Assembly: GCA_003707065.3 (NCBI GenBank)
Contig: PPXM03000014.1
Coordinates: 62,001 to 126,000, forward strand
DNA length: 64,000 nt
Direction of reading: 5' to 3'
Origin: Trigonopsis variabilis
Taxonomy: Eukaryota; Ascomycota; Trigonopsidomycetes; Trigonopsidales; Trigonopsidaceae
Of this stretch, positions 1 to 64,000 are shown one piece after another. The position numbers and the translations under genes were made by a program. How positions within the stretch are numbered: position 1 is the stretch's first letter; every line of letters begins with the position of its first letter. The notes beneath the pieces were generated by a model. That model ran no database searches, was not told the DNA's origin, and saw only the letters and a program-made list of their open reading frames with translations.

Positions 1-1569
1 GCCATTGATAAACCGGATTCCTCTCATGTTCCACGAGGCGTTAGCAGGCATGATAGACTTTTCGCGCTTCGACTGAAGATCCACATAAGACAGACTAGGA
101 CAGGGCAAGATACGGGCAGGGACAACGGCCATCTGGTCACTGACATTGATACCAAACTCTTTGAGGAACGGATTCTGCTTCACGCCCAAGACATCGAGGC
201 CTTCATTCTGGATCAACCGGGCATTATCGGCAGGACGGCGACAGGCAAACTTGATCATTGCAGCCGTATGGTCGTCTGAGAGTTTGCCCATAAACGCTTG
301 ACCGTTGACGACCTCGCACAACTCAGCAGGGACCAATTGCGGTTTGCCATTCTTGCCAGCAGCACCGACGTTGATCAAACGGAGGTGCGGGTATTGGAGG
401 CGGATCTTGTACTTGGCGTTGAAGTATTCGGTAACCGAGACTGATTTTCCTTTTTCTTCCCACTTGAAGTGCTCATCGTCGGCACTTCGGACGGAAATCC
501 CAGCAACAGTCTTGATGCGGGTGACCCCTGTATGAGAAACCTTCACCTTGAGCTTTCTAATGAACCGGCCGTATTGTTCAACGCGATAGCCGGTGGGAGG
601 ACTGCGGCCTTGGAGGTTGGTCTGCAGATAATCTTCCATCAGGGCGGCCAAATTGACAGGTTTATAGAATGCCGTCGTACAGGTGTTGATGTTGACTGCC
701 AAGGAGAAGCTTGCAGGCCGGAAAGACGAGTAGTAGCCGCGGAACGCATACAGACCACGGGTCAAGTCAAACGGATTGGGATCATTAGCGACGAAAAACT
801 TGTTTCGACCCACAGGCACGATAGTATCCTTCCCATTAGGAGTGAAAGAAAGAATGGTATTGTAGGACTGGGTAAAGCTCGAGATGTCCAAGGAAGGGTT
901 GGTGCCGGCCACGTATTCCTTGAGTTTATGAATGTCCAATGCTGTGTCGTAGGTGATGGTAACTTTGAATTCGGGCGACTTCTCATGAGGGCCAGACTCG
1001 TCGTCGCCGTAGAACTTGACAGTCACACTCAGCTTGTCTCCCCATGGCAATTTACGAGGCGCATAGATCACCTGGGAGTAGTCATGAGCAACATACGACT
1101 TCACTTTGGCCAGCTCAGGCTCGTCAAACAGCAGCTGGAACAGTCTCTTGCGAATGCGTTTCTTTCCACTCACGTCGGGAGAGATGGCCACGCGGTAGGT
1201 CTCAATGCTCAAATCTTGAAGCTTGACGGGGTAAAAGTTGGCTCGCACTAACGTCGACGTACCAATTGTATTGAAATCGGGACGGTTGGGGAACTCAGGG
1301 CCCAGGTTCAGGCGCTTCAGCGAACTCAGCAGGTCCTCAGCCTGCTTGATTTCCTGGACTGGATTCTCGATGCGCCCACCGCTTTCGAAAAGAATCGGGC
1401 CACTGGGCGCTCCTCCTCGACCCCCTCGCCCTCCTCTGAAATCTCCTCGTCCCCCTCGTCCGCCATAGCCTCCTCGTGAATCCCCACGACCTCCTCTAAA
1501 ATCGCCTCCTCCTCGGCCTCCCCGAAAATCTCCACGACCTCCACGGCCTCTTCCTCTTGCTCCAGACAT
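1..1569 (-). CDS. AGO1: Argonaute, N-terminal 523 residues (runs off the window)
   Basis: This is the 5' part of an Argonaute, the small-RNA-guided effector of RNAi. The ATG is at 1569-1567 and the frame stays open to base 1. Residues 1 to about 60 are RGG/RGR repeats (MSGARGRGRGGRGDFRGG), a disordered RNA-binding tail seen in many Argonautes. An ArgoN-like region and L1 follow, then a PAZ domain at about residues 300-430 with its hallmarks SVTEYFNAKYKIRLQYP, LINVG, LVPAELCEVVNGQ and KL followed by a positively charged helix. The L2 linker begins after that. The MID and PIWI domains with the slicer residues lie beyond base 1, so slicing competence cannot be judged. No intron or break is visible in this part. 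Many budding yeasts have lost RNAi, so the gene is informative about the lineage. The family call is firm; the symbol follows budding-yeast usage. Confidence 0.92.
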   Translation of the reverse strand, partial: MSGARGRGRGGRGDFRGGRGGGDFRGGRGDSRGGYGGRGGRGDFRGGRGGRGGAPSGPILFESGGRIENPVQEIKQAEDLLSSLKRLNLGPEFPNRPDFNTIGTSTLVRANFYPVKLQDLSIETYRVAISPDVSGKKRIRKRLFQLLFDEPELAKVKSYVAHDYSQVIYAPRKLPWGDKLSVTVKFYGDDESGPHEKSPEFKVTITYDTALDIHKLKEYVAGTNPSLDISSFTQSYNTILSFTPNGKDTIVPVGRNKFFVANDPNPFDLTRGLYAFRGYYSSFRPASFSLAVNINTCTTAFYKPVNLAALMEDYLQTNLQGRSPPTGYRVEQYGRFIRKLKVKVSHTGVTRIKTVAGISVRSADDEHFKWEEKGKSVSVTEYFNAKYKIRLQYPHLRLINVGAAGKNGKPQLVPAELCEVVNGQAFMGKLSDDHTAAMIKFACRRPADNARLIQNEGLDVLGVKQNPFLKEFGINVSDQMAVVPARILPCPSLSYVDLQSKREKSIMPANASWNMRGIRFING

Positions 1570-2346
1570 TGTGGTTGCTTGTTTTCAAGTCTGTGTTGAG
1601 AAGTCGAGTGGTGAGTCGTCTCTGACTAGACGCTTGTAACCTTTGTTACCGAGTCTTTGTCTCTCGCCAGTTCCTTTGTTGGCACAACACAACACTGAGC
1701 CAGTCGAGACAAGCCACGAACTACGACGCTACGAGCAGTGCCAGGGAACAGCGTAGATAGGAGTTAAGCGTTGATCATTGGAAGTGGCCAATCACGTTTC
1801 ATCATTACTGTCGCTCCTCTGCTGTTCGTTCTCAAGGGGAGTTCAAACGTCACAAGTCTCGAGCCAGAGTCTTTGTTAATAGCTGAGGTTAATAGGACAC
1901 TGATGCCGTACCACCGAATGACGCGTTTGCCTCTCGTAAGCTTAGATTGGACTGGATTTACGGCTATTCATGTGCCAATAGGTCACGGCGGGTGTATGGA
2001 TGGTGTGTCCTGGATCTCGCGAGTTTGTGCCTCTGAGGTTACAGAACAACGTGGCACTATATATCACACGTTAGACAAGGAGCAGTAATGAGGAAAGAAG
2101 GCGTAATTTTGTAAAGCCCGTGTAAGTACGACGATAACAGCCTTAGACGCTCAAGAGAGCGCCGAGAACTACAGCAGAAGTCTTCTCAAAATTAAACAAT
2201 ATTACCTTTTTACATCCTATTAATTCATGTAGCGTCTCTATGTCTAACCCAGCCGGTATGTTCTAACTTGGGAGGCATTCTTGTCCTTGCAAGTCATCAT
2301 CTGACGACGAGCTCATGTGTGGGGTTTTTGCACCATCAACGATGGT
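1570..2346. other. Intergenic: Argonaute upstream region and 3' side of a Zn-cluster gene
   Basis: About 780 bases between the Argonaute start and the stop of the transcription factor gene, both on the minus strand. I see no convincing gene. Plus-strand frames here (the longest about 105 codons) have no recognisable motifs. A TATA-like stretch (ctatatatcac) lies near 2057. Confidence 0.5.
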
Positions 2347-4236
2347 TCAGGCAAATAAGGGACAGAGTGATAAATCAGAGAGGTACTGAATCCAATCCCA
2401 GTCGCCGTTTATTGCAGTTGGATCCTTCATCGCAGCTCGCGCATTGCGCGATTTCCAGATCTGATCGAGGACGTTTCTGGCGACCACAGTATTAGAACAG
2501 CCTGTTTCCGAGAATCGGGTGTCGAGACGCTGGCAAATACGCGCAAACAGCTTCTCGTCTCGGCAGACAAAGCCGGCTACAAAGAGAGGAAAAGTAATCG
2601 ACGGCTCTGGAGGAGCGCCAGTTTGGCATGTCTCGGTGACCTCGATTATATTCCGGATGGCCCAGTAGATTTCAGACTCTGGGATGCCAAGATTCAGGCC
2701 TGGGCACGATACCAGCCTCTCACTATGGAACCGGACGGTCTGCTGCAAACAAATCAACGCTGCAGCCGAGTACATGTGGCTCATTTTATCGTTTGCCGTC
2801 AGTAGCTGACAGGACAAAGCAAGAATCTCCCAGATACCTGAGCGGATCTCGTGCGCTTCCGTCATGAGATCCTCCAGCGAGTCCACATGGCTGTTTCGCA
2901 AATCTGCTATCCGCCATAGAATCACAAACACGTTGGTGCAGCACGACATCAAGGCGTCATGCTTGTCTACCGTCCAAATATCATCAAGCCACCGCTGGAG
3001 AAGTTCATACTTGGAAGGTTGGCGAACGATGATTTCCTTTGTAGAATCGAGAGAGACGTCAAACGAAGACTGATAATAGTTCAGAAACTCGAGGTCTTTT
3101 GATAGCAGCTCGGTCCCAAGCGTCAGGGCGCTGATGATATCGTGGAAGAAAAAATTTCGAATCAGCCAAAGCTCAAACAGATTTGCACACGGGCGTGCAT
3201 TCAGTATGTAACGGCCCACCGATTGGATCAGTTTACTGCTCTTGCGCATATTGGAGGTCCACGACGAGCCACCAGTGGTGGACTGCAGACCAGTCAGCAG
3301 GAGAGATGAGGTAAGAGCTTCGATGGCACCGCTATATGAAAAGTTCTGAGACATGTCCACTTGATCCATCAGACTCAGCGCCTTGACTTGAGCGCGCTGG
3401 TAGACAGCTTTAGGGAGCTCTGCCCGGAAATACAACTGCGCCGCCGAAAACGCCAAAACAGTCGACCGCACGAGCGGACTATGAGCCATGACCGGCAGCA
3501 AAAGGCACGAGAATGCGCTTGCTTTTGAGTCAACGGATGACAATAACGGAACGACGATATCAAACCATCCAGTTAGCAGCTTTTGGGAGGGTCCGTCATC
3601 TCCACTCAATAGGGTCAGAGCACTTGGGTGAGGAGGTATAGAGCTTGGACCACCAAGGTGGTGAGAATGCTCCTCATCCAGGTCTTCGACAAGCTCTGGT
3701 AACGCGAGATCATGGCCCGTGGACGGCAAAGGGGGCGCTAGAATGCCTATAAGTTCATCGCAGGGAGGAAAACCAAGACCGCTGTGATCTTGTTGACTGG
3801 GAGTAGAGAATATAAATGAGGTATCATGGGAAGCACTGCTGGACTCGTAAGGTAACGTCTTTGGCGGGCTGGGCGTAGCGGAAGAAGCGGTAAACGCTGC
3901 TGCGGGATCAGGCAGATTAGAACTATATCGTCTCTTCTTGGCTGGCGACGACTCGCCCTCGTCTGTAAACGCAATCTTCACTGGCTGCTGAACGCTGTTA
4001 TAAGAGGGATCAGAAGCCACTTGGAGGATATTGGGTACTCGAAACTTGACTTTACTTCTCCATTGGCAGTCCAGCTTCAACTTGGAACACGACGAGCACA
4101 CTGGGTAGGTCTCATCGCACTTTTTTTTCCTTATCGTAAGCCTATCGCTCCCTCGACTCTCCGCTTACCTTCGCACGCAGGTCAGACAGCCCGATCGTGA
4201 TCTTCGTCGTTTCGCCTCTGTAGACGACATTTGCAT
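2347..4236 (-). CDS. Zn2Cys6 transcription factor, Fungal_trans_2 type
   Basis: A nuclear Zn-cluster regulator of about 616 residues. Exons are 4236-4169 and 4129-2347, joined across a 39-nt intron (4168-4130) that splits the zinc cluster. The joined motif is CLTCVRRKKKC, DETYPV, C-SS-C, SKLKLD, C (CX2CX6CX6CX2CX6C). The frame runs upstream to 4368 but begins there with GTG just after a stop, so the first in-frame ATG (4236, MQMSSTEAKRRRSR) is preferred; a second ATG is at 4230. A Ser/Pro-rich linker follows, then a long helical region (TGWFDIVVPLLSSVDSKAS, VRSTVLAFSAAQLYF) typical of the UGA3/LYS14-like regulator domain. It lies directly downstream of an amidase gene on the same strand, so control of amide or amine use is plausible but not shown. 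Confidence 0.85.
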
Positions 4237-4585
4237 CAGCTCCTCGCCAAAACCGACGCGAGCCCCGTCTGTACTCTCTCGATAACGTGAACCAAATTGA
4301 TGAGGTGAATCCGAAATCGTGACTTGGCCGTTACCTCGGCTCGACTCAGCGTTACGTGGATCTATCACGACTTTTCACGAGACATCGCTCCGTTGCAGCA
4401 GAGCGCACGTATGGATGTGTTGAAGCTAAATAGCCTTTAGTTCACATTGTCTCAGCCGGACTCGAATGGTTGTAGACTGCGTCTGCGATGCGTTTGGGAT
4501 TGAAAGACATGGGCACGTTTACGTGAGGGGTTGGACGAGTGTTACATAAATAAAAACAGTGCGATTTCAATTTCCTTGTATTACC
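4237..4585. other. Intergenic, promoter side of the Zn-cluster gene
   Basis: About 350 bases between the transcription factor start and the amidase stop. I see no gene. A short out-of-frame ATG (near 4393) lies upstream of the preferred start and could act as an upstream start codon. Confidence 0.4.
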
Positions 4586-6274
4586 TTAACAATCCGTGGC
4601 CTGGAGAGTAGCCTGGACGACTCTGGCTAGGTGGACAGCCAGTTCTTCCTGGTGGCGCCTGGTGCACAGTTGGACGCAGACTGGGCTTTGGTGAGAGACG
4701 ATGGGGTCGTAGGCTTTCATGACCACCTCGTCGATGTCGTTCAGAGGCTCCCGGTTCTCAGGCAGGTCGACATTGCGGTCGACAAAGCCGGTGGGACAAG
4801 TGATGGCCGGGATATCGAGAAAGTTTTGTAAGATCGTGTACATGGTCCGCGTGGGCATGGTTTCCCCCACTTTGAATGCAGTAGATTCCCAGCTTGGGCA
4901 GACGATACAGTCAACGGCCTCCTGGGACGAGGTGAATTTGGCAGACGAGTTCCAGTACTCGATGAACTGCTGCTGGAGCTGGTATCGTCGCTCGGCTTGC
5001 TTCCAGTGGTCGTACACCGAGACCTTTTGGCAGTTGTTTCCCAGGGCGTGTGCTTTTAGCTTCACAATCTGAGGGATGATGGGCTCTCCAGACAGGTTAC
5101 AGAACTCCTTCAGACCTTGCATTTGGTCGGCAGACAGGATCTCGCCCGCCGTCTTCACTATGGAGTCCATATAAGTAGGGGGGTCTAGCTCCACCACGTC
5201 GTAGCCTGCCTGGCGCAGAGATCGAGCCACGGTATCGAGGGCCCGCTGAATAGGAGGATGCGGTTTTACAATGCCATTCCATCTCATGATACCAAACGAA
5301 TGCGCGCTCTTTTTCACAGGAGTCCACGGGAACGGGGACAGCTTTGCATCGCGAAGCCAGGGTTTCGCGTCCATGGCAACTTGCATCATCAGTTCGAGGT
5401 CATCGAGCGTCCGGGTCACCGGTCCAATCACAGATTGGATGATCGGCTGACCTGCGTTGGTGTTGGACGTCTTGTAGTAGCTGACCCGTCCCGTCGACGG
5501 GCGAAGGCCATAGAGACCCTGGAAACTGCTAGGAATCCGGATACTTCCTGCGACGTCTGTTCCCCATCCTGCGACTGCGCCATGGGCCGCAATCAGTGAA
5601 GCCTCCCCCCCTGAGCTGCCTCCGCTGGTCAACGATCGGTTATGGGCAGCTACGGTGTGTCCGTGGATGTTGGAGTATGTGTCTGCAGACATCATGGCCA
5701 TTGGAACGGTGGTCTTGACAAATAAAAGCGCTCCTGCCTCTCTCATGATCGTCACCATGAGCGACTCGTCCTCTTTTCCTGTTTTCTGGTCCAAAAGACC
5801 AACAAAGCCCAGAGACGTGTCTGTTCCCTCGACATTGAACTGATCCTATACATTAGACATCCCCAAACGCACAAACCGCACCTTTAAAGAGATTGGCAGG
5901 CCATGTAAAGGCCCAACCAGGCGTCCATGCTTTGCAAAATACTCATCCAGCTCTTGAGCTCTTTCCAGCGCCCGGTCAAAGAAGATCTCTGAGCAGCAAT
6001 TGAGCAATTGGTGGCATAGAGCGGCCCGATGACAAAACGCCCGGCAGATCTGCACAGCAGTCAACTGTCCAGTCTGAATCCCATTCACCAGCTCGCTGGC
6101 AGACAGGTGCACTAGCTCGACCTCATCTTTAGGAAGAACCTCGTCAAGATATTTGTTTGCATCGGGATATTCCTCAGGCGAGGGAATCTCGTTTAACAGC
6201 CACTCTGACGGAATGTTCTCCCACAGCTCCTTACGTTTTTTTTCCGCAATTATCTCCCATTGCGCCCTCGTCAT
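4586..6274 (-). CDS. Amidase-signature family hydrolase (acetamidase/fatty-acid-amide-hydrolase type)
   Basis: It hydrolyses a carboxamide to acid plus ammonia or amine. Exons are 6274-5882 and 5845-4586, with a 36-nt intron (5881-5846) falling exactly between Lys and Asp of SLK|DQFNVEG. The product is about 550 residues, the usual size for fungal AmdS-like enzymes. The Ser-cisSer-Lys triad is complete: K131, S208 in GGSSGGEAS, S232 in AGSIRIPSSFQGLYGLRPS. The N-terminus (WENIPSEWLLNEIP) and the GPLHGLPISLK block are also typical. A GTG sits upstream in frame at 6298, but the first in-frame ATG is at 6274 and fits homologue N-termini. The gene lies between two Zn-cluster regulators, all on the minus strand. 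The substrate is unknown. A second, diverged amidase is at 19.6 kb. Confidence 0.92.
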
Positions 6275-6765
6275 CGCTGTCTTTGCACTAGAATCCACAT
6301 CATCCTATCTATAAGATATGGTATCAGGACACAGAGTGATACCCGGAAAATATATTTCCCAATCCGGACGACACCCTGTCCCGGGACAAGATAGGCCTAA
6401 AAGGGAAACCGCCAGGCCGGCCGGCATTTGATATCAAACAAGTCAGTCGGCAAGCGTCAAGCACCGGCAAATGTCAGTGGTACCATGTTCTTGCGATTAG
6501 AGCTGATAGTGCTCGATAAGCGTCCGGTCCCGGCGATCTATCAGAGATTGTGTCACGTGTTTCTGATAATGCAAATCGCTACAGATGAGTTGCGTAGCAA
6601 GGATCCGTGGACACATGAGCTGCGTAGAAGAGGATGTCTGTAAACAGATCTGATCGATATTCAAGCTTCTACAAGTCGTAGTATCTATAAGTATGTTTCA
6701 TAAAATGTGTACCATCTATAATTATGATCGATATCCAGGACCATGTATGTATTTCTTATGTACTT
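6275..6765. other. Intergenic, amidase upstream region
   Basis: About 490 bases upstream of the amidase and downstream of the second Zn-cluster gene. I see no gene; the plus-strand frame here is short and featureless. GATA cores occur (ctatctataagatatgg near 6305), too generic to call. Confidence 0.35.
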
Positions 6766-8714
6766 CTATAACACCGAGGAATAGCCAAATAGGCTCAAAG
6801 TGTGAGTCCAGGTAGATCCAAAGTCCTCCTCAGAGGACTGCTGGTTCCACAAGCGGTCATAACCAGACGCTGGGACTTCTTCTTGAGGAAGGGGGAAAGG
6901 ATTGAGGGAGAAGAAGGATTCTAAAAAGGTATCGCTGCAGTCGTAGAATGGAGCGTCCTTGTTCTGCCAGATTTCTTGTAAAGATTGCAGCGCGTCAGAC
7001 ACCGCTGTTTTAGAGTTGGCTACTGCGGGAGCCAGCTGGACATCATAATCGACGTAGGAGCAAGCATCGCTCAGCGCGAGCCAAATGCGCATGGCGAGGT
7101 CGTTTGAAATGGTCGATGAGTTTGTGAGGATATAAAAGAGCAGAATCATAGAGGCTGCCTCGACGTATCGGGTGGAGAACCAGTTATACTTGGACTGCTT
7201 GAGCCGGTCACCGACGCGTCGCAGGACTGCAGGGATGGAGATGGCGGCTTCGATGCACTCTGTGAATCCAGACAAGATGGCATCCTGGACCTGCGGCTGG
7301 AGAATGTCTTGCTTCTTGTTGAAATAAAGGGAAAAGACCATGAACGGCCGAAACATGATCATTTTCAGAAACAGATAAAGCAGCCGGATCCAGTACCACT
7401 CCATGCACTCTTTATCCGACAGTTTGTCGATCTGGGCAATGTCGGTGACCGCAATGTGAGGAGACGAGGAGGCAAACATGTCATCCATTTCCTTCATCAG
7501 CGTGTACACTGATGTGTAGACTTGGGAGATATCTGCCTGCCCAATAGATTCGTTATAGATGACCGTGATTCGCGGCACGATGTATGAGCAGAGGAGAAAC
7601 CGCAGCTTTGTGTGTTGAGCGGCAATCCCAATGGATTCGAAAGCCTGGGGGTAGAAAGGAGTCATTAGAATATTGGATGTGCTGGACGGGCGGCCAAGAG
7701 ATAAACAGAGCATGTTCTCCCATATACAGCAGGCCACCCAGGTGCGATGCCCTTGGAAGCCTTTCGAGTTGGAGTTCAGTTCGAGACGATGCAAACCCAT
7801 TGACAGAGCCATTCGTACAGCCATGCCGTTAAACAGATAGGCCGCGTCATGGTTTGCTTTGAATATTTGAAGAATGCTGGAGAAAATATAACAGTGGATG
7901 GTCTGGAGACTGGGCGGGTCTGTTAAGGCAGGCAGAATCTGTTGCGACCGCTTGAAATAAAGCGTCATCCAGATCAAATGGTGCACGTTCTGGATAGGAC
8001 CCAGGTTCGACCCAAACGATAGTCCTAGAGCAATCAGGCAATAGAGCAGACAGTATTCCGAGTCTGGGGTACTGCTAATGACGCTAGGACGGGTCTTCCA
8101 CAGCCTGACAGCCTTTTCTAGATAGGATTCCTGGTTGAGAATGGGAATGATAAGCGACATACAGCTGAAAAACGTCTCGAGCACAGTCACCATTTCTTCC
8201 TCCTCCAGCTCGATGTTCTCGTCGTTATTGCCTGACGCCAGAGTCTGTATGCTTTCGGGTATCGATACAAACTTGTCAAAGGTCGATTTAAACGCATGAA
8301 GATTCATATACGAGCATAACTTTGAGATAAAGTATCGGTGGCTTGACGGGCCTTCTGGTCAACCTATGGACCCAAACTAGACTTACCGTAGTACAAGTCC
8401 TCCGCATTAATCCGTTTAGCCTGGCTTTTGTCGTTGATGGTCAAGTCAATCCGCGGAAGCGAGCAAAACTGGCTGGGAACACTTGATCTTAGTCTCAACG
8501 CCCAAAGCTCATCTTACATCTGGAGCTTCCTCTGTCTCCGGACCCGGTATCCATCCCGATAAACGCACGCGACGCCGAGCTTGCTGCAGTTGGAGCAGGG
8601 CGTCTGTCCCGAACACTGGGTGGTGAGTCACGGTCGGCACTGCCATCTCACCCTCACTCGCTTTTCGCGGCAGTGGTCGCAAGCTTTAGAAGATCGCTTT
8701 GAACCTGATCTCAT
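6766..8714 (-). CDS. Zn2Cys6 transcription factor, Fungal_trans type
   Basis: A Zn-cluster regulator of about 613 residues in four exons: 8714-8652, 8615-8518, 8481-8387 and 8351-6766. Introns are 36, 36 and 35 nt. Splicing rebuilds a perfect cluster, CDHCREKRVR-CSGQTP-CSN-CSKLGVAC (CX2CX6CX5CX2CX6C), then a basic linker (RDGYRVRRQRKL). The third splice rejoins DLYYGPSSHRYFISKL, which matches the YGPSS signature common in this family. For introns 2 and 3 other in-frame acceptors exist (30 or 32 nt); I chose those that match the size of the other introns and the YGPSS motif. The middle homology domain follows (TPDSEYCLLYCLIALG, YLFNGMAVRMALSMGLHR). The gene is divergent from the DUR3-like symporter, with about 220 bases between starts, which suggests shared or direct control. 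Confidence 0.87.
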
Positions 8715-8933
8715 TTCATTATCTTTCAGTGGGCCAAGGAATAAATATCGTCGATTTAGGCCACCCAGTCAGATCTCGGAGCAGGGACTTCCTGTTTAGG
8801 CAGATCTTATTCCGGCGTCGCTATCAGACCGAGATTGTAACGGGTCCGCTGATAACGAAGGCTATCATGGCCCAGGATCCAAAATATAAGTTCTCGGGTT
8901 GATTGACTGAATGGTAACCAGCAAGATCTCGAC
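8715..8933. promoter_or_regulatory. Divergent promoter between Zn-cluster regulator and DUR3-like gene
   Basis: Only about 219 bases separate the two ATGs. GATA cores occur as attatctttc near 8720, ctgataacg near 8850 and ctatcat near 8862. GATA factors govern nitrogen genes in yeasts, so this is suggestive only. A compact divergent arrangement of a regulator and a transporter often marks a dedicated regulator. Confidence 0.45.
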
Positions 8934-10991
8934 ATGGCTGAAACTATTCTTTCCCAAGCGTATGGGTACACGTTTACCTTAGTCCTTGGCGCTGCGTTTG
9001 CTGTCATGATGATTGGCATCACCTACGTGCTGAAAAAATATATGGGCGAGGTCCAAGACTCTGAACAATTCTCCACTGCTTCCAGATCCGTCAAGACCGG
9101 TCTGATCTCGTCTGCCGTCGTGTCGTCGTGGGCCTGGCCTGCTACTCTCCTTTTATCGGGCAACTGGTCCTACACATACGGAATCGCGGGTGTCTACTGG
9201 TATGCCATCATTGGTTCGGTCCAGATTGTCTTTTTCTCGTGCCTGGCTGTCGAAATGAAGCTGATGGCTCCTGGAGCTCATACTGTCGCTGAGATCGTGC
9301 GAGCCCGGTTCGGAAAGGCTGGCCATATTGTCTACCTGTGCTACTGTTTGGCAGTCAATATCATTGTGTCTGGCACTCTGCTTCTCGGCGGTGCCCAAGG
9401 CTTTTCTTCTTCGACGGGGATGCATGTTGTCGCAGCCTGTCTTCTCCTTCCTCTTGGCGTGATCTTCTACACTCTGTTTGGAGGTATCAAGGCTACGTTT
9501 ATATCAGACTGGATCCATACCGTTATCATCTATGTCATCATCTTGTGCACGATGTTCACCTTCTACACGACCTCCAAACACGTCGGCTCTCCCAGCAAGA
9601 TGTACGACCTCTTGAAGGAAGCTGCTACAATCCATCCTTCGACTGGACACGACGGAAGCTATCTGACCATGCGAAACTCAACCATGGTCAAAGTCGCCTG
9701 GTCAGCTTTGATCGGCGGCTTTGTCACTGTCTTTGGCGATCCTAGTTATGGTCAAAAGGCCATCTCCGCGTCCACCAAGGGCGTTTTCAAAGGTTACTTG
9801 CTTGGTGGTCTCTCGTGGTTTATTATTCCCTGGGCTCTCGGTTCCTCGGCCGGTCTAGGCACTCGAGCTCTCCTTAACACACCAGCAATCTTTACTTATC
9901 CTAAGGTGAGTTGATTTCCTTAAAACATGCTAACTCTCTAGCCCCTTACTGCTGCCCAGGCCGGTGCTGGCATGCCTCTATTTTTCGGAATGGCTGCGGT
10001 TTTTGGAACCAGCGGTGCCGCAGCTGCTCTGGTCATGCTCTTCATGTCGGTGACATCGGCCATGTCTGCCGAATTGGTGGCCTTCTCGTCTATTGCAACC
10101 TATGACTTGTATCGTGAATACTATAACCCAAACGCCTCGGGCAAATCACTTGTCTGGGTGTCTCATATCTGTGTTATCTTATTTGGTATCATCATGGGTA
10201 CTTTTGCCGTCTGGTTTAACTACGTCGGCGTCAACGTCAGCTGGATTATCTCGTTCAAGGGTATCATCCTTGCTCCTTCAGTCGGTGCGTTGGCCATGAC
10301 TGTGTTTTGGAAAGGAATGAACAAGTGGGGCCTTATTATTGGTGCACCCGCCGGAACGGCCACTGGAATCGCCTGCTGGGTTGGCTCGGCTTACCATTTC
10401 AACAATGGAGTCTTGAACGTGAATACGCTTGTGACCCCTAATGCCACTCTGCTGGCCAACTTTGTGGCTTTGTTCTCTACTCCCATCTATGCCTTTTTCT
10501 TGTCGTTTATCCAGCCCGAGCACTTTGATCCCAAATCAATGCTCCACAGCTTTACTGCTGCCGATGATGCCACCGCCAAGGAAGTCGCCGCTATGGAGAT
10601 TGATGAGAACGGCGAGGAATTCAAAGAGCTTAGCAAGATTGCCATCTTTGGTCGCATCCTTTCGGTCGCCTTCTTCTTGATCTTTATGTTTATCATACCG
10701 ATGCCCATCTACGGCGTTAGCTGGATCTGCTCCAAAGGAATGTTTACTGCTTGGATTGTCATCATTTTCATCTGGCTCATCCTGGTCGCTCTCTACATCC
10801 TGATCTATCCCGTCTATGAGAGCTGGGACTCCATTATCAGGGTCGCCAAATACATCTTCTCGAGGACGACCCCCTCAGTGCCCGTTCTTCATTGCGAGCC
10901 GGTATCTGAGGACGAAGCAGGAGAGTCAACGAAGGGTGACGCATTAGAAAAAGTTCAATCGATAGAGAATGCTCCTGCAGCTCAAAGATGA
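8934..10991 (+). CDS. DUR3: Urea/polyamine symporter of the sodium:solute symporter family, DUR3-like
   Basis: A plasma-membrane symporter of about 673 residues with about 15 membrane segments. Exons are 8934-9905 and 9942-10991. The 36-nt intron (9906-9941) has a clear branch site (gctaact). Diagnostic blocks match yeast Dur3: ASRSVKTGLISSAVVSSWAW near residue 44, LMAPGAHTVAEIVRARFGK, YTLFGGIKATFISDWIH, the loop SPSKMYDLLKEAATIHP, GQKAISASTKGVFKGYLLGG and, after the intron, LFMSVTSAMSAELVAFSSI then TYDLYREYYNPNASGK. A hydrophilic acidic C-tail follows. Yeast Dur3 carries urea and polyamines; which is used here is not decidable from sequence. It is divergent from a Zn-cluster regulator and near two amidases and an amine-type permease. 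Confidence 0.9.
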
Positions 10992-11277
10992 CGGTGATAT
11001 TTTTGGATTATGTGTTTTTTTAATAGAGATAGCTTTTAATGATTGTGATAATTTGTAGTCTGGCGAATGTAGCATGACGACTGTAGTATTGCTGTATTTA
11101 CTTACTGTGGGTAGCAATGTCGGGATTTCTTATAACTGCTTAAGTTCGCTTGTAGTGAAATACGGCTGAGGAGAGCTTATCCGGAGAACCAACTATATTA
11201 CTATACACTATACTAACCTATCTATTTAACCATATCATAATTTAATGTTTTACCATATGCACATCCGTAGCAAGATT

Positions 11278-12717
11278 TCAATAAAGACTACCCACGTCAC
11301 AAGACTCCCTCCACCGGGCGCCATAGTGTCGTATTGCCAGCGGCATCGACACGAGAACCAAGGCGATAATGGCGAAGATTGTGAAGATCCATCCAGTTCC
11401 TATTCCTTGAATGATGGGATTTGCAATAAACGTAGCTATACCAGCCAGAACCATTCTGAAAAAGTTGTTGAGAGCGACTCCTGACGAAGCTCGCTTGGGA
11501 AGACAGTCCACCAGGTATGTCATTGACGCTCCAAAGATGGTCATGGATGAGAGCCCAAAGATCAAGGTGCCGACCAGAGGAACGACCCAGAACTGGTGGG
11601 TGTGGGCGGTCCAGCCAAAGATAAGAAGGGAAAGAGGATAGACGACGGAGGAAATAAGAAAGAGGATCGACAGCCGGTCTTCGGGAACAGATTTCGGCAC
11701 AGTCCCGTCCTCAGAGTCGAGTGCCTTTTGGCGTTTCTTTACGACGTGGTCGCTGTACATGCCTCCCAAAATACTCGAGAGCATGTAACCGATCGAGTTT
11801 GGAATAAACATGAGACCCACGATGATGGGCTTGAAGTTGTAAGGCGCGTCAGAGTAGACGATCTCAATTGCGATTGTCAAAAAGTAGAGGCAAAAGTAGC
11901 AGAAGGAGGAGTAGAGGACCACGAGAAGAATTGGCGGGAATTTGAGAAAGTTGAAAGATCGCAAGGGAGCGACAGCTGATTTCATGGCCGACTTCCAGGT
12001 CATTTTGCTTTCTACTTCTTGGGGTTCGTGTTGATAGTGGAAGGTCTCTGGTAGTAGAAAACACATGATCGTCAACAACGAGCCGGCAAGAATCACCAAG
12101 AGCCACTGGGTCGACCGCCATCCCCAGACGCTGACAAAGACTCCACCAATAATGGGCGCTAGAAGGGGTCCCAAAAGAGGGCCCAAGTAGTAGTATCCCA
12201 TGGCCCTCCCGCGCTTATGGGTCTCAAAGATATCCCCAATCGTCCCTGCTCCTACGGCCTGGACCGAGGCGGCTGACCCACCAGACAAAACTCGAAAGAT
12301 CGTCAACTGGGCAATGGTCTGAGAGAGCGCACCGCCAATAGAAAACGCGGTGTATAACGTGAACGACGTCAAGTAGATCTTTCTTCTCCCAAACCGCTCC
12401 GATCCTGCCGACCACCAAAGAGGGAATATCCCCAGCGATAAGATGTAGATTCCGTACGAGACGTTGACCATGTCTCGCGTACTGTGAAGCTCTTGGGCGA
12501 CTTCCAGGATTCCTGGCAGAATCACGGCTCCACCAAAGGGAGCCATCATCGCAGAGAGCGCGACTTGGGCCACGATGATCCATTTGACAGGATCAGAGTA
12601 CGTTTTGGCGTCAGGAACCTCACGAATAAGGCAAACCGACCCTCGAAACGGCCATCTCTTGCGCGGGCTCACGGCCACCTCGACTTTCTCGTCCTTGACA
12701 GACTCCTCGTCCGGCAT
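11278..12717 (-). CDS. MFS transporter, DHA1 family (QDR/AQR1/DTR1-like)
   Basis: A proton-antiporter-type major facilitator of 479 residues with 12 predicted membrane segments. The N-terminal cytosolic tail is short and charged, then WPFRGSVCLIREVPDAKTYSDP leads into TM1. Family signatures include GSERFGRRKIYLTSF in the TM2-TM3 loop, FRVLSGGSAASVQAVGAG, GYYYLGPLLGPLLAPIIGG with the proline-glycine motif C, and RSTQWLLVILAG. QDR/AQR1 members export drugs, short-chain acids, amino acids or polyamines. Export of an acid or amine from the neighbouring pathway is possible but is inference. No intron or break is seen. It is convergent with the DUR3-like gene. Confidence 0.85.
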   Translation of the reverse strand: MPDEESVKDEKVEVAVSPRKRWPFRGSVCLIREVPDAKTYSDPVKWIIVAQVALSAMMAPFGGAVILPGILEVAQELHSTRDMVNVSYGIYILSLGIFPLWWSAGSERFGRRKIYLTSFTLYTAFSIGGALSQTIAQLTIFRVLSGGSAASVQAVGAGTIGDIFETHKRGRAMGYYYLGPLLGPLLAPIIGGVFVSVWGWRSTQWLLVILAGSLLTIMCFLLPETFHYQHEPQEVESKMTWKSAMKSAVAPLRSFNFLKFPPILLVVLYSSFCYFCLYFLTIAIEIVYSDAPYNFKPIIVGLMFIPNSIGYMLSSILGGMYSDHVVKKRQKALDSEDGTVPKSVPEDRLSILFLISSVVYPLSLLIFGWTAHTHQFWVVPLVGTLIFGLSSMTIFGASMTYLVDCLPKRASSGVALNNFFRMVLAGIATFIANPIIQGIGTGWIFTIFAIIALVLVSMPLAIRHYGARWRESCDVGSLY

Positions 12718-13070
12718 TTATCATGGGATCCTCGCCCACGTATTCATTTATGTATTATCTCTCATTTTCCGGGTCTTTCTCGGGCATGGAAAGAATATGT
12801 CCCAATGCGGTAATTTTATTCCTGGCTCCTGGGCCGAGCCTGACGACGGTGAGTGGTTTTGCGAAGCGCTGATTGCGTGTAACCGCTTATCTTTAGCACT
12901 GCTATCAGGCCTTTACGGGGTGGTCTGGGATGCTCGATAGCCAGATTTCGCACGATCTTGGACGTCACCGTAAACGGGACAGCGTGGATTACTTTTCTCG
13001 ACTACAGTCATCAATAACTTCACTAAACGATTGGATTAACGTTACATATTCATCATTCGTATCAAAGGAC
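12718..13070. other. Intergenic, MFS upstream region
   Basis: About 350 bases between the MFS start and the aldehyde dehydrogenase stop, both on the minus strand. I see no gene or repeat in it. Confidence 0.4.
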
Positions 13071-14537
13071 TCACAGCAAAGGCTGAGGCAAGGTGATTGT
13101 TTTTCTGGCAGTAAACTGTTCAATACCCCATCTTCCGCCAAAGCGCCCGTAACCAGAAGCCTTCACTCCTCCATGAGGCAGAGTGCACTCATCATGGACC
13201 GTATTGCCGTTTAGATGGACGGCGCCCGACTCAATCTCGGCAGCCAGAGACAAGCCTTTGGACAAGTCCTTGGTCCAGATGGACGCCGATAAGCCAAAGT
13301 CGCTCGAGTTGATCTTGTCGGTGGCCTCTGAAGCAGACGAGACTGGCTCAATATAGGCGATGGGCCCAAAAGACTCTTCAGTGTACAAGCGAGACTTTGC
13401 AGGAAGATCCTTGAGGATGATCTTGGTCAGCTTGTTGCCGTCTTGGACGATTTCGCCCACCAGAATTGATGCTCCGTCAAAGACGGCTTGGTTCGCCAGC
13501 TCGTGCACCTTGGCTGCTGCTCCAAGACTGATCAGGGGCTCTAAGGTCGAGCTCCAGCCTAGCTGATCGGCGGTGCTCTTCACCTTGTCGTAGAATTCAT
13601 CTGCTACAGACTCGTGCACAAAGACGCGCTCAGTCGACATGCATATCTGGCCATTGGACAGCCAAGCGCCGACTACGGTCTCTTGAGCAGCCTGGTCGAG
13701 ATCCGCATCTTGATCGACATAGATGGCACTTTTGCCCCCCAACTCCAACAAGATAGGCTTGAGATTCTTTCCGCATTCTGAGGCCAGGATGCTGCCGACG
13801 TTCTTCGACCCCGTAAAGTTCACCATTCGTAGATCCTTGTGCTGGACGAATCGCGAAATAAGACGAGGGTTATCATCGGGTTTGATATTGACAAACGAGA
13901 CCACTCCAGGAGGGAGGCCAACCTTGGTAAAGGCCTCGATGGTGAGCCATTGGGACATTGGAGACAACTCGGACGATTTCACAATCACAGAGCACCCGGC
14001 AGCCAGAGGAACGGTGAGGGCACGCATAGTCAGCGGCGCAGGAGCGTTCCAGGGAGCTATAGATAAAGTAGGACCGATAGGTTCAGACTTCACCAGAGCC
14101 AGCTTGCCTGGCGAACACTGGGGAATAGACCCTTCGATCGCGCTCACTCGATAAGCCATTTCGTGAGCGAAATTACCTGCGATCTGGGTGTACAACTCGG
14201 CCACAGGGACAGGAAGACCCACCTCCTCCACTTGTTGGTCAACCAATTCCTTAGCCTTGCTATCAAATAACCTAGCAGCCTCGACCATCAACTTCTGACG
14301 CTCCAAAAACGGCATTCTCTTCCACACTCTCCATCCTTCATAGCTCGATCTGCATATCTCGTCGACTTGTTCTTCATCGGTAACTGTAGATACTTGGTAA
14401 AGCTCTTCGCCATCAACCGGCGATGTCGTGGTGTAAACCTGTTTAGAGTCGTAGACCTCGCGGCCCTTGATGTACTGAGGCACCGTGCTATACCTGCGTG
14501 CCATACTCGAGAACCTCTTGGACACAATGCTGGCCAT
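13071..14537 (-). CDS. NAD(P)-dependent aldehyde dehydrogenase (salicylaldehyde/vanillin dehydrogenase-like)
   Basis: It oxidises an aldehyde to its acid. The 488-residue single exon has all ALDH hallmarks: SIAPWNAPAPL in the nucleotide-binding fold, KSSELSP, FTGSKNVGSIL, catalytic Glu265 in LELGGKS, catalytic Cys299 in NGQICMSTERVFVH, and EESFGPIAYIEPV with the C-terminal HGGVKASGYGRFGG. The GQICMSTER variant and overall layout resemble fungal and bacterial aromatic aldehyde dehydrogenases. The N-terminus (MASIVSKRFSSMARRYSTVP) is basic, Ser-rich and without acidic residues, so a mitochondrial presequence is likely. The context of amidases and amine/urea carriers would also fit an amine-derived aldehyde; the substrate cannot be told from sequence. 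Confidence 0.92.
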   Translation of the reverse strand: MASIVSKRFSSMARRYSTVPQYIKGREVYDSKQVYTTTSPVDGEELYQVSTVTDEEQVDEICRSSYEGWRVWKRMPFLERQKLMVEAARLFDSKAKELVDQQVEEVGLPVPVAELYTQIAGNFAHEMAYRVSAIEGSIPQCSPGKLALVKSEPIGPTLSIAPWNAPAPLTMRALTVPLAAGCSVIVKSSELSPMSQWLTIEAFTKVGLPPGVVSFVNIKPDDNPRLISRFVQHKDLRMVNFTGSKNVGSILASECGKNLKPILLELGGKSAIYVDQDADLDQAAQETVVGAWLSNGQICMSTERVFVHESVADEFYDKVKSTADQLGWSSTLEPLISLGAAAKVHELANQAVFDGASILVGEIVQDGNKLTKIILKDLPAKSRLYTEESFGPIAYIEPVSSASEATDKINSSDFGLSASIWTKDLSKGLSLAAEIESGAVHLNGNTVHDECTLPHGGVKASGYGRFGGRWGIEQFTARKTITLPQPLL

Positions 14538-15313
14538 GGCGAAAGAAAGCAGTAAAGAGTGTCTATATATATTATTCCAATTGCAATTACTAATTTATTC
14601 CAGTCGACCCTGACTTTTGATTTACCCCGGATCCGACTCTAATTCCGTGGTCGGTCACTGACTCTAGAATACGATGCCAGTGCCCCCACTTAGAAAGCAA
14701 GGCTATGCTTAAGACCTTTCGACCGAGCTTTTACCAGTCGTTTACGTCAATTGCAAAGACAAAGCTCAAGTGTTTGATGCATTTTAAGATATGAAGAAAA
14801 ACACTACGCGCCTGTAAGACATCATACACTCTACTACTCGACTCCCAACTACTCAAAGTCAGGTGCAGACATCTACTAGCATTCTATAAATAAGTTGTTC
14901 AACAGTCATTTGAAGGATCTGCATATGATGTAATTGAGGCACAAGAGCTTAGTCAAATTTTTCTGGCTCGTCTCTTGTCGTCAGGTCCATGTAACAATAA
15001 TGATGTTACGTTACCCTCCATTTCAAAGCATCCGCGGCCGAGACATGGACAAGCTGTGTGCCTGTTGCTTCTAGAAGACAGACAGACCATAATCACGGAA
15101 TCAACATAGCCCAGACAGACTGAGTCTTGATTATTCAAGCACAAAAGTTCTCCACCATAAACAATGACATAGTCTGCGGTCTTTCAGGGAATAGAACCTC
15201 CCTGCTTACCAGGTTTACTCATTGGACGACCCAGCACATGCCAGAGCTGCTTACCTAAGCATAAACTTTTCTCGGGCTCATTGCCGATACGGTTTTTCCG
15301 ACAGATCCACACC
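14538..15313. other. Divergent intergenic region, aldehyde dehydrogenase / FSH1-like
   Basis: About 780 bases between two divergent starts. TATA-like tatatatatt lies just upstream of the ALDH start (near 14564). No gene is seen; a minus-strand frame at 14953-15144 has no recognisable features. Confidence 0.4.
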
Positions 15314-15988
15314 ATGAGCCAAACGCTTAAAGTTTTATGTCTTCACGGATTCTTGCAGAACGCCAAGATCTTCTCGGAGAAGTCATCCGGCATCCGTAAA
15401 GCTTTAAAGAAGCTCGACGTTCAGACCGTTTACTTGGACGGGCCGACCATTTTGGGCAAGAAGGATCTGCCTTTTGAGATCGACGACGAAAAATGGAAGG
15501 AATACGAGGACATGGGCATTAATCGAGCATGGTGGTATCACGTTGAGGACTTGGATATCAGTTTGGCGCTTAAAACTGTGCAAGACTACGTCGCCAAGGA
15601 GGGTCCTTTTGATGGGATCATGGGGTTCAGTCAGGGAGCTGCGTTGGCCGCTATTCTGACTAATAACATAACTACTCTGGTGCCTGGTCACAGTCAGTTC
15701 AAATTTTCTATCTTATTCTCGGGCTATCCTTTTACAACCACAGATACGAGCACTACGCTTAAGGAGAAGACGGCCCACTATTTCAAGGTGCCCGAAGATC
15801 TAAAGACCATGACTATCCATATCTACGGCGCTGCCGACAACCACGTCCCTAAGCAGCGCTCTCTCTTGCTTGCAAGCTACTATCCAGAGCCTTTCCGAAG
15901 ATGTATCGAGCATGATGGCGGACACTTTGTTCCAAATAAGAAGCCAATCATTAACGAGATTATAACGGCCGTCAAAGAAGCTATCTAA
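15314..15988 (+). CDS. FSH1: Serine hydrolase of the FSH1 family
   Basis: An alpha/beta-hydrolase of 224 residues, close in length and sequence to yeast Fsh1. The start is the ATG at 15314 (MSQTLKVLCLHGFLQNAKIF); the frame runs a little further upstream but only from a TTG. The catalytic triad is visible as Ser106 in GFSQGAALAAIL, Asp175 in GAADNHVP and His204 in DGGHFVPNKK. The block FSEKSSGIRKALKKL and KKDLPFEIDDEKW are near-diagnostic for the FSH1 branch. Such enzymes are cytosolic putative esterases of unsettled substrate. It is divergent from the aldehyde dehydrogenase and convergent with the permease that follows. Confidence 0.92.
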   Translation: MSQTLKVLCLHGFLQNAKIFSEKSSGIRKALKKLDVQTVYLDGPTILGKKDLPFEIDDEKWKEYEDMGINRAWWYHVEDLDISLALKTVQDYVAKEGPFDGIMGFSQGAALAAILTNNITTLVPGHSQFKFSILFSGYPFTTTDTSTTLKEKTAHYFKVPEDLKTMTIHIYGAADNHVPKQRSLLLASYYPEPFRRCIEHDGGHFVPNKKPIINEIITAVKEAI

Positions 15989-16252
15989 TGGCCCTCATGA
16001 CTTATGATAGAGGTTGGTGGCGATAGATTGTCAGGTTCGGGATGTCTATGATAGAAATGGGCTTTTTTTTAACTTTCTTTTAACCACTTGTACATAATAA
16101 TACACAATAGTGCTGGTTAATTCCCAATCCGCTGCAGCTCACATACTGCCTTCCCTTATATATAGTCTTCCTCTCACATAGTATCGATTGCAGTTCTTGC
16201 ACCTACTCCTCTGTTATATAAGCTTCCTCCTCTACTCTGCCAACTGCAGCTC

Positions 16253-17894
16253 TTATACTTGCTCCTCCTTTATATAATCTCCCTCCTTTGATATACTGCC
16301 TCTTTCTGAGAGAGAGGCTCGATGCTGGGAAATGTAATCATCATCGACAGGGATTCCATCTTGGATATGGTCGACGTCGACATTCTTGATGGGCCCGGTG
16401 AACCACAGTCGAGCCCAAACGAGCCAAGCTCCAACAGCACAGACAAAGATAATGCCTACAGCCACAACAGTATAGTTGAGCGTATCCTTGTTGACAGGAT
16501 TCTGGGTGGGCAGACAGAATACCACAGTGATAAAGCCGACCCACATGCAGGCAATGGTACCGATTGGGCGAGAAAATCGTCCGAGATTGAAGGGGCCTTT
16601 ATGGAAATGGGCTGGAAAAAGCACTCCCATTAAAATAGGAGCTGCATACGAGATATACAGACCAATTGTTGCGATGGAGGTGGCTGCACTGTAGGCGACA
16701 TCAGATCCTAAGGAAGGAAGGGCCAAGCAGAAGGCAAGGACGGCAGCTAAGCAAACTGTTTATTAGCATGGATCTCCTGTTGTGTAACTTACTGGTCCTT
16801 ATGGGTGTCTGGAACTTTGAATTGACATTGTTGAAGAACTTTGGAAGCGCACGGTCTCGAGAGAAAGCGTACATCATTCTCGAGTTGGAAGTAAGAGAAA
16901 AGAGACCGCAGTGCCAGATGCAAACCATGATCAAGGTCATCAACACAATGGCACCGTCGTCGCCAAAAATGTCAATCAGAATCTGCAAGACAGGCTGACC
17001 ATAGGGAGTATTGATTGTTTGGTCGAAGTTTTGGATTGAAAACAAAAGAGAGAGAATGACAAAGAAACCAAAGATAGACGAGAAGAAAATAGAGGTTATG
17101 ACGCCGATGGGAGCACTCCAAGAGGCGTTTTGGGTCTCCTCAGACAGATGAGCAGAGGCATCGAATCCGGTGATCGTGAACTGGGACATCAAGATACCGC
17201 AGATGGCGACATATTCGGGAGACGCCCGTATAGACCAGCCGCCCGTGCCATCGTAAAACGTGGCAAAGACGAATTTGGCGCTCATATGATGGGGAGCCTT
17301 TGCAAGGACAGCGATGCAGAAGCTGGTCACGCCCAACGAGTGGAGGACGATTGAGGTTGTATTTAGGTATTTGAGCAGCTTGACTCCAAACGAATTGACC
17401 AAGATATGGGACACTAGCAAGGCCGCATAAATACCTATGGTCCTCGCAGCAGTAGGCTCATAGGAAGTCTTGACGGTAGCCGTGGTCGAGATCAGACCGG
17501 CCAAGCCAAACGTGATGCCAGTTGTGACAGCGACCTGGCCCAGAAAGTTAAACCAGCCGGTGAACCAAGACGCAAAGGGAGCGTATTTGGGAGGAGACAA
17601 AACAGCAGCCCAATAGTAAGGGCCTCCGCTAGTGGGAACCGACGACACGATCTCGGCCATGGAAATACCGACAAACATCGTAAAGAAAGAAACAACTAGC
17701 CAACCGCACGACATTACTCCCGGCCCTCCTGTCATCAAGCCATAGGAAAACAGAGTCGTTATACCAGTGATGACACTGATAATACTGAACGACACTCCAA
17801 AGTTGTGCAAAACCGTCCATTCTCGTTTGAGTTCCTGCTCATAGCCTAATTCCGCCAGCAGATCTTCATCTCTTTTCTCGGCTACCAAAACCAT
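16253..17894 (-). CDS. APC-superfamily permease, GABA/amine type (UGA4-like)
   Basis: An amino-acid/choline-type transporter of about 531 residues. Exons are 17894-16793 and 16746-16253, joined across a 46-nt intron (16792-16747, branch gctaata) so that PIRTTAVLAFCLALPSLGSD reads through. About 12 membrane segments are evident. Signatures are SVPTSGGPYYWAAVLSPPKY, SWFTGWFNFLGQVAVTTG, GFDASAHLSEETQNASWSAP (consensus motif of TM6-TM7) and SRMMYAFSRDRALP. The acidic N-tail (EKRDEDLLAELGYEQELKRE) is typical of Uga4, Hnm1 and polyamine permeases. The substrate may be GABA, choline or another amine; sequence alone does not decide. It is divergent from amidase 2 across a 1.7-kb region with many GATA motifs. 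Confidence 0.9.
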
Positions 17895-19605
17895 GGCTTA
17901 TGATTGCTGACTCTGTTCCTACCGGCCGGTCCTTATATTGAGGCAGATAACGTCCTTATTGAGCCACTGCTCAGGGAACAACTAGCCCAGATCGTGCTTA
18001 TCTGGCTCCAAAGGCCAAAATTAAAGCCCCTCCAATGGTCTGACTCGCTTTTCCCAGACACTTTCTGGCCATCTCTCCTTCTATCATTGTTCTTTTTTCT
18101 TTCTCTCTCGTCTTGTCTTTCTACGTGATTTTACCGGCGGCATATGCCAAGCTATTTTGACGATGACTCTCTGTTCGTTGTAATCATCATGACTATGGGG
18201 AAGGACAATTATTCCTATTTCGGAGGCTTATCCTTCGTCGCGTCTCCTCATCTCCCCGGCAGTTAAAGTCCGGGCCGTGCTTCTTACACTCATGCTGATA
18301 AAGGTCTGCTATCTTTTGATCTACTTTCAGCCACGATCCTCGAGCCTTACGCTTTCCATCCATCTGCTCGCTCCTGTTGCCGTACATCGGCCTGGATACC
18401 GGCCTTCATAGCTCTCACAGAACAGATTCAAGCGTGAACCAGCATGCTGAGACTCGGCAGTGAATTTGACTACCATGTCTAAGGTCCTTATTGTCTTATA
18501 ATGCTCCGTGGCTCCCGTATCTGCTGCTCCGTTGTTATCATAACCGCCCTGAGACATCGTATACATCTGGCCTTTTGATGCCGTTTGAGTACAAACTCGG
18601 GCAATGTAACGCAAGCTGAATCGACTGCGCACTCGATCTCGCTCTACGAGCGGTTTAGCTGGTCATGTGAAGGCCATGACCAACTACTGACTCGAAACCA
18701 CAGCCGAACTTTATTGAGAGAACTGCTAAAGTGAAATGGGTGAAATGGGTGAAATGGGTGAAATGGGTGAAATGGGTAAGGTAAAAAGGTGAAGCATTTG
18801 TCGTAATGTGACTCTTTATCTAGTCAGGGCGTAACGCCGTGACTTTATCTGACTGGAGATCAGAGTATAGTGGAATAGTTAGGCTAAACCGTAGGCGTGC
18901 TTCGTTCCGCTCTATAAAACGGTATTTGGATGAACGATACGAGGCAAGGTGCGTGTGACAGAGAGAGGGATAATGTCAAATGGCAAGACTTGAGTTCTTA
19001 ACACGATTGAAAGAGGACGCAGGGGGCTGATAGAAGCATACCTGGGGAACTTAGTCTTATCGTCATGAGCTCTTTTTGATTGAAACATGAAACTTGCGGG
19101 TAGCACGAGAGAACCCAGAGATGCTGACAGTTGACAGCAATGAGACGCAGAAATGCTCTTATATGATATGGCACAATGGGATACAGATCACTCTTATATC
19201 GTCTGCTACATGAAATACAAAATCATTCTCTATCGTCTGGTACATGAAATAGAGAATCCTTATACGATGTTTCATGAGGAGTCTTCTAATTGTCAGACGA
19301 CGTCCCATAACGCACTAGCGTCTGTGAAAAGATGAAATACCCAACAGGTCAGGTGTCACTGGCTCTCATGAAATCACGTAGACGCTCTGTGTACTTTGTT
19401 CACAAAAAAGTCTTGTAACCACATTTATCCCTCTAACCTGAGCGTTGTCACTGTGACAGGTTAAAAAAGCCAGGTAGCAATAGCTCTCACCGTTATGGGT
19501 TATCATTCCCGTTATCGTTACACTATAGGTTGACACGCTTGGCAAGCGATAGAGATAAGAAAGGGTGCCCAGACTACTGTCTTGGCTTTACGACTCTAAC
19601 TAACA
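17895..19605. promoter_or_regulatory. Divergent 1.7-kb region between permease and amidase 2, rich in GATAAR motifs
   Basis: No supportable gene; minus-strand frames at 18193-18632 have no recognisable motifs. GATAAG/GATAAA (either strand) occurs at 17997, 18227, 18297, 18815, 18844, 19056 and 19554, the last about 50 bases before the amidase ATG. That is several times the roughly two expected by chance at equal base composition. GATA sites mediate nitrogen repression in yeasts, so joint nitrogen control of the two flanking genes is a reasonable inference. Two diverged short repeats (tatcgtctgctacatgaaat / tatcgtctggtacatgaaat) lie near 19197-19252. Confidence 0.45.
18731..18775. repeat. Tandem repeat, 5 x 9 bp (gtgaaatgg)
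   Basis: Five perfect back-to-back copies of gtgaaatgg followed by gt. The array sits within the permease/amidase divergent region. Slippage would make its length variable between strains. Confidence 0.95.
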
Positions 19606-21391
19606 ATGACCAAAAAGCCCTGGGAGGTAGTTGTCGAGGAGAAACTGGCTATTCGAGACAAACAATTGAGTCTTCCGGAAGAGATCATTCTTCCCGACGA
19701 CGGTGTCCTCGACGTGAGCCAAGTGATCCCGACTCTGGGATTCTTGAGTCCTTTGGAGCTCGAGATCACCAGCATCGATGATATCGAGGCCTTGGAGTCT
19801 AAAATCGTATCCAAAACCTACTCGTGCCGACAAGTCACCGAGGCCTATATCAAGCGGATCATTCTGGCTCATAAGTTATGCAATTGTATATCTGAGCCGG
19901 TGTTTGGGCAAGCCAGAGCTCGAGCCAAGTATTTAGACGGCGTACTGCTCGAGTCGGGTCCTTTAGGGCCACTTCATGGCATTCCCGTCACCTTGAAGGA
20001 CCAATTCAACGTCGAAGGAGTGGACTCAACGTTGAGCTACGTGGGCCGAGCAAACAAGCCATCGACCAAAGAAAATGAGGCAGCGCTGGTCACCATGCTG
20101 GAGCAATTAGGAGCCATCATTGTAGCAAAGACCAATCTTCCTCAGAGCATTCTGGTAAGTTGCTTGATTGATGATTGCTAATGTCAAGTGGTGCGAAACT
20201 GATAATCCTTTGTTTGGCAGAACAGACCACCCAATGAGGCGTGACTTCACCCCTGGTGGCTCCACCGGCGGCGAGGCCGTCCTGTTGGCTCTCAAGGCAT
20301 CCATTGTAGGATTTGGCACCGATATCGGCGGATCTATCCGCATTCCACAGTCTCTGTGTGGAGGATACGGTCTTCGACCAACCGTATGTGATGTGTTGGT
20401 GCTTCTAACTGTTTAGAGTCTACGGTTTCCCTACTGGGGATGTCCAGTTTCACTCGAAGGAGAAGATCATACTCCATCCGTAGTTGGACCGATGACTCGG
20501 TCTCTGTCTTCTTTGATCACCATCACAAAGTCGGTCTGGAATGAGCATCCCTGGGAGTTCGATCCCAAGTGCGTGCCTGTACCATGGAATCAAGTTCTTT
20601 TTGACGATATACGGTCTCGCCCTCTGCGAATTGGCGTTCTCTACGACGACAATCTTGTCAGGCCGCATCCTCCTATCCTCCGGGCTCTGCATGAGACCGT
20701 TCAAGCTTTAACCAAAGCGGGCCATGATGTGTTTGAATGGTCGCCATTCCTCCACGACGAGCTGATCGAACTGCAGGTAAGTTGGTCATAGTATAATGAA
20801 CCCTGACCGTATCAGAATGAGCTTTATAAGGTTGATGGAGGTGAAGACGTCCGTCGCGATATCCAAGCAGGAGGCGAACCTATGATTCCTCATGTCGCTC
20901 GCATGACTGACTGCGGGCCAGGGTTTTCTGTCTACGACTACTGGCAGCTCATTAAAAAGAAGACAGAGCTGCAAAAAAGATATTTCGACAATTGGCAGTC
21001 TAGCAAAAAGTTGACAAAAGACGGCAAGAAGATGGATATCCTTCTCCTGCCCGCTATGGCCCACCCGGCAGTCCCCCATACCAAAACTAAGTGGGTGGGA
21101 TATACCAAAGTATGGAATGTCCTGGACTATCCGGCTGGAGTATTCCCTGTGAGTTCGGTTGATCCAGCTATAGATGTCATCCCCCCTCACGAGCCCAGGA
21201 ACGAGATTGACGCCCATACTTGGGCGACTTGTAAGTAAATTATGTAATATGGGCTAACAATAGACGATCCTGAAGCTATGGCTGGACTCCCAGTGACTTT
21301 GCAGGTTGTATCTATGAGATATCAAGATGAGGCTGTTTTGGGTGGCATTTCGGCCATAAAGGAGGCCATAGAGGATTTTCAAGTGCTCTAA
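19606..21391 (+). CDS. Amidase-signature family hydrolase, second paralogue, five exons
   Basis: It hydrolyses an amide. Exons are 19606-20154, 20189-20383, 20417-20776, 20816-21230 and 21264-21391, with introns of 34, 33, 39 and 33 nt and good branch sites (gctaatg, tctaact, gctaaca). The product is 548 residues. The triad is complete and at the same numbers as the paralogue: K131 (PVTLKDQFNVEG), S208 (PGGSTGGEAV) and S232 (TDIGGSIRIPQSLCGGYG). The joined exon 1-2 sequence NLPQSILWCETDNPLFGR is family-typical. Compared with the 4.6-kb amidase it differs clearly in sequence, has Thr beside the cis-Ser, and shares no intron position: the Lys/Asp junction split there is continuous here. The substrate is unknown. 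It is divergent from the amine permease and convergent with a Dal5-like permease. Confidence 0.92.
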
Positions 21392-21664
21392 TATATAGAT
21401 TTCGTTGGGAAGGCTGATAGATTATAGAATACTGCTAAGTTTATACACTGTAATAACTCAACAAAGGCGTATCGGTCGGCGCATTCCTGTATATCTGCAG
21501 TCTTGAATGTTAATTTTGCAGAGTTTAATAGTCTCGCGTGATTGCTCCTGGACTGAGACCTCTCTGAATTATAAGGACGATTCAACTTCAGTCTACGTAA
21601 AATTACGTTCAAATGATACTAGCAAGCTTTTTTTATACAACAGAGCCGCCCTAGAAGACAACAA

Positions 21665-23236
21665 TCAAAGAAGATAACGGAAGCCTTTGTTCTCGCCATC
21701 GGTCTGATCGGCAAAACCGAGAAGAATTTCATCTCGGTCAGCCACAACATAGCCTTTTCTGTCCCTGCTCTTATTGCACAAGTGCATGTACAAGGCAAGG
21801 AGGAGTGAAAAGACAACGACGTAGCAGTAACAAACCATGAGAGCAGTAACCGCCGGCTTGTACCGAGGGCTATCTTCAGCATTGAAGAAGTGAGGAGAAA
21901 TGATGTTGCCGGCAGCATAAAATACAAATCCCAGACCAACGACGGTGGACCGCTTGGTATGGCCGACAATGTTGACGGCGGGGACAGACCAGGAGAGAAT
22001 GATGGAAGCTCCAAAGAAGGCTTGGAACCAACAGCAGGCGGCTAGATTCATTTTGAGGTTAAGAGGAAGCGACAGGATACCAGCTAAACCGGCAATACCA
22101 GGAAGACATCCAACGGCCATGCAGATGCAGACGATATTTTTGATTCGAGACGTCAAGAAACCCAACGTAAAGCAAGAAAAGACCTCCATGGAGCCACCAA
22201 TCATCTGAAGTAAGGTGGAGCGAAGAGCAGTAAATCCAAATCCCTTGTACAAGGCAGACTGGAAATTCGATACACCTCCATTCAATATCCCCAAGGCGAA
22301 CTCTATGGACCAGATGAAATAACATTTAGGATCAATGAAAGCTTCTCGAATCTGGTACATCTTCCATTCTTTGTTTTTGATACCACTTTTGTTGTCTGAT
22401 ACCCGCCAGACTGCCACAACCCGCTCATAATGGCTCAACATGCGAATGTTATTAGGTGAATCAGGGAGTAGAAAGAAGATAACTATGCTCCAGCCACAGG
22501 TAATCGAACCAATGACAATGTAAATCAACTGCCAGGCGTCAAGAGAAGATTTTGCGTGGCCACAGCCCCAGGAGATGAGACCTCCAAGAATAGTAGCGAC
22601 ACCATTCACTCCGAGCCATAGAGCCATTCGAAGTCCCTGTTCTTCACGGCGATAGAACATTGAGGTCAAAGCCATACAGGCAGGAGCAATCAGGGCTTCA
22701 ACAGCTCCCAGCACGAAACGGACGGCAAATAGACCACCAAAGTTTTTGGACGCGGCCGTGCACAAGCAGCAGACGCCCCAGAAAAAGACCATCACAGATA
22801 AGGTTTTACCAATAGGGACCTTTTGCAACACATAGTTTGAGGGCTGAGCAGCGACGAGATAGCCAAAGTTAGCAGCGGACGCAACCCATGCGTAGTCTTG
22901 TCCCACCATGTGTAACTCGGCCTGAAGACCATAAGCATTTGAATAATTCAACGTCTGTTTATCCAAAAACGACAATAAATAAGTAAACATGAGCAAAGGC
23001 AGAAACATCAGATCCAGTTTCCACCGAACTTTGATTGAGTCGCGTTCCAAAGTCTCCTGGGAATAATTCTCACTTTCTTTGAACAGATCGAAGCCAATAT
23101 CATGGACTTGGTAGCTTTTGTCTAAAACCACTTCATCTGGAACGCTAGTGGTCTCTTCGATTTCTCCTTCTTGGACATTAGGATATTTCTCAACTTCTCC
23201 AATCGACGAGGGTCTTTGTTTCAGCTCTGAACTCAT
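21665..23236 (-). CDS. MFS permease, anion:cation symporter family (Dal5/allantoate-permease-like)
   Basis: A 523-residue, 12-segment permease in a single exon. The family feature SFLDKQTLNYSNAYGLQ follows TM1, with AQPSNYVLQKVPIGK, RFVLGAVEALIAPACMAL, FYRREEQGLRMALWLGVNG and FFLLPDSPNNIRML. The N-tail of about 75 residues is acidic and hydrophilic. Fungal members carry allantoate, ureidosuccinate, nicotinate, biotin precursors or other organic anions. Given the two amidases and DUR3-like gene nearby, an organic nitrogen anion is a fair guess only. The gene is convergent with amidase 2 (stops about 270 bases apart). Confidence 0.88.
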   Translation of the reverse strand: MSSELKQRPSSIGEVEKYPNVQEGEIEETTSVPDEVVLDKSYQVHDIGFDLFKESENYSQETLERDSIKVRWKLDLMFLPLLMFTYLLSFLDKQTLNYSNAYGLQAELHMVGQDYAWVASAANFGYLVAAQPSNYVLQKVPIGKTLSVMVFFWGVCCLCTAASKNFGGLFAVRFVLGAVEALIAPACMALTSMFYRREEQGLRMALWLGVNGVATILGGLISWGCGHAKSSLDAWQLIYIVIGSITCGWSIVIFFLLPDSPNNIRMLSHYERVVAVWRVSDNKSGIKNKEWKMYQIREAFIDPKCYFIWSIEFALGILNGGVSNFQSALYKGFGFTALRSTLLQMIGGSMEVFSCFTLGFLTSRIKNIVCICMAVGCLPGIAGLAGILSLPLNLKMNLAACCWFQAFFGASIILSWSVPAVNIVGHTKRSTVVGLGFVFYAAGNIISPHFFNAEDSPRYKPAVTALMVCYCYVVVFSLLLALYMHLCNKSRDRKGYVVADRDEILLGFADQTDGENKGFRYLL

Positions 23237-24963
23237 TCTCTGGCGGTACCGAGCAAAGAGGCATGTCGATTAACCTATTTAACCTTGTTCGCCTCCCTCG
23301 TTATCTTCACCACATTGATAGACTTATCAACTATCATCGAATAGGACATATTTCATCCGCTTATTGTTCACAAACTATCCTGTTCTGGCTTTGCTATCAA
23401 TTCCATGTCATGTCTCAAACAGCCCTTTTGGCCCTTTTGGCCCTTTCCCCAGCTATCGGCATTCAGTTTTGACGTAACTGCTTGTTTGAAGCTTGGGTGA
23501 TGGCTTCTCCGACTCGAAGCCTAAAAGGCTATCCCCCGCTATGAATGACGGAGGGATCCAGAGCCCAAGACTGTATTAGTGGTATCGTAGTCGATTGAAT
23601 TATGCCTCCATTCCATGCCAGCCAAAGCTCATTTCCATGGGCAGGCCCGATCTATCTCCGGAGGGGTTGTAAATTCGCCGGATGTCGGGTTCAAAGTCCG
23701 ATATTACTTTTCGCAGCCTCCATGTTTTGATCTCTTTGGCAGATATTGTGAGAGATATAGCTATCGAAAGACGAGTTTATCCCAAACAGGAATGCTTGCT
23801 GCCTGAATTCTAAAACTTGCCTTCTTTCTTCTCGAGTTTACCCGACTGAACGTTCCGGATGCCAAGGCTAGGCAGGTCCTTTTCCAAATAGGAAGGCCTT
23901 GGCTTTATTTAGAAGCCCTTGCAGAACGAAGAGACTCCAAACTAGAGTACCCGTTCTCGACTGATAAGGCTGCGAGCTCATTATATTCATGAACCAGGCA
24001 TCTTATTCGCGCTAGAAAAGAAACGCCTCCTTCATATACTTGCAAATCACTGATTTACAAGGTGATGATCACTTACTGCTCCTTTGCACTCAAACTCAAT
24101 GCCAACTTGATGGCGGTTACCCGCTCGTCTTTCCCGATCGAGCACATCCAGGGTCCTGTGGTTTGCCTATCTCGCCTACGGCGCTTCCAAATGATATAAC
24201 CGCCAGGCTCCTTTCCAATCAAGGCGGTTTTGTCAGATAATCACTTGCACTGCCAGCCCACTTCCTCTCTATCGCTGTTCTTGGACATGCTTATCTATCT
24301 GCCCAACCGAACAAATCATTCTTGGATTTCGAAACACACATACAATAGCCGTTTCTCTGAGTCAAGCCTTGTCGCCTATTGTTGATTAGCACGTGGCTCT
24401 AGGTTCGACTCATTTCTGCTCATCGCAGTCGGCTTGACTTTCCCTTTAGAGCCTTCATTATAATATCACTGTGGGAAGACAAACGAGGCGGTTGCTGTAG
24501 CGGTGGAGATTCCAGAAGCGTCAACATTTTTGGTTGAGCCCACCTAATACGTAGCCAGTACGTGGGGAAACTCCTCAGGAACAACTCGACACTATGAGAA
24601 CTCTAACTATACAATGTTCTTTTTATGCGACGGCTTTAAGTGGTCGGAGATAGACCGGGAACAATCTGGAGAACCAATGAGAAGATGTTACTGGTTGACT
24701 ATCTAAAATTCCTTATCGATCAAAAGAGGCCAATCTCTTCTTAATGGAAACATTAAGCGATTGCGACGCTCTTTTTAATGAATGGTTATAGTCTGGAGGA
24801 ATATACTTGCAAAGAAGGCAGACTCCTGCTCCAGTGTTCAGTAAGGCGGACGTGGACATTTATACACTCTCGTTGGTTGTGATGCTTCTAAATCAGTCAT
24901 GACGGTAACTAGAACACAAACTTTTTGCTATTATAACAGACAGACAATATATGGCAGATTGGT
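23237..24963. other. Intergenic, 1.7 kb upstream of Dal5-like permease 1
   Basis: No gene that I can support. It carries a short pyrimidine-rich direct repeat near 23424 (cccttttggcccttttggcc) and several short featureless frames. A T-arm-like string near 23689 was checked and does not form a tRNA. Confidence 0.4.
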
Positions 24964-26550
24964 TTAAACCTTGTAATCCTCACCATTATAGACAAGGCCT
25001 TCCTTGTGCGCGACTCGCCTTCTCCTGTGGATGGCAATGATGTCCTGCTCACTTCGCCAAGTCGAATAGGAGGTTGCGACTGTGAAAATGGTTCCACTAA
25101 TGATAAAGGCAGCACAGATGCCCAGTGAGGTCTTGTATCCATTATCCGCCCATTTAGACTGGAAAAACTGCGGTCCAACGGCAATACCTAGCTGAGCAAT
25201 ACCACTTTGCAAGGCAAGAGTGAAGGCAGTACCAGTTGTTCCGACCAGAGTTGCCGAACGCCATGCCCAGAATGGAACAAAGTATCCGGTATAGAAGGTC
25301 GTTCCAAGAATACAGCAGATATAAGTGACGACATTATTATCGATTGCGAAAAAGAGAATGAAGAAGATCATTGCACCAATATCGCAAAGAGAACAAAGCA
25401 CGCCTCGATTCAAGTATGCCCTGCTCATGAACCAACCTAGGAAGAGACAGAGGAAAAGAGATCCAGCAGAAGGAGGAATATTCAACAACTGGTTGCGCGG
25501 AAGGCCGGCAAATCCAAGAGAGGTGGTAATGGTGGGCAGATACCAAGAGAGACCATATCCACCAAGATTAGTGCAGGTTTGAGCCAGGCAGAAAAGGTAG
25601 ATGCGATAATCCTTCAAGGAATCGACGACTTCTTTACCCGAGAAATTGGGGTCATCAATCTTTGGCACATTCGAACTCAATCGGGCAACGAGGAAATCTT
25701 GTTCGTCTTCGGTCAACCATTTCTTGCTTCGCTCAGACTTGGGATAATCGGGAAGGATAAAGTACACAAAGCCCGAAAACACAATGGTAGCGAGACCTTC
25801 GAGAAGATAGACCCACTTCCACGCAGACAGGCCTCCAAGACCGTCCATATATGAGATTCCATAACAGAGCAGAGAGCCAACGATACCAGAAACAGATTGG
25901 AATGCGAAAAAGACCATGATCGGTTTACCCATTTCATCTGACCTATACCACGATGATAACTGAGCAACAACACCCGGGAACATGCCGGCTTCAGCCATTC
26001 CCAAGAAAAATCGAAGAGCAAAGATTCCTTGTTTATTCTTAACTGCAGCATGACATGCGAGGATGAATCCCCAAGTCAAGACGATGCGGGTTTGCCAGTG
26101 TCGAGGAGTGAACCGTTTCAGGAGAAGATTGGAAGGAACTTCGAAAACAATATAGCTGATACCGTAAATAGTTTGGACCCAATTATATTGGTTCGCCGTC
26201 ATACTGAGCTCTTTCAGAATATTCGACGGCTCTCCTACTTGCAAGACTTTGACCGACGAGGCATTGGTGTAATCGATCGTCTTGACAAAATACATCATAC
26301 CAATGATAAACAGGAACTTTGCATCCACTTTTCGCATCACTCGTTTTTCATCTTCTTCGGAAAACTTGCTAAGGATCTGTCGTCGAGCCTGTTCCTCTTC
26401 ATCCACGGACGAATCTGTAAATGACTCTCGCTCGCTCACAAAGGCACCTTCTTTTGAAAACTCATCTGATGTTTGATGGTTTCGTCGAGACTCCAAGTCG
26501 TAGTCATCTTTAGATACTCGCTCTTCAACTGGCCTATTATCATCCGACAT
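24964..26550 (-). CDS. MFS permease, anion:cation symporter family (Dal5/Tna1-like)
   Basis: A 528-residue permease in one exon. After a hydrophilic tail of about 85 residues rich in Asp, Glu and Ser, the membrane domain begins with KVDAKFLFIIGMMYFVKTID and TNASSVKVL. Other family blocks are YIVFEVPSNLLLKRFTPRHW, FALRFFLGMAEAGMFPGV, SSWYRSDEMGKPI, FFAFQSVSGIVGSLL and FILPDYPKSERSKKWLTEDE. It is only distantly similar to the other Dal5-like gene upstream, so this is not a recent duplicate pair. Substrates in the family are organic anions such as allantoate, nicotinate or pantothenate. No break is seen. Confidence 0.88.
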   Translation of the reverse strand: MSDDNRPVEERVSKDDYDLESRRNHQTSDEFSKEGAFVSERESFTDSSVDEEEQARRQILSKFSEEDEKRVMRKVDAKFLFIIGMMYFVKTIDYTNASSVKVLQVGEPSNILKELSMTANQYNWVQTIYGISYIVFEVPSNLLLKRFTPRHWQTRIVLTWGFILACHAAVKNKQGIFALRFFLGMAEAGMFPGVVAQLSSWYRSDEMGKPIMVFFAFQSVSGIVGSLLCYGISYMDGLGGLSAWKWVYLLEGLATIVFSGFVYFILPDYPKSERSKKWLTEDEQDFLVARLSSNVPKIDDPNFSGKEVVDSLKDYRIYLFCLAQTCTNLGGYGLSWYLPTITTSLGFAGLPRNQLLNIPPSAGSLFLCLFLGWFMSRAYLNRGVLCSLCDIGAMIFFILFFAIDNNVVTYICCILGTTFYTGYFVPFWAWRSATLVGTTGTAFTLALQSGIAQLGIAVGPQFFQSKWADNGYKTSLGICAAFIISGTIFTVATSYSTWRSEQDIIAIHRRRRVAHKEGLVYNGEDYKV

Positions 26551-27874
26551 GGCCTTCTAGCAGTGGTTTTGCTTTCAAGTAGCCCATTTTTTATCCTGCG
26601 TTTTATATAGCCCAGCTTCCTTCTGACAGCTCGACCAGTTACGAGATGGCGTGCTGTACCGCCCTTCGTCCCCACCACTCGGTACCGGCATCGAGCACGT
26701 TATCAGGAACTCAAATCAAACCAACAGCATAATCAAGTATTGGCAATGTAACCTTTTCAGGAAATCTTATCATTGACATCGCCTGTCAAAATTTTAAATT
26801 GATAGAAAATCATCTAGAAACGCTGCTCTATCAGCAACCCATCGTGTTGACCGTTAGATCGCCAAACATACGCATCGAATGATGAATCTTCTTCTTGAAG
26901 CGCCGGCATTCTAAGCTCACTAAGCCTTTTCACCAAGCATTCTTGTACTTTCAGTAGCAGTCTTGGCTTCCTTGCTTTTTCCGAACACGTACGTGGCACG
27001 GGGCTACTACTTCTTATCTTGGATTGAATACGGTTATCTTATATTTTAGAGCGTATTAGTAATAGTGTCAGGTTGATCACATCGATATGGACATTAGGTG
27101 TGTGGATGGTGTGCTCTGACCTCATAGCCGAAGTCCCAGTGAGACACTTGCTAGTCAGGAGGCAAAGCTTTTACTATCTTGGCAAGCAAAGCCTTGTAAT
27201 TGCTTAGCTCTGTACGGCGGCAGAATTATCTCGGAGAGAGTCTCAAATGGTCTTTTTGGTCTGAGCTGCCCATGCTCTTATCTGTCTAACTTCAGTAATA
27301 TCGCTCATGACAGCGAAACTAGTAGATTAAATGAACGGAAAAGGCAATTTATGACTCCTCCGCTTGTCAATTCTCGGGACTGTCTCTATTTGATCGGCTA
27401 TCTTTAAGTGATCGACCTGATATCTATGTCGACATGTCAGAGTAGATTTCGTATTTGTGTAACGTTTTAGTTTTCTGTCACGTGCGAGATCAGAATTTTC
27501 TCAAGACAGGTCGATGACCTTGAGCCATGGCAATACTTTAATAAGATAGCAAGATGATCTTGTTGCTGGTCAGAGTCCCTGGATCTCTTCATGACTGAGC
27601 TAGGAAGACGTGAAAAGGTCTTTCTCGTGGACGATCTCGCAGTGAGTGATGCGCAGCTCTAGATCGCGACCACGCCGTCTTCACTTGTTCCTTCATCAAA
27701 GCAGTTCATGGCCGACTCTCAGTGGACTTATGAGATATCATGGCTACGTTCTCGGAGCTAATTATAAATCATTAAGCCTTCCCAACCAATTCTAAGTTCA
27801 TAAACCATCGCTAATACCATATATCTGTCTATAAAAAAGACCTAAGGATATAATCATTAAAGCATCTCCATCGC
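26551..27874. other. Intergenic, 1.3 kb
   Basis: Upstream of the second Dal5-like permease and downstream of the sugar transporter. I see no gene, only frames of about 60 codons without motifs. Nothing repetitive stands out. Confidence 0.4.
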
Positions 27875-29494
27875 TTATCGCTGAGCTTCCTCGTCTCCAG
27901 TTGTGAAATGTCCGGGAGTTGCCTCTGCGTCCTCGGTATGTTGAGCAGCGTCATCATTGTCTTGGATTCCCAGCGAGCTCGACTTTTCCTCGTCAATGTC
28001 TTTGATCTTGCCCTCTTCAAATCGTTTCTTGGCCCACTCTCTGGATTGCCATGGTTTCACCTGGTCCATGGACTCATACAGAATATTTATATCTTCTAAA
28101 GTGAGGTCTTTAGTCTCCATAGCAAAGAAATAGATAACCACCGAGGCCAGGAGACAGCAAGCACCAAACACATAGCCGTACTTGAACCCAATGGAGAGGG
28201 TGATGAAGGGAGTAAAGAACGAGATGAGGAAATTCCAGACCCAGTTGGAAGCAGTCGCAACAGCAGCACATTTAGATCGCAGGCGCGTCGGATAAGACTC
28301 TCCGATAATAACATAGGCCGCTGGAGCCCAAGTGGTTGCAAACCCAAGAATAAACAAGCAGGCAAAGACAATCATAACTACACCTGCGCTGTGATCGGTT
28401 ATGTCGTGGTTGGACGGATCGGGATAGAGTTTCTTGTAGCCGACGGAGGCATAGATCATAAAACAGATAAACATCCACACACCTCCTATGATGAGAGGAG
28501 TGCGCCGTCCAAATCTATCCAGGACAACCAATGCACCAAAAGTACTTCCGAAGTTGACGGCGGCCAGAATAAGAGAGGCCACGAACGAGCTAGACACACC
28601 AATGCCTTTGAACACTGTGTTTCCATAGTAGAAGAAGTAGTTTGCTCCAGTGAGTTGTTGAAGAGACATAATAACCATTCCCAGAACCGTGCGGTATATG
28701 ATCTTCTTGCCAAAGATCTCGCTCCACCGTGCCTTTCCTCCTGCATATTCGAGTCTGTTTTCGTGAGCCATGTCTTCGAAATGCTCGTCCAGTAACGGAT
28801 CGTCGGTAGAAAGCCCATAACAGTTTGACATGACCTGGCGTGCTTCCTCGACCCTGTTTCTCTTTAACAGGTAGCGTGGCGACTCAGGCAAGAACAACGA
28901 GCCGACGAATAAAATAAACGCAAAGATAAAGTTCACTCCAAATGCGATTCTCCAACTTTTCGATCCCGAGTACGTATTCGTCCCCAAGTCAACACAGTTG
29001 CCGATAAAGATACCGAGGGTGATAAACAGCTGATAAGTAGCTACAATAGTGCCGCGGATTGTCGGAGGAGCCAGCTCAGATTGATAGCTAGGAGCTACGA
29101 CCGACAAGGCTCCGATAGCAAGTCCAACCACGATCCTCCCAACCATAATCTGCACCCAGCTCCAATAAGCAGCCGTCTGGATGATATTACCAATAAAATA
29201 AACACAGCACCAGATCAAAACCGACTTGCGTTTCCCCAGTTTCTCGGATATAGGCGACGACAGCAGACATCCCACCGGCGTGCCCACATTGACCATGCCA
29301 ACAATGAGCCCTTGCCGGGCGGGTGAATACGTATAGGTATCTGTCGCTGGATGGTACCGATTTGCAAACCGGATCTGAAAGTCTCGCATATTTGTTATTC
29401 CCCCAATGGACCCGGTATCTGCCCCAAAGATCCAACCGGCCATGGAGATGAAGACCATCATCATCACGGACGTAAAGTAACTCGTCTTGCCCAT
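27875..29494 (-). CDS. MFS sugar transporter (hexose transporter-like)
   Basis: A 539-residue sugar porter with 12 membrane segments, beginning almost directly with TM1. Diagnostic motifs are SEKLGKRKSVLIWC, VGRIVVGLAIGALSVVAP, PESPRYLLKRNR, SLQQLTGANYFFYYGNTVFK, DRFGRRTPLIIGG, GESYPTRLRSKCAAVATASN and METKDLTLEDINILYESMD. The QQLTGANYFFYYG block is that of glucose/hexose transporters. The C-tail of about 70 residues is acidic and hydrophilic. In PESPRYL the conserved Leu is encoded by CTG, which supports CUG = Leu in this species. It is the last gene before a 4.6-kb gap. Confidence 0.92.
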   Translation of the reverse strand: MGKTSYFTSVMMMVFISMAGWIFGADTGSIGGITNMRDFQIRFANRYHPATDTYTYSPARQGLIVGMVNVGTPVGCLLSSPISEKLGKRKSVLIWCCVYFIGNIIQTAAYWSWVQIMVGRIVVGLAIGALSVVAPSYQSELAPPTIRGTIVATYQLFITLGIFIGNCVDLGTNTYSGSKSWRIAFGVNFIFAFILFVGSLFLPESPRYLLKRNRVEEARQVMSNCYGLSTDDPLLDEHFEDMAHENRLEYAGGKARWSEIFGKKIIYRTVLGMVIMSLQQLTGANYFFYYGNTVFKGIGVSSSFVASLILAAVNFGSTFGALVVLDRFGRRTPLIIGGVWMFICFMIYASVGYKKLYPDPSNHDITDHSAGVVMIVFACLFILGFATTWAPAAYVIIGESYPTRLRSKCAAVATASNWVWNFLISFFTPFITLSIGFKYGYVFGACCLLASVVIYFFAMETKDLTLEDINILYESMDQVKPWQSREWAKKRFEEGKIKDIDEEKSSSLGIQDNDDAAQHTEDAEATPGHFTTGDEEAQR

Positions 29495-32400
29495 GATTGC
29501 TAAGCTATGCTATGCGTTGCTTCTCTTATTTTCCTCTATTAAATATATCAGCGCAAACCCCAGAGAAATGCTGTGCCCCAGGTCGAGTCTATTTGTAAGA
29601 ATGTATGAATGAAACAAATGATGTATGTCCCCGCCTTGCCTATTTGAGACCGATTCGGAAAAATCTACTCGGAACGATGGCTACCGCTCCGACCATGGCA
29701 TGGCAACCCGTCCATAAGTGGCTAAATCTTGGAACCTAAAGCCAAAATCCGGCTTCTACGGACGAAAAAGGCTCTCAATCGGGTCAAAAGCCTGGGTTCC
29801 TGACGAGAACTGGCCACATTACAATACATGACCTGACCATCTGAAGGTCACACATTTTTCTCCAGCGCCTCCAAGTCGGGATATTTGAGTGATAGATCCA
29901 CTTTGTGTACTGTACTGATATTCACTCGCCTACTGCGCTCGCCTTGGCCTGAGAAGAGTGGAATGATCGTCGCTCATCGCAGGTGCGTTGCTAAGAAATG
30001 TCCAGTCGATCTAGACCCTGGGCTTGGAGACCAGTAGTCTTCTTCGTGCTCGGCAGAAACAAAGTCGTGGATAGATTTAACTCCGAGTGTCCACCGGATC
30101 TACTTTGTGCCTTGATCCTTGCTGATCTTGCCCGTGGAATCGAGGCTTGTTTGCGATTTTAATCGCACTCAGGCCACTTTGTCTCTCGCGGGTCAATTGT
30201 AAAGGGCGCTGAGCCCTGATTGGCGTCGACGTAGCGCCCAATACTTTCTTTGCTGTTGGCCCGACCACTACGTAAGACGGCGATGGCAGCCAAAATCGAG
30301 CGACTTCAGCCAACTCTTGTCTTGCAAGAGCGATTTTCACATCCAGTGCGCGATTTGTCGTATGTTTACGTCTTGTCTGCTCTCGCCAATGGTGTTCCCT
30401 GGAGCGCCAGGAACATGCTTGGCGTAACTCAAACCTGAGCGCTGGGCTATAACTGAGTGACTGACACATAGTGTAATTTGAATGTAACTGGTCAGCGCAG
30501 TCTACCTGGCAGACATGACTTTGTGCGTGAGTTTAGCATAGTCACCCGTTTAACGCAGCGTCATTAGCTTGAGCACAAGACCAAGTGCACAGCCTGCTTG
30601 CGAGAGTCAAACCTAAGTAGGGATATGACTTGGTTGGGCCTGATCATGTCCATAAGTCAGCCCTAAGGACAAGATGTAGAGGGTTCAAGGATGAAATCAG
30701 AAGAGCCTGGCAGCTAGAGAAGATCAGAATGTATTTGCTGAATTATTAATAGGCTATTTGGTTTACTCGCTGAGCGCCTGACTGACTATATTTCGGGGAG
30801 GAAGGTAATGTTTAGATACTTTCCGGGCAGATTTTGCTCTGAAAGTGTATCTGTAGATTCTGGTTCATTATAACTTGCTCCTTATTGGAAGCAGGGCGCT
30901 CTTGCCCATGAAATGTTTGTCTATGGATATTACTTCACTCTCTTTTTCTTGTACGGTGAGCTGACCACCTCAGGTCACCTGACTCCCACGTGGTCCACGC
31001 CAACTCGGCAAATCTCTCGACGACAGATAATAGCAGCTCTGGAAGGAACAACCTAGACAGTCTCTGTCTTCTCAAATAGCTATTTTTGCTGATAAAACCT
31101 TATTCTAGATGCAAATGTTTCATTCTCTAAATAAGAGCAGTCACAGGGAGTAAAGTAATCGATGGTTTGTTCTTATCTGTGTATTTTCATTTCTATTTTT
31201 CCCAGACAGGACTTTCGTGTTATGGGAGATCTTAAAATCTCCAAAACCCGGTTGATGAAATTTTCTAGAATCAGTCCTTGATGAAATGTTAGGCGCTGGG
31301 TTTAACTGACTGCCTTGGCTATTCAAATATCTCTCGGATACGCTTTCAAGTTCATACATCCTCCAACCGTATATCTATAATTATCAAACATTTCATAAAG
31401 GAGAAACACTTATTCTCCAGTATTACTATAGTGTTTCTTTTAATTTTTTGTACTCGTTGTGACAAAGTAAGCTATGAATTGGCTGCCAATCCTGGCACCG
31501 ACGATCATCACAAGACGTTTCTTTCCGCTATGCAAGTGCTTACAAACTGATAGATATTTTGTATTTTGGTCAAGCTTGATCTAGCTAGAATAATGTTAAT
31601 GCTTCTCTTTCTCGTCATGATGCATTTCAGGCTGCAAATGATCGCTGCACCAACTTTTCTTCCACCATTGCCTGTGACCACTGGATTGTTTGCTTACTAG
31701 AGTGAATACTTGAATTCCAAGGCAGCTAATACGGAAAGGATCATGTCGATCGGTGAATGAGATCTAAAAGTAGGCGATAGAGCCGATGAAACAGTATCTC
31801 AAGACATACAAGACGAGTGCAGTCAATTTTTGGTCTACAGACCGTGTCGAAGAAAAAGGGCTCGACACATGATCTCTAAGTAAAGTCTCCCTATCTATCG
31901 GCGGGTATCCTGACTATGAGAAGAAAAGGGAATCCTCATTCAATTATTCGTGATTTGTTTTCCAGATAGATTGAGTTGCACCTGCTGTGATTGAATTGAA
32001 TCTTTTTCATACAAAAAGGCTCTCTTCTACTTGATTCTTATCATCAAGTCGTTGCCAAAGTTAATGCTATATAGTTAACACAGAATGAAACTGCCACACT
32101 TGGTTTCTCGCAGCGGAAGAGAGCCGAGAACAAACATAGACGAGTAAACCCAGACTTGTGATTCAGGACTGAAGACTGAGTTTCAACCTATATACCCTAC
32201 TCATTGAATATGTTACCTTTCACTGGCCCGTTTGAATACTTCGTAATACCTATCAGTGAGCACTGCTATTTACTGTACAAGGCAGTCAAGGTGTCTCGGA
32301 TCTCGGACGCTGAGTTTCAATAGAATACCGAGCGAGTATTCTATACTTTCTGTCCTATGAGGCATCAATCATTTCGGAAAGTTCTTCATCATCATGAATA

Positions 32401-34059
32401 CATTATCCTTTTCGAACTGCACTACAACCCCCATTCCATGTGGTTGGAATGTACTTGGAATGTGAAGGACTCAATACACATCCGCCTATTATGGAAATAT
32501 GTCGCTAGCACGTTGGCGTGTTTATCCCATTGTGTATCTGTGAAAAAGACCATCCACATGAAAATATTCTCCGAGAAAGTATGGCTTTTCCGAGAAAGGG
32601 TAGGCAATGAACGTGACGAGCCAAAATAGACAGTCATTAGGTCTGTGGACTTGAAAGTGCACACGACTTTATCAGAACACGATAGTTTGAAAACGGCTAT
32701 TCTCAATACCTAATATATAATTTGAATAAACAGAGTACATATTATCCTTGTGGACAGAAGCGCAAGATACCTGTCTTTCTATGCCTACCTATTTTGTTCC
32801 GTGGATCCAACTAAGGACCACAAAAATAGCGAACCACGCGACGAATAGAATACTGTTATTTATAAGCCGAGATCAGTTACCTGAAAGGACCGAAGAACTT
32901 CAATAATTCCTGCTTACGGTCACACTAACGTGCGTCGTAGGAGCCACGGCTATATTAGAGAAAGTCCTGGATCCGAACTCACCCGAATGGGCGTATTAAT
33001 CAATCAGCTCGTCGACGGGACCCCTGCCAAGTCCCTATTAAGCAATTACAAGCTAGCGAGCCTATTATCGCGCCTATCTCTTTTAGGTTCACAGGAACAA
33101 TAGGAAACCCGCACCCAATCAGGAATAGCCAAGTCGTTAGACTCATCTGTCTATTTTTGCGCGTGCACCCCTGAACCGAAAGATTTCTTCACTTTAAGAT
33201 TTTGCCCTCAAAGGCCACACCACTAAGCCCTCATTGCGTCAAAGCCCGGTACATAAAATCTCACAGCAATTGACTGATTTCTGTACAATTTCTAAATCCA
33301 TTCATTAATTCGCTCGCGGTTTGCTCTCGCTTAGGAATAATACCCCTGTAACGCCCACGTTTCTTCAATTTGTGGGGTGCCTAAAGGGGAATGTCATTAT
33401 CGGAATTGATGTAAACGCGATGTCCAGGAAGAGAGCATCACTAGTTTAATTCGGTTTCCTGTGTCTTGTAATTGGGCGAGCCAAGACTCGATAATCCATG
33501 TCTACCTCGCCAACGAGCTATACTGATAAGCTTTCGGGATCTGTCATGGTCGCGTGTTCTCATCATAGGTTTCAATATCAATGTAATATTTGGAAATATG
33601 GAGTATGCGATTGGTCCGAATGCGTAAGGTTCGAATAGGTGTGGGAGACACGTGCTCATCTTGAGGTGACTCCCAGTTAGAGCTCCACCAAGCGAAGCTT
33701 CCTGGGAAGCATGTGAAATTCTTCGACAATTATTTGAAACGCAGATATACCTAGTTTTATTGCGTTTTTGAATGGTCAGGGACCCAGTAGCCTCTACCAG
33801 GAGGGATACCATATGAAGAGAAACTGTTCAGTGATATACTGATGCGGATAGCATTGATATTTGGCTTGACCCATTCTTCTGGGTTCACGGGCTCTGACCA
33901 AAAATGGCTATCTACTCACGACTTTGCACGCTCTCATTCCGGAACGCGAGGAGTTATTGAGATTGTTCACTATAAGAAGGCATGATTTGTCTCGGATGCA
34001 TTCCTGTTCTTCAACCCTCAGTCTCTCTTTAAGTCGTCCTTTTCAGTCGCTCATTAAGA
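29495..34059. other. 4.6-kb region without recognisable genes, upstream of the phospholipase gene
   Basis: The longest frames (about 130 codons minus at 30077-30469, 123 minus at 33441-33812, 90-94 near 32.4-32.7 kb on both strands) have no motif or signal peptide, and frames overlap on opposite strands. I take it as non-coding. It serves as promoter space for the divergent hexose transporter (29494) and surface phospholipase (34060). A TATA-like cactataag is at 33969, about 90 bases before the latter. Spliced small genes or non-coding transcripts cannot be excluded. Confidence 0.45.
34022..34036 (+). promoter_or_regulatory. 15-bp motif shared by two wall-protein leaders (copy 1)
   Basis: The string tctctctttaagtcg lies 24 bases before the ATG of the phospholipase gene. 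The same 15 bases recur at 39481-39495 before the CFEM-GLEYA gene. By position it is likely in the 5' leader or core promoter. Confidence 0.6.
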
Positions 34060-37000
34060 ATGAACTTTATCTTGCCTTTGCTGCAAGTATTGGCCTTTTC
34101 TGACTTGGTGCTGGCCGCCAGGAATGCTTCGTCTACGATAACGCCAAATAAGGCTAATTCTACAGTCTCTGGAAATGCTAAAGATATCACAGAGATAGAG
34201 CATCTTGTCTTTTTCATGCAGGAAAACAGATCTTTTAACTCCTACTATGGTACAATGGCTGGTGTCCGCAACTTTAAAGACCCTAATGTGATGATGAACC
34301 CCAATTCGACTAGGAGCATCTTTTATCAGCCAACTGGAAAAGAAGACACTCCCTGGCTTCTACCGTTCTGGCTTGGACAGAATAATAGCGACTACATTGA
34401 AGCAAGTCAGTGTATCATTGCCGGTTCTAATGGCTGGGAGGCGAACCTGAACGCCTGGAATAATGGTACGATCAATGGATGGGCTACCAACAATACGGCA
34501 TGGTCATGGGGTTACTACAAGAGATCCGATATTCCTACCCATTTCGATATTCTAGAAGGCTGGACTGTCGGTGACATGTACTTCGAAAGTGTCATTGGAC
34601 CGACCCATCCCAACCGTATTAGCTGGGTCTCAGGTACTATTAATGCCTATGGATCGCCAGTCGGAGACCAGGAGGAGATGGGAGGCCCCGTGCTGGAAAA
34701 CGATCAGACTGTTGGATGCACGTACAACGATGGAATCGCTTATGACTGCTACCCTTACAAGTGGAAAAGCAATGCTGAATACTATCAAGATGCTGGAATT
34801 GACTGGCAAGTTTTCCAAGATGAAGATAACTTCGGAACCGACCCCTACGCCTTTTTCGCTAATTTCCAAGATCTTTCTTCCTCTAATCCTCTACAGGAGC
34901 GAGGAATGATCTTCAACGGCCTGGATTCTTTCTATGAAGCATGCGAAAATGGAACTCTGCCTGCTATATCCTACGTCTTTCCTCCCATGGAGTTGTGTGA
35001 ACATCCTCCTTGGCGACCGGCCGATGGCGCGTGGCTTCAATATCAAGTTGTCAACGCAGTCATGAATTCTCCTCTCTATAACAAGACTGCTCTTTTTGTG
35101 ACCTATGATGAGACTGGTGGATTTGGAGACCACGTTCCTCCTCCCGTATCTCCCAAGGGAACTGAAGGTGAATGGATGACAGACCCCGAAATGCCCTCCC
35201 GATACGTGCCTACTGGACCAGGCTTTAGAGTGCCCTTTTACGTTGTTTCACCGTGGACTCGTGGAGGCAAGGTTTATAGTGCCCCCTGTGACCACTCATC
35301 TTTCCTTCTTTTTGCCGAAGAATGGATTTCTAAGCGCTATGGCCTGGATGTCACCCAAGAGTCTATGAATCCCTGGAGACGAGAGCACATGGATAATTTG
35401 GTATCGATTTTTGACTTCAACAATCCGGACTACTCGCTTCCTTTTATCACAGACCCGGGGGAGCTAGCTGTCGACAGCTCGGGAAAATACAACGGTGAGA
35501 GTACTTGCAATGCCAAATACAAAGCTAGTTTGGGCAGCAACATTCGTGTTCCTGTCGTGTACAATCAGACTGAAGAGGAAGCTTTGTTTACTGAGACAGG
35601 TTACAAACAAGTTCGAGGCAAAATGACTGAAGGAAGATATCTTGTTTTCGAAAGAAAGGGCGACCATTCTATTCTTTCCTTTGACAACTCCACTCTGAGT
35701 CCATCATTTATCAGTGGCTGTGGTTCTGGTTACGACTGTCAAGAAGGAAGATTTATCATTGAGCAAATTGGGGATACCTTCAGTGACATCTTTAACATCA
35801 AGAGCGTCTATGGTTACTACCTTAAATCCTCTACTGGCTTTACAAAATCAAAGGATGAGGCTGCTCAAGTCACTATTTCTTTTGATGCTTCAAACGGCTA
35901 TTCCTTGTCTTTTCCTGGACTTGCAAAGAAATCTCAAGACTTTTACAACATTTACTCTGTTAGCTATGACCTGGATTTGCCAAATCAGCCCAGTCCGCAA
36001 TCATCCTCTCTGAGCAGTACCACGTGGTCATCTTTGTCGACCGGTAAAGCTTCAGCTTCTATCTCTGCTCTGCCCAGTACAACTTCCGTATCGGTGGGAA
36101 GCTCATTGAAGCCCTCTTCGCTCTCAGCTCCGGCTTCGGTCTTATCTAGCCAGCTGTCTGTGCTCTCCAATTCCGAATCTCAAGCAACGTCGACATCCTT
36201 GCGACCTTCATCTTCTGTGCCTTCAAGCATTGCCATCGGAACTCCTAGTGCGTCGCTATACTCTACTAGCCAGTCGTCAGCCTCAGCAGACGAGCCTTCT
36301 TCTATCGCTGGTTCCACTTTGGCCTCTATCCTTAGCTCTTCAGCTAATCCTACCAGGTGAGTTGATTTCTTTTATAGTTACTGACTCCAGTTCTTTGACC
36401 AGTGCTGAAATTTTGCCGACAACTTCACTCGAATCTAGTGTCGTGTCTGATAGTACCGTGGAGCCTAGTGTTGTTTCAAGCTCTGTTTTCAGAGAGCATA
36501 GCTCAACTTTGACAGCCGCGCCAAGCTCGAGCAGCGCTCCTTCAGTCGAGATCTATTTCGAGTTCAAAATGGGTGATTTTGAGCTGGAAGTTGTCATAGA
36601 GGACGGCAAGATCAAGATCTATCTGACTAAGTTGACGAAGCGAGACTCTACTATTCCAAACTGCCTAACTCTTGCTGATGGAAAACTGATTATCGATAAT
36701 CTTTACATTTATCCTGATTCTGATGGGCAACTTCTGGCGTCGAGCGATATCACTCCTGAAGTGTCTGCTGCAACATGGTCGGCTTCCTCGACCGGCTTGT
36801 CAGTCAATGGATTCTCTACGTTTTATGCATGCAGCTCAGGAGGTGTATATGTCAAGACCTCGTCTGATTACATGTGTGATTCCTTTACCCCTCTAAATCA
36901 CTCGTCTTCGTCGAACTGTGCGATAAAATCAGCCAGCTTGTTTGCAAATGCGACTCTGATTTCAACTTCCAGTCAAGGTGAAACTTCTAGCTGTGTGACT

Positions 37001-37186
37001 TCCGCTCTTGCATCCGCATCAGTGTCAAGTCTAGGCCACGAGGAAGCTGCTGCGACCGTATCTCCTTCGGAGGCAGCAACAGCTAGCTCTCAACCCAACG
37101 CCATTGCTTATAGTTCGGCTTCGCGAATGCAGAGTTGCTCGACAGTACTGATGGCTTTAGGTCTGTTCTACTTGGCTCTTTTCTAG
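34060..37186 (+). CDS. Secreted, GPI-type phospholipase C (phosphoesterase family) with Ser/Thr stalk and PIR-like C-terminal module
   Basis: About 1,030 residues from exons 34060-36356 and 36391-37186 (34-nt intron, branch tactgac). A signal peptide (MNFILPLLQVLAFSDLVLA) is followed by a bacterial/fungal-type phospholipase C/acid phosphatase domain at about 45-430: EIEHLVFFMQENRSFNSYYG, IGPTHPNRISWVSG, FVTYDETGGFGDHVPPPVS, GPGFRVPFYVVSPWTRGG. A beta-rich domain follows (to about 640). Next come a Ser/Thr stalk, a hydrophobic/acidic segment ending in KLTKR (36638-36643), a four-Cys domain (C-55-C-14-C-13-C, 36662-36919) resembling the PIR C-terminal domain, a Ser-rich tail and a GPI-type end (STVLMALGLFYLALF). 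Known family activity is cleavage of phosphatidylcholine-type phosphodiesters or phosphate monoesters. Display on the wall is inferred. Confidence 0.88.
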
Positions 37187-38180
37187 ACGAGCTTTCTATC
37201 TGCTGGAGACCTAGAAATATTCCTTTCTCTTTTTTATATTTAGTAAATAGATAAAGTGATGTTGTTGAGAGCTGTGATTTTGTGCAGTGGATGTAGGACC
37301 ACAAGATCTTGTAAAACGATGATAATACGGGTCGAAAATTGTAAATAGGACCTAGTAATGTCTGGTCTAACAGCCATAATTTGTTTACTAGTATTCCACC
37401 TCTCATGAATTGCCCATTATAGAATTATCGATCTCCGCCGTCAGATTATTGCCGCCATTTTTAAATATTGTATCTTGTTATGTTATTCATAGCAAAGTCC
37501 AAAGAATATTGACTAATCTACATCTTCTTTTCGCTTCTACTTCACGAAACGTTTTCCTACGCCAGTTACAAGAAAAAGCACAGGCTGCTAGCATAAGATC
37601 GAAGACAAGACTGACCCGTCGACGTTGCTGCGTTTAAGCTACAGGAAAGCGCTCTCTATGATGCCTCCGTTCCATAAAACCTTAAAAATGTATGTCAAAG
37701 AACGTAAAAGCTGTCTGCAAACCTGGTGTCACTGGGACTGACTTCAACATCAGCATGTCTCTCGTCTAATAAACACATCATGGTCCCCCTCCCGGGGGTT
37801 AATGCTTTCCAACACCAGAAGTTTCTGTATTCTCCTAAACACACGTTCCGTATAAAGGCAAAGGAGAAGCAGACACTCGTCCTGAACGCCCCATTATGCA
37901 GAGAGGGTGCAGCGGCCACTAGCTATACGGACTGAAATAGTCTGGAATTTAAACTTCACGTTCCTTGTTTCTTATGTCAAGTTGCGATACTCTCAATCCA
38001 TAGCGCTGGATCCCTCGCGTGGCGCTGACAGTTTCCATCCCTTGTGGAGAGAAAATAAAAAAGACCACAAAGGTGTAGCATCACCAACAGCTAGAACCAG
38101 CCAGATAGTCCTCCCCAGCGAGACTAGATGGACAGAGTGTCTAGCGTGTTATAGAAGCGGTAGATATGTCAAAATGTTCA

Positions 38181-38757
38181 TCACTTCTCTGCAAATGGAG
38201 AAATGCGTAAGATGACAGTGATGAGAAAGAAGATCTGTTCGACATATATGAACGACGCTGAGAATTCCTTATGGTTGGAGTGTTGGATTGCGAGCACCAA
38301 AACATATTTTGCGACAGCGAGCAGTGTCCATCGTTCACTTCTTTTCAGAAGACCAACTATTCTGTTGAGTTTGGCTACATGGCTGATCTTCCCCAAGCTG
38401 CAGATTAATTTCAAATCCACGTCCTGCTCAACTTCGAAGGAAAAATCTTGCTTAATGCCGATAAGCCGACTAGGGCCGGGGACAGCCTTGTCCGCTCACT
38501 AATCGCAGACTGTCCTTGTGACTTCTTCCTCCAATTTAGTATATTGGTCCTGTAGCGCCGCCAATCCACACCATATCTCAAGATGGATCAAGATTACAGT
38601 GGCAATCTGCCCGTGGAATCTTCCTGGCTTGTATTACGGCGCTGATGGTCCAGAGGAGCTGCTGTCCATTACGAAGGTCACCATTTCACCCAGCCCATTT
38701 TCTAGTTCTGGCGCAGCACACCCTTGCCGTAACAAAGGATGCGATGAACAAAAGCGC
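38181..38757 (-). pseudogene. Possible decayed coding sequence of unknown family
   Basis: One minus-strand frame reads about 190 codons with protein-like composition, interrupted about three times. The longest open part is about 105 codons (DFSFEVEQDVDLKLICSLGK, then LLKRSERWTLLAVAKYVLVL and two short hydrophobic stretches). No family is recognised and no clear start or splice structure explains the interruptions. Chance openness is a real alternative, so confidence is low. Confidence 0.22.
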
Positions 38758-39480
38758 TAGATCTTATCAGATCAGCGGGAGGACAAAATGGGCTACTTTC
38801 ATTCGAATTGGTACTAGTATTCCGACCGGATCTGGCTTCTCAGGATGTAACGTTTCCGTCGTCATTTCCGGCAATCCAATCAGATCGTATCAAAATCAAA
38901 GAAAAAGACCGGAATAAGAGAACAAGAGAGAAAGATACGTCTCTTTAAGGTAAGATACAAGTTTTTAACGATGCAATCCAGCATATATCACGTCGTTGGG
39001 TCTCATTTTGTCTAGCATGGGAGATCTGATAGGGTATGGGTGTCCCCGGGAAAGGCTTGGCAACGCAATCCCGTAGCGAATCACAAGATGCCAGGTGACT
39101 CGAGGAAGGTTTCTTGGTTAGCCTCAATTACCAATTACTCCATTGGGCCGCCGCTAAAGTTGTCAGGAAGGGCAGACAGAAGCACCAGAAGAACAAAGAA
39201 AATGCCCTCAATAATTGAAAAGGCGGCTTTGAACCAACACCATGGACCAGTATATCCCCGTAGTCTGGATAGCATCCTTATAGTTAACTTAGTATTATAA
39301 GATCCGGCGCCGAGGAAAGGATATACTGTCAGGTGTCAAACGCTCTAACCCGTCACAAATGTACGTGATCTCCTAATCAGGATCTCAAGTTAGCCTGTAT
39401 TTTCCGCCAAGAAGCCTTCTTTTCTCATTCCGCAAGGGGAAATATATAAGCATGGCTAATAAAGGGCAATCCAACTGGCT

Positions 39481-39495
39481 TCTCTCTTTAAGTCG
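39481..39495 (+). promoter_or_regulatory. 15-bp motif shared by two wall-protein leaders (copy 2)
   Basis: Identical to 34022-34036 (tctctctttaagtcg). It lies between a TATA box at 39443 and the ATG at 39552. Confidence 0.6.
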
Positions 39496-39551
39496 CACTT
39501 TCTTTATTCTTCTTACAGGCACTCGTTTATAGGTCTGGATCGTCATTTCGA

Positions 39552-42500
39552 ATGCTTCCCTCTCTTGCCATTCTTTGGCTGGCCCTGAGCTCGTTTGCCG
39601 GAGCTCAGGATTATGCTACGTATCCCCAAGTCCCCAAGACGGCGAGTATTAATGGTTTTGCCGACCCAATCTACTCCTTGCTGCCAGACTGCGCAAAACA
39701 ATGCGTCGCGATTTCAACGTCTGCGACTCCATGTCCATACTGGGATACGGGTTGTTTATGTGTGATTCAAAACTTTGCCTCTGCGGTGGCTACCTGTTTT
39801 GCTGCTTATTGCTATGGTACAGATGTCGTTTCGGCTACAAGCTTAGCTACTTCTCTTTGTGACTACGTCGGAGCGGAGACATGGATTATCGGCAGCGACG
39901 CGACTGCCTCATTAAATGCCGCGGCGAGTGCTACTAGGGCCATTTCCACTCTCGCAGTTTACACATCTACATCTTCTTCAGTGGCCCCGACCTCTACTGT
40001 GGCCACTTGGACAAACGCAGGCGCCTGTTTCTCCACGGCCACCCCTTCAGGATGTGCGCTTGAAACTGGATTGACTGCCAAATTCTACGCGGTTGCATAT
40101 CAGGATAGTCTTGCCGATGATATAGACTATTTGAGTTACGGATACCGTGATACTGAGCTTATTGCAACCACGTCGGGAATTACGTCGTTTAGTGCTACGG
40201 TTTATGATTTTTATGGAGGCGTTCAAACCTCAACTCTCTACAAGACCTCGGTTACAACGTCAAATGTGACTACTGAGCTGACTGGCTATTATCTTGCCCA
40301 GTACACCGGTACCCACGAGTTTTCCCTCCGCGCAGATGACGGTGCTGTGTTATTTTTGGGCTCACCAGACGCTTTTGAGTGTTGCACTTCTGACTTCTCG
40401 TCTGATGCAAACTACGTTATATATTCAACAACCACATCTTCCACTGGGCCGTACGACGGACCTGTGACCTACTATATGGAGACTGGGAAATATTATCCTA
40501 TGCGCATCGTCACTACAAACGCAGATTCCACATTCGAGTCTTATCTTTGGATTAAATATCCTGGTGCAACCACATTTTCCTTTGGAACGGGTCATGTGTA
40601 CAGCCTTGCCGATGATAGTGGAGCATGCTGCGCTGCTGCAGGGTCCAGCTCTGTCTTGTCTTCGGTGGCCAGCTCTGCTAGCCCGTCATCTGAACCGGCC
40701 TCTCAGCAGAGCTCATCTGCTGATATTTTATCCTCTGCAATCTCTTCGAGTACTTTATCCTCAACATCTGTGGCTTCTATTAGTTCTTATAACGAGGCCA
40801 GCTCTTTGGTGTCCTCTACTGGTTCATTATTTGTGCAGTCTTCAGGGTACGTCACTAGCGCACCGTCATCCGTGCAATCTTCAGTGATATCTTCTACCCC
40901 GCCATCGTCTGGAGCATTGTCTCCAGTGTCTTCTTCCGTGAAGTCGTCTACTTCATCCACTGTCTCATCTGCTACCTTACCGCCAGTTGTATCCTCATTG
41001 CTTTCTTCGTCGTCAATTGAAGCATCTTCTGTTGCCGCGTTCTCATCGCCTGCCTTGTCAGCTGAAGTATCTTCTGTTACGTCTTCAGTACCTCCTTTAT
41101 CATCTGTCGAAGCACCTTCAGTGGGCACGCCCTCGTCTGCTGCTTCATCGTCACTTGTATCTTCACTTGTGCCCTCCTCGCTTGCTATGTCTTCAAGTAC
41201 AGGCTTGCAGTCGGCTCTTCAAAGCAGCTCATCCTCTTCAGCATACAGTTTGGGTAAGCCTAATCCCTGGTGAATATTAACTCTTAGTTACTTCTACTGA
41301 GATTCTCTCAAGCGCTGCCTTATCATTTACTTCTAGCGCCGTCACTATCGTCTCTGGCGTACCATCTATTTCTAGTGCTGTCCCTATCGCTTCTGGTTTG
41401 TCGACATCCTATGCCAGTTCCCTCAGTAAGTCTCAAGTTGCACGATTATTGCTTCTAACAAAGCTTCCTCAACGACATTCGAAGCTACCACAGCTTTAAC
41501 TGGAACTGTTTCTCCTTTTGCTTCTTCTATCTTAAGCTCGTATATTACGAGCCCTGGAGGTTAGTTACAGGAAAGTTTTCAGATGACTAACCTAACAGCT
41601 GCATCTAATGCATCATCTACTGCTACCCCTTTCAGCACCAAATCTTGTAAGAATAGTAATTTTCAGAAGCCACTAACTTCAGTCGTCTCACCTCTTCCCT
41701 CTGATGCTTCAGAGACAGCTTCATCAGCAAGTAACTTTGTGTCACGTATGTACTTCGTCTTGGTTTACCCTAATACTTAGCTACCATCTCGTCAGCTACA
41801 AATCCTAGTTCTACCGCGGCACCTCTCCTATCCCTGTCATTTTCGTTTAGTATCAATTTGCGTTCCTTTGAAAACGCTATTATTGGGCTTTTCAACGCTG
41901 TCTTATCTTTCAATGTCAACAGTCTAGCTAAACGTGCCGATATTCAATCTGTCTGCTTCAACCTAGATAGTGGAACCCTCTCCACTGGCAACCTGGTGGC
42001 CTATGTCGATGACACGGGAAAGGTCGAGTTTCTGTCGTCTCTTCCTGCGGGCTATTCCGGACAATGGTCTGTGATAGACGATTATTTGGCTTTCAATGGA
42101 TCGAGTGATTTTTATGCCTGTCCCGTTGATGCTACCACGTATGAAGTCCATGTCTCGCTTGACGGCAGCTACGCGTGTTCCGTTCCCACTACCGGCTTGA
42201 GTTTCACTTATTCACAGTGCTCTGTTTCTTCTTCTTCCTCAGTTGCCGGCATTAGTGTGTCTGCTGGCGCCTCCGTTAGTGCGCCAGTCAGTGCTTCTGT
42301 TAGCGCACCGATCTCGTCTCTTAGTGGCTCAGCGACTAATACACCCAGCCAAGGCGCTGGAGCAACATCAACTGAACTGTTGACTAACACCTATGTTACT
42401 ACTTATTGCGGTACCGAAGGATGCACAAAAGCTACTATTACCACTGCTGTTCCTGCCGCGGATAGCACCGAATACCTAACATCGATTGTGACCGTGACAA

Positions 42501-43054
42501 CTTGTGATTCCAAGGGGTGCCATGTCACTACCGAGGCTGTTCAGCCAGTAATCACAACAGTGGCTACTACACTTACTGAAACTGTTACTTTCTGCTATAC
42601 TTCGACCACTTGTGACGCCTCTGGCTGTTCTGAAACTACTGAAACTGTCACTCTCGTGGAGATTTTGACTACAACTGTTCCTTGCACGACATATGCTGCC
42701 ATTACTGAAAAAGAAAAGAGTACTCCTTCTGGTTCTGTAGGATCTTCGTCTGGTGAAGGCTCAAATTCAGAGTCTGGAGCTTCTGCTGGTTCTTCTAACT
42801 CAGAATCTGGCTTTTACGGCTCTTCTGGATCTGCGTCTGGAACTTCTGCAGGTACTCCATCAAGCTCTTCGTCTGGTTCTTCTAAGGGGTCTTCTGTCTC
42901 CGAGTCGAGTTCTTCCTCAGGTACTGCGTCTGCCTCTGAAAGCTCAGAGTCGGCAACGTCCGGGCAATATGTGGGCGCAGCTTCTTCGCTATCTTTATCG
43001 ACCGGGTTATCTACGGGTCTACTTGTGATCATTGGAGCTTTCAATCTCTTCTAG
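39552..43054 (+). CDS. CFEM + GLEYA adhesin with intron-split Ser/Thr stalk, PIR-like module and GPI end
   Basis: About 1,106 residues in six exons: 39552-41253, 41288-41425, 41464-41559, 41599-41646, 41683-41745 and 41781-43054. Introns are 34, 38, 39, 36 and 35 nt, all phase 1. A signal peptide (MLPSLAILWLALSSFAGA) precedes a CFEM domain with all eight Cys (about residues 45-105; DCAKQCVAIS, CPYWDTGCLC). A GLEYA/PA14-like lectin domain spans about 165-355 (ETGLTAKFYAVAYQD, LTGYYLAQYTGTHEFSLRAD, FECC). A Ser-rich stalk follows, then AKR at 41927-41935, a four-Cys PIR-like domain (C-54-C-18-C-13-C, 41954-42220), three Cys-pair Thr repeats (YCGTEGC, TTCDSKGC, TTCDASGC) and a GPI-type end. CFEM can bind heme or support wall integrity and GLEYA binds glycans; neither is proven here. 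The exon at 41647-41682 could alternatively be read through in frame. Confidence 0.85.
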
Positions 43055-44225
43055 ATGGCGACACTGAACATTTGGAACTATATTTAGTATTTCGCTTCCC
43101 TGTTAGAGAGTTTATCTATTTTTTCTGGAAAAAGCTGTAGAGAATAGAATACATTTATAAGGAATTTCCTATCTTGTCAAGTGTTCTTAATTTTCTATCT
43201 AAACTCTTTTATCAGTGTTTCTGTCAAGGCCTCATCTTGTTACTTACCCTTTTGCTTGGTATTGGGGTATTCTAAATGTTTTTAATGCCTTAGTTTTCTT
43301 TTAAAGACTCTCTGTGAGATATAAGCATGCCTTTCAGTATACAGGAGTTGCCTGTTGTCAGACCAAGCGAGTAAGAATTATTGGCTATCACCCAAACACT
43401 GGATTGTAGTTGTACCTAGTATCTAGCCTCTATGAGCAGTAACCAGCTACCCATTAGTATCATATAATACAGTTTCCAATATTAGAACAAAGATATCATT
43501 CTAATTCGTAAAAGGTTAGCCAAATCAACACTGCCCAAAATCAGCCTATAGTGGGGATAAATACACCAAGTCCAGAGCTAAATACACGTCAGTGCTTTGA
43601 TTAGAAAACTCAGTGTTCGTTCAGTATGGGGCTTATTGTTACAGATACAAAGGATGCATCCAAACGGTTCTTATGCATGTGTCATAGTCACTAATTTGAA
43701 GCAGCTATGGTATGAAGCTAGAAGACGATACTTTCATCATTCTAGAGAGTCCTTTGAAAGCGTGATCGTGAGGATGTGTAAACATTTGACAAGTATATCA
43801 AAGGCGAAGCTCTTGAAGAACCCGACCCAATGGTAATATACAATAGTATAGATTAAATACAGCGCTCAATACTGCCGACTGTCAGTAAATTGGCACGGGT
43901 TGATACTAAGAAAGACGAAAATATTTACTAGTCCAGTCCGGAGGCATTAGCCGTTAGTGACTGAAACAAATGGCCCTAGACGTGATCTGCCGAAGCTAAG
44001 CGAGCGAGAGGATAGTTGAGTCGCTTATGTCAGCAAAAGCGCAGGCACATGTCGAGTGTCATGAATAAATTGGAGATTATTGTCCCGTATGTAATTTGGA
44101 AGTCGCATAGAACACAGACAGTGAGCTGGTTGTGCTACCGCCGTGGTGGTATTCAGCAACGGCTTCTATTATCGTTACACCATTGATCTTTAACCTGTCA
44201 ACCAGAATATATTACATTAAAGAGA
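43055..44225. other. Convergent intergenic region between two adhesin genes
   Basis: About 1.2 kb between converging stops. I see no gene; a 79-codon plus-strand frame near 43597 has no motif. AT-rich stretches just after 43054 could carry 3' end signals for both genes. Confidence 0.4.
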
Positions 44226-47150
44226 CTAGAGAAACAAAAGGAAAAGCGTCGAGAGACCAGAAATGAAAAAGGAGGGCATTCTCAAGAATTCGGCACCAGA
44301 GTATACAATTGAACTGACAGCTGATCCACCAGTAGAGGTTGCAGTCGCTGCAACAGCCTCAGTGCTTTGAGTAGTCACGAGACCCTGAGCGTAGTTCAAG
44401 GAAGTCGCACTTGCTTCAGAGCCTTGCTTGGTAGCTGATTCGGGCGAAGTCTCAGAAGTTGTAATGAAGGTTGAAGATCCTACAACAACACAGGCGCATG
44501 TCTCAGGAGACTCAATCGTCAAAGCAGTTATGGTAGATGTTGGGGCAAGGAACTCTGTAGTCTCGGCGCTAGAGCATGGAACATAGGCAGTGACAGTCTC
44601 ACTTTCGCAGACAATCACCACTCCGGTTGCAGTTGCTGTCGCTGTGACCGTTGCTTCGGAAGCAGTGATAGGGGCAGCAGCGCCTGTTTCTTCAGATCCC
44701 TGCTCAACTGTGGTCGCAGTCAATGCCTCAGTAGTAGTAATAAACGTTGAAGATCCGACAACGACACAAGTGCATGTCTCTGGGGATTCGATTGTCACTG
44801 CAGTTATCGTGGTTGTTGGTGCAAGGAATGTAGTAGTCTCAGCACTAGAGCAGGGAACAAAAGCGGTCACTGTTTCAGTTTCACAAACAATCACGACTCC
44901 AGTTGCGGTAGCAGTTGTAATCACAACTGTCGAGGATCCTTCAGATGGCGACTCACTAGCGGAACCAGCAGGTGAAGGAAATTCTTGAGAGATTGTCGAC
45001 TCTTGCGGCAAGGCAGAAGAGGTAGACAATGAAAAGGAAGTAGCAAATGAACTAGAGACTGTGACTGCAGTTGAAGCAGATAAAGTTCCAGGAAGAATAC
45101 CTGTTGAGTTGCTCTTAGGACCAATAGACTGTGAGCTCAAAGGGACCAACACAGAGGAGGAGCCAGCTGAAGGACCAAGTGAGTGACCAGTTGAAGGAAG
45201 AGCAGTGCTCGAAACGACGATAATATTAGAGCTCGGCAGAGAAACAATGTCTGAAGCAGGTTTAATATTAGCAGAAGAGACAGCTGCAGCAGAAGAAACA
45301 ACGACACTGCTCATAATGGGAGCAGCAGAAGAGCGGGTAGCGGTAGAAGAGACCACGACAGTGCTAGAAACTAGAACAGGAGACGAAGCAGGGACCGAAG
45401 AAAAGATAGCGAAGCTACTAGACTTTGCGATGGAAGAGGGGCCAGCAACGCTGCTAGAAACTGAGGTAGAAGTAGCGACACTGGTGGAAAGGGTAGCCGA
45501 GGAAAAGGCAATTGCACTGCTAGAAAGGGGAGCCGAAGATAGAGCAACAACACTGCTGGAAACGGCTGCAGAAGAAGGAGCAGCAACACTGCTGGAAACT
45601 GCCGCAGAAGAGGGAGCAACAGAAGAAAAAATAGCAACACTGCTGGAAGGAACAGTGGAAGAAGAAACAGCAACACTGCTGGAAACTGCTGCAGAAGAAG
45701 GAGCAGCTGAAGAGGAAACAGCAACACTGCTAGAAACGGCAGCTGAAGAAGGAGCAGCCGAAGATAGAGCGACAACACTGCTGGAAACGGCTGCAGAAGA
45801 AGGAGCAGCAACACTGCTGGAAACTGCTGCAGAAGAGGGAGCAACAGAAGAAGAAATAACAACACTGCTCGAAAGAACAGTGGAAGAAGAAACAGCAACA
45901 CTGCTGGAAACGGCTGCAGAAGAAGGAGCAGTTGAAGAGGAAACAGCAACACTGCTGGAAACGGCAGCTGAAGAGGGAGCAGCTGAGGAGGAAACAGCAA
46001 CACTGCTGGAAACTGCTGCAGAAGAGGGAGCAACAGAAGAAGAAATAGCGACACTGCTCGAAAGAACAGCGGAAGAGGAAACAGCAACACTGCTGGAAAC
46101 GGCAGCTGAAGAAGAAACAGCAACACTGCTGGAAACTGCCGCAGAAGAGGGAGCAACAGAAGAGGAGATAACAACACTACTGGAAACGGCTGCAGAAGAA
46201 GGAGCAGCAGAAGAGGGAGCAGCTGAAGAAGGAGCAGCAGAAGAGGAAACAGCAGCAGAAGAGGGAGCAGCTGAAGAGGAAACAGCAACACTGCTGGAAA
46301 CGGCAGCTGAAGAGGGAGCAGCGGAAGATGGAGCGACAGAAGAAGAAATAGCAACACTGCTAGACTTCACGGCAGACGAAGAGATAGCCGAACTACTCGG
46401 GACCTGCGATGATGAGATTCGGCGTGAGGAAGAAACAGCGCTGCTTGAGGCACGGACCGAGGAAGAAGGAGTTCCACCACAGTCTGGACACGAGCTGACA
46501 TATGCATTAGAGGTAAAGACATTGCCGTTAAGACCCCAGCTAGTATCGCCGCTTGGACCAGTACCGGTAATGACGAGATCTGCTTCAGCCCCGGAGGTTG
46601 TAAGAGTGACTTTGATAGGATAGTATGCGCCAGCAGTCAAGTAAACATATTCAGTATCTCCATAATCTGAGGTACTTGTTTGGATGTCTAGAGGAGTACC
46701 GCTTGCTAGGACGGAACTAGGGTCGCAACAACTGAAAGCTTCACCATCTCCAATATAGATGGCTCCTGCCTGATTAAGAGTGTGGAAAGCAAATCCATAT
46801 AACCCTGTCTCTTGGGCAAGAAAGTAACCAGTAAAAACGCCAGTGAAGTTGGATGTAGAAAAGTTATTCATTCCAAAGTAATCTAAAGGATCATCGTGAC
46901 TAAGACTGAACCATAGCTTAGACAACCCATCACTTGTGCCAACAAGAGGTCCGGTAGTATAACCAGAAGTCAGATAATCTTGCAGCTCTTCGGTTGAAGA
47001 GTCATAGGTAGAGTTATAGATCTGAGTCTCGAAACCAGGTGTAGGCGAGGACAGCGCACAACACGAGGAAGCGGTCGAATACGGACCGTCAGCATTGGCA
47101 TAAGTAGCCAAGTACAACAAAGGCAGAATGAACCACAATGACCGGGACAT
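44226..47150 (-). CDS. GLEYA-domain GPI adhesin with long Ser/Ala repeat stalk
   Basis: About 974 residues, single exon. The start is the ATG at 47150 (MSRSLWFILPLLYLATYANA, a signal peptide); the frame runs upstream only from a non-ATG codon. A GLEYA/PA14-like domain follows at about residues 25-230 (SCCALSSPTPGFETQIYN, LWFSLSHDDPLDYFG, FTGYFLAQETGLYGFAFH, FSCCDPSS, AGAYYPIKVTLTTSG). A Ser/Ala/Val repeat stalk spans about 240-610. Two 92-residue Thr-rich repeats come next, each with VIVCE, VTAFVPCSSAETT and ESPETCTCVVVGSSTFITT. A GPI-type hydrophobic tail ends the protein (FISGLSTLFLLFL). Unlike its three neighbours it lacks the four-Cys PIR-like module and introns. The likely role is glycan-binding adhesion. 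Confidence 0.87.
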   Translation of the reverse strand: MSRSLWFILPLLYLATYANADGPYSTASSCCALSSPTPGFETQIYNSTYDSSTEELQDYLTSGYTTGPLVGTSDGLSKLWFSLSHDDPLDYFGMNNFSTSNFTGVFTGYFLAQETGLYGFAFHTLNQAGAIYIGDGEAFSCCDPSSVLASGTPLDIQTSTSDYGDTEYVYLTAGAYYPIKVTLTTSGAEADLVITGTGPSGDTSWGLNGNVFTSNAYVSSCPDCGGTPSSSVRASSSAVSSSRRISSSQVPSSSAISSSAVKSSSVAISSSVAPSSAAPSSAAVSSSVAVSSSAAPSSAAVSSSAAPSSAAPSSAAPSSAAVSSSVVISSSVAPSSAAVSSSVAVSSSAAVSSSVAVSSSAVLSSSVAISSSVAPSSAAVSSSVAVSSSAAPSSAAVSSSVAVSSSTAPSSAAVSSSVAVSSSTVLSSSVVISSSVAPSSAAVSSSVAAPSSAAVSSSVVALSSAAPSSAAVSSSVAVSSSAAPSSAAVSSSVAVSSSTVPSSSVAIFSSVAPSSAAVSSSVAAPSSAAVSSSVVALSSAPLSSSAIAFSSATLSTSVATSTSVSSSVAGPSSIAKSSSFAIFSSVPASSPVLVSSTVVVSSTATRSSAAPIMSSVVVSSAAAVSSANIKPASDIVSLPSSNIIVVSSTALPSTGHSLGPSAGSSSVLVPLSSQSIGPKSNSTGILPGTLSASTAVTVSSSFATSFSLSTSSALPQESTISQEFPSPAGSASESPSEGSSTVVITTATATGVVIVCETETVTAFVPCSSAETTTFLAPTTTITAVTIESPETCTCVVVGSSTFITTTEALTATTVEQGSEETGAAAPITASEATVTATATATGVVIVCESETVTAYVPCSSAETTEFLAPTSTITALTIESPETCACVVVGSSTFITTSETSPESATKQGSEASATSLNYAQGLVTTQSTEAVAATATSTGGSAVSSIVYSGAEFLRMPSFFISGLSTLFLLFL
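44460..44930 (-). repeat. Two 276-bp tandem coding repeats (92 codons each)
   Basis: Within the GLEYA adhesin. Copies are offset by 276 bases (gttgaagatcc at 44470 and 44746). Each encodes a Cys-containing Thr-rich unit. They are diverged at many third positions, so the duplication is old. Confidence 0.8.
45400..46440 (-). repeat. Coding minisatellite: Ser/Ala/Val array of the adhesin stalk
   Basis: About 1 kb of short degenerate units encoding permutations of SSSAAPSSAAVSSSVAVSSS, with higher-order near-identical blocks. On the opposite strand the same bases give a long open frame of Glu/Ala/Thr repeats and in another frame a Leu-rich one; both are by-products of the repeat. Length variation between strains is expected. 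Confidence 0.9.
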
Positions 47151-50100
47151 CTCTATGGGCGACCAGAAGATGAAGTTACCTGGAAATATTATCAAAATCT
47201 GCACTGATGTCCCCCATGGTATTTAAACGACCTAGACTGCGTCAGTTCAATCTTCTCCTAGGGCCTTTCGCCAAATTGATACCCTTTTCGATCCGGTTCA
47301 ATGCTAGAATAGCGATCGTTCCAGATCTAGAATAAGACTTGAAAGTCCGCATTCGGTAAAGCTTCCACAATTATTACTATCTTTGGATATCCCATAGCGA
47401 GGGACAAGGCTAAAAGGGACCATCCTTTTGGCCACGTAGACTTTTCGGCCCGTGAGGCCGTTACTAACCATCCTTCTTTCTCCAAGAGACTTCTCTATTC
47501 TTCCTAGCTTAGTTTGCGCCACAATTCTTTGTTAGCATAAGAGTTTTTCCATAAGCCTATTATCGCCATGGAAGTGAGTTCGCCACAGCGCTTCGGTTTC
47601 CAAGCGAGTTGGAATCAATATTGGCATGTGTAAATTACCTAGCGAAGAAAGGCTAGAGGCTCTGGAGATAAACTTTTGAGGCAAAGTAGATGTGATTGAC
47701 GTTTCAATTGGTTGGATAAAAAATGCTCAAGAATTGCCATATTGAGAATTAGGGAACTCTTCTACTTTTAGCAACTTGTAAAATTCGACCTATCTTTGGA
47801 TATGCCATAGCGAGGGACAAGGCTGAATTGAGGGCCATATTATCGGATCGTGGAAACGCATAGCCGCTACCTCTCTGCATCAGTGTCCGTTTTTGGCACG
47901 AGGAAAGTTCTTTAGAACCAAGGGTCAAAAGTGGATGCCACTCTATTCTTGCGCCCTTCGATCCGCAGGGGGATAGTTTATCAATTCTGGTTCTCCAAGG
48001 ATGATTAGGATGCTTGCGATAGCAGTAGGGAAATATTGACGTTATTTCTCATCGAAGAATTGCCATTGGTATGTGGATTGCTGCCTGAATCACAGAAAAC
48101 ATTCATTGGGCGACGAATGGGGAAGAAGGCGTATATTCTTTCCCGAGGTTGGGATGATGTCCTTTTACGGAAATTTATTTGCTCTAGACTTCAATGGGTC
48201 TGATTTGTTTCCCAATCCAAGTCTGAAACCGTACAGATCCCCGTATCTGATCCCTCGATCTGCTCCCCGAGGAGTCTACATTTTGGTATAGTAAATATGG
48301 TTCGATTTTCCGTCTTGCCTGTTTCCGGACATAATTGTTTTCCCTCTATGGAATAAGGCCAAAACAAACGCCATGGATCTATGTCGACAAGTTTTATCAT
48401 TCTTTCCCGAGAACTTTTATACTTTTTATTCGTTCGTTTATAAGATTAATTGAATTTTGTTTGGTTTGTCGATTTTTAGGCCATCTGTGTTCTGCTCTCC
48501 GTGAGCAATACAGTGTTTTGATTCGAAGATTTACTGTGTGACGGTAGATTATGACCCTCCGAATAGCGGAAAGCTTCGATCGGCTTTCTTCCATTTTTGT
48601 AGAATGGATATCGGCTATATGCGAATAGAGAGGGATCTTTTTGTCTTCCTTGGACTGACCCCCACCACCGGAATAAGCTGGTCTGCAAACAGTATCGAAA
48701 TATCAGTGGTACAGTGGTGACGTCGAAATTCACCTTGTCAGTTTTATGTGCCGGCTTATCCGCTGCGAATGTATAAGCGAGTAAGGTTCTTAATTAAAAG
48801 GAGCTTGTTTTAAATATGTTTATTCTCCAAATTGACAATGGTCTCAGGCATCCAGATAAGAGTCAGAGAGTGGAAGATACCAGTTTACTCTTAGAAGATT
48901 GAGATGACAGTTGTACGTGCTAAGTAAAGAAACATTTACTCAAAATTGCAGGTAAAGGGCTGTGACGGTATTTAAAGACTTATCTTTGATAGATCCTTTG
49001 CCTCGCATACTTAGCCGACTACTGTTTTGGGGTTGCCATCAGGAGCACCATCACTTGTAGGTTTTCTTCTACATATAAAGACTCACGATATTTTTCTTTA
49101 GCAAAGTAATTGAATAATACCTTTGCATCTTAGAAAAATGTTCCAGCCATCATACTTGTAGTTAGCAGCTCGAGCAGCTGTTGTCCTTCTTTGATGTCAA
49201 GCTATCTTGTAGATCTGTCTCGTAAAGCACAAAGATCAATATATAAACAATAGAGACCAAATATAAACAGTCCCCTGCCGGCCTTTACTATGGCTTAGAG
49301 CTCTTCGTATCACAATAAAGTTTGCGACATACTTAAGGATTCACTGACAAGGGTGATAGAATCCGACTGCAAGAAGGGTTCTCACACAAGGAAATCCTTA
49401 TAATATTCAGTTTTTCTGTCACACTATTAATATAAATTATAAATATCAACTTGCTGAGGTTAGATGAAAGAAATGTGTAGAGGCTTATATATAGCTCTCC
49501 CCCTCTTTTATCTTTGTGACTGTGTTTGCTGTCCCCATGTAGACGAGCAAAGTGTTGATCATGTGGTGGCAATTAGCCAAACAAAGGAGACTTGTGTTAT
49601 CACATTGATGCTAAAATCTTCACGAAAACATCATTCAAATAATCTGACTGGATTGTTGGCAACGAATGGATTTATGCTCACCTTATGAATTTGAGCTTTA
49701 CCACTTACTTATGAGCAGAATTGTCACCTACTGAGAAGAAATTGTTCAGTAGTATCCCGAGCTGTTGACGAGCTGTTGATGGCTGCCCACCTCAAGTGCA
49801 TCCCATAGATATGCTTTATACACTGAGCACACTTTATCGCTCATATATTATCTTCGCTAATGCGTTGTCACTGGTGATAGGAACTGTCGCGGCCCGCTTT
49901 TCGGAGCAGTGAAGGTATACTTGTATTGCATGATTAGATTTTTCCAATTCATTTCACTCGGGTTGGGATCTTTTTCATATTACTCTAGCACCATCTTTGT
50001 TCTCAAGAGCTGGATAAGGATCCCTTGCCTGGGTTGAAAGGAAGCGGCAAACCATCATATTGTAGATGGTGCCACCATCACTACTTCAATAGTTTAGTCT

Positions 50101-52015
50101 CGAATATGTGAATGCCAGTCTAGTTATCTACCGCAAGAGATGTATGGCTCACTCACTATGCGCAAATTGAGCGTATTCGTTACTATCGGCTTCACCGACG
50201 AGGTCGTTTTTACCTCTAAACCGCCAAGAGGCTCTATTATAACGTCGTTCTATATAATATTGAATAGGTCAGCGAGTTGCACAGAATGATAGCAAAGAAC
50301 ACGTTCTTTCTAAAACTGTACCACTTCTGTTCCACCAGTTTCTCCTAAGCCAGAACATTGTAGAGACATGGCATTGAAAGAGTCACAGAGCACAGATTGT
50401 TTAAAATCTCACCAAGTGCCCACTCCCACCGTAAAATCGGGGTAGCCACGCAAAACTATTTCAGAAATATCCGACAGACGTCGTTTTTAAAAGTTTTCTC
50501 GGATGGTTTCTCCGCAGATTTCTCCACTGCTACTGCCGTAAATTGACGTTTCTAGAACGCAGTCTATAAGGATAGCCACTTAAGCTGTTTTCTCTCTATA
50601 CTTTAGTCTCTTCTGGCTATTTGTCGCTTCTGGATGATATGGTGTGATACCGAGCGCTGAGGATGTAACAGATTCAGCACTGCACGTGGCGCAGCTGTTA
50701 CCAAAATCAAAGTCGTATAGCGGTCGGTACCCGTTGACCTATCACGTTAGTCGTCTTCGTAATAAATCTAACTAACTAGACCTAGTTACATCTTATTATG
50801 GGATGAGCACCTATTTGACAGTGTGATTGATGCAGATCTGTTACAGTTCGAAAAGAGAAGCAGGCACTAAGGTGTCTTAGCCAACTATGAGACAAACATC
50901 GTAACGGATCTCTGGAACTCTTCTTGAGTAGTGGGTGTATAGTGACAGTCCCTCAAGAAAGTCTCTGCTTAATTAGCGCTCTACGATCTCTGATCAGAAC
51001 TATATGTTCAGCAAAGCTGGCTGGCTGCCTTTGACATACTAGAAAGATATCAACAGTGTGGCTTAACCTAGACTGACAAAGGAAGGTATTTACCTAGATT
51101 GCTGGCCGCTATCGATTAGGTCAAAGGTATGCTACTCGCTCCTTTGAACACCAGTAGAACATGATCATCACATCGATCGATTTCAGGGCTAATCTTTCGC
51201 TGAATAAGGTCGCGCCACTCTTTGCTTGGAGATTTTATCTTCAAGAACGGCTCACGGCTCATCAGAATACTCGATTGACACCCGTGGTGTTCGAGTCCAC
51301 GAGTCATAGGGAACCAATATCATATCTTATAGGAGCTTCTTCTATGTATAATATCTCTTATTCCTGTGCTAGCAATCCATGAGGCTTTCATACACATCTA
51401 ATATGTCTCACAGCTGTGTATCAGTCTTGTCGCCTTCTTCCTTGTCAAGATTCCCGGCTTTTTCGTAATCTACAAAGAACAGGTTCAAACACATTTTCTA
51501 GTCCAATAAAGATAATTTTTATCTTTTCTGTAGTACCGTAAAAGTCTACGGCAATTACAGCAATTATATATGATCTTGTTTTATATTGCGTCGAGAGTTG
51601 GCATAGCAATTTTCCCGAGGTCCCTGGTGTTGGTCCACCATGACTGGCTCATTCTTCCAAGGGACCGGTCGCTTACAAGAGTGTATAGTTATGGCACGCC
51701 GGCAGGCTATACCTAATTGGGATTTAGTTTGACACCACCAGCGGTTGAATGGTAAATCTTATCCTGGTTATCTTTTCGCATACTTTGGCGGTCTTTTAGC
51801 GGCCACATTCTAGAGTATCCTTTTTTTTACTGTTCAGAACGATGGTATTAGATTACGCCAACACTCAACACCGTGAACTTTTCATATGCTATTGCACAGC
51901 GCCAGCAACTTTACCGCCAGAATAAAGGCTAACTAAAGCAGCAATCGAACTTATTAGACCTTTTAGTAAAGCAAACAGCATCTGTTTATAATAAAGGTTT
52001 AAGTAACGCCAAACT
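47151..52015. other. 4.9-kb region without recognisable genes, upstream of the GLEYA adhesin
   Basis: All frames are under about 85 codons and show no motifs. It lies 5' of the GLEYA adhesin and 3' of the next wall-protein gene. It contains a 35-bp direct repeat (47377 and 47790). The length resembles the very long promoters of flocculin genes such as FLO11; non-coding RNAs are possible but not visible. Confidence 0.45.
47377..47824. repeat. 35-bp direct repeat, two copies 413 bp apart
   Basis: Copies at 47377-47411 and 47790-47824 match at 34 of 35 bases (tatctttggata, then ccatagcgagggacaaggct). Flanking bases do not align well. Origin unknown. Confidence 0.85.
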
Positions 52016-55000
52016 CTAGAATACTATAATAAAGCCAAGCAGGAGAAAGACCAAATGGTAAAGAGGGCGCCAGAGAATAACGGAGGAGGTGGCGGCACTG
52101 AAACTACTTTCCGGCTCAGAGTAAGAGGATCTCATAGCAGAAGCAATCTGTACGCTCGAGGTGGGATTGACGGGGTATTCTATCGGCAAGCTTGTGGTAG
52201 GTTTTAGCGTATGTGGAGAACTGGTCAGGTCCGATACCAATGTATCTGAATGTGTGGCTTGCGAAGATTGCATAGTTCCTTCTGTCACATGCTGATCTGT
52301 AATCGGTTTTGAGCTCAGCTCAACAGGCCGGCTGGTGACAGTGAGAGACTGTGAAACTCTCGTATATATTGTTCCAAGAACAATAGTGCTTGTATGCTCA
52401 AAACACTTGGATGAGAGGCAGGATGTCACCGTCGAACACAAAGTGACCAATTCAGTCACTGTCGTCAGGTACACATCTTGTACTTGACTTTCTCCTCGAT
52501 GATGACAATTACCAGAGTCACATGTCTTCACGAGATCTGTTTGGAAAGACAAAACAGTGACCGTAGCTGTAGCGCCTTCCCCTTTATCAAAGTTCTCATC
52601 CAAGCGACTCGAGGTTCGAACCTCTGGTGGAGAGAGAGAAGACAGTAAAGATGGTGGTTTCGAAGTAGGGTTAGATGAGTATTCGTCGAGAGTTGATTGA
52701 AACTCTCCCACTGGTGATTTAACTGGATAAGAACCCGAAGAAGCTGACTTTATAAAGTTCTGAGAGAAAGAAGGGGTCAAGGTAGGATGAGAAGAGATCG
52801 TCTCAGATGAGGCAAGACATTGAGTAGATCCAAAAGTGACATTTGCCAATGGGTTCTGACAAATATAGTTGCCGCTCGAGACATAAACTTTGTAATACCC
52901 CTGCTCATTTGGACAAGCATAAAACGAAGAATCTCCGTTATACCCAAGAAAGCCATCTATGAAAGACCACTTATTAGAGCTTTCTAAGACTGATGACTCG
53001 AATAATACCTCCCCCTCATTACTGACATAAGCACTGAGACCTCCGATGCTAAGCTGACCCTGGTTCAAGCTGAAACATCTTTCTATTCGGTTTGCTCGCC
53101 TTAGTAAACGAGACATGGAAGTCAGAGAAAGTGCGCTGCCTGTGACCTCCACAATGGAGCCATCAGGTCCAGTGAGACTAAATGGGTAGGATAATGACGA
53201 TATGCCATTGCTAGGATATTCACTGACTGATGGGAGAGGAGCTGTGACTTAGTAATATACACAAGGAAGTCAACTTACAGCTTTGCGATGGTGAAGCCAG
53301 GTTTGCTATGCTTCTGTTGATCTGACTGGGAAATACATCACTTGATCGTACTATATATATGTCAGTGTCGCGCTGTGAGCACTAGAATTACTCACTTGAA
53401 GAGCCTCCTGAGCTTGTTTTAAGAGAAAATGCAGATTTAGGGGAGGCTGCAAACGAAGGTAGAGAGCTATCACTACGCAATTGCACAGAAGATGACTGCA
53501 CAGAAAGCCCAGTCGTACTAACTATCACTTGAGATAGCGTGAGCTGTGAATAATGAGAACTAATTTCAGAATCTTCGCTTGCGGAATGAGCCAGAGAGCT
53601 TGAGCGTGGAAGTCTTTGTTCCCTGGAGGAAGAAGAATAGAAAGGTGCACTTGAAGATTCTTGGGGATTGCAACTTTCTGTCAAGTCAAAAGAGGAGACA
53701 ACTAATCCTGTTAAAGAGCCAGAATAATGAGATAATGAGATCGACAAGGAAGTATAGACGTTTGAATGTGACAAAGAAGACTTCATTGTACAGGTCAAAA
53801 TGGATCTTGCCCTAGAAGACTCTGAGCTCACGATCATAGAGGATGTAGTCACTTGACTAAGGTGCGAAACTTGAGTCGCTGAAGGGATGTGACTATATCC
53901 ACTAGGGATCAAAGAAGGCGAAGCTAGTTTTTGTGAATTTGGACCTGATGATGTTGCACTAGAAAGTTTCGAAGAAAGATCTAGACTCTCGGTAATAGGG
54001 ACTGATGAGAGTGTCGGAGAAATGCTTTCCGTATTAGACCTTATTGACGAAGAAGATCCAGGGCCGTGAGAATGGCTGGAAATATTGGAGAACGATGGCC
54101 CTGATGGGTATAAAGGCCTCACTGATGATTCAGAACCTACGTTATTAGAAGTGCTGGAAGCAGTAGAGTCCGAATGGTAGAGTGATACTGGCGAAATGAT
54201 CTCATTCGATAGAGTAAGAGGAGAAGATGTTGAAAGGCTAGTCGTCATACCTGAAGAAGTTTTGTTCGGAAAACCGCTAGAACTCGTGGATAGCGGAGAA
54301 ACCTCATCAGTAGAAATAGAGCTCGATGGGATGAATGATGAAGTAGATCTAGGTTTAGAGAAACTCGCTGAGCTAGGCGTGCTATAGAAGCTTGAAAGAG
54401 AGAAAGACAAAGCACTTGTTGTTACCAAAGAGCTAGACGAACTGGGGGTAGAATGTATAGAAGACAGGCTTTTCGTATCTGACGAAAATTTAGACCCTGT
54501 CGTAGAACTTTCAGGGAACGCTTGTGAGGACAAATCTCTGCCACCACTAGCAGAGCCAAGGGAGACTGGTGAAGAATAAGAGACCGGCAAAGACGTAGCC
54601 GTAGACTTCCAAGCAGCACTACTCGTCAGCTCGAAGGAGGATGAAAGTCTCAAAGAGGAGCGCGGAATGGACGTAGAATCCGACAAAGACGGAGAATTGG
54701 ACGATAAGGACAAAGCTGTATTCAAACGAGCTAAAGATGAAGGCGCTAAGTTCGAAAGAGTAGAAAAAGTCGAAACTGTCCATGAAGAAGAAACTGGATT
54801 GGAGCCAGAGATTAACCTGATATTACTATATTGCCCATATGCCGAACTTGAGCATGCTGCTGAATAAGGCCGTATATACCACGCCGACGTCGAGAAACCG
54901 CAGACATTGAACTCAACTTCTTGTTGGTACGTCAAGTAATAACTTGAATCCATAGAAATTACAGAAAGGTAAGGATTGGAAGGAGAACTGACGGACAAAT

Positions 55001-55943
55001 AATTATTTATCCAGTTCAGGGTGCTATTGCCGGAGCAGTCACTTGTCGTGCACACACCCACATGAGCATCTGAATCGAGATAAAAGGAATAAATGAGAGA
55101 TAATCCCATTGAGCTGGGATCTTGCAATTGAGAAGCAAAGAGAACTATATTTCCAGATGGGTTTTCATAGGCATAAACATCTACCCATGCCTCAGTTTCT
55201 AGATCACCGATCTGGACAACTGAGAAGTCTGTGGAGGCTGCAATCTCGACAGAACTTGACGTTGAAGAAGGTTGAATGCTTATCGAAGCGGTCGACGCCT
55301 TCGAGATGGATGTACTCGACCTGCCTGGAGAATTGGAAGATAAAGACGAAGCTGCAGTCAAGCGACCTAAAGAGGAAGACGGTAAGTTTGAAAGAGCAGA
55401 AGTCGAAACTGTCCATGAAGAAGAAACTGGATTGGAGCCAGAGATTAACCTGATATTACTATATTGCCCATATGCCGAACTTGAGCATGCTGCTGAATAA
55501 GGCCGTATATACCACGCCGACGTCGAGAAACCGCAGACATTGAACTCAACTTCTTGTTGGTACGTCAAGTAATAACTTGAATCCATAGAAATTACAGAAA
55601 GGTAAGGATTGGAAGGAGAACTGACGGACAAATAATTATTTATCCAGTTCAGGGTGCTATTGCTGGAGCAGTCACTTGTCATGCACACACCCACATGAGC
55701 GTCTGAATCGAGATAAAAGGAATAAATGAGAGATAATCCCACTGAGCTGGGATCCTGCAATTGAGAACCGAAAAGAATTATATTTCCAGAAGGGTTTTCA
55801 TAGGCATAGATATCTACCCATGCCCCAGTTCCTAGATCACCGATCTGGATAGCCGGATAATATGTTGCGTCGGACAGTGCAACTACCTTCACGATATAAA
55901 GAATGCTCAGAGCTATAAAGGCAAAACCCTCAGTCATTCTCAT
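52016..55943 (-). CDS. Large GPI wall protein: two copies of an unrecognised domain, Ser/Thr stalk, PIR-like module
   Basis: About 1,281 residues from exons 55943-53396, 53350-53279 and 53241-52016. The 45- and 37-nt introns are both phase 1, so the 72-nt middle exon is symmetric. A signal peptide (FAFIALSILYIVKVVALS) is followed by two near-identical domains of about 145 residues (about 31-175 and 242-386) with AWVDIYAYENPSGN, YSFYLDSDAHVGVC, NWINNYLSVSSPSNPYLSVI and FNVCGFSTSAWYIRPY; I do not recognise this family. A long Ser-rich stalk precedes LLRR (53096-53104), then a four-Cys PIR-like domain (C-53-C-17-C-13-C, 53077-52817), a tail with Cys pairs (KTCDSGNCHH, TSCLSSKCFE) and a GPI-type end (YHLVFLLLGFIIVF). 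The frame extends upstream of the ATG to 56,200 without another ATG. Confidence 0.8.
54768..55840 (-). repeat. Tandem 633-bp (211-codon) duplication inside the wall-protein gene
   Basis: Bases 54768-55212 and 55401-55840 repeat at an offset of 633. The first 263 bases (54768-55030 and 55401-55663) are identical; the next roughly 180 have about 15 mismatches. The stalk pieces between them are diverged. Confidence 0.9.
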
Positions 55944-58900
55944 GGCCACGCCAGGCAAAAAGTCACAAACATCCTTGGCGGCTTGTGCTTTATCTTCGGA
56001 CGTAGTAGAGGGGACCGGCCCAAACTTTGCAGAAACAGATGTACAATAATGAACGCTACAAATAGCCTTTTCCGGTAATCCTAGCGTTCCACAAATGGTA
56101 TGGCTCTGAACCTGATTGCCGAAAGCGGCAGTTGGGACATTAAGAGCTGAACAGATCACCAATGAACAGCTAGTATGAGACGCAATTGCACGACGAGAAT
56201 GTCACCACAAACGTCCCTATATAGGCCAGTCGTCTGAACTTATGGACAGACACCCTATCTGAAAAGTACTCATAACCTGTCCAACGGAAATATTTATCGA
56301 CATATAGAGGCAGATCGGACGTCTTGCTATTCACCAAAGGTTGGGGGAATCGACCGCTAACAGCCCTTCCGTGTCTTCAGTTGTGCAACACGCTCTTCGC
56401 CGCTACGCTTACGAATAGAGCTCGCACGATGCTTACGTTATCACGTTCAGGATAGTCGTATCATTTAGATGCAAAAAGTTGCTTATCAGCATAGCCAGAC
56501 ATTTTTCCATGTAACGTGGAATGCGATCGCGTTCGTCGTTTACCTTCCTCAACATCAAGCCAGTTACGCCGCGTGACCTTTGCCGCATACCGGTTCAATC
56601 AGCGAAAGAATTCCCCCACACTTTCATCTGACCATTTGGTCCCAAATCAGTTCAATCAGATGATATGCAGGTCGATTGCCGGGAAAGATTTAAGCAGACC
56701 GGAAAATATAGGAAGATCAGTGTTCAGGTCTGGCCCTGATCTGCGTGCAACTCCTTGTCCAGCGGAACGGAATACTGTACATCGACCCATTAATTTCTCA
56801 CAATTTGGATGAACCGTTGGTATTAAAATAATTTGATTGTGTTGGCCTCTCAAAACCTATTGTCTCCTAGGCACGAAGGTTTGTCTTGCAATAAGGATCA
56901 ATGAAACTCCTACATAACCTAAATGTGATGTCATACATGCGCTATGCAAAGAGAGTAGTGTCACTGACCAAGAAATGTAGACACTGTCAACCTTCGGACA
57001 TGGCTTACTCTTGTATCGCTTTATGCCAGAATTGTGAGACATACCCGACAATAAAATACCGATCAGTATTGACAAATCCTTAATTACAGTCATAGTAGAA
57101 TATACTCACTATTGACTAGTATAGTTCGATCCTTTAAACAAAGTACAGCCTGTCAACAACATTAGTTGAGGGAGCTAACGGATGATGAAAGAGCGTGTGG
57201 CAACTGCCGTTTCCCATTGAAATATATCCAAGAAAAGATCTTTGACGTAGTTATCCAATCCGATCCTCTGGTATCATTCCAATTGGTTATGAGAATGAAG
57301 GAATATCGCAACGGCTTAATATGAACCAAGATCAGCTGAGAACTGAAGTAGATACTATGGAGATCGGTGTTTTCAAGACAATAGTCGATATTTCCCTCTG
57401 TCAGAAATACCGTTAGAGTATCTTTCTAGATATTTCAGACCCACTATGAGGGTGTCATTGGTTTTATGACGGAACCGACGGGCCTGGATGAGACAAGGCT
57501 TACTGGATATAAAAGGTATCTATCTGCACACCACTTTTCTTATTCTATAGCTCCATTTCTAATTCTTACGCTTTGATGAGAAGAAAAGTTAAAATGACTT
57601 CAGATAAATATTCTTGCTTAGAATGATGTGTTCTGCGCCTTTGCCATCGCTACTGTTCTATTGTGCATATCATAATCTTTTAGTCTGAGTATCTTAATAA
57701 CATAAAGGAGCACTTTAGACCTTAAGATAAACTCTGCTCTGCATTTCGCTCTGTGCTCTTAGCCTACACGATAATGACTACTCTCCTCTAGATCGTCAAC
57801 TGTTCAATTCATCGAAACAAATACAACCACAAAACAGTAAAAGTATTTATTCAATAGCATAAAATAACATAAATCCAAGACCAAGTTATGATACCGACAG
57901 GCAAATACATAAGTGAATAAAGACTCAAGAAGGCGATATGGCTTCTTAAAAGAGGCCAACTGAGACGATAGGATTGAAATTGTTGGCTCCAGTCTTCCGC
58001 AAATTTTTTTTTAAAACCCGCAGCCGTGTACATGGTACACAAGGCCTTGCTTATTTTATACTCCAAGTTGAAAAGCTTCATGAATAGCGCGTTTGGGAAG
58101 CTTGGCGTAGTCAAATGTTCTCTTTTGTTTAGAAATCAGCATTATCATATATTACCTTCAAAGAATATAAGGCTTGGAAAGAGAGTGGGAATCGAGAAGC
58201 CAAAGGTGTCCAGCCTCATGTGTGAAGCAGCTGTTCACCTGTCCTTATGGGCGTCTTCAACGAGCACAGTTGATTAAGATTCGGACAGAAAGTCCAAGTT
58301 TGTTTCACGCTTTTTAAGTGCGATGGAGCATAGATTGGCTCTTAGGATAAAGAGTAGCCAAGTTAAACTGTAATATACCTCCAGTAACTAAAATGTGGTT
58401 AGATGGGATTGAAAGTGAAGAAAGGGGTATTATTCTACATCTCATTGTTGTGTGTGACCAAACAAGAAGAAAAAAGGGAAATGGCTACAATTTTATGGCC
58501 ATTATTCTTTAGTCTGACCGGTCTTGTCTTAAAAGCACATTATGACCCTATCACGATGTTATTAACTTGACCTCACAACAAGGGCGTGTAAGCTTTTCTT
58601 GAAGAAGAACACCTTCATAGGAGAGGGAATACCTTCTCGGTATGTTGATCGTCGTACAAAGCTCTCGATACCTCATATGTTTACATAGAGGCTAAAACAA
58701 TAATAAAGATCACTTAAATTATCAACTTTGGACTCTTTCTAGAAACCAACTGAGGATGCTTAAAAATTAAAAAAACCAGAACTCAGACCTTAGAATGTTT
58801 CATGAACGTTTCTGAACAAACTTGTTACGCACCTCCAAAGACTCATTGTTTGGTCGGTGCCGCACGTGACTAGCACACCATGCCTGCTGGTAGGAAGATA

Positions 58901-59159
58901 AGGCTACGCTCATTTACTTTCCTACGATGTCCCCAAGATAGTATATGCCTTTTACCTTCCATCAGGGCCACTACGCGGCCGGATCATGAGGATGAGACAC
59001 TTCGGTAACGTTATTGGGGGAGAGAGTATTTGTCAGCATCACATCACGTTTGTCAGCAATTATGTCTTTTCCGGACGAACCTAAGTAGAAACATCTTTGT
59101 TGGTATTTGGAACATTTGATTTCAACTCAATTGCTCGATATTAAGGATTAACAAGAAGA
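55944..59159. other. 3.2-kb divergent region between wall-protein gene and oxidoreductase
   Basis: A TATA-like element (cctatatagg) lies at 56216-56225, about 275 bases before the wall-protein ATG. Between them the wall-protein frame stays open and Cys-rich but has no ATG (see findings). The rest shows only frames below about 100 codons without motifs. Confidence 0.45.
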
Positions 59160-60266
59160 ATGACGGCTCCAGTTATTAAAGCAAAGAAATTTGTGTTGCG
59201 CGCCGATGTTGACCCCAGCAAATGGTTTGACTTTGATGAGGAAAAGGGAACTTTCAAGCTCGAGGACTTTGAGATTAATCCGGCAGCACTCAAAGAAGGG
59301 GATTTCGTCGCTGAGACCATTTATCTTTCGAACGATCCTGCTCAAAAGTTCTGGATTGCGCCAATTGACAAGGTCTACAGACAGGGCATCTCTGCTGGTG
59401 AAACTATTCCAGCTAGAGGTATCGCAAAGGTCGTTGCATCTAAGGACCCTGACTATCCTGTCGGGAGCTATTTGACCGGCTCGTTGGGTTGGACTACTCA
59501 CTATATTGGGAACAAAGCAACCGCTGGAGCGGCACAAATCGAGCCTCTTGATCCAGCTAAAGTCGAGCACCTGTGGTGGTATGTCAGTTTGCTTGGTAGT
59601 ACTGCTTTGACTGCCTGGACGATTTTCTTCGAGACTGCTCAATTGCAACAACGAACTGAAGACTATGACAAGATCTACTTAATCACTGGCGCTGCTGGCG
59701 CTGTTGGAACCATCTCGATTCAGCTCGCTCTCAATGTTTTCAAAGCAAAGAAAGTGATTGCCGTCGCTGGCGGGCCTGACAAAGTCAAATTTGTTGAATC
59801 ATTTGGTGATCGAGTTGTGGGCGTTGACTATAAGAGCCCGGACTTCAGAGATAAGCTTGTCAAAGCCGCTGGCGGTGAAAACACAGTTGACTACTTTATT
59901 GATAATGTGGGCGGTGAAATCCTGGATTTTTCTGCGTCCAAGTTGGTTAAAGTTCATGGAACTATCTTGGCCTGTGGTTCTATTTCAGGCTACGCTCATG
60001 GACAACTTGTCTTTCATGCCTACGGCAGTGTTGTGATGAAGCGGTTGACTATTAAAGGTCTTCTAGTTTCTGACTACAAAGACAAGTTCCCTGCAGCTCG
60101 CGAACAACTCCTGCAATTCATTAAGCAAGGCAAGATCAGAACCGAGGATGCGGTCACGATTGTCAAGGCTTTTGGTCCAGACTTTAAAAATGTCCCTAAA
60201 ATCTGGAGCGGTCTTTTCCACGGCGTTAACAAGGGAAAGCTCCTCACTCAGATTAATGATGAGTAG
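59160..60266 (+). CDS. MDR-family NADP-dependent oxidoreductase (alkenal/prostaglandin-reductase type, Yml131w-like)
   Basis: A cytosolic zinc-free medium-chain reductase of 368 residues, one exon. It reduces the C=C bond of enals or enones with NADPH in known relatives. Visible features are an N-terminal GroES-like part (FVAETIYLSNDPAQKFWI, in place of the zinc-site Cys and His), YPVGSYLTGSLGWTTHYI, GSTALTAWTIFFE and the nucleotide-binding loop LITGAAGAVGTISIQLALNV at about residue 173. DYFIDNVGGEILDFS and CGSISGYAH follow. Such enzymes often serve detoxification of lipid-peroxidation products. It is divergent from the wall-protein gene across 3.2 kb. Confidence 0.9.
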   Translation: MTAPVIKAKKFVLRADVDPSKWFDFDEEKGTFKLEDFEINPAALKEGDFVAETIYLSNDPAQKFWIAPIDKVYRQGISAGETIPARGIAKVVASKDPDYPVGSYLTGSLGWTTHYIGNKATAGAAQIEPLDPAKVEHLWWYVSLLGSTALTAWTIFFETAQLQQRTEDYDKIYLITGAAGAVGTISIQLALNVFKAKKVIAVAGGPDKVKFVESFGDRVVGVDYKSPDFRDKLVKAAGGENTVDYFIDNVGGEILDFSASKLVKVHGTILACGSISGYAHGQLVFHAYGSVVMKRLTIKGLLVSDYKDKFPAAREQLLQFIKQGKIRTEDAVTIVKAFGPDFKNVPKIWSGLFHGVNKGKLLTQINDE

Positions 60267-61539
60267 GAATCTGAATGGCCCAGTAGAAAGAACCGGCCCT
60301 CTATTAGTTCTTTATAGTAAAATCGTCGAATCGTTTCAAGTTTGTAGATGTGATGACATAGACTTCTCAACAGCGAGCCAAACAGATGCATGTAGGCTCC
60401 CGACTGCGAAAAGCTACAATGAAACCTTTCAAATAGATACTTATCTAATTGTAAATATCGCCTATGGAGAGGCATACGACTAGTTGCGAAAACCAGAACA
60501 CTCTATCCTGTGCGTAGGTGTGTACGCCTTTCAGTAAGCTTTCCTCTTTACATCTGACAAAGACCACCTGATGCTTAGATAGTATTATTTTATTATTTTC
60601 GAACCAACATTTCTATCGGTTGACGAACAGCGGATGGAATTAATACTTCTGTTTGGACAAATACACAAGTGTCTTGCAAAGCTGTTTCCCCCACCGTAGA
60701 CCAATAATTTTCAACGGCAGCTGAAAAGCTATTTAGTCTATCTCTATGAATTATGTTCACTATCTACATAAGCTGCATTTGTATCAACGCTTGCCGGAGC
60801 CAGACATCCTGCGTTGCGAAAGTCATCTAGCTAAACATACTAGAAAGACAAGGCAACATGACCAGCAGCCATCGTAAATGGGGAAATGAGCATCGTAGAA
60901 AGAAAAATTGCCAGACAATCCCTACATTAAGACAGGCCAAAACAACACAGACTAACAGTAACTCTCTTTAGTGTTCTAGAAGGGGGCAGGTTCTAACAAC
61001 TCGCACAACTTCTGCTTACGTCTTCCCGCTTTCCAACATCAACGAATGGACTTTAATTGATGAAAACGGCTTTCTTTGTTTATTTTTCTCCCGCCAATCT
61101 CATAATGTCTGCCGTCTTGGCTGTCGACAGATGCCTTCTCAGGCAGTAAGTGCTTCCTCGCTGTTCGAAACTAGATTGTCTTATTCTCAGAATTAGAGAA
61201 GGTTCGCCCATAAACCAGCCAAAGTTCATCTCATCCAATCGAGTTCCTTGACTGCTTTGAAGGCTAAGTATATCATCGCACCAGGGCGAAAAGCGATCAC
61301 CTCTAGTCAACCATAGTTGTCGGCTTCAAAACATGAACGGTAAACGTAAAGATGTATCGAACTGGATTGGAATTTAGGCTACTGCCGATAATACCTAAGC
61401 CACCCCCTAATTGGCGTATCATGATGCTGCGGTTAGCAACCGTTGTCATGCAATTCCGACGCCGCGCGTTCGTTACCTGTTTAGTATTCGTTGTTCTTGG
61501 TTAACAAAGACTCTTTGTCTTCGTGCCGACATATCCTCC

Positions 61540-61750
61540 TTTGGATATATAGGGGTACGGTACATGTAGTTGGAAATAAGATTGAATTGAAGTCGCTTCC
61601 AGAACTTCGCTCACACCGTAACACATGATCGCGTCGTTACTGTCACGATACGCAGAATCATTGTTACGGTGTGAGCGTAAGTTTTGGAAAACAATCTCAA
61701 TTTAAGCTTGATTCTATAGCGTAAAAGCTACTCCTTATATATTCATAACT
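61540..61750. repeat. Imperfect inverted repeat (foldback) with a perfect 16-bp core
   Basis: Arms cgctcacaccgtaaca (61608-61623) and its exact complement (61662-61677) flank a 38-base loop. Similarity extends outward: ttccagaactt against ttccaaaactta, then AATTGA blocks and a TATATA block, to about 61540 and 61750. No coding frame lies within. Confidence 0.8.
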
Positions 61751-62120
61751 GCGCCGTCTGCCACATATTTGAAATATTAGAGGAGAATTCATATCTCATA
61801 ACTCACTTATGAGTAGGTATTACCAAACGTTGTCAGGATTGCAGGATTGCTGCCGACGGACGACGGTTGCTAATCGCAACAATCATTGTTACGATGTGAA
61901 CGTTAAAATTCTGGAAATAATATCAGTTCAATCTTGTCTTCATAGCGCAAAATGCTACTCCTTGTATATTCATGATTGCGGCGCCAGCGATATGCTTATG
62001 ACACATCAGGTGAGAACTCTTATATCATGTCACTACGAGTATTTGTTATTTGTAGCTGTGGCGAGTCATGTCGCAACGGGCGTCAGGATTGCCTGACGAC
62101 GATCTAACCGCTACAATCAT
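61655..62120. repeat. Two diverged direct repeats of about 225 bp
   Basis: Copy 1 begins aatcattgttacggtgtga (61656) and copy 2 aatcattgttacgatgtga (61881). Matches continue through ctactcctt and tatattcat, then gtcaggattgc, and end with a further caatcattg near 62114. The right arm of the palindrome is the start of copy 1. Confidence 0.8.
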
Positions 62121-62316
62121 TGCAACTGTTGAATTCTATGATTTTTTTTCCATTTCTTACTTCTCCTTTTTTCCTCCATTTCTTGTTTCTAGTTAAGACA
62201 GCAACATTTGCTTTCAGTTTAAAAACATAATCCGTCAACTAAGAGATGTAAGTGCATACACTGTCAAGAAGCGAAAAACAAACAAGGAAGAACTCAACAA
62301 AGAATACCACAATAAC

Positions 62317-63537
62317 ATGGACACAACAAACATCAACTATAAGATTCCTAGAGGGCTTTATGCCGTGCCGCCTGAGCTCCTGGACCTCAGGTCAGACTCC
62401 GATATTGACCAGGCTCTCCTGCATCCTCCTGCCATCACGGATGAGAAAAATATCTGGTTTTTCTGGCATTCTGGCTTCGCCAGGATGTATCCCTACGCTC
62501 AGCGCACCATCAGAGCCTATTATCGACGCTTCAGCAAGCTTGGCTGGGTCATTCGCGTCGTGGACCGCGACCCGCAGTCTCTCCTCTACATTGGAAACTT
62601 CTTGGACCTCGAAGACTCGGCAACCTTTCCTGATGCTTTCCGTAACGGTACAATTGGCGGTGACTACTCTGCACAGCACTATTCCGACCTCGTACGGTGG
62701 CCTCTGCTATTGAAGTATGGTGGTGTTTATGCTGATGTGGGCATGATACAGATTGGTGACCTTGATCGCCTCTGGAACGAGACCATCGGCAACCGTGACT
62801 CACCATACGAGGTGATTTCATACGGAAGAACACTGTCAAATTATTTTCTGGCCTCTAATCGTAACAATGCCCTGTTCGCACAATGCCATAGACTATTCTT
62901 GGCCCTTTGGGCAGCTGATGGTGGCAAGACTAGCACCGAAGGCATGCATACGAGTCCACTGCTGAAGGAAGTGCCGCTAATGGGCGATGATTCTATGACC
63001 TTTACCGAGAATGGACGGGTATACGCACCTGAGGAGGTCAAACGCATGCTTACTGACTATATTATTCAAGGCCAAGTCATGACTCTGGTTATGGGATTAG
63101 TGGATGAGGCAGGTTCTTGGAATGGACCCAAATACTGCCGTGATCATGTTTACGCGATCGATTTCATGGTCGGCAGCCAGTTAATTAACGAGCTTACCAA
63201 CTGGAATGGATTGCGACAGTTTGAGCTCATGTCCTTGCCATTGCCAAAGGAAGGCAAAGAGGAGAGTACGGAGCAGAAGCTAGCAAGAGAAATTGTCGAA
63301 CAGTGTTTGACAAGGAGCTTCGGGTTTAAGCTCGCGACTGGTCTGATCTTAAGGGTCCATGGCGACACACTAGGCTCGCTTTGGAGGAAACATATCGGGA
63401 GTGATATTGTCCCGGGCACATATGCGCATTGGCTCAGAATCGCAACCGGTAATTGGAATCAAAAAGATCTTCCCGCGCCGTTGGTGTTTGATCTTGGGAG
63501 TCCAATCAAGCAGGGACCTCTCTTGGAAGCCGTATAG
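62317..63537 (+). CDS. Glycosyltransferase, capsular-polysaccharide-synthesis family (GT32-like fold)
   Basis: A 406-residue protein in one exon, resembling fungal 'capsule polysaccharide biosynthesis' proteins. Visible blocks are NIWFFWHSGFARMYPYAQRT (acceptor side), GWVIRVVDRDPQSLLYIGNF, then HYSDLVRWPLLLKYGGVYAD with the metal/nucleotide-sugar motif ADVG (Asp140) and a later GDDSMTF. The C-terminal half is typical of the family but has no residues I can assign. There is no signal peptide or membrane segment, so it may be cytosolic, unlike Golgi mannosyltransferases. The family is scattered in filamentous fungi and uncommon in budding yeasts as far as I know; transfer is possible. Its neighbourhood with wall-protein genes may be coincidence. 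Confidence 0.8.
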   Translation: MDTTNINYKIPRGLYAVPPELLDLRSDSDIDQALLHPPAITDEKNIWFFWHSGFARMYPYAQRTIRAYYRRFSKLGWVIRVVDRDPQSLLYIGNFLDLEDSATFPDAFRNGTIGGDYSAQHYSDLVRWPLLLKYGGVYADVGMIQIGDLDRLWNETIGNRDSPYEVISYGRTLSNYFLASNRNNALFAQCHRLFLALWAADGGKTSTEGMHTSPLLKEVPLMGDDSMTFTENGRVYAPEEVKRMLTDYIIQGQVMTLVMGLVDEAGSWNGPKYCRDHVYAIDFMVGSQLINELTNWNGLRQFELMSLPLPKEGKEESTEQKLAREIVEQCLTRSFGFKLATGLILRVHGDTLGSLWRKHIGSDIVPGTYAHWLRIATGNWNQKDLPAPLVFDLGSPIKQGPLLEAV

Positions 63538-64000
63538 TCATGTTTGCTGGCAGGATCTCTTACAGTATCAGGACAAATCAAAGAGACTTTTTGATATATA
63601 ACAAAAACCATCATCCGTCTGCCCTCCGACAGCTGTTGTCGTGTAAAATCGTGCGCCATTCGTCTCGGATTTTCTTTACAAACTCCCATACTTGGATTAG
63701 CGACTGAAATAACGATAGTGAGGAGATATCAAAGTTAAAACGCAGAGCAGGGACTGTTAGAGAGTAGCATTTTCGCACACGACTGAGAATGGTCTACGGC
63801 TGTGTAGGAGTTCTCTTACACGGCTTGACCGAACACTCGGACCAGGTGAATTCTGTGAGTAAGGATCAGTATGCTGATGATTGACGCCGAAAATCATGTT
63901 TTTAATAGCGATGATTATCACTTATCTGCGGCTGGGCATCCGAACCCAGGGATCACTGCTTGATTCGGGCAGAGACTTGAGTCTTCGCAATTACAAGCGA
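63538..64000. other. Right window edge, no gene supported
   Basis: About 460 bases after the glycosyltransferase. A short plus-strand frame from an ATG at 63789 (MVYGCVGVLLHGLTEHSDQV) ends within 35 codons and no plausible splice rescues it, so I leave it uncalled. Confidence 0.35.

Follow-up and report, generated by a model that had tools for sequence, protein, structure and literature searches.

The Pir proteins of Saccharomyces cerevisiae are nicked by Kex2 into two subunits that remain non-covalently bound, as reported in excerpts of PMC10483737. When β-lactamase was placed in Pir subunit I, i.e., before the Kex2 site, its cut form appeared in the non-covalent wall fraction and the uncut form was confined to the covalent fraction; the C-terminal Pir domain lowered display (PMC10483737, excerpts). 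DGQ and QFQFD motifs were proposed as common to Pir proteins (PMC8975586, excerpts). A Kex2 cut reportedly precedes the shedding of S. cerevisiae Flo11 (PMC8617999, excerpts, citing Karunanithi 2010). As a structural feature, PIR proteins have a beta-trefoil fold that receives one strand from subunit I, and they carry an alkali-labile link to beta-1,3-glucan. They end at their C-terminal domain and lack a GPI signal.

Here, we describe a common end piece, or module, of predicted surface proteins in Trigonopsis variabilis. It resembles the PIR proteins (Pir1-5/Hsp150, Cis3; PF00399 + PF22799) in its four-Cys C-terminal domain of similar layout and in a Kex2-type site, here predicted, upstream of this domain. 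In contrast to PIR proteins, the first Cys gap is 52–55 instead of 66 residues, most copies have large heads in front, a Ser/Thr tail and a GPI-type end follow the domain in eight of nine copies, and the predicted cut lies close to the domain, after a beta-like segment. Two-subunit non-covalent assembly after the cut is reported for Pir proteins (PMC10483737, excerpts) and is proposed here for the module. Flo11 resembles the module proteins as a GPI adhesin with a reported Kex2 cut; this cut, however, is in the N-terminus and is tied to shedding (PMC8617999, excerpts). GLEYA/PA14 and CFEM GPI cell-wall proteins have the same head domains, Ser/Thr stalk and GPI-type end, to which the module proteins add a kexin-site module between head and stalk. 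To our knowledge, Flo11 is without a four-Cys PIR-like module, and no module of such kind was found in the literature on Kex2, PIR, GPI, CFEM, GLEYA and Flo11, searched mostly outside subscription journals. Kex2-nicked two-subunit Pir proteins are known; new, as judged from the predicted proteins, would be a PIR-like nicked unit serving as a module common to different heads.

Results

Nine genes with a common end

The window, i.e., the whole stretch of 64,000 nucleotides analyzed, contains three genes with different N-termini that in their spliced models have a common C-terminal module, as the initial annotation had proposed (Table 1). Its positions for the three dibasic pairs, each six residues before the first Cys, and its three sets of Cys spacings were confirmed. 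A plain open-frame listing breaks all three genes, and short predicted GT..AG introns rejoin them in frame. These introns lie within the Ser/Thr linker or at its end, and in most of them a sequence resembling a branch point (CTAAC, CTGAC or similar) stands close to the intron end. For gene 3, four two-intron models are open; the splice choice differs upstream of the module, which is common to all four. The gene 1 head matched PF04185 in Pfam (E 5.4e-75) and phospholipase C chains in the PDB (best E 9.1e-59), the gene 2 head matched CFEM (E 6.4e-13) and GLEYA (E 1.1e-16) in Pfam, and for the gene 3 head there was no significant match in Pfam or PDB sequences.

Table 1. Features of the module genes and of the PIR protein in the same genome
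Feature	Position	Strand	Description
Gene 1	34060..37186	+	1030 aa, spliced frame open; signal peptide, phosphoesterase-family phospholipase C head, Ser/Thr linker, module, GPI-type end
Gene 1 predicted intron	36357-36390	+	GT..AG; joins head and tail in frame
Gene 1 pre-site segment (VEIYFEFKMG...LT)	36545..36637	+	Common to 9/9 copies; beta-hairpin in low-confidence model
Gene 1 predicted kexin site, KR	36638..36643	+	LTKR/D (slash, predicted cut); motif at module site
Gene 1 four-Cys domain	36662..36919	+	C-55-C-14-C-13-C; PIR1-like_C E 0.13, below cut-off
Gene 2	39552..43054	+	1106 aa, spliced frame open; CFEM + GLEYA head, Ser/Thr linker with five predicted mini-introns, module, GPI-type end
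Gene 2 pre-site segment	41825..41929	+	Aligned in nine copies; dN 0.12 vs C7
Gene 2 predicted kexin site, KR	41930..41935	+	LAKR/A; sole [KR]R of protein model
Gene 2 four-Cys domain	41954..42220	+	C-54-C-18-C-13-C; PIR1-like_C E 0.0045, below cut-off
Gene 3	52016..55943	-	1281 aa, spliced frame open; two near-identical unknown domains, long Ser/Thr region, module, hydrophobic end
Gene 3 predicted introns	53395-53351 and 53278-53242	-	GT..AG
Gene 3 pre-site segment	53102..53197	-	Aligned in nine copies
Gene 3 predicted kexin site, RR	53096..53101	-	LLRR/A; sole [KR]R of protein model
Gene 3 four-Cys domain	52817..53077	-	C-53-C-17-C-13-C; PIR1-like_C E 0.0065, below cut-off
C7 copy			CFEM + two GLEYA domains; one 1218-aa frame
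C10 copy			468 aa, headless; signal peptide, short linker, pre-site segment, KKR, four-Cys domain
C1:1815 copy			Apparently four copies of an unknown domain; one 1245-aa frame
C3 copy			587 aa; CFEM alone as head
C1:856 copy	C1 about 852.3-857.3 kb (L037:1845-6802)		1617 aa after splicing three predicted introns; phosphoesterase domain, then three-domain multicopper oxidase
C1:862 copy	C1 about 858-864 kb (L036:1-5319, L037:7666-8199)	-	Run of N inside
True PIR protein	C5, L039:2127-3272	-	Ten PIR repeat matches; PF22799 E 3.2e-29; spacing 66/16/12

The genome to which the window belongs (11.35 Mb, 15 contigs) was searched at the protein level with module queries from the three window genes, and each query recovered nine copies; the family of three first described is thus real and has six further members. 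The C10 copy as a fourth query returned eight of the nine and missed C3. All comparisons below concern these nine paralogues of a single genome. The module consists, in this order, of a pre-site segment of about 30 residues, the [KR]R site, 5–7 residues, the four-Cys domain and a Ser/Thr tail. Its pairwise identity is 24–76% (median 32%), and the four Cys are present in every copy with a spacing of 52–55/13–18/13 (18 in C10). Signal peptides and GPI ends were called by eye on the gene models: eight of nine models have a signal peptide, a Ser/Thr-rich stalk and, behind the four-Cys domain and its Ser/Thr tail, a hydrophobic GPI-type end. The GPI-type end given in the initial annotation hence holds with the exception of C1:862, which has no such C-terminal signal. 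Four copies (C3, C7, C10 and C1:1815) run from signal peptide to hydrophobic end in one uninterrupted reading frame, so one polypeptide bears head and module; the gene models of the other five depend on predicted introns. NCBIfam had no relevant match for six module proteins. Among 7999, 1599 and 7997 candidates scored in protein database searches there was no relative of the module, a result without bearing on other species.

The heads differ among the nine copies, C10 has none, and C1:862 is inverted. This copy, whose protein model covers 1112 residues up to an assembly gap, has a signal peptide, a Thr-rich N-terminal part, the module with RR-x7-C and then repeated GLEYA domains before the stop. 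These nine copies support the view that the C-terminal module is swappable and has a kexin-type site. Seven GLEYA matches in the genome belong to four apparent genes, three of them with the module. Between the module genes of the window lies a further GLEYA protein of GPI type (44226-47204, minus strand); it has a long repeat rich in Ser and no module match.

In C1:856, the convergent neighbour of C1:862, a single predicted polypeptide joins a phosphoesterase-family domain to a multicopper oxidase and ends in the module. The near-identical pair of secreted domains in gene 3 (54800-55943, minus strand) looks like a recent internal duplication. The gene 2 linker contains its five predicted introns, 34–39 bases each, within about 530 bases (41254-41780); its close relative C7 is one unbroken frame.

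A conserved dibasic site

A [KR]R pair was found at the module site in all nine copies. Its distance to the first Cys, given as exactly six residues in the initial annotation, is six in seven copies, five in C10 and seven in C1:862. The chance of [KR]R at one of these three offsets, calculated from the composition of the respective protein, ranged from p 3.1e-4 to 3.6e-3, values that are not independent as the copies are related (median pairwise identity 32%). The placement of [KR]R at the site is not a matter of chance. Every one of the nine protein models (C1:862 partial) contained a single longer motif L-x-[KR]-R-[A/D], invariably at the module site, with P4 Leu, P2 Lys/Arg, P1 Arg and P1' Ala/Asp constant amid variable neighbouring residues. 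Given the low identity of the module as a whole, this retention suggests that the site residues are held by selection. In seven models, the partial C1:862 among them, the site is the sole [KR]R pair; the phospholipase C has three further pairs and C1:856 two, all within or next to the enzyme heads.

The kexin P domain had one match in the genome, which points to one kexin gene. By eye, its frame shows Asp, His and Ser catalytic motifs, a Ser/Thr stalk and a membrane segment, as in the kexin family; no signal peptide was visible in this frame. An N-terminal LFKR-AA is likely the kexin's own pro-site. Because the common end piece has a conserved cutting site inside a conserved unit, each of the nine surface proteins is probably cut in two at this position.

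Conservation across the predicted cut

Alignment on the site showed that the roughly 30 residues upstream of it are conserved in all nine copies, including the headless C10, whose KKR is one column off in the nine-copy alignment. The segment opens with a [FYL]-x-F pattern and is rich in alternating hydrophobic residues. The hydrophobic segment first noticed before the site turned out to be a conserved, beta-like part of the module itself. For the closest pair, gene 2 and C7, dN was 0.12 in the pre-site segment (35 codons), 0.17 in the site plus four-Cys domain (99 codons) and 0.28 in the tail (248 codons), all point values with no significance attached; dS was about 1.5 where computable, which excludes the four-Cys domain. 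Constraint on both sides of the cut suggests a single fold that bridges it. Two AlphaFold2 models of the module, built from only three sequences, had pLDDT values of 48 and 57 and both placed a beta-hairpin at the pre-site segment with low confidence; in a structure search, the better model found no usable fold match.

On the module tree, the nine copies fell into two groups (support 100/100). CFEM and GLEYA heads occur in both clades, and CFEM heads are 56–57% identical across them, which fits heads or modules having been exchanged. On the tree, the phosphoesterase heads form a pair of their own (91/91), and the head labels as a whole need 4 changes, with as few in 24 of 200 shuffles; both observations oppose free exchange. 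Heads are thus not freely mixed across the module tree.

Relationship to PIR proteins

PIR1-like_C (PF22799) was the best Pfam match of the module region in six of nine copies, with E values of 2.1e-4, 9.7e-4, 0.0045, 0.0065, 0.13 and 0.17, all below the cut-off; the remaining three had no PF22799 match up to E 0.5. The PIR-like label of the initial annotation is supported only in the sense of a remote kinship. In C1:862, one of these three, the module region weakly matched Fascin, a beta-trefoil family (PF06268, E 0.11, below cut-off). No PIR repeat (PF00399) was matched in the module proteins scanned. [DE]GQ was absent upstream of the first Cys in all nine module stretches, with two occurrences downstream of it in the phospholipase C and C1:856 copies, and Q-x-Q-F-D was absent from all nine modules.

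The genome encodes a true PIR protein on C5, which has QLQFD and ends at its C-terminal domain without a GPI signal. An hhalign comparison of the module with this protein gave a probability of 3.9%. Unlike S. cerevisiae Pir proteins, the C5 protein has no dibasic pair, so that the PIR analogy for cleavage is not a direct one within this genome. Membership of the module in the PIR family was considered and rejected, as there is no DGQ repeat at its place and no QFQFD. From its sequence, the module probably descends from a PIR C-terminal unit, and by analogy it may also work like one.

Discussion

We consider it somewhat likely that the common end derives from PIR proteins and, once nicked, acts as a two-chain coupling that holds the head non-covalently on a GPI stalk. 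The protein, head and module together, would fold as one chain in the secretory pathway, and kexin would nick the folded chain in the late Golgi, between Arg and Ala/Asp of the L-x-[KR]-R-[A/D] motif. The head chain would then end in the pre-site segment, which would remain docked on the four-Cys domain. As a result, the head would be held non-covalently on the GPI-anchored stalk, which in turn may be linked to the wall. In its beta-like segment, predicted cut and four-Cys domain, the module would thus copy the Pir layout in compact form. The β-lactamase in subunit I may be regarded as the nearest published analogue of a head (PMC10483737, excerpts). Several observations speak against this reading: the low pLDDT of both structure models, a PIR kinship below the Pfam cut-off, the true PIR protein with its lack of a dibasic pair, the incomplete mixing of heads over the module tree, and C1:862, in which the GLEYA domains follow the module and a GPI-type end is missing.

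Alternatively, the head might be shed to the medium as a free enzyme or adhesin after the kexin cut, with the four-Cys part and the GPI stalk staying in the wall. The [KR]R pair and the L-x-[KR]-R-[A/D] motif agree with this equally well, and Flo11 of S. cerevisiae is reported to leave in such a way (PMC8617999, excerpts). We find it rather doubtful for the module proteins, since the pre-site segment is conserved, has a low dN and is kept in the headless C10, and since Pir subunits are reported to stay together (PMC10483737, excerpts). Sequence conservation on both sides of the site, in the headless copy as well, and the reported subunit behaviour of Pir/Hsp150 lead us to favour two-chain coupling over simple shedding. 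The pro-protein layout of C10 would also fit a mere maturation site: the pre-site segment would act as a pro-peptide that helps the four-Cys domain to fold, and upstream heads would ride along, retained or lost depending on the protein. This is distinctly unlikely in our view, as the same head kinds in both module clades suggest that the arrangement is useful to the heads. That the linker stays uncut, with the dibasic pair in a structural or electrostatic role, would agree with the true PIR protein, which has no such pair, but is very improbable given the constant P4, P2, P1 and P1' residues amid variable neighbours, seven of nine models otherwise free of [KR]R pairs and a kexin encoded in the genome.

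Taking the two-chain coupling further, we may speculate, as a tentative possibility, that the module is a general two-piece plug: a nicked PIR-derived fold might mount exchangeable enzymes and adhesins non-covalently on GPI stalks, where they could be kept in place, let go or docked again with no additional proteolytic step. The C1:862 protein, inverted with its GLEYA domains across the cut and lacking a GPI signal, could then be a soluble partner that docks on freed halves of its relatives. If the coupling is real, a nicked PIR fold, known as a wall protein itself, would have been adapted as a reusable connector, one that determines whether enzymes and adhesins of the surface remain on the wall or leave, and it would offer a natural design for reversible yeast surface display.

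In the left half of the window (2347-29494; contig of 137 kb), six of eight scanned frames match transporters (MFS, sugar, amino-acid permease, sodium symporter), and the other two match fungal transcription factors.
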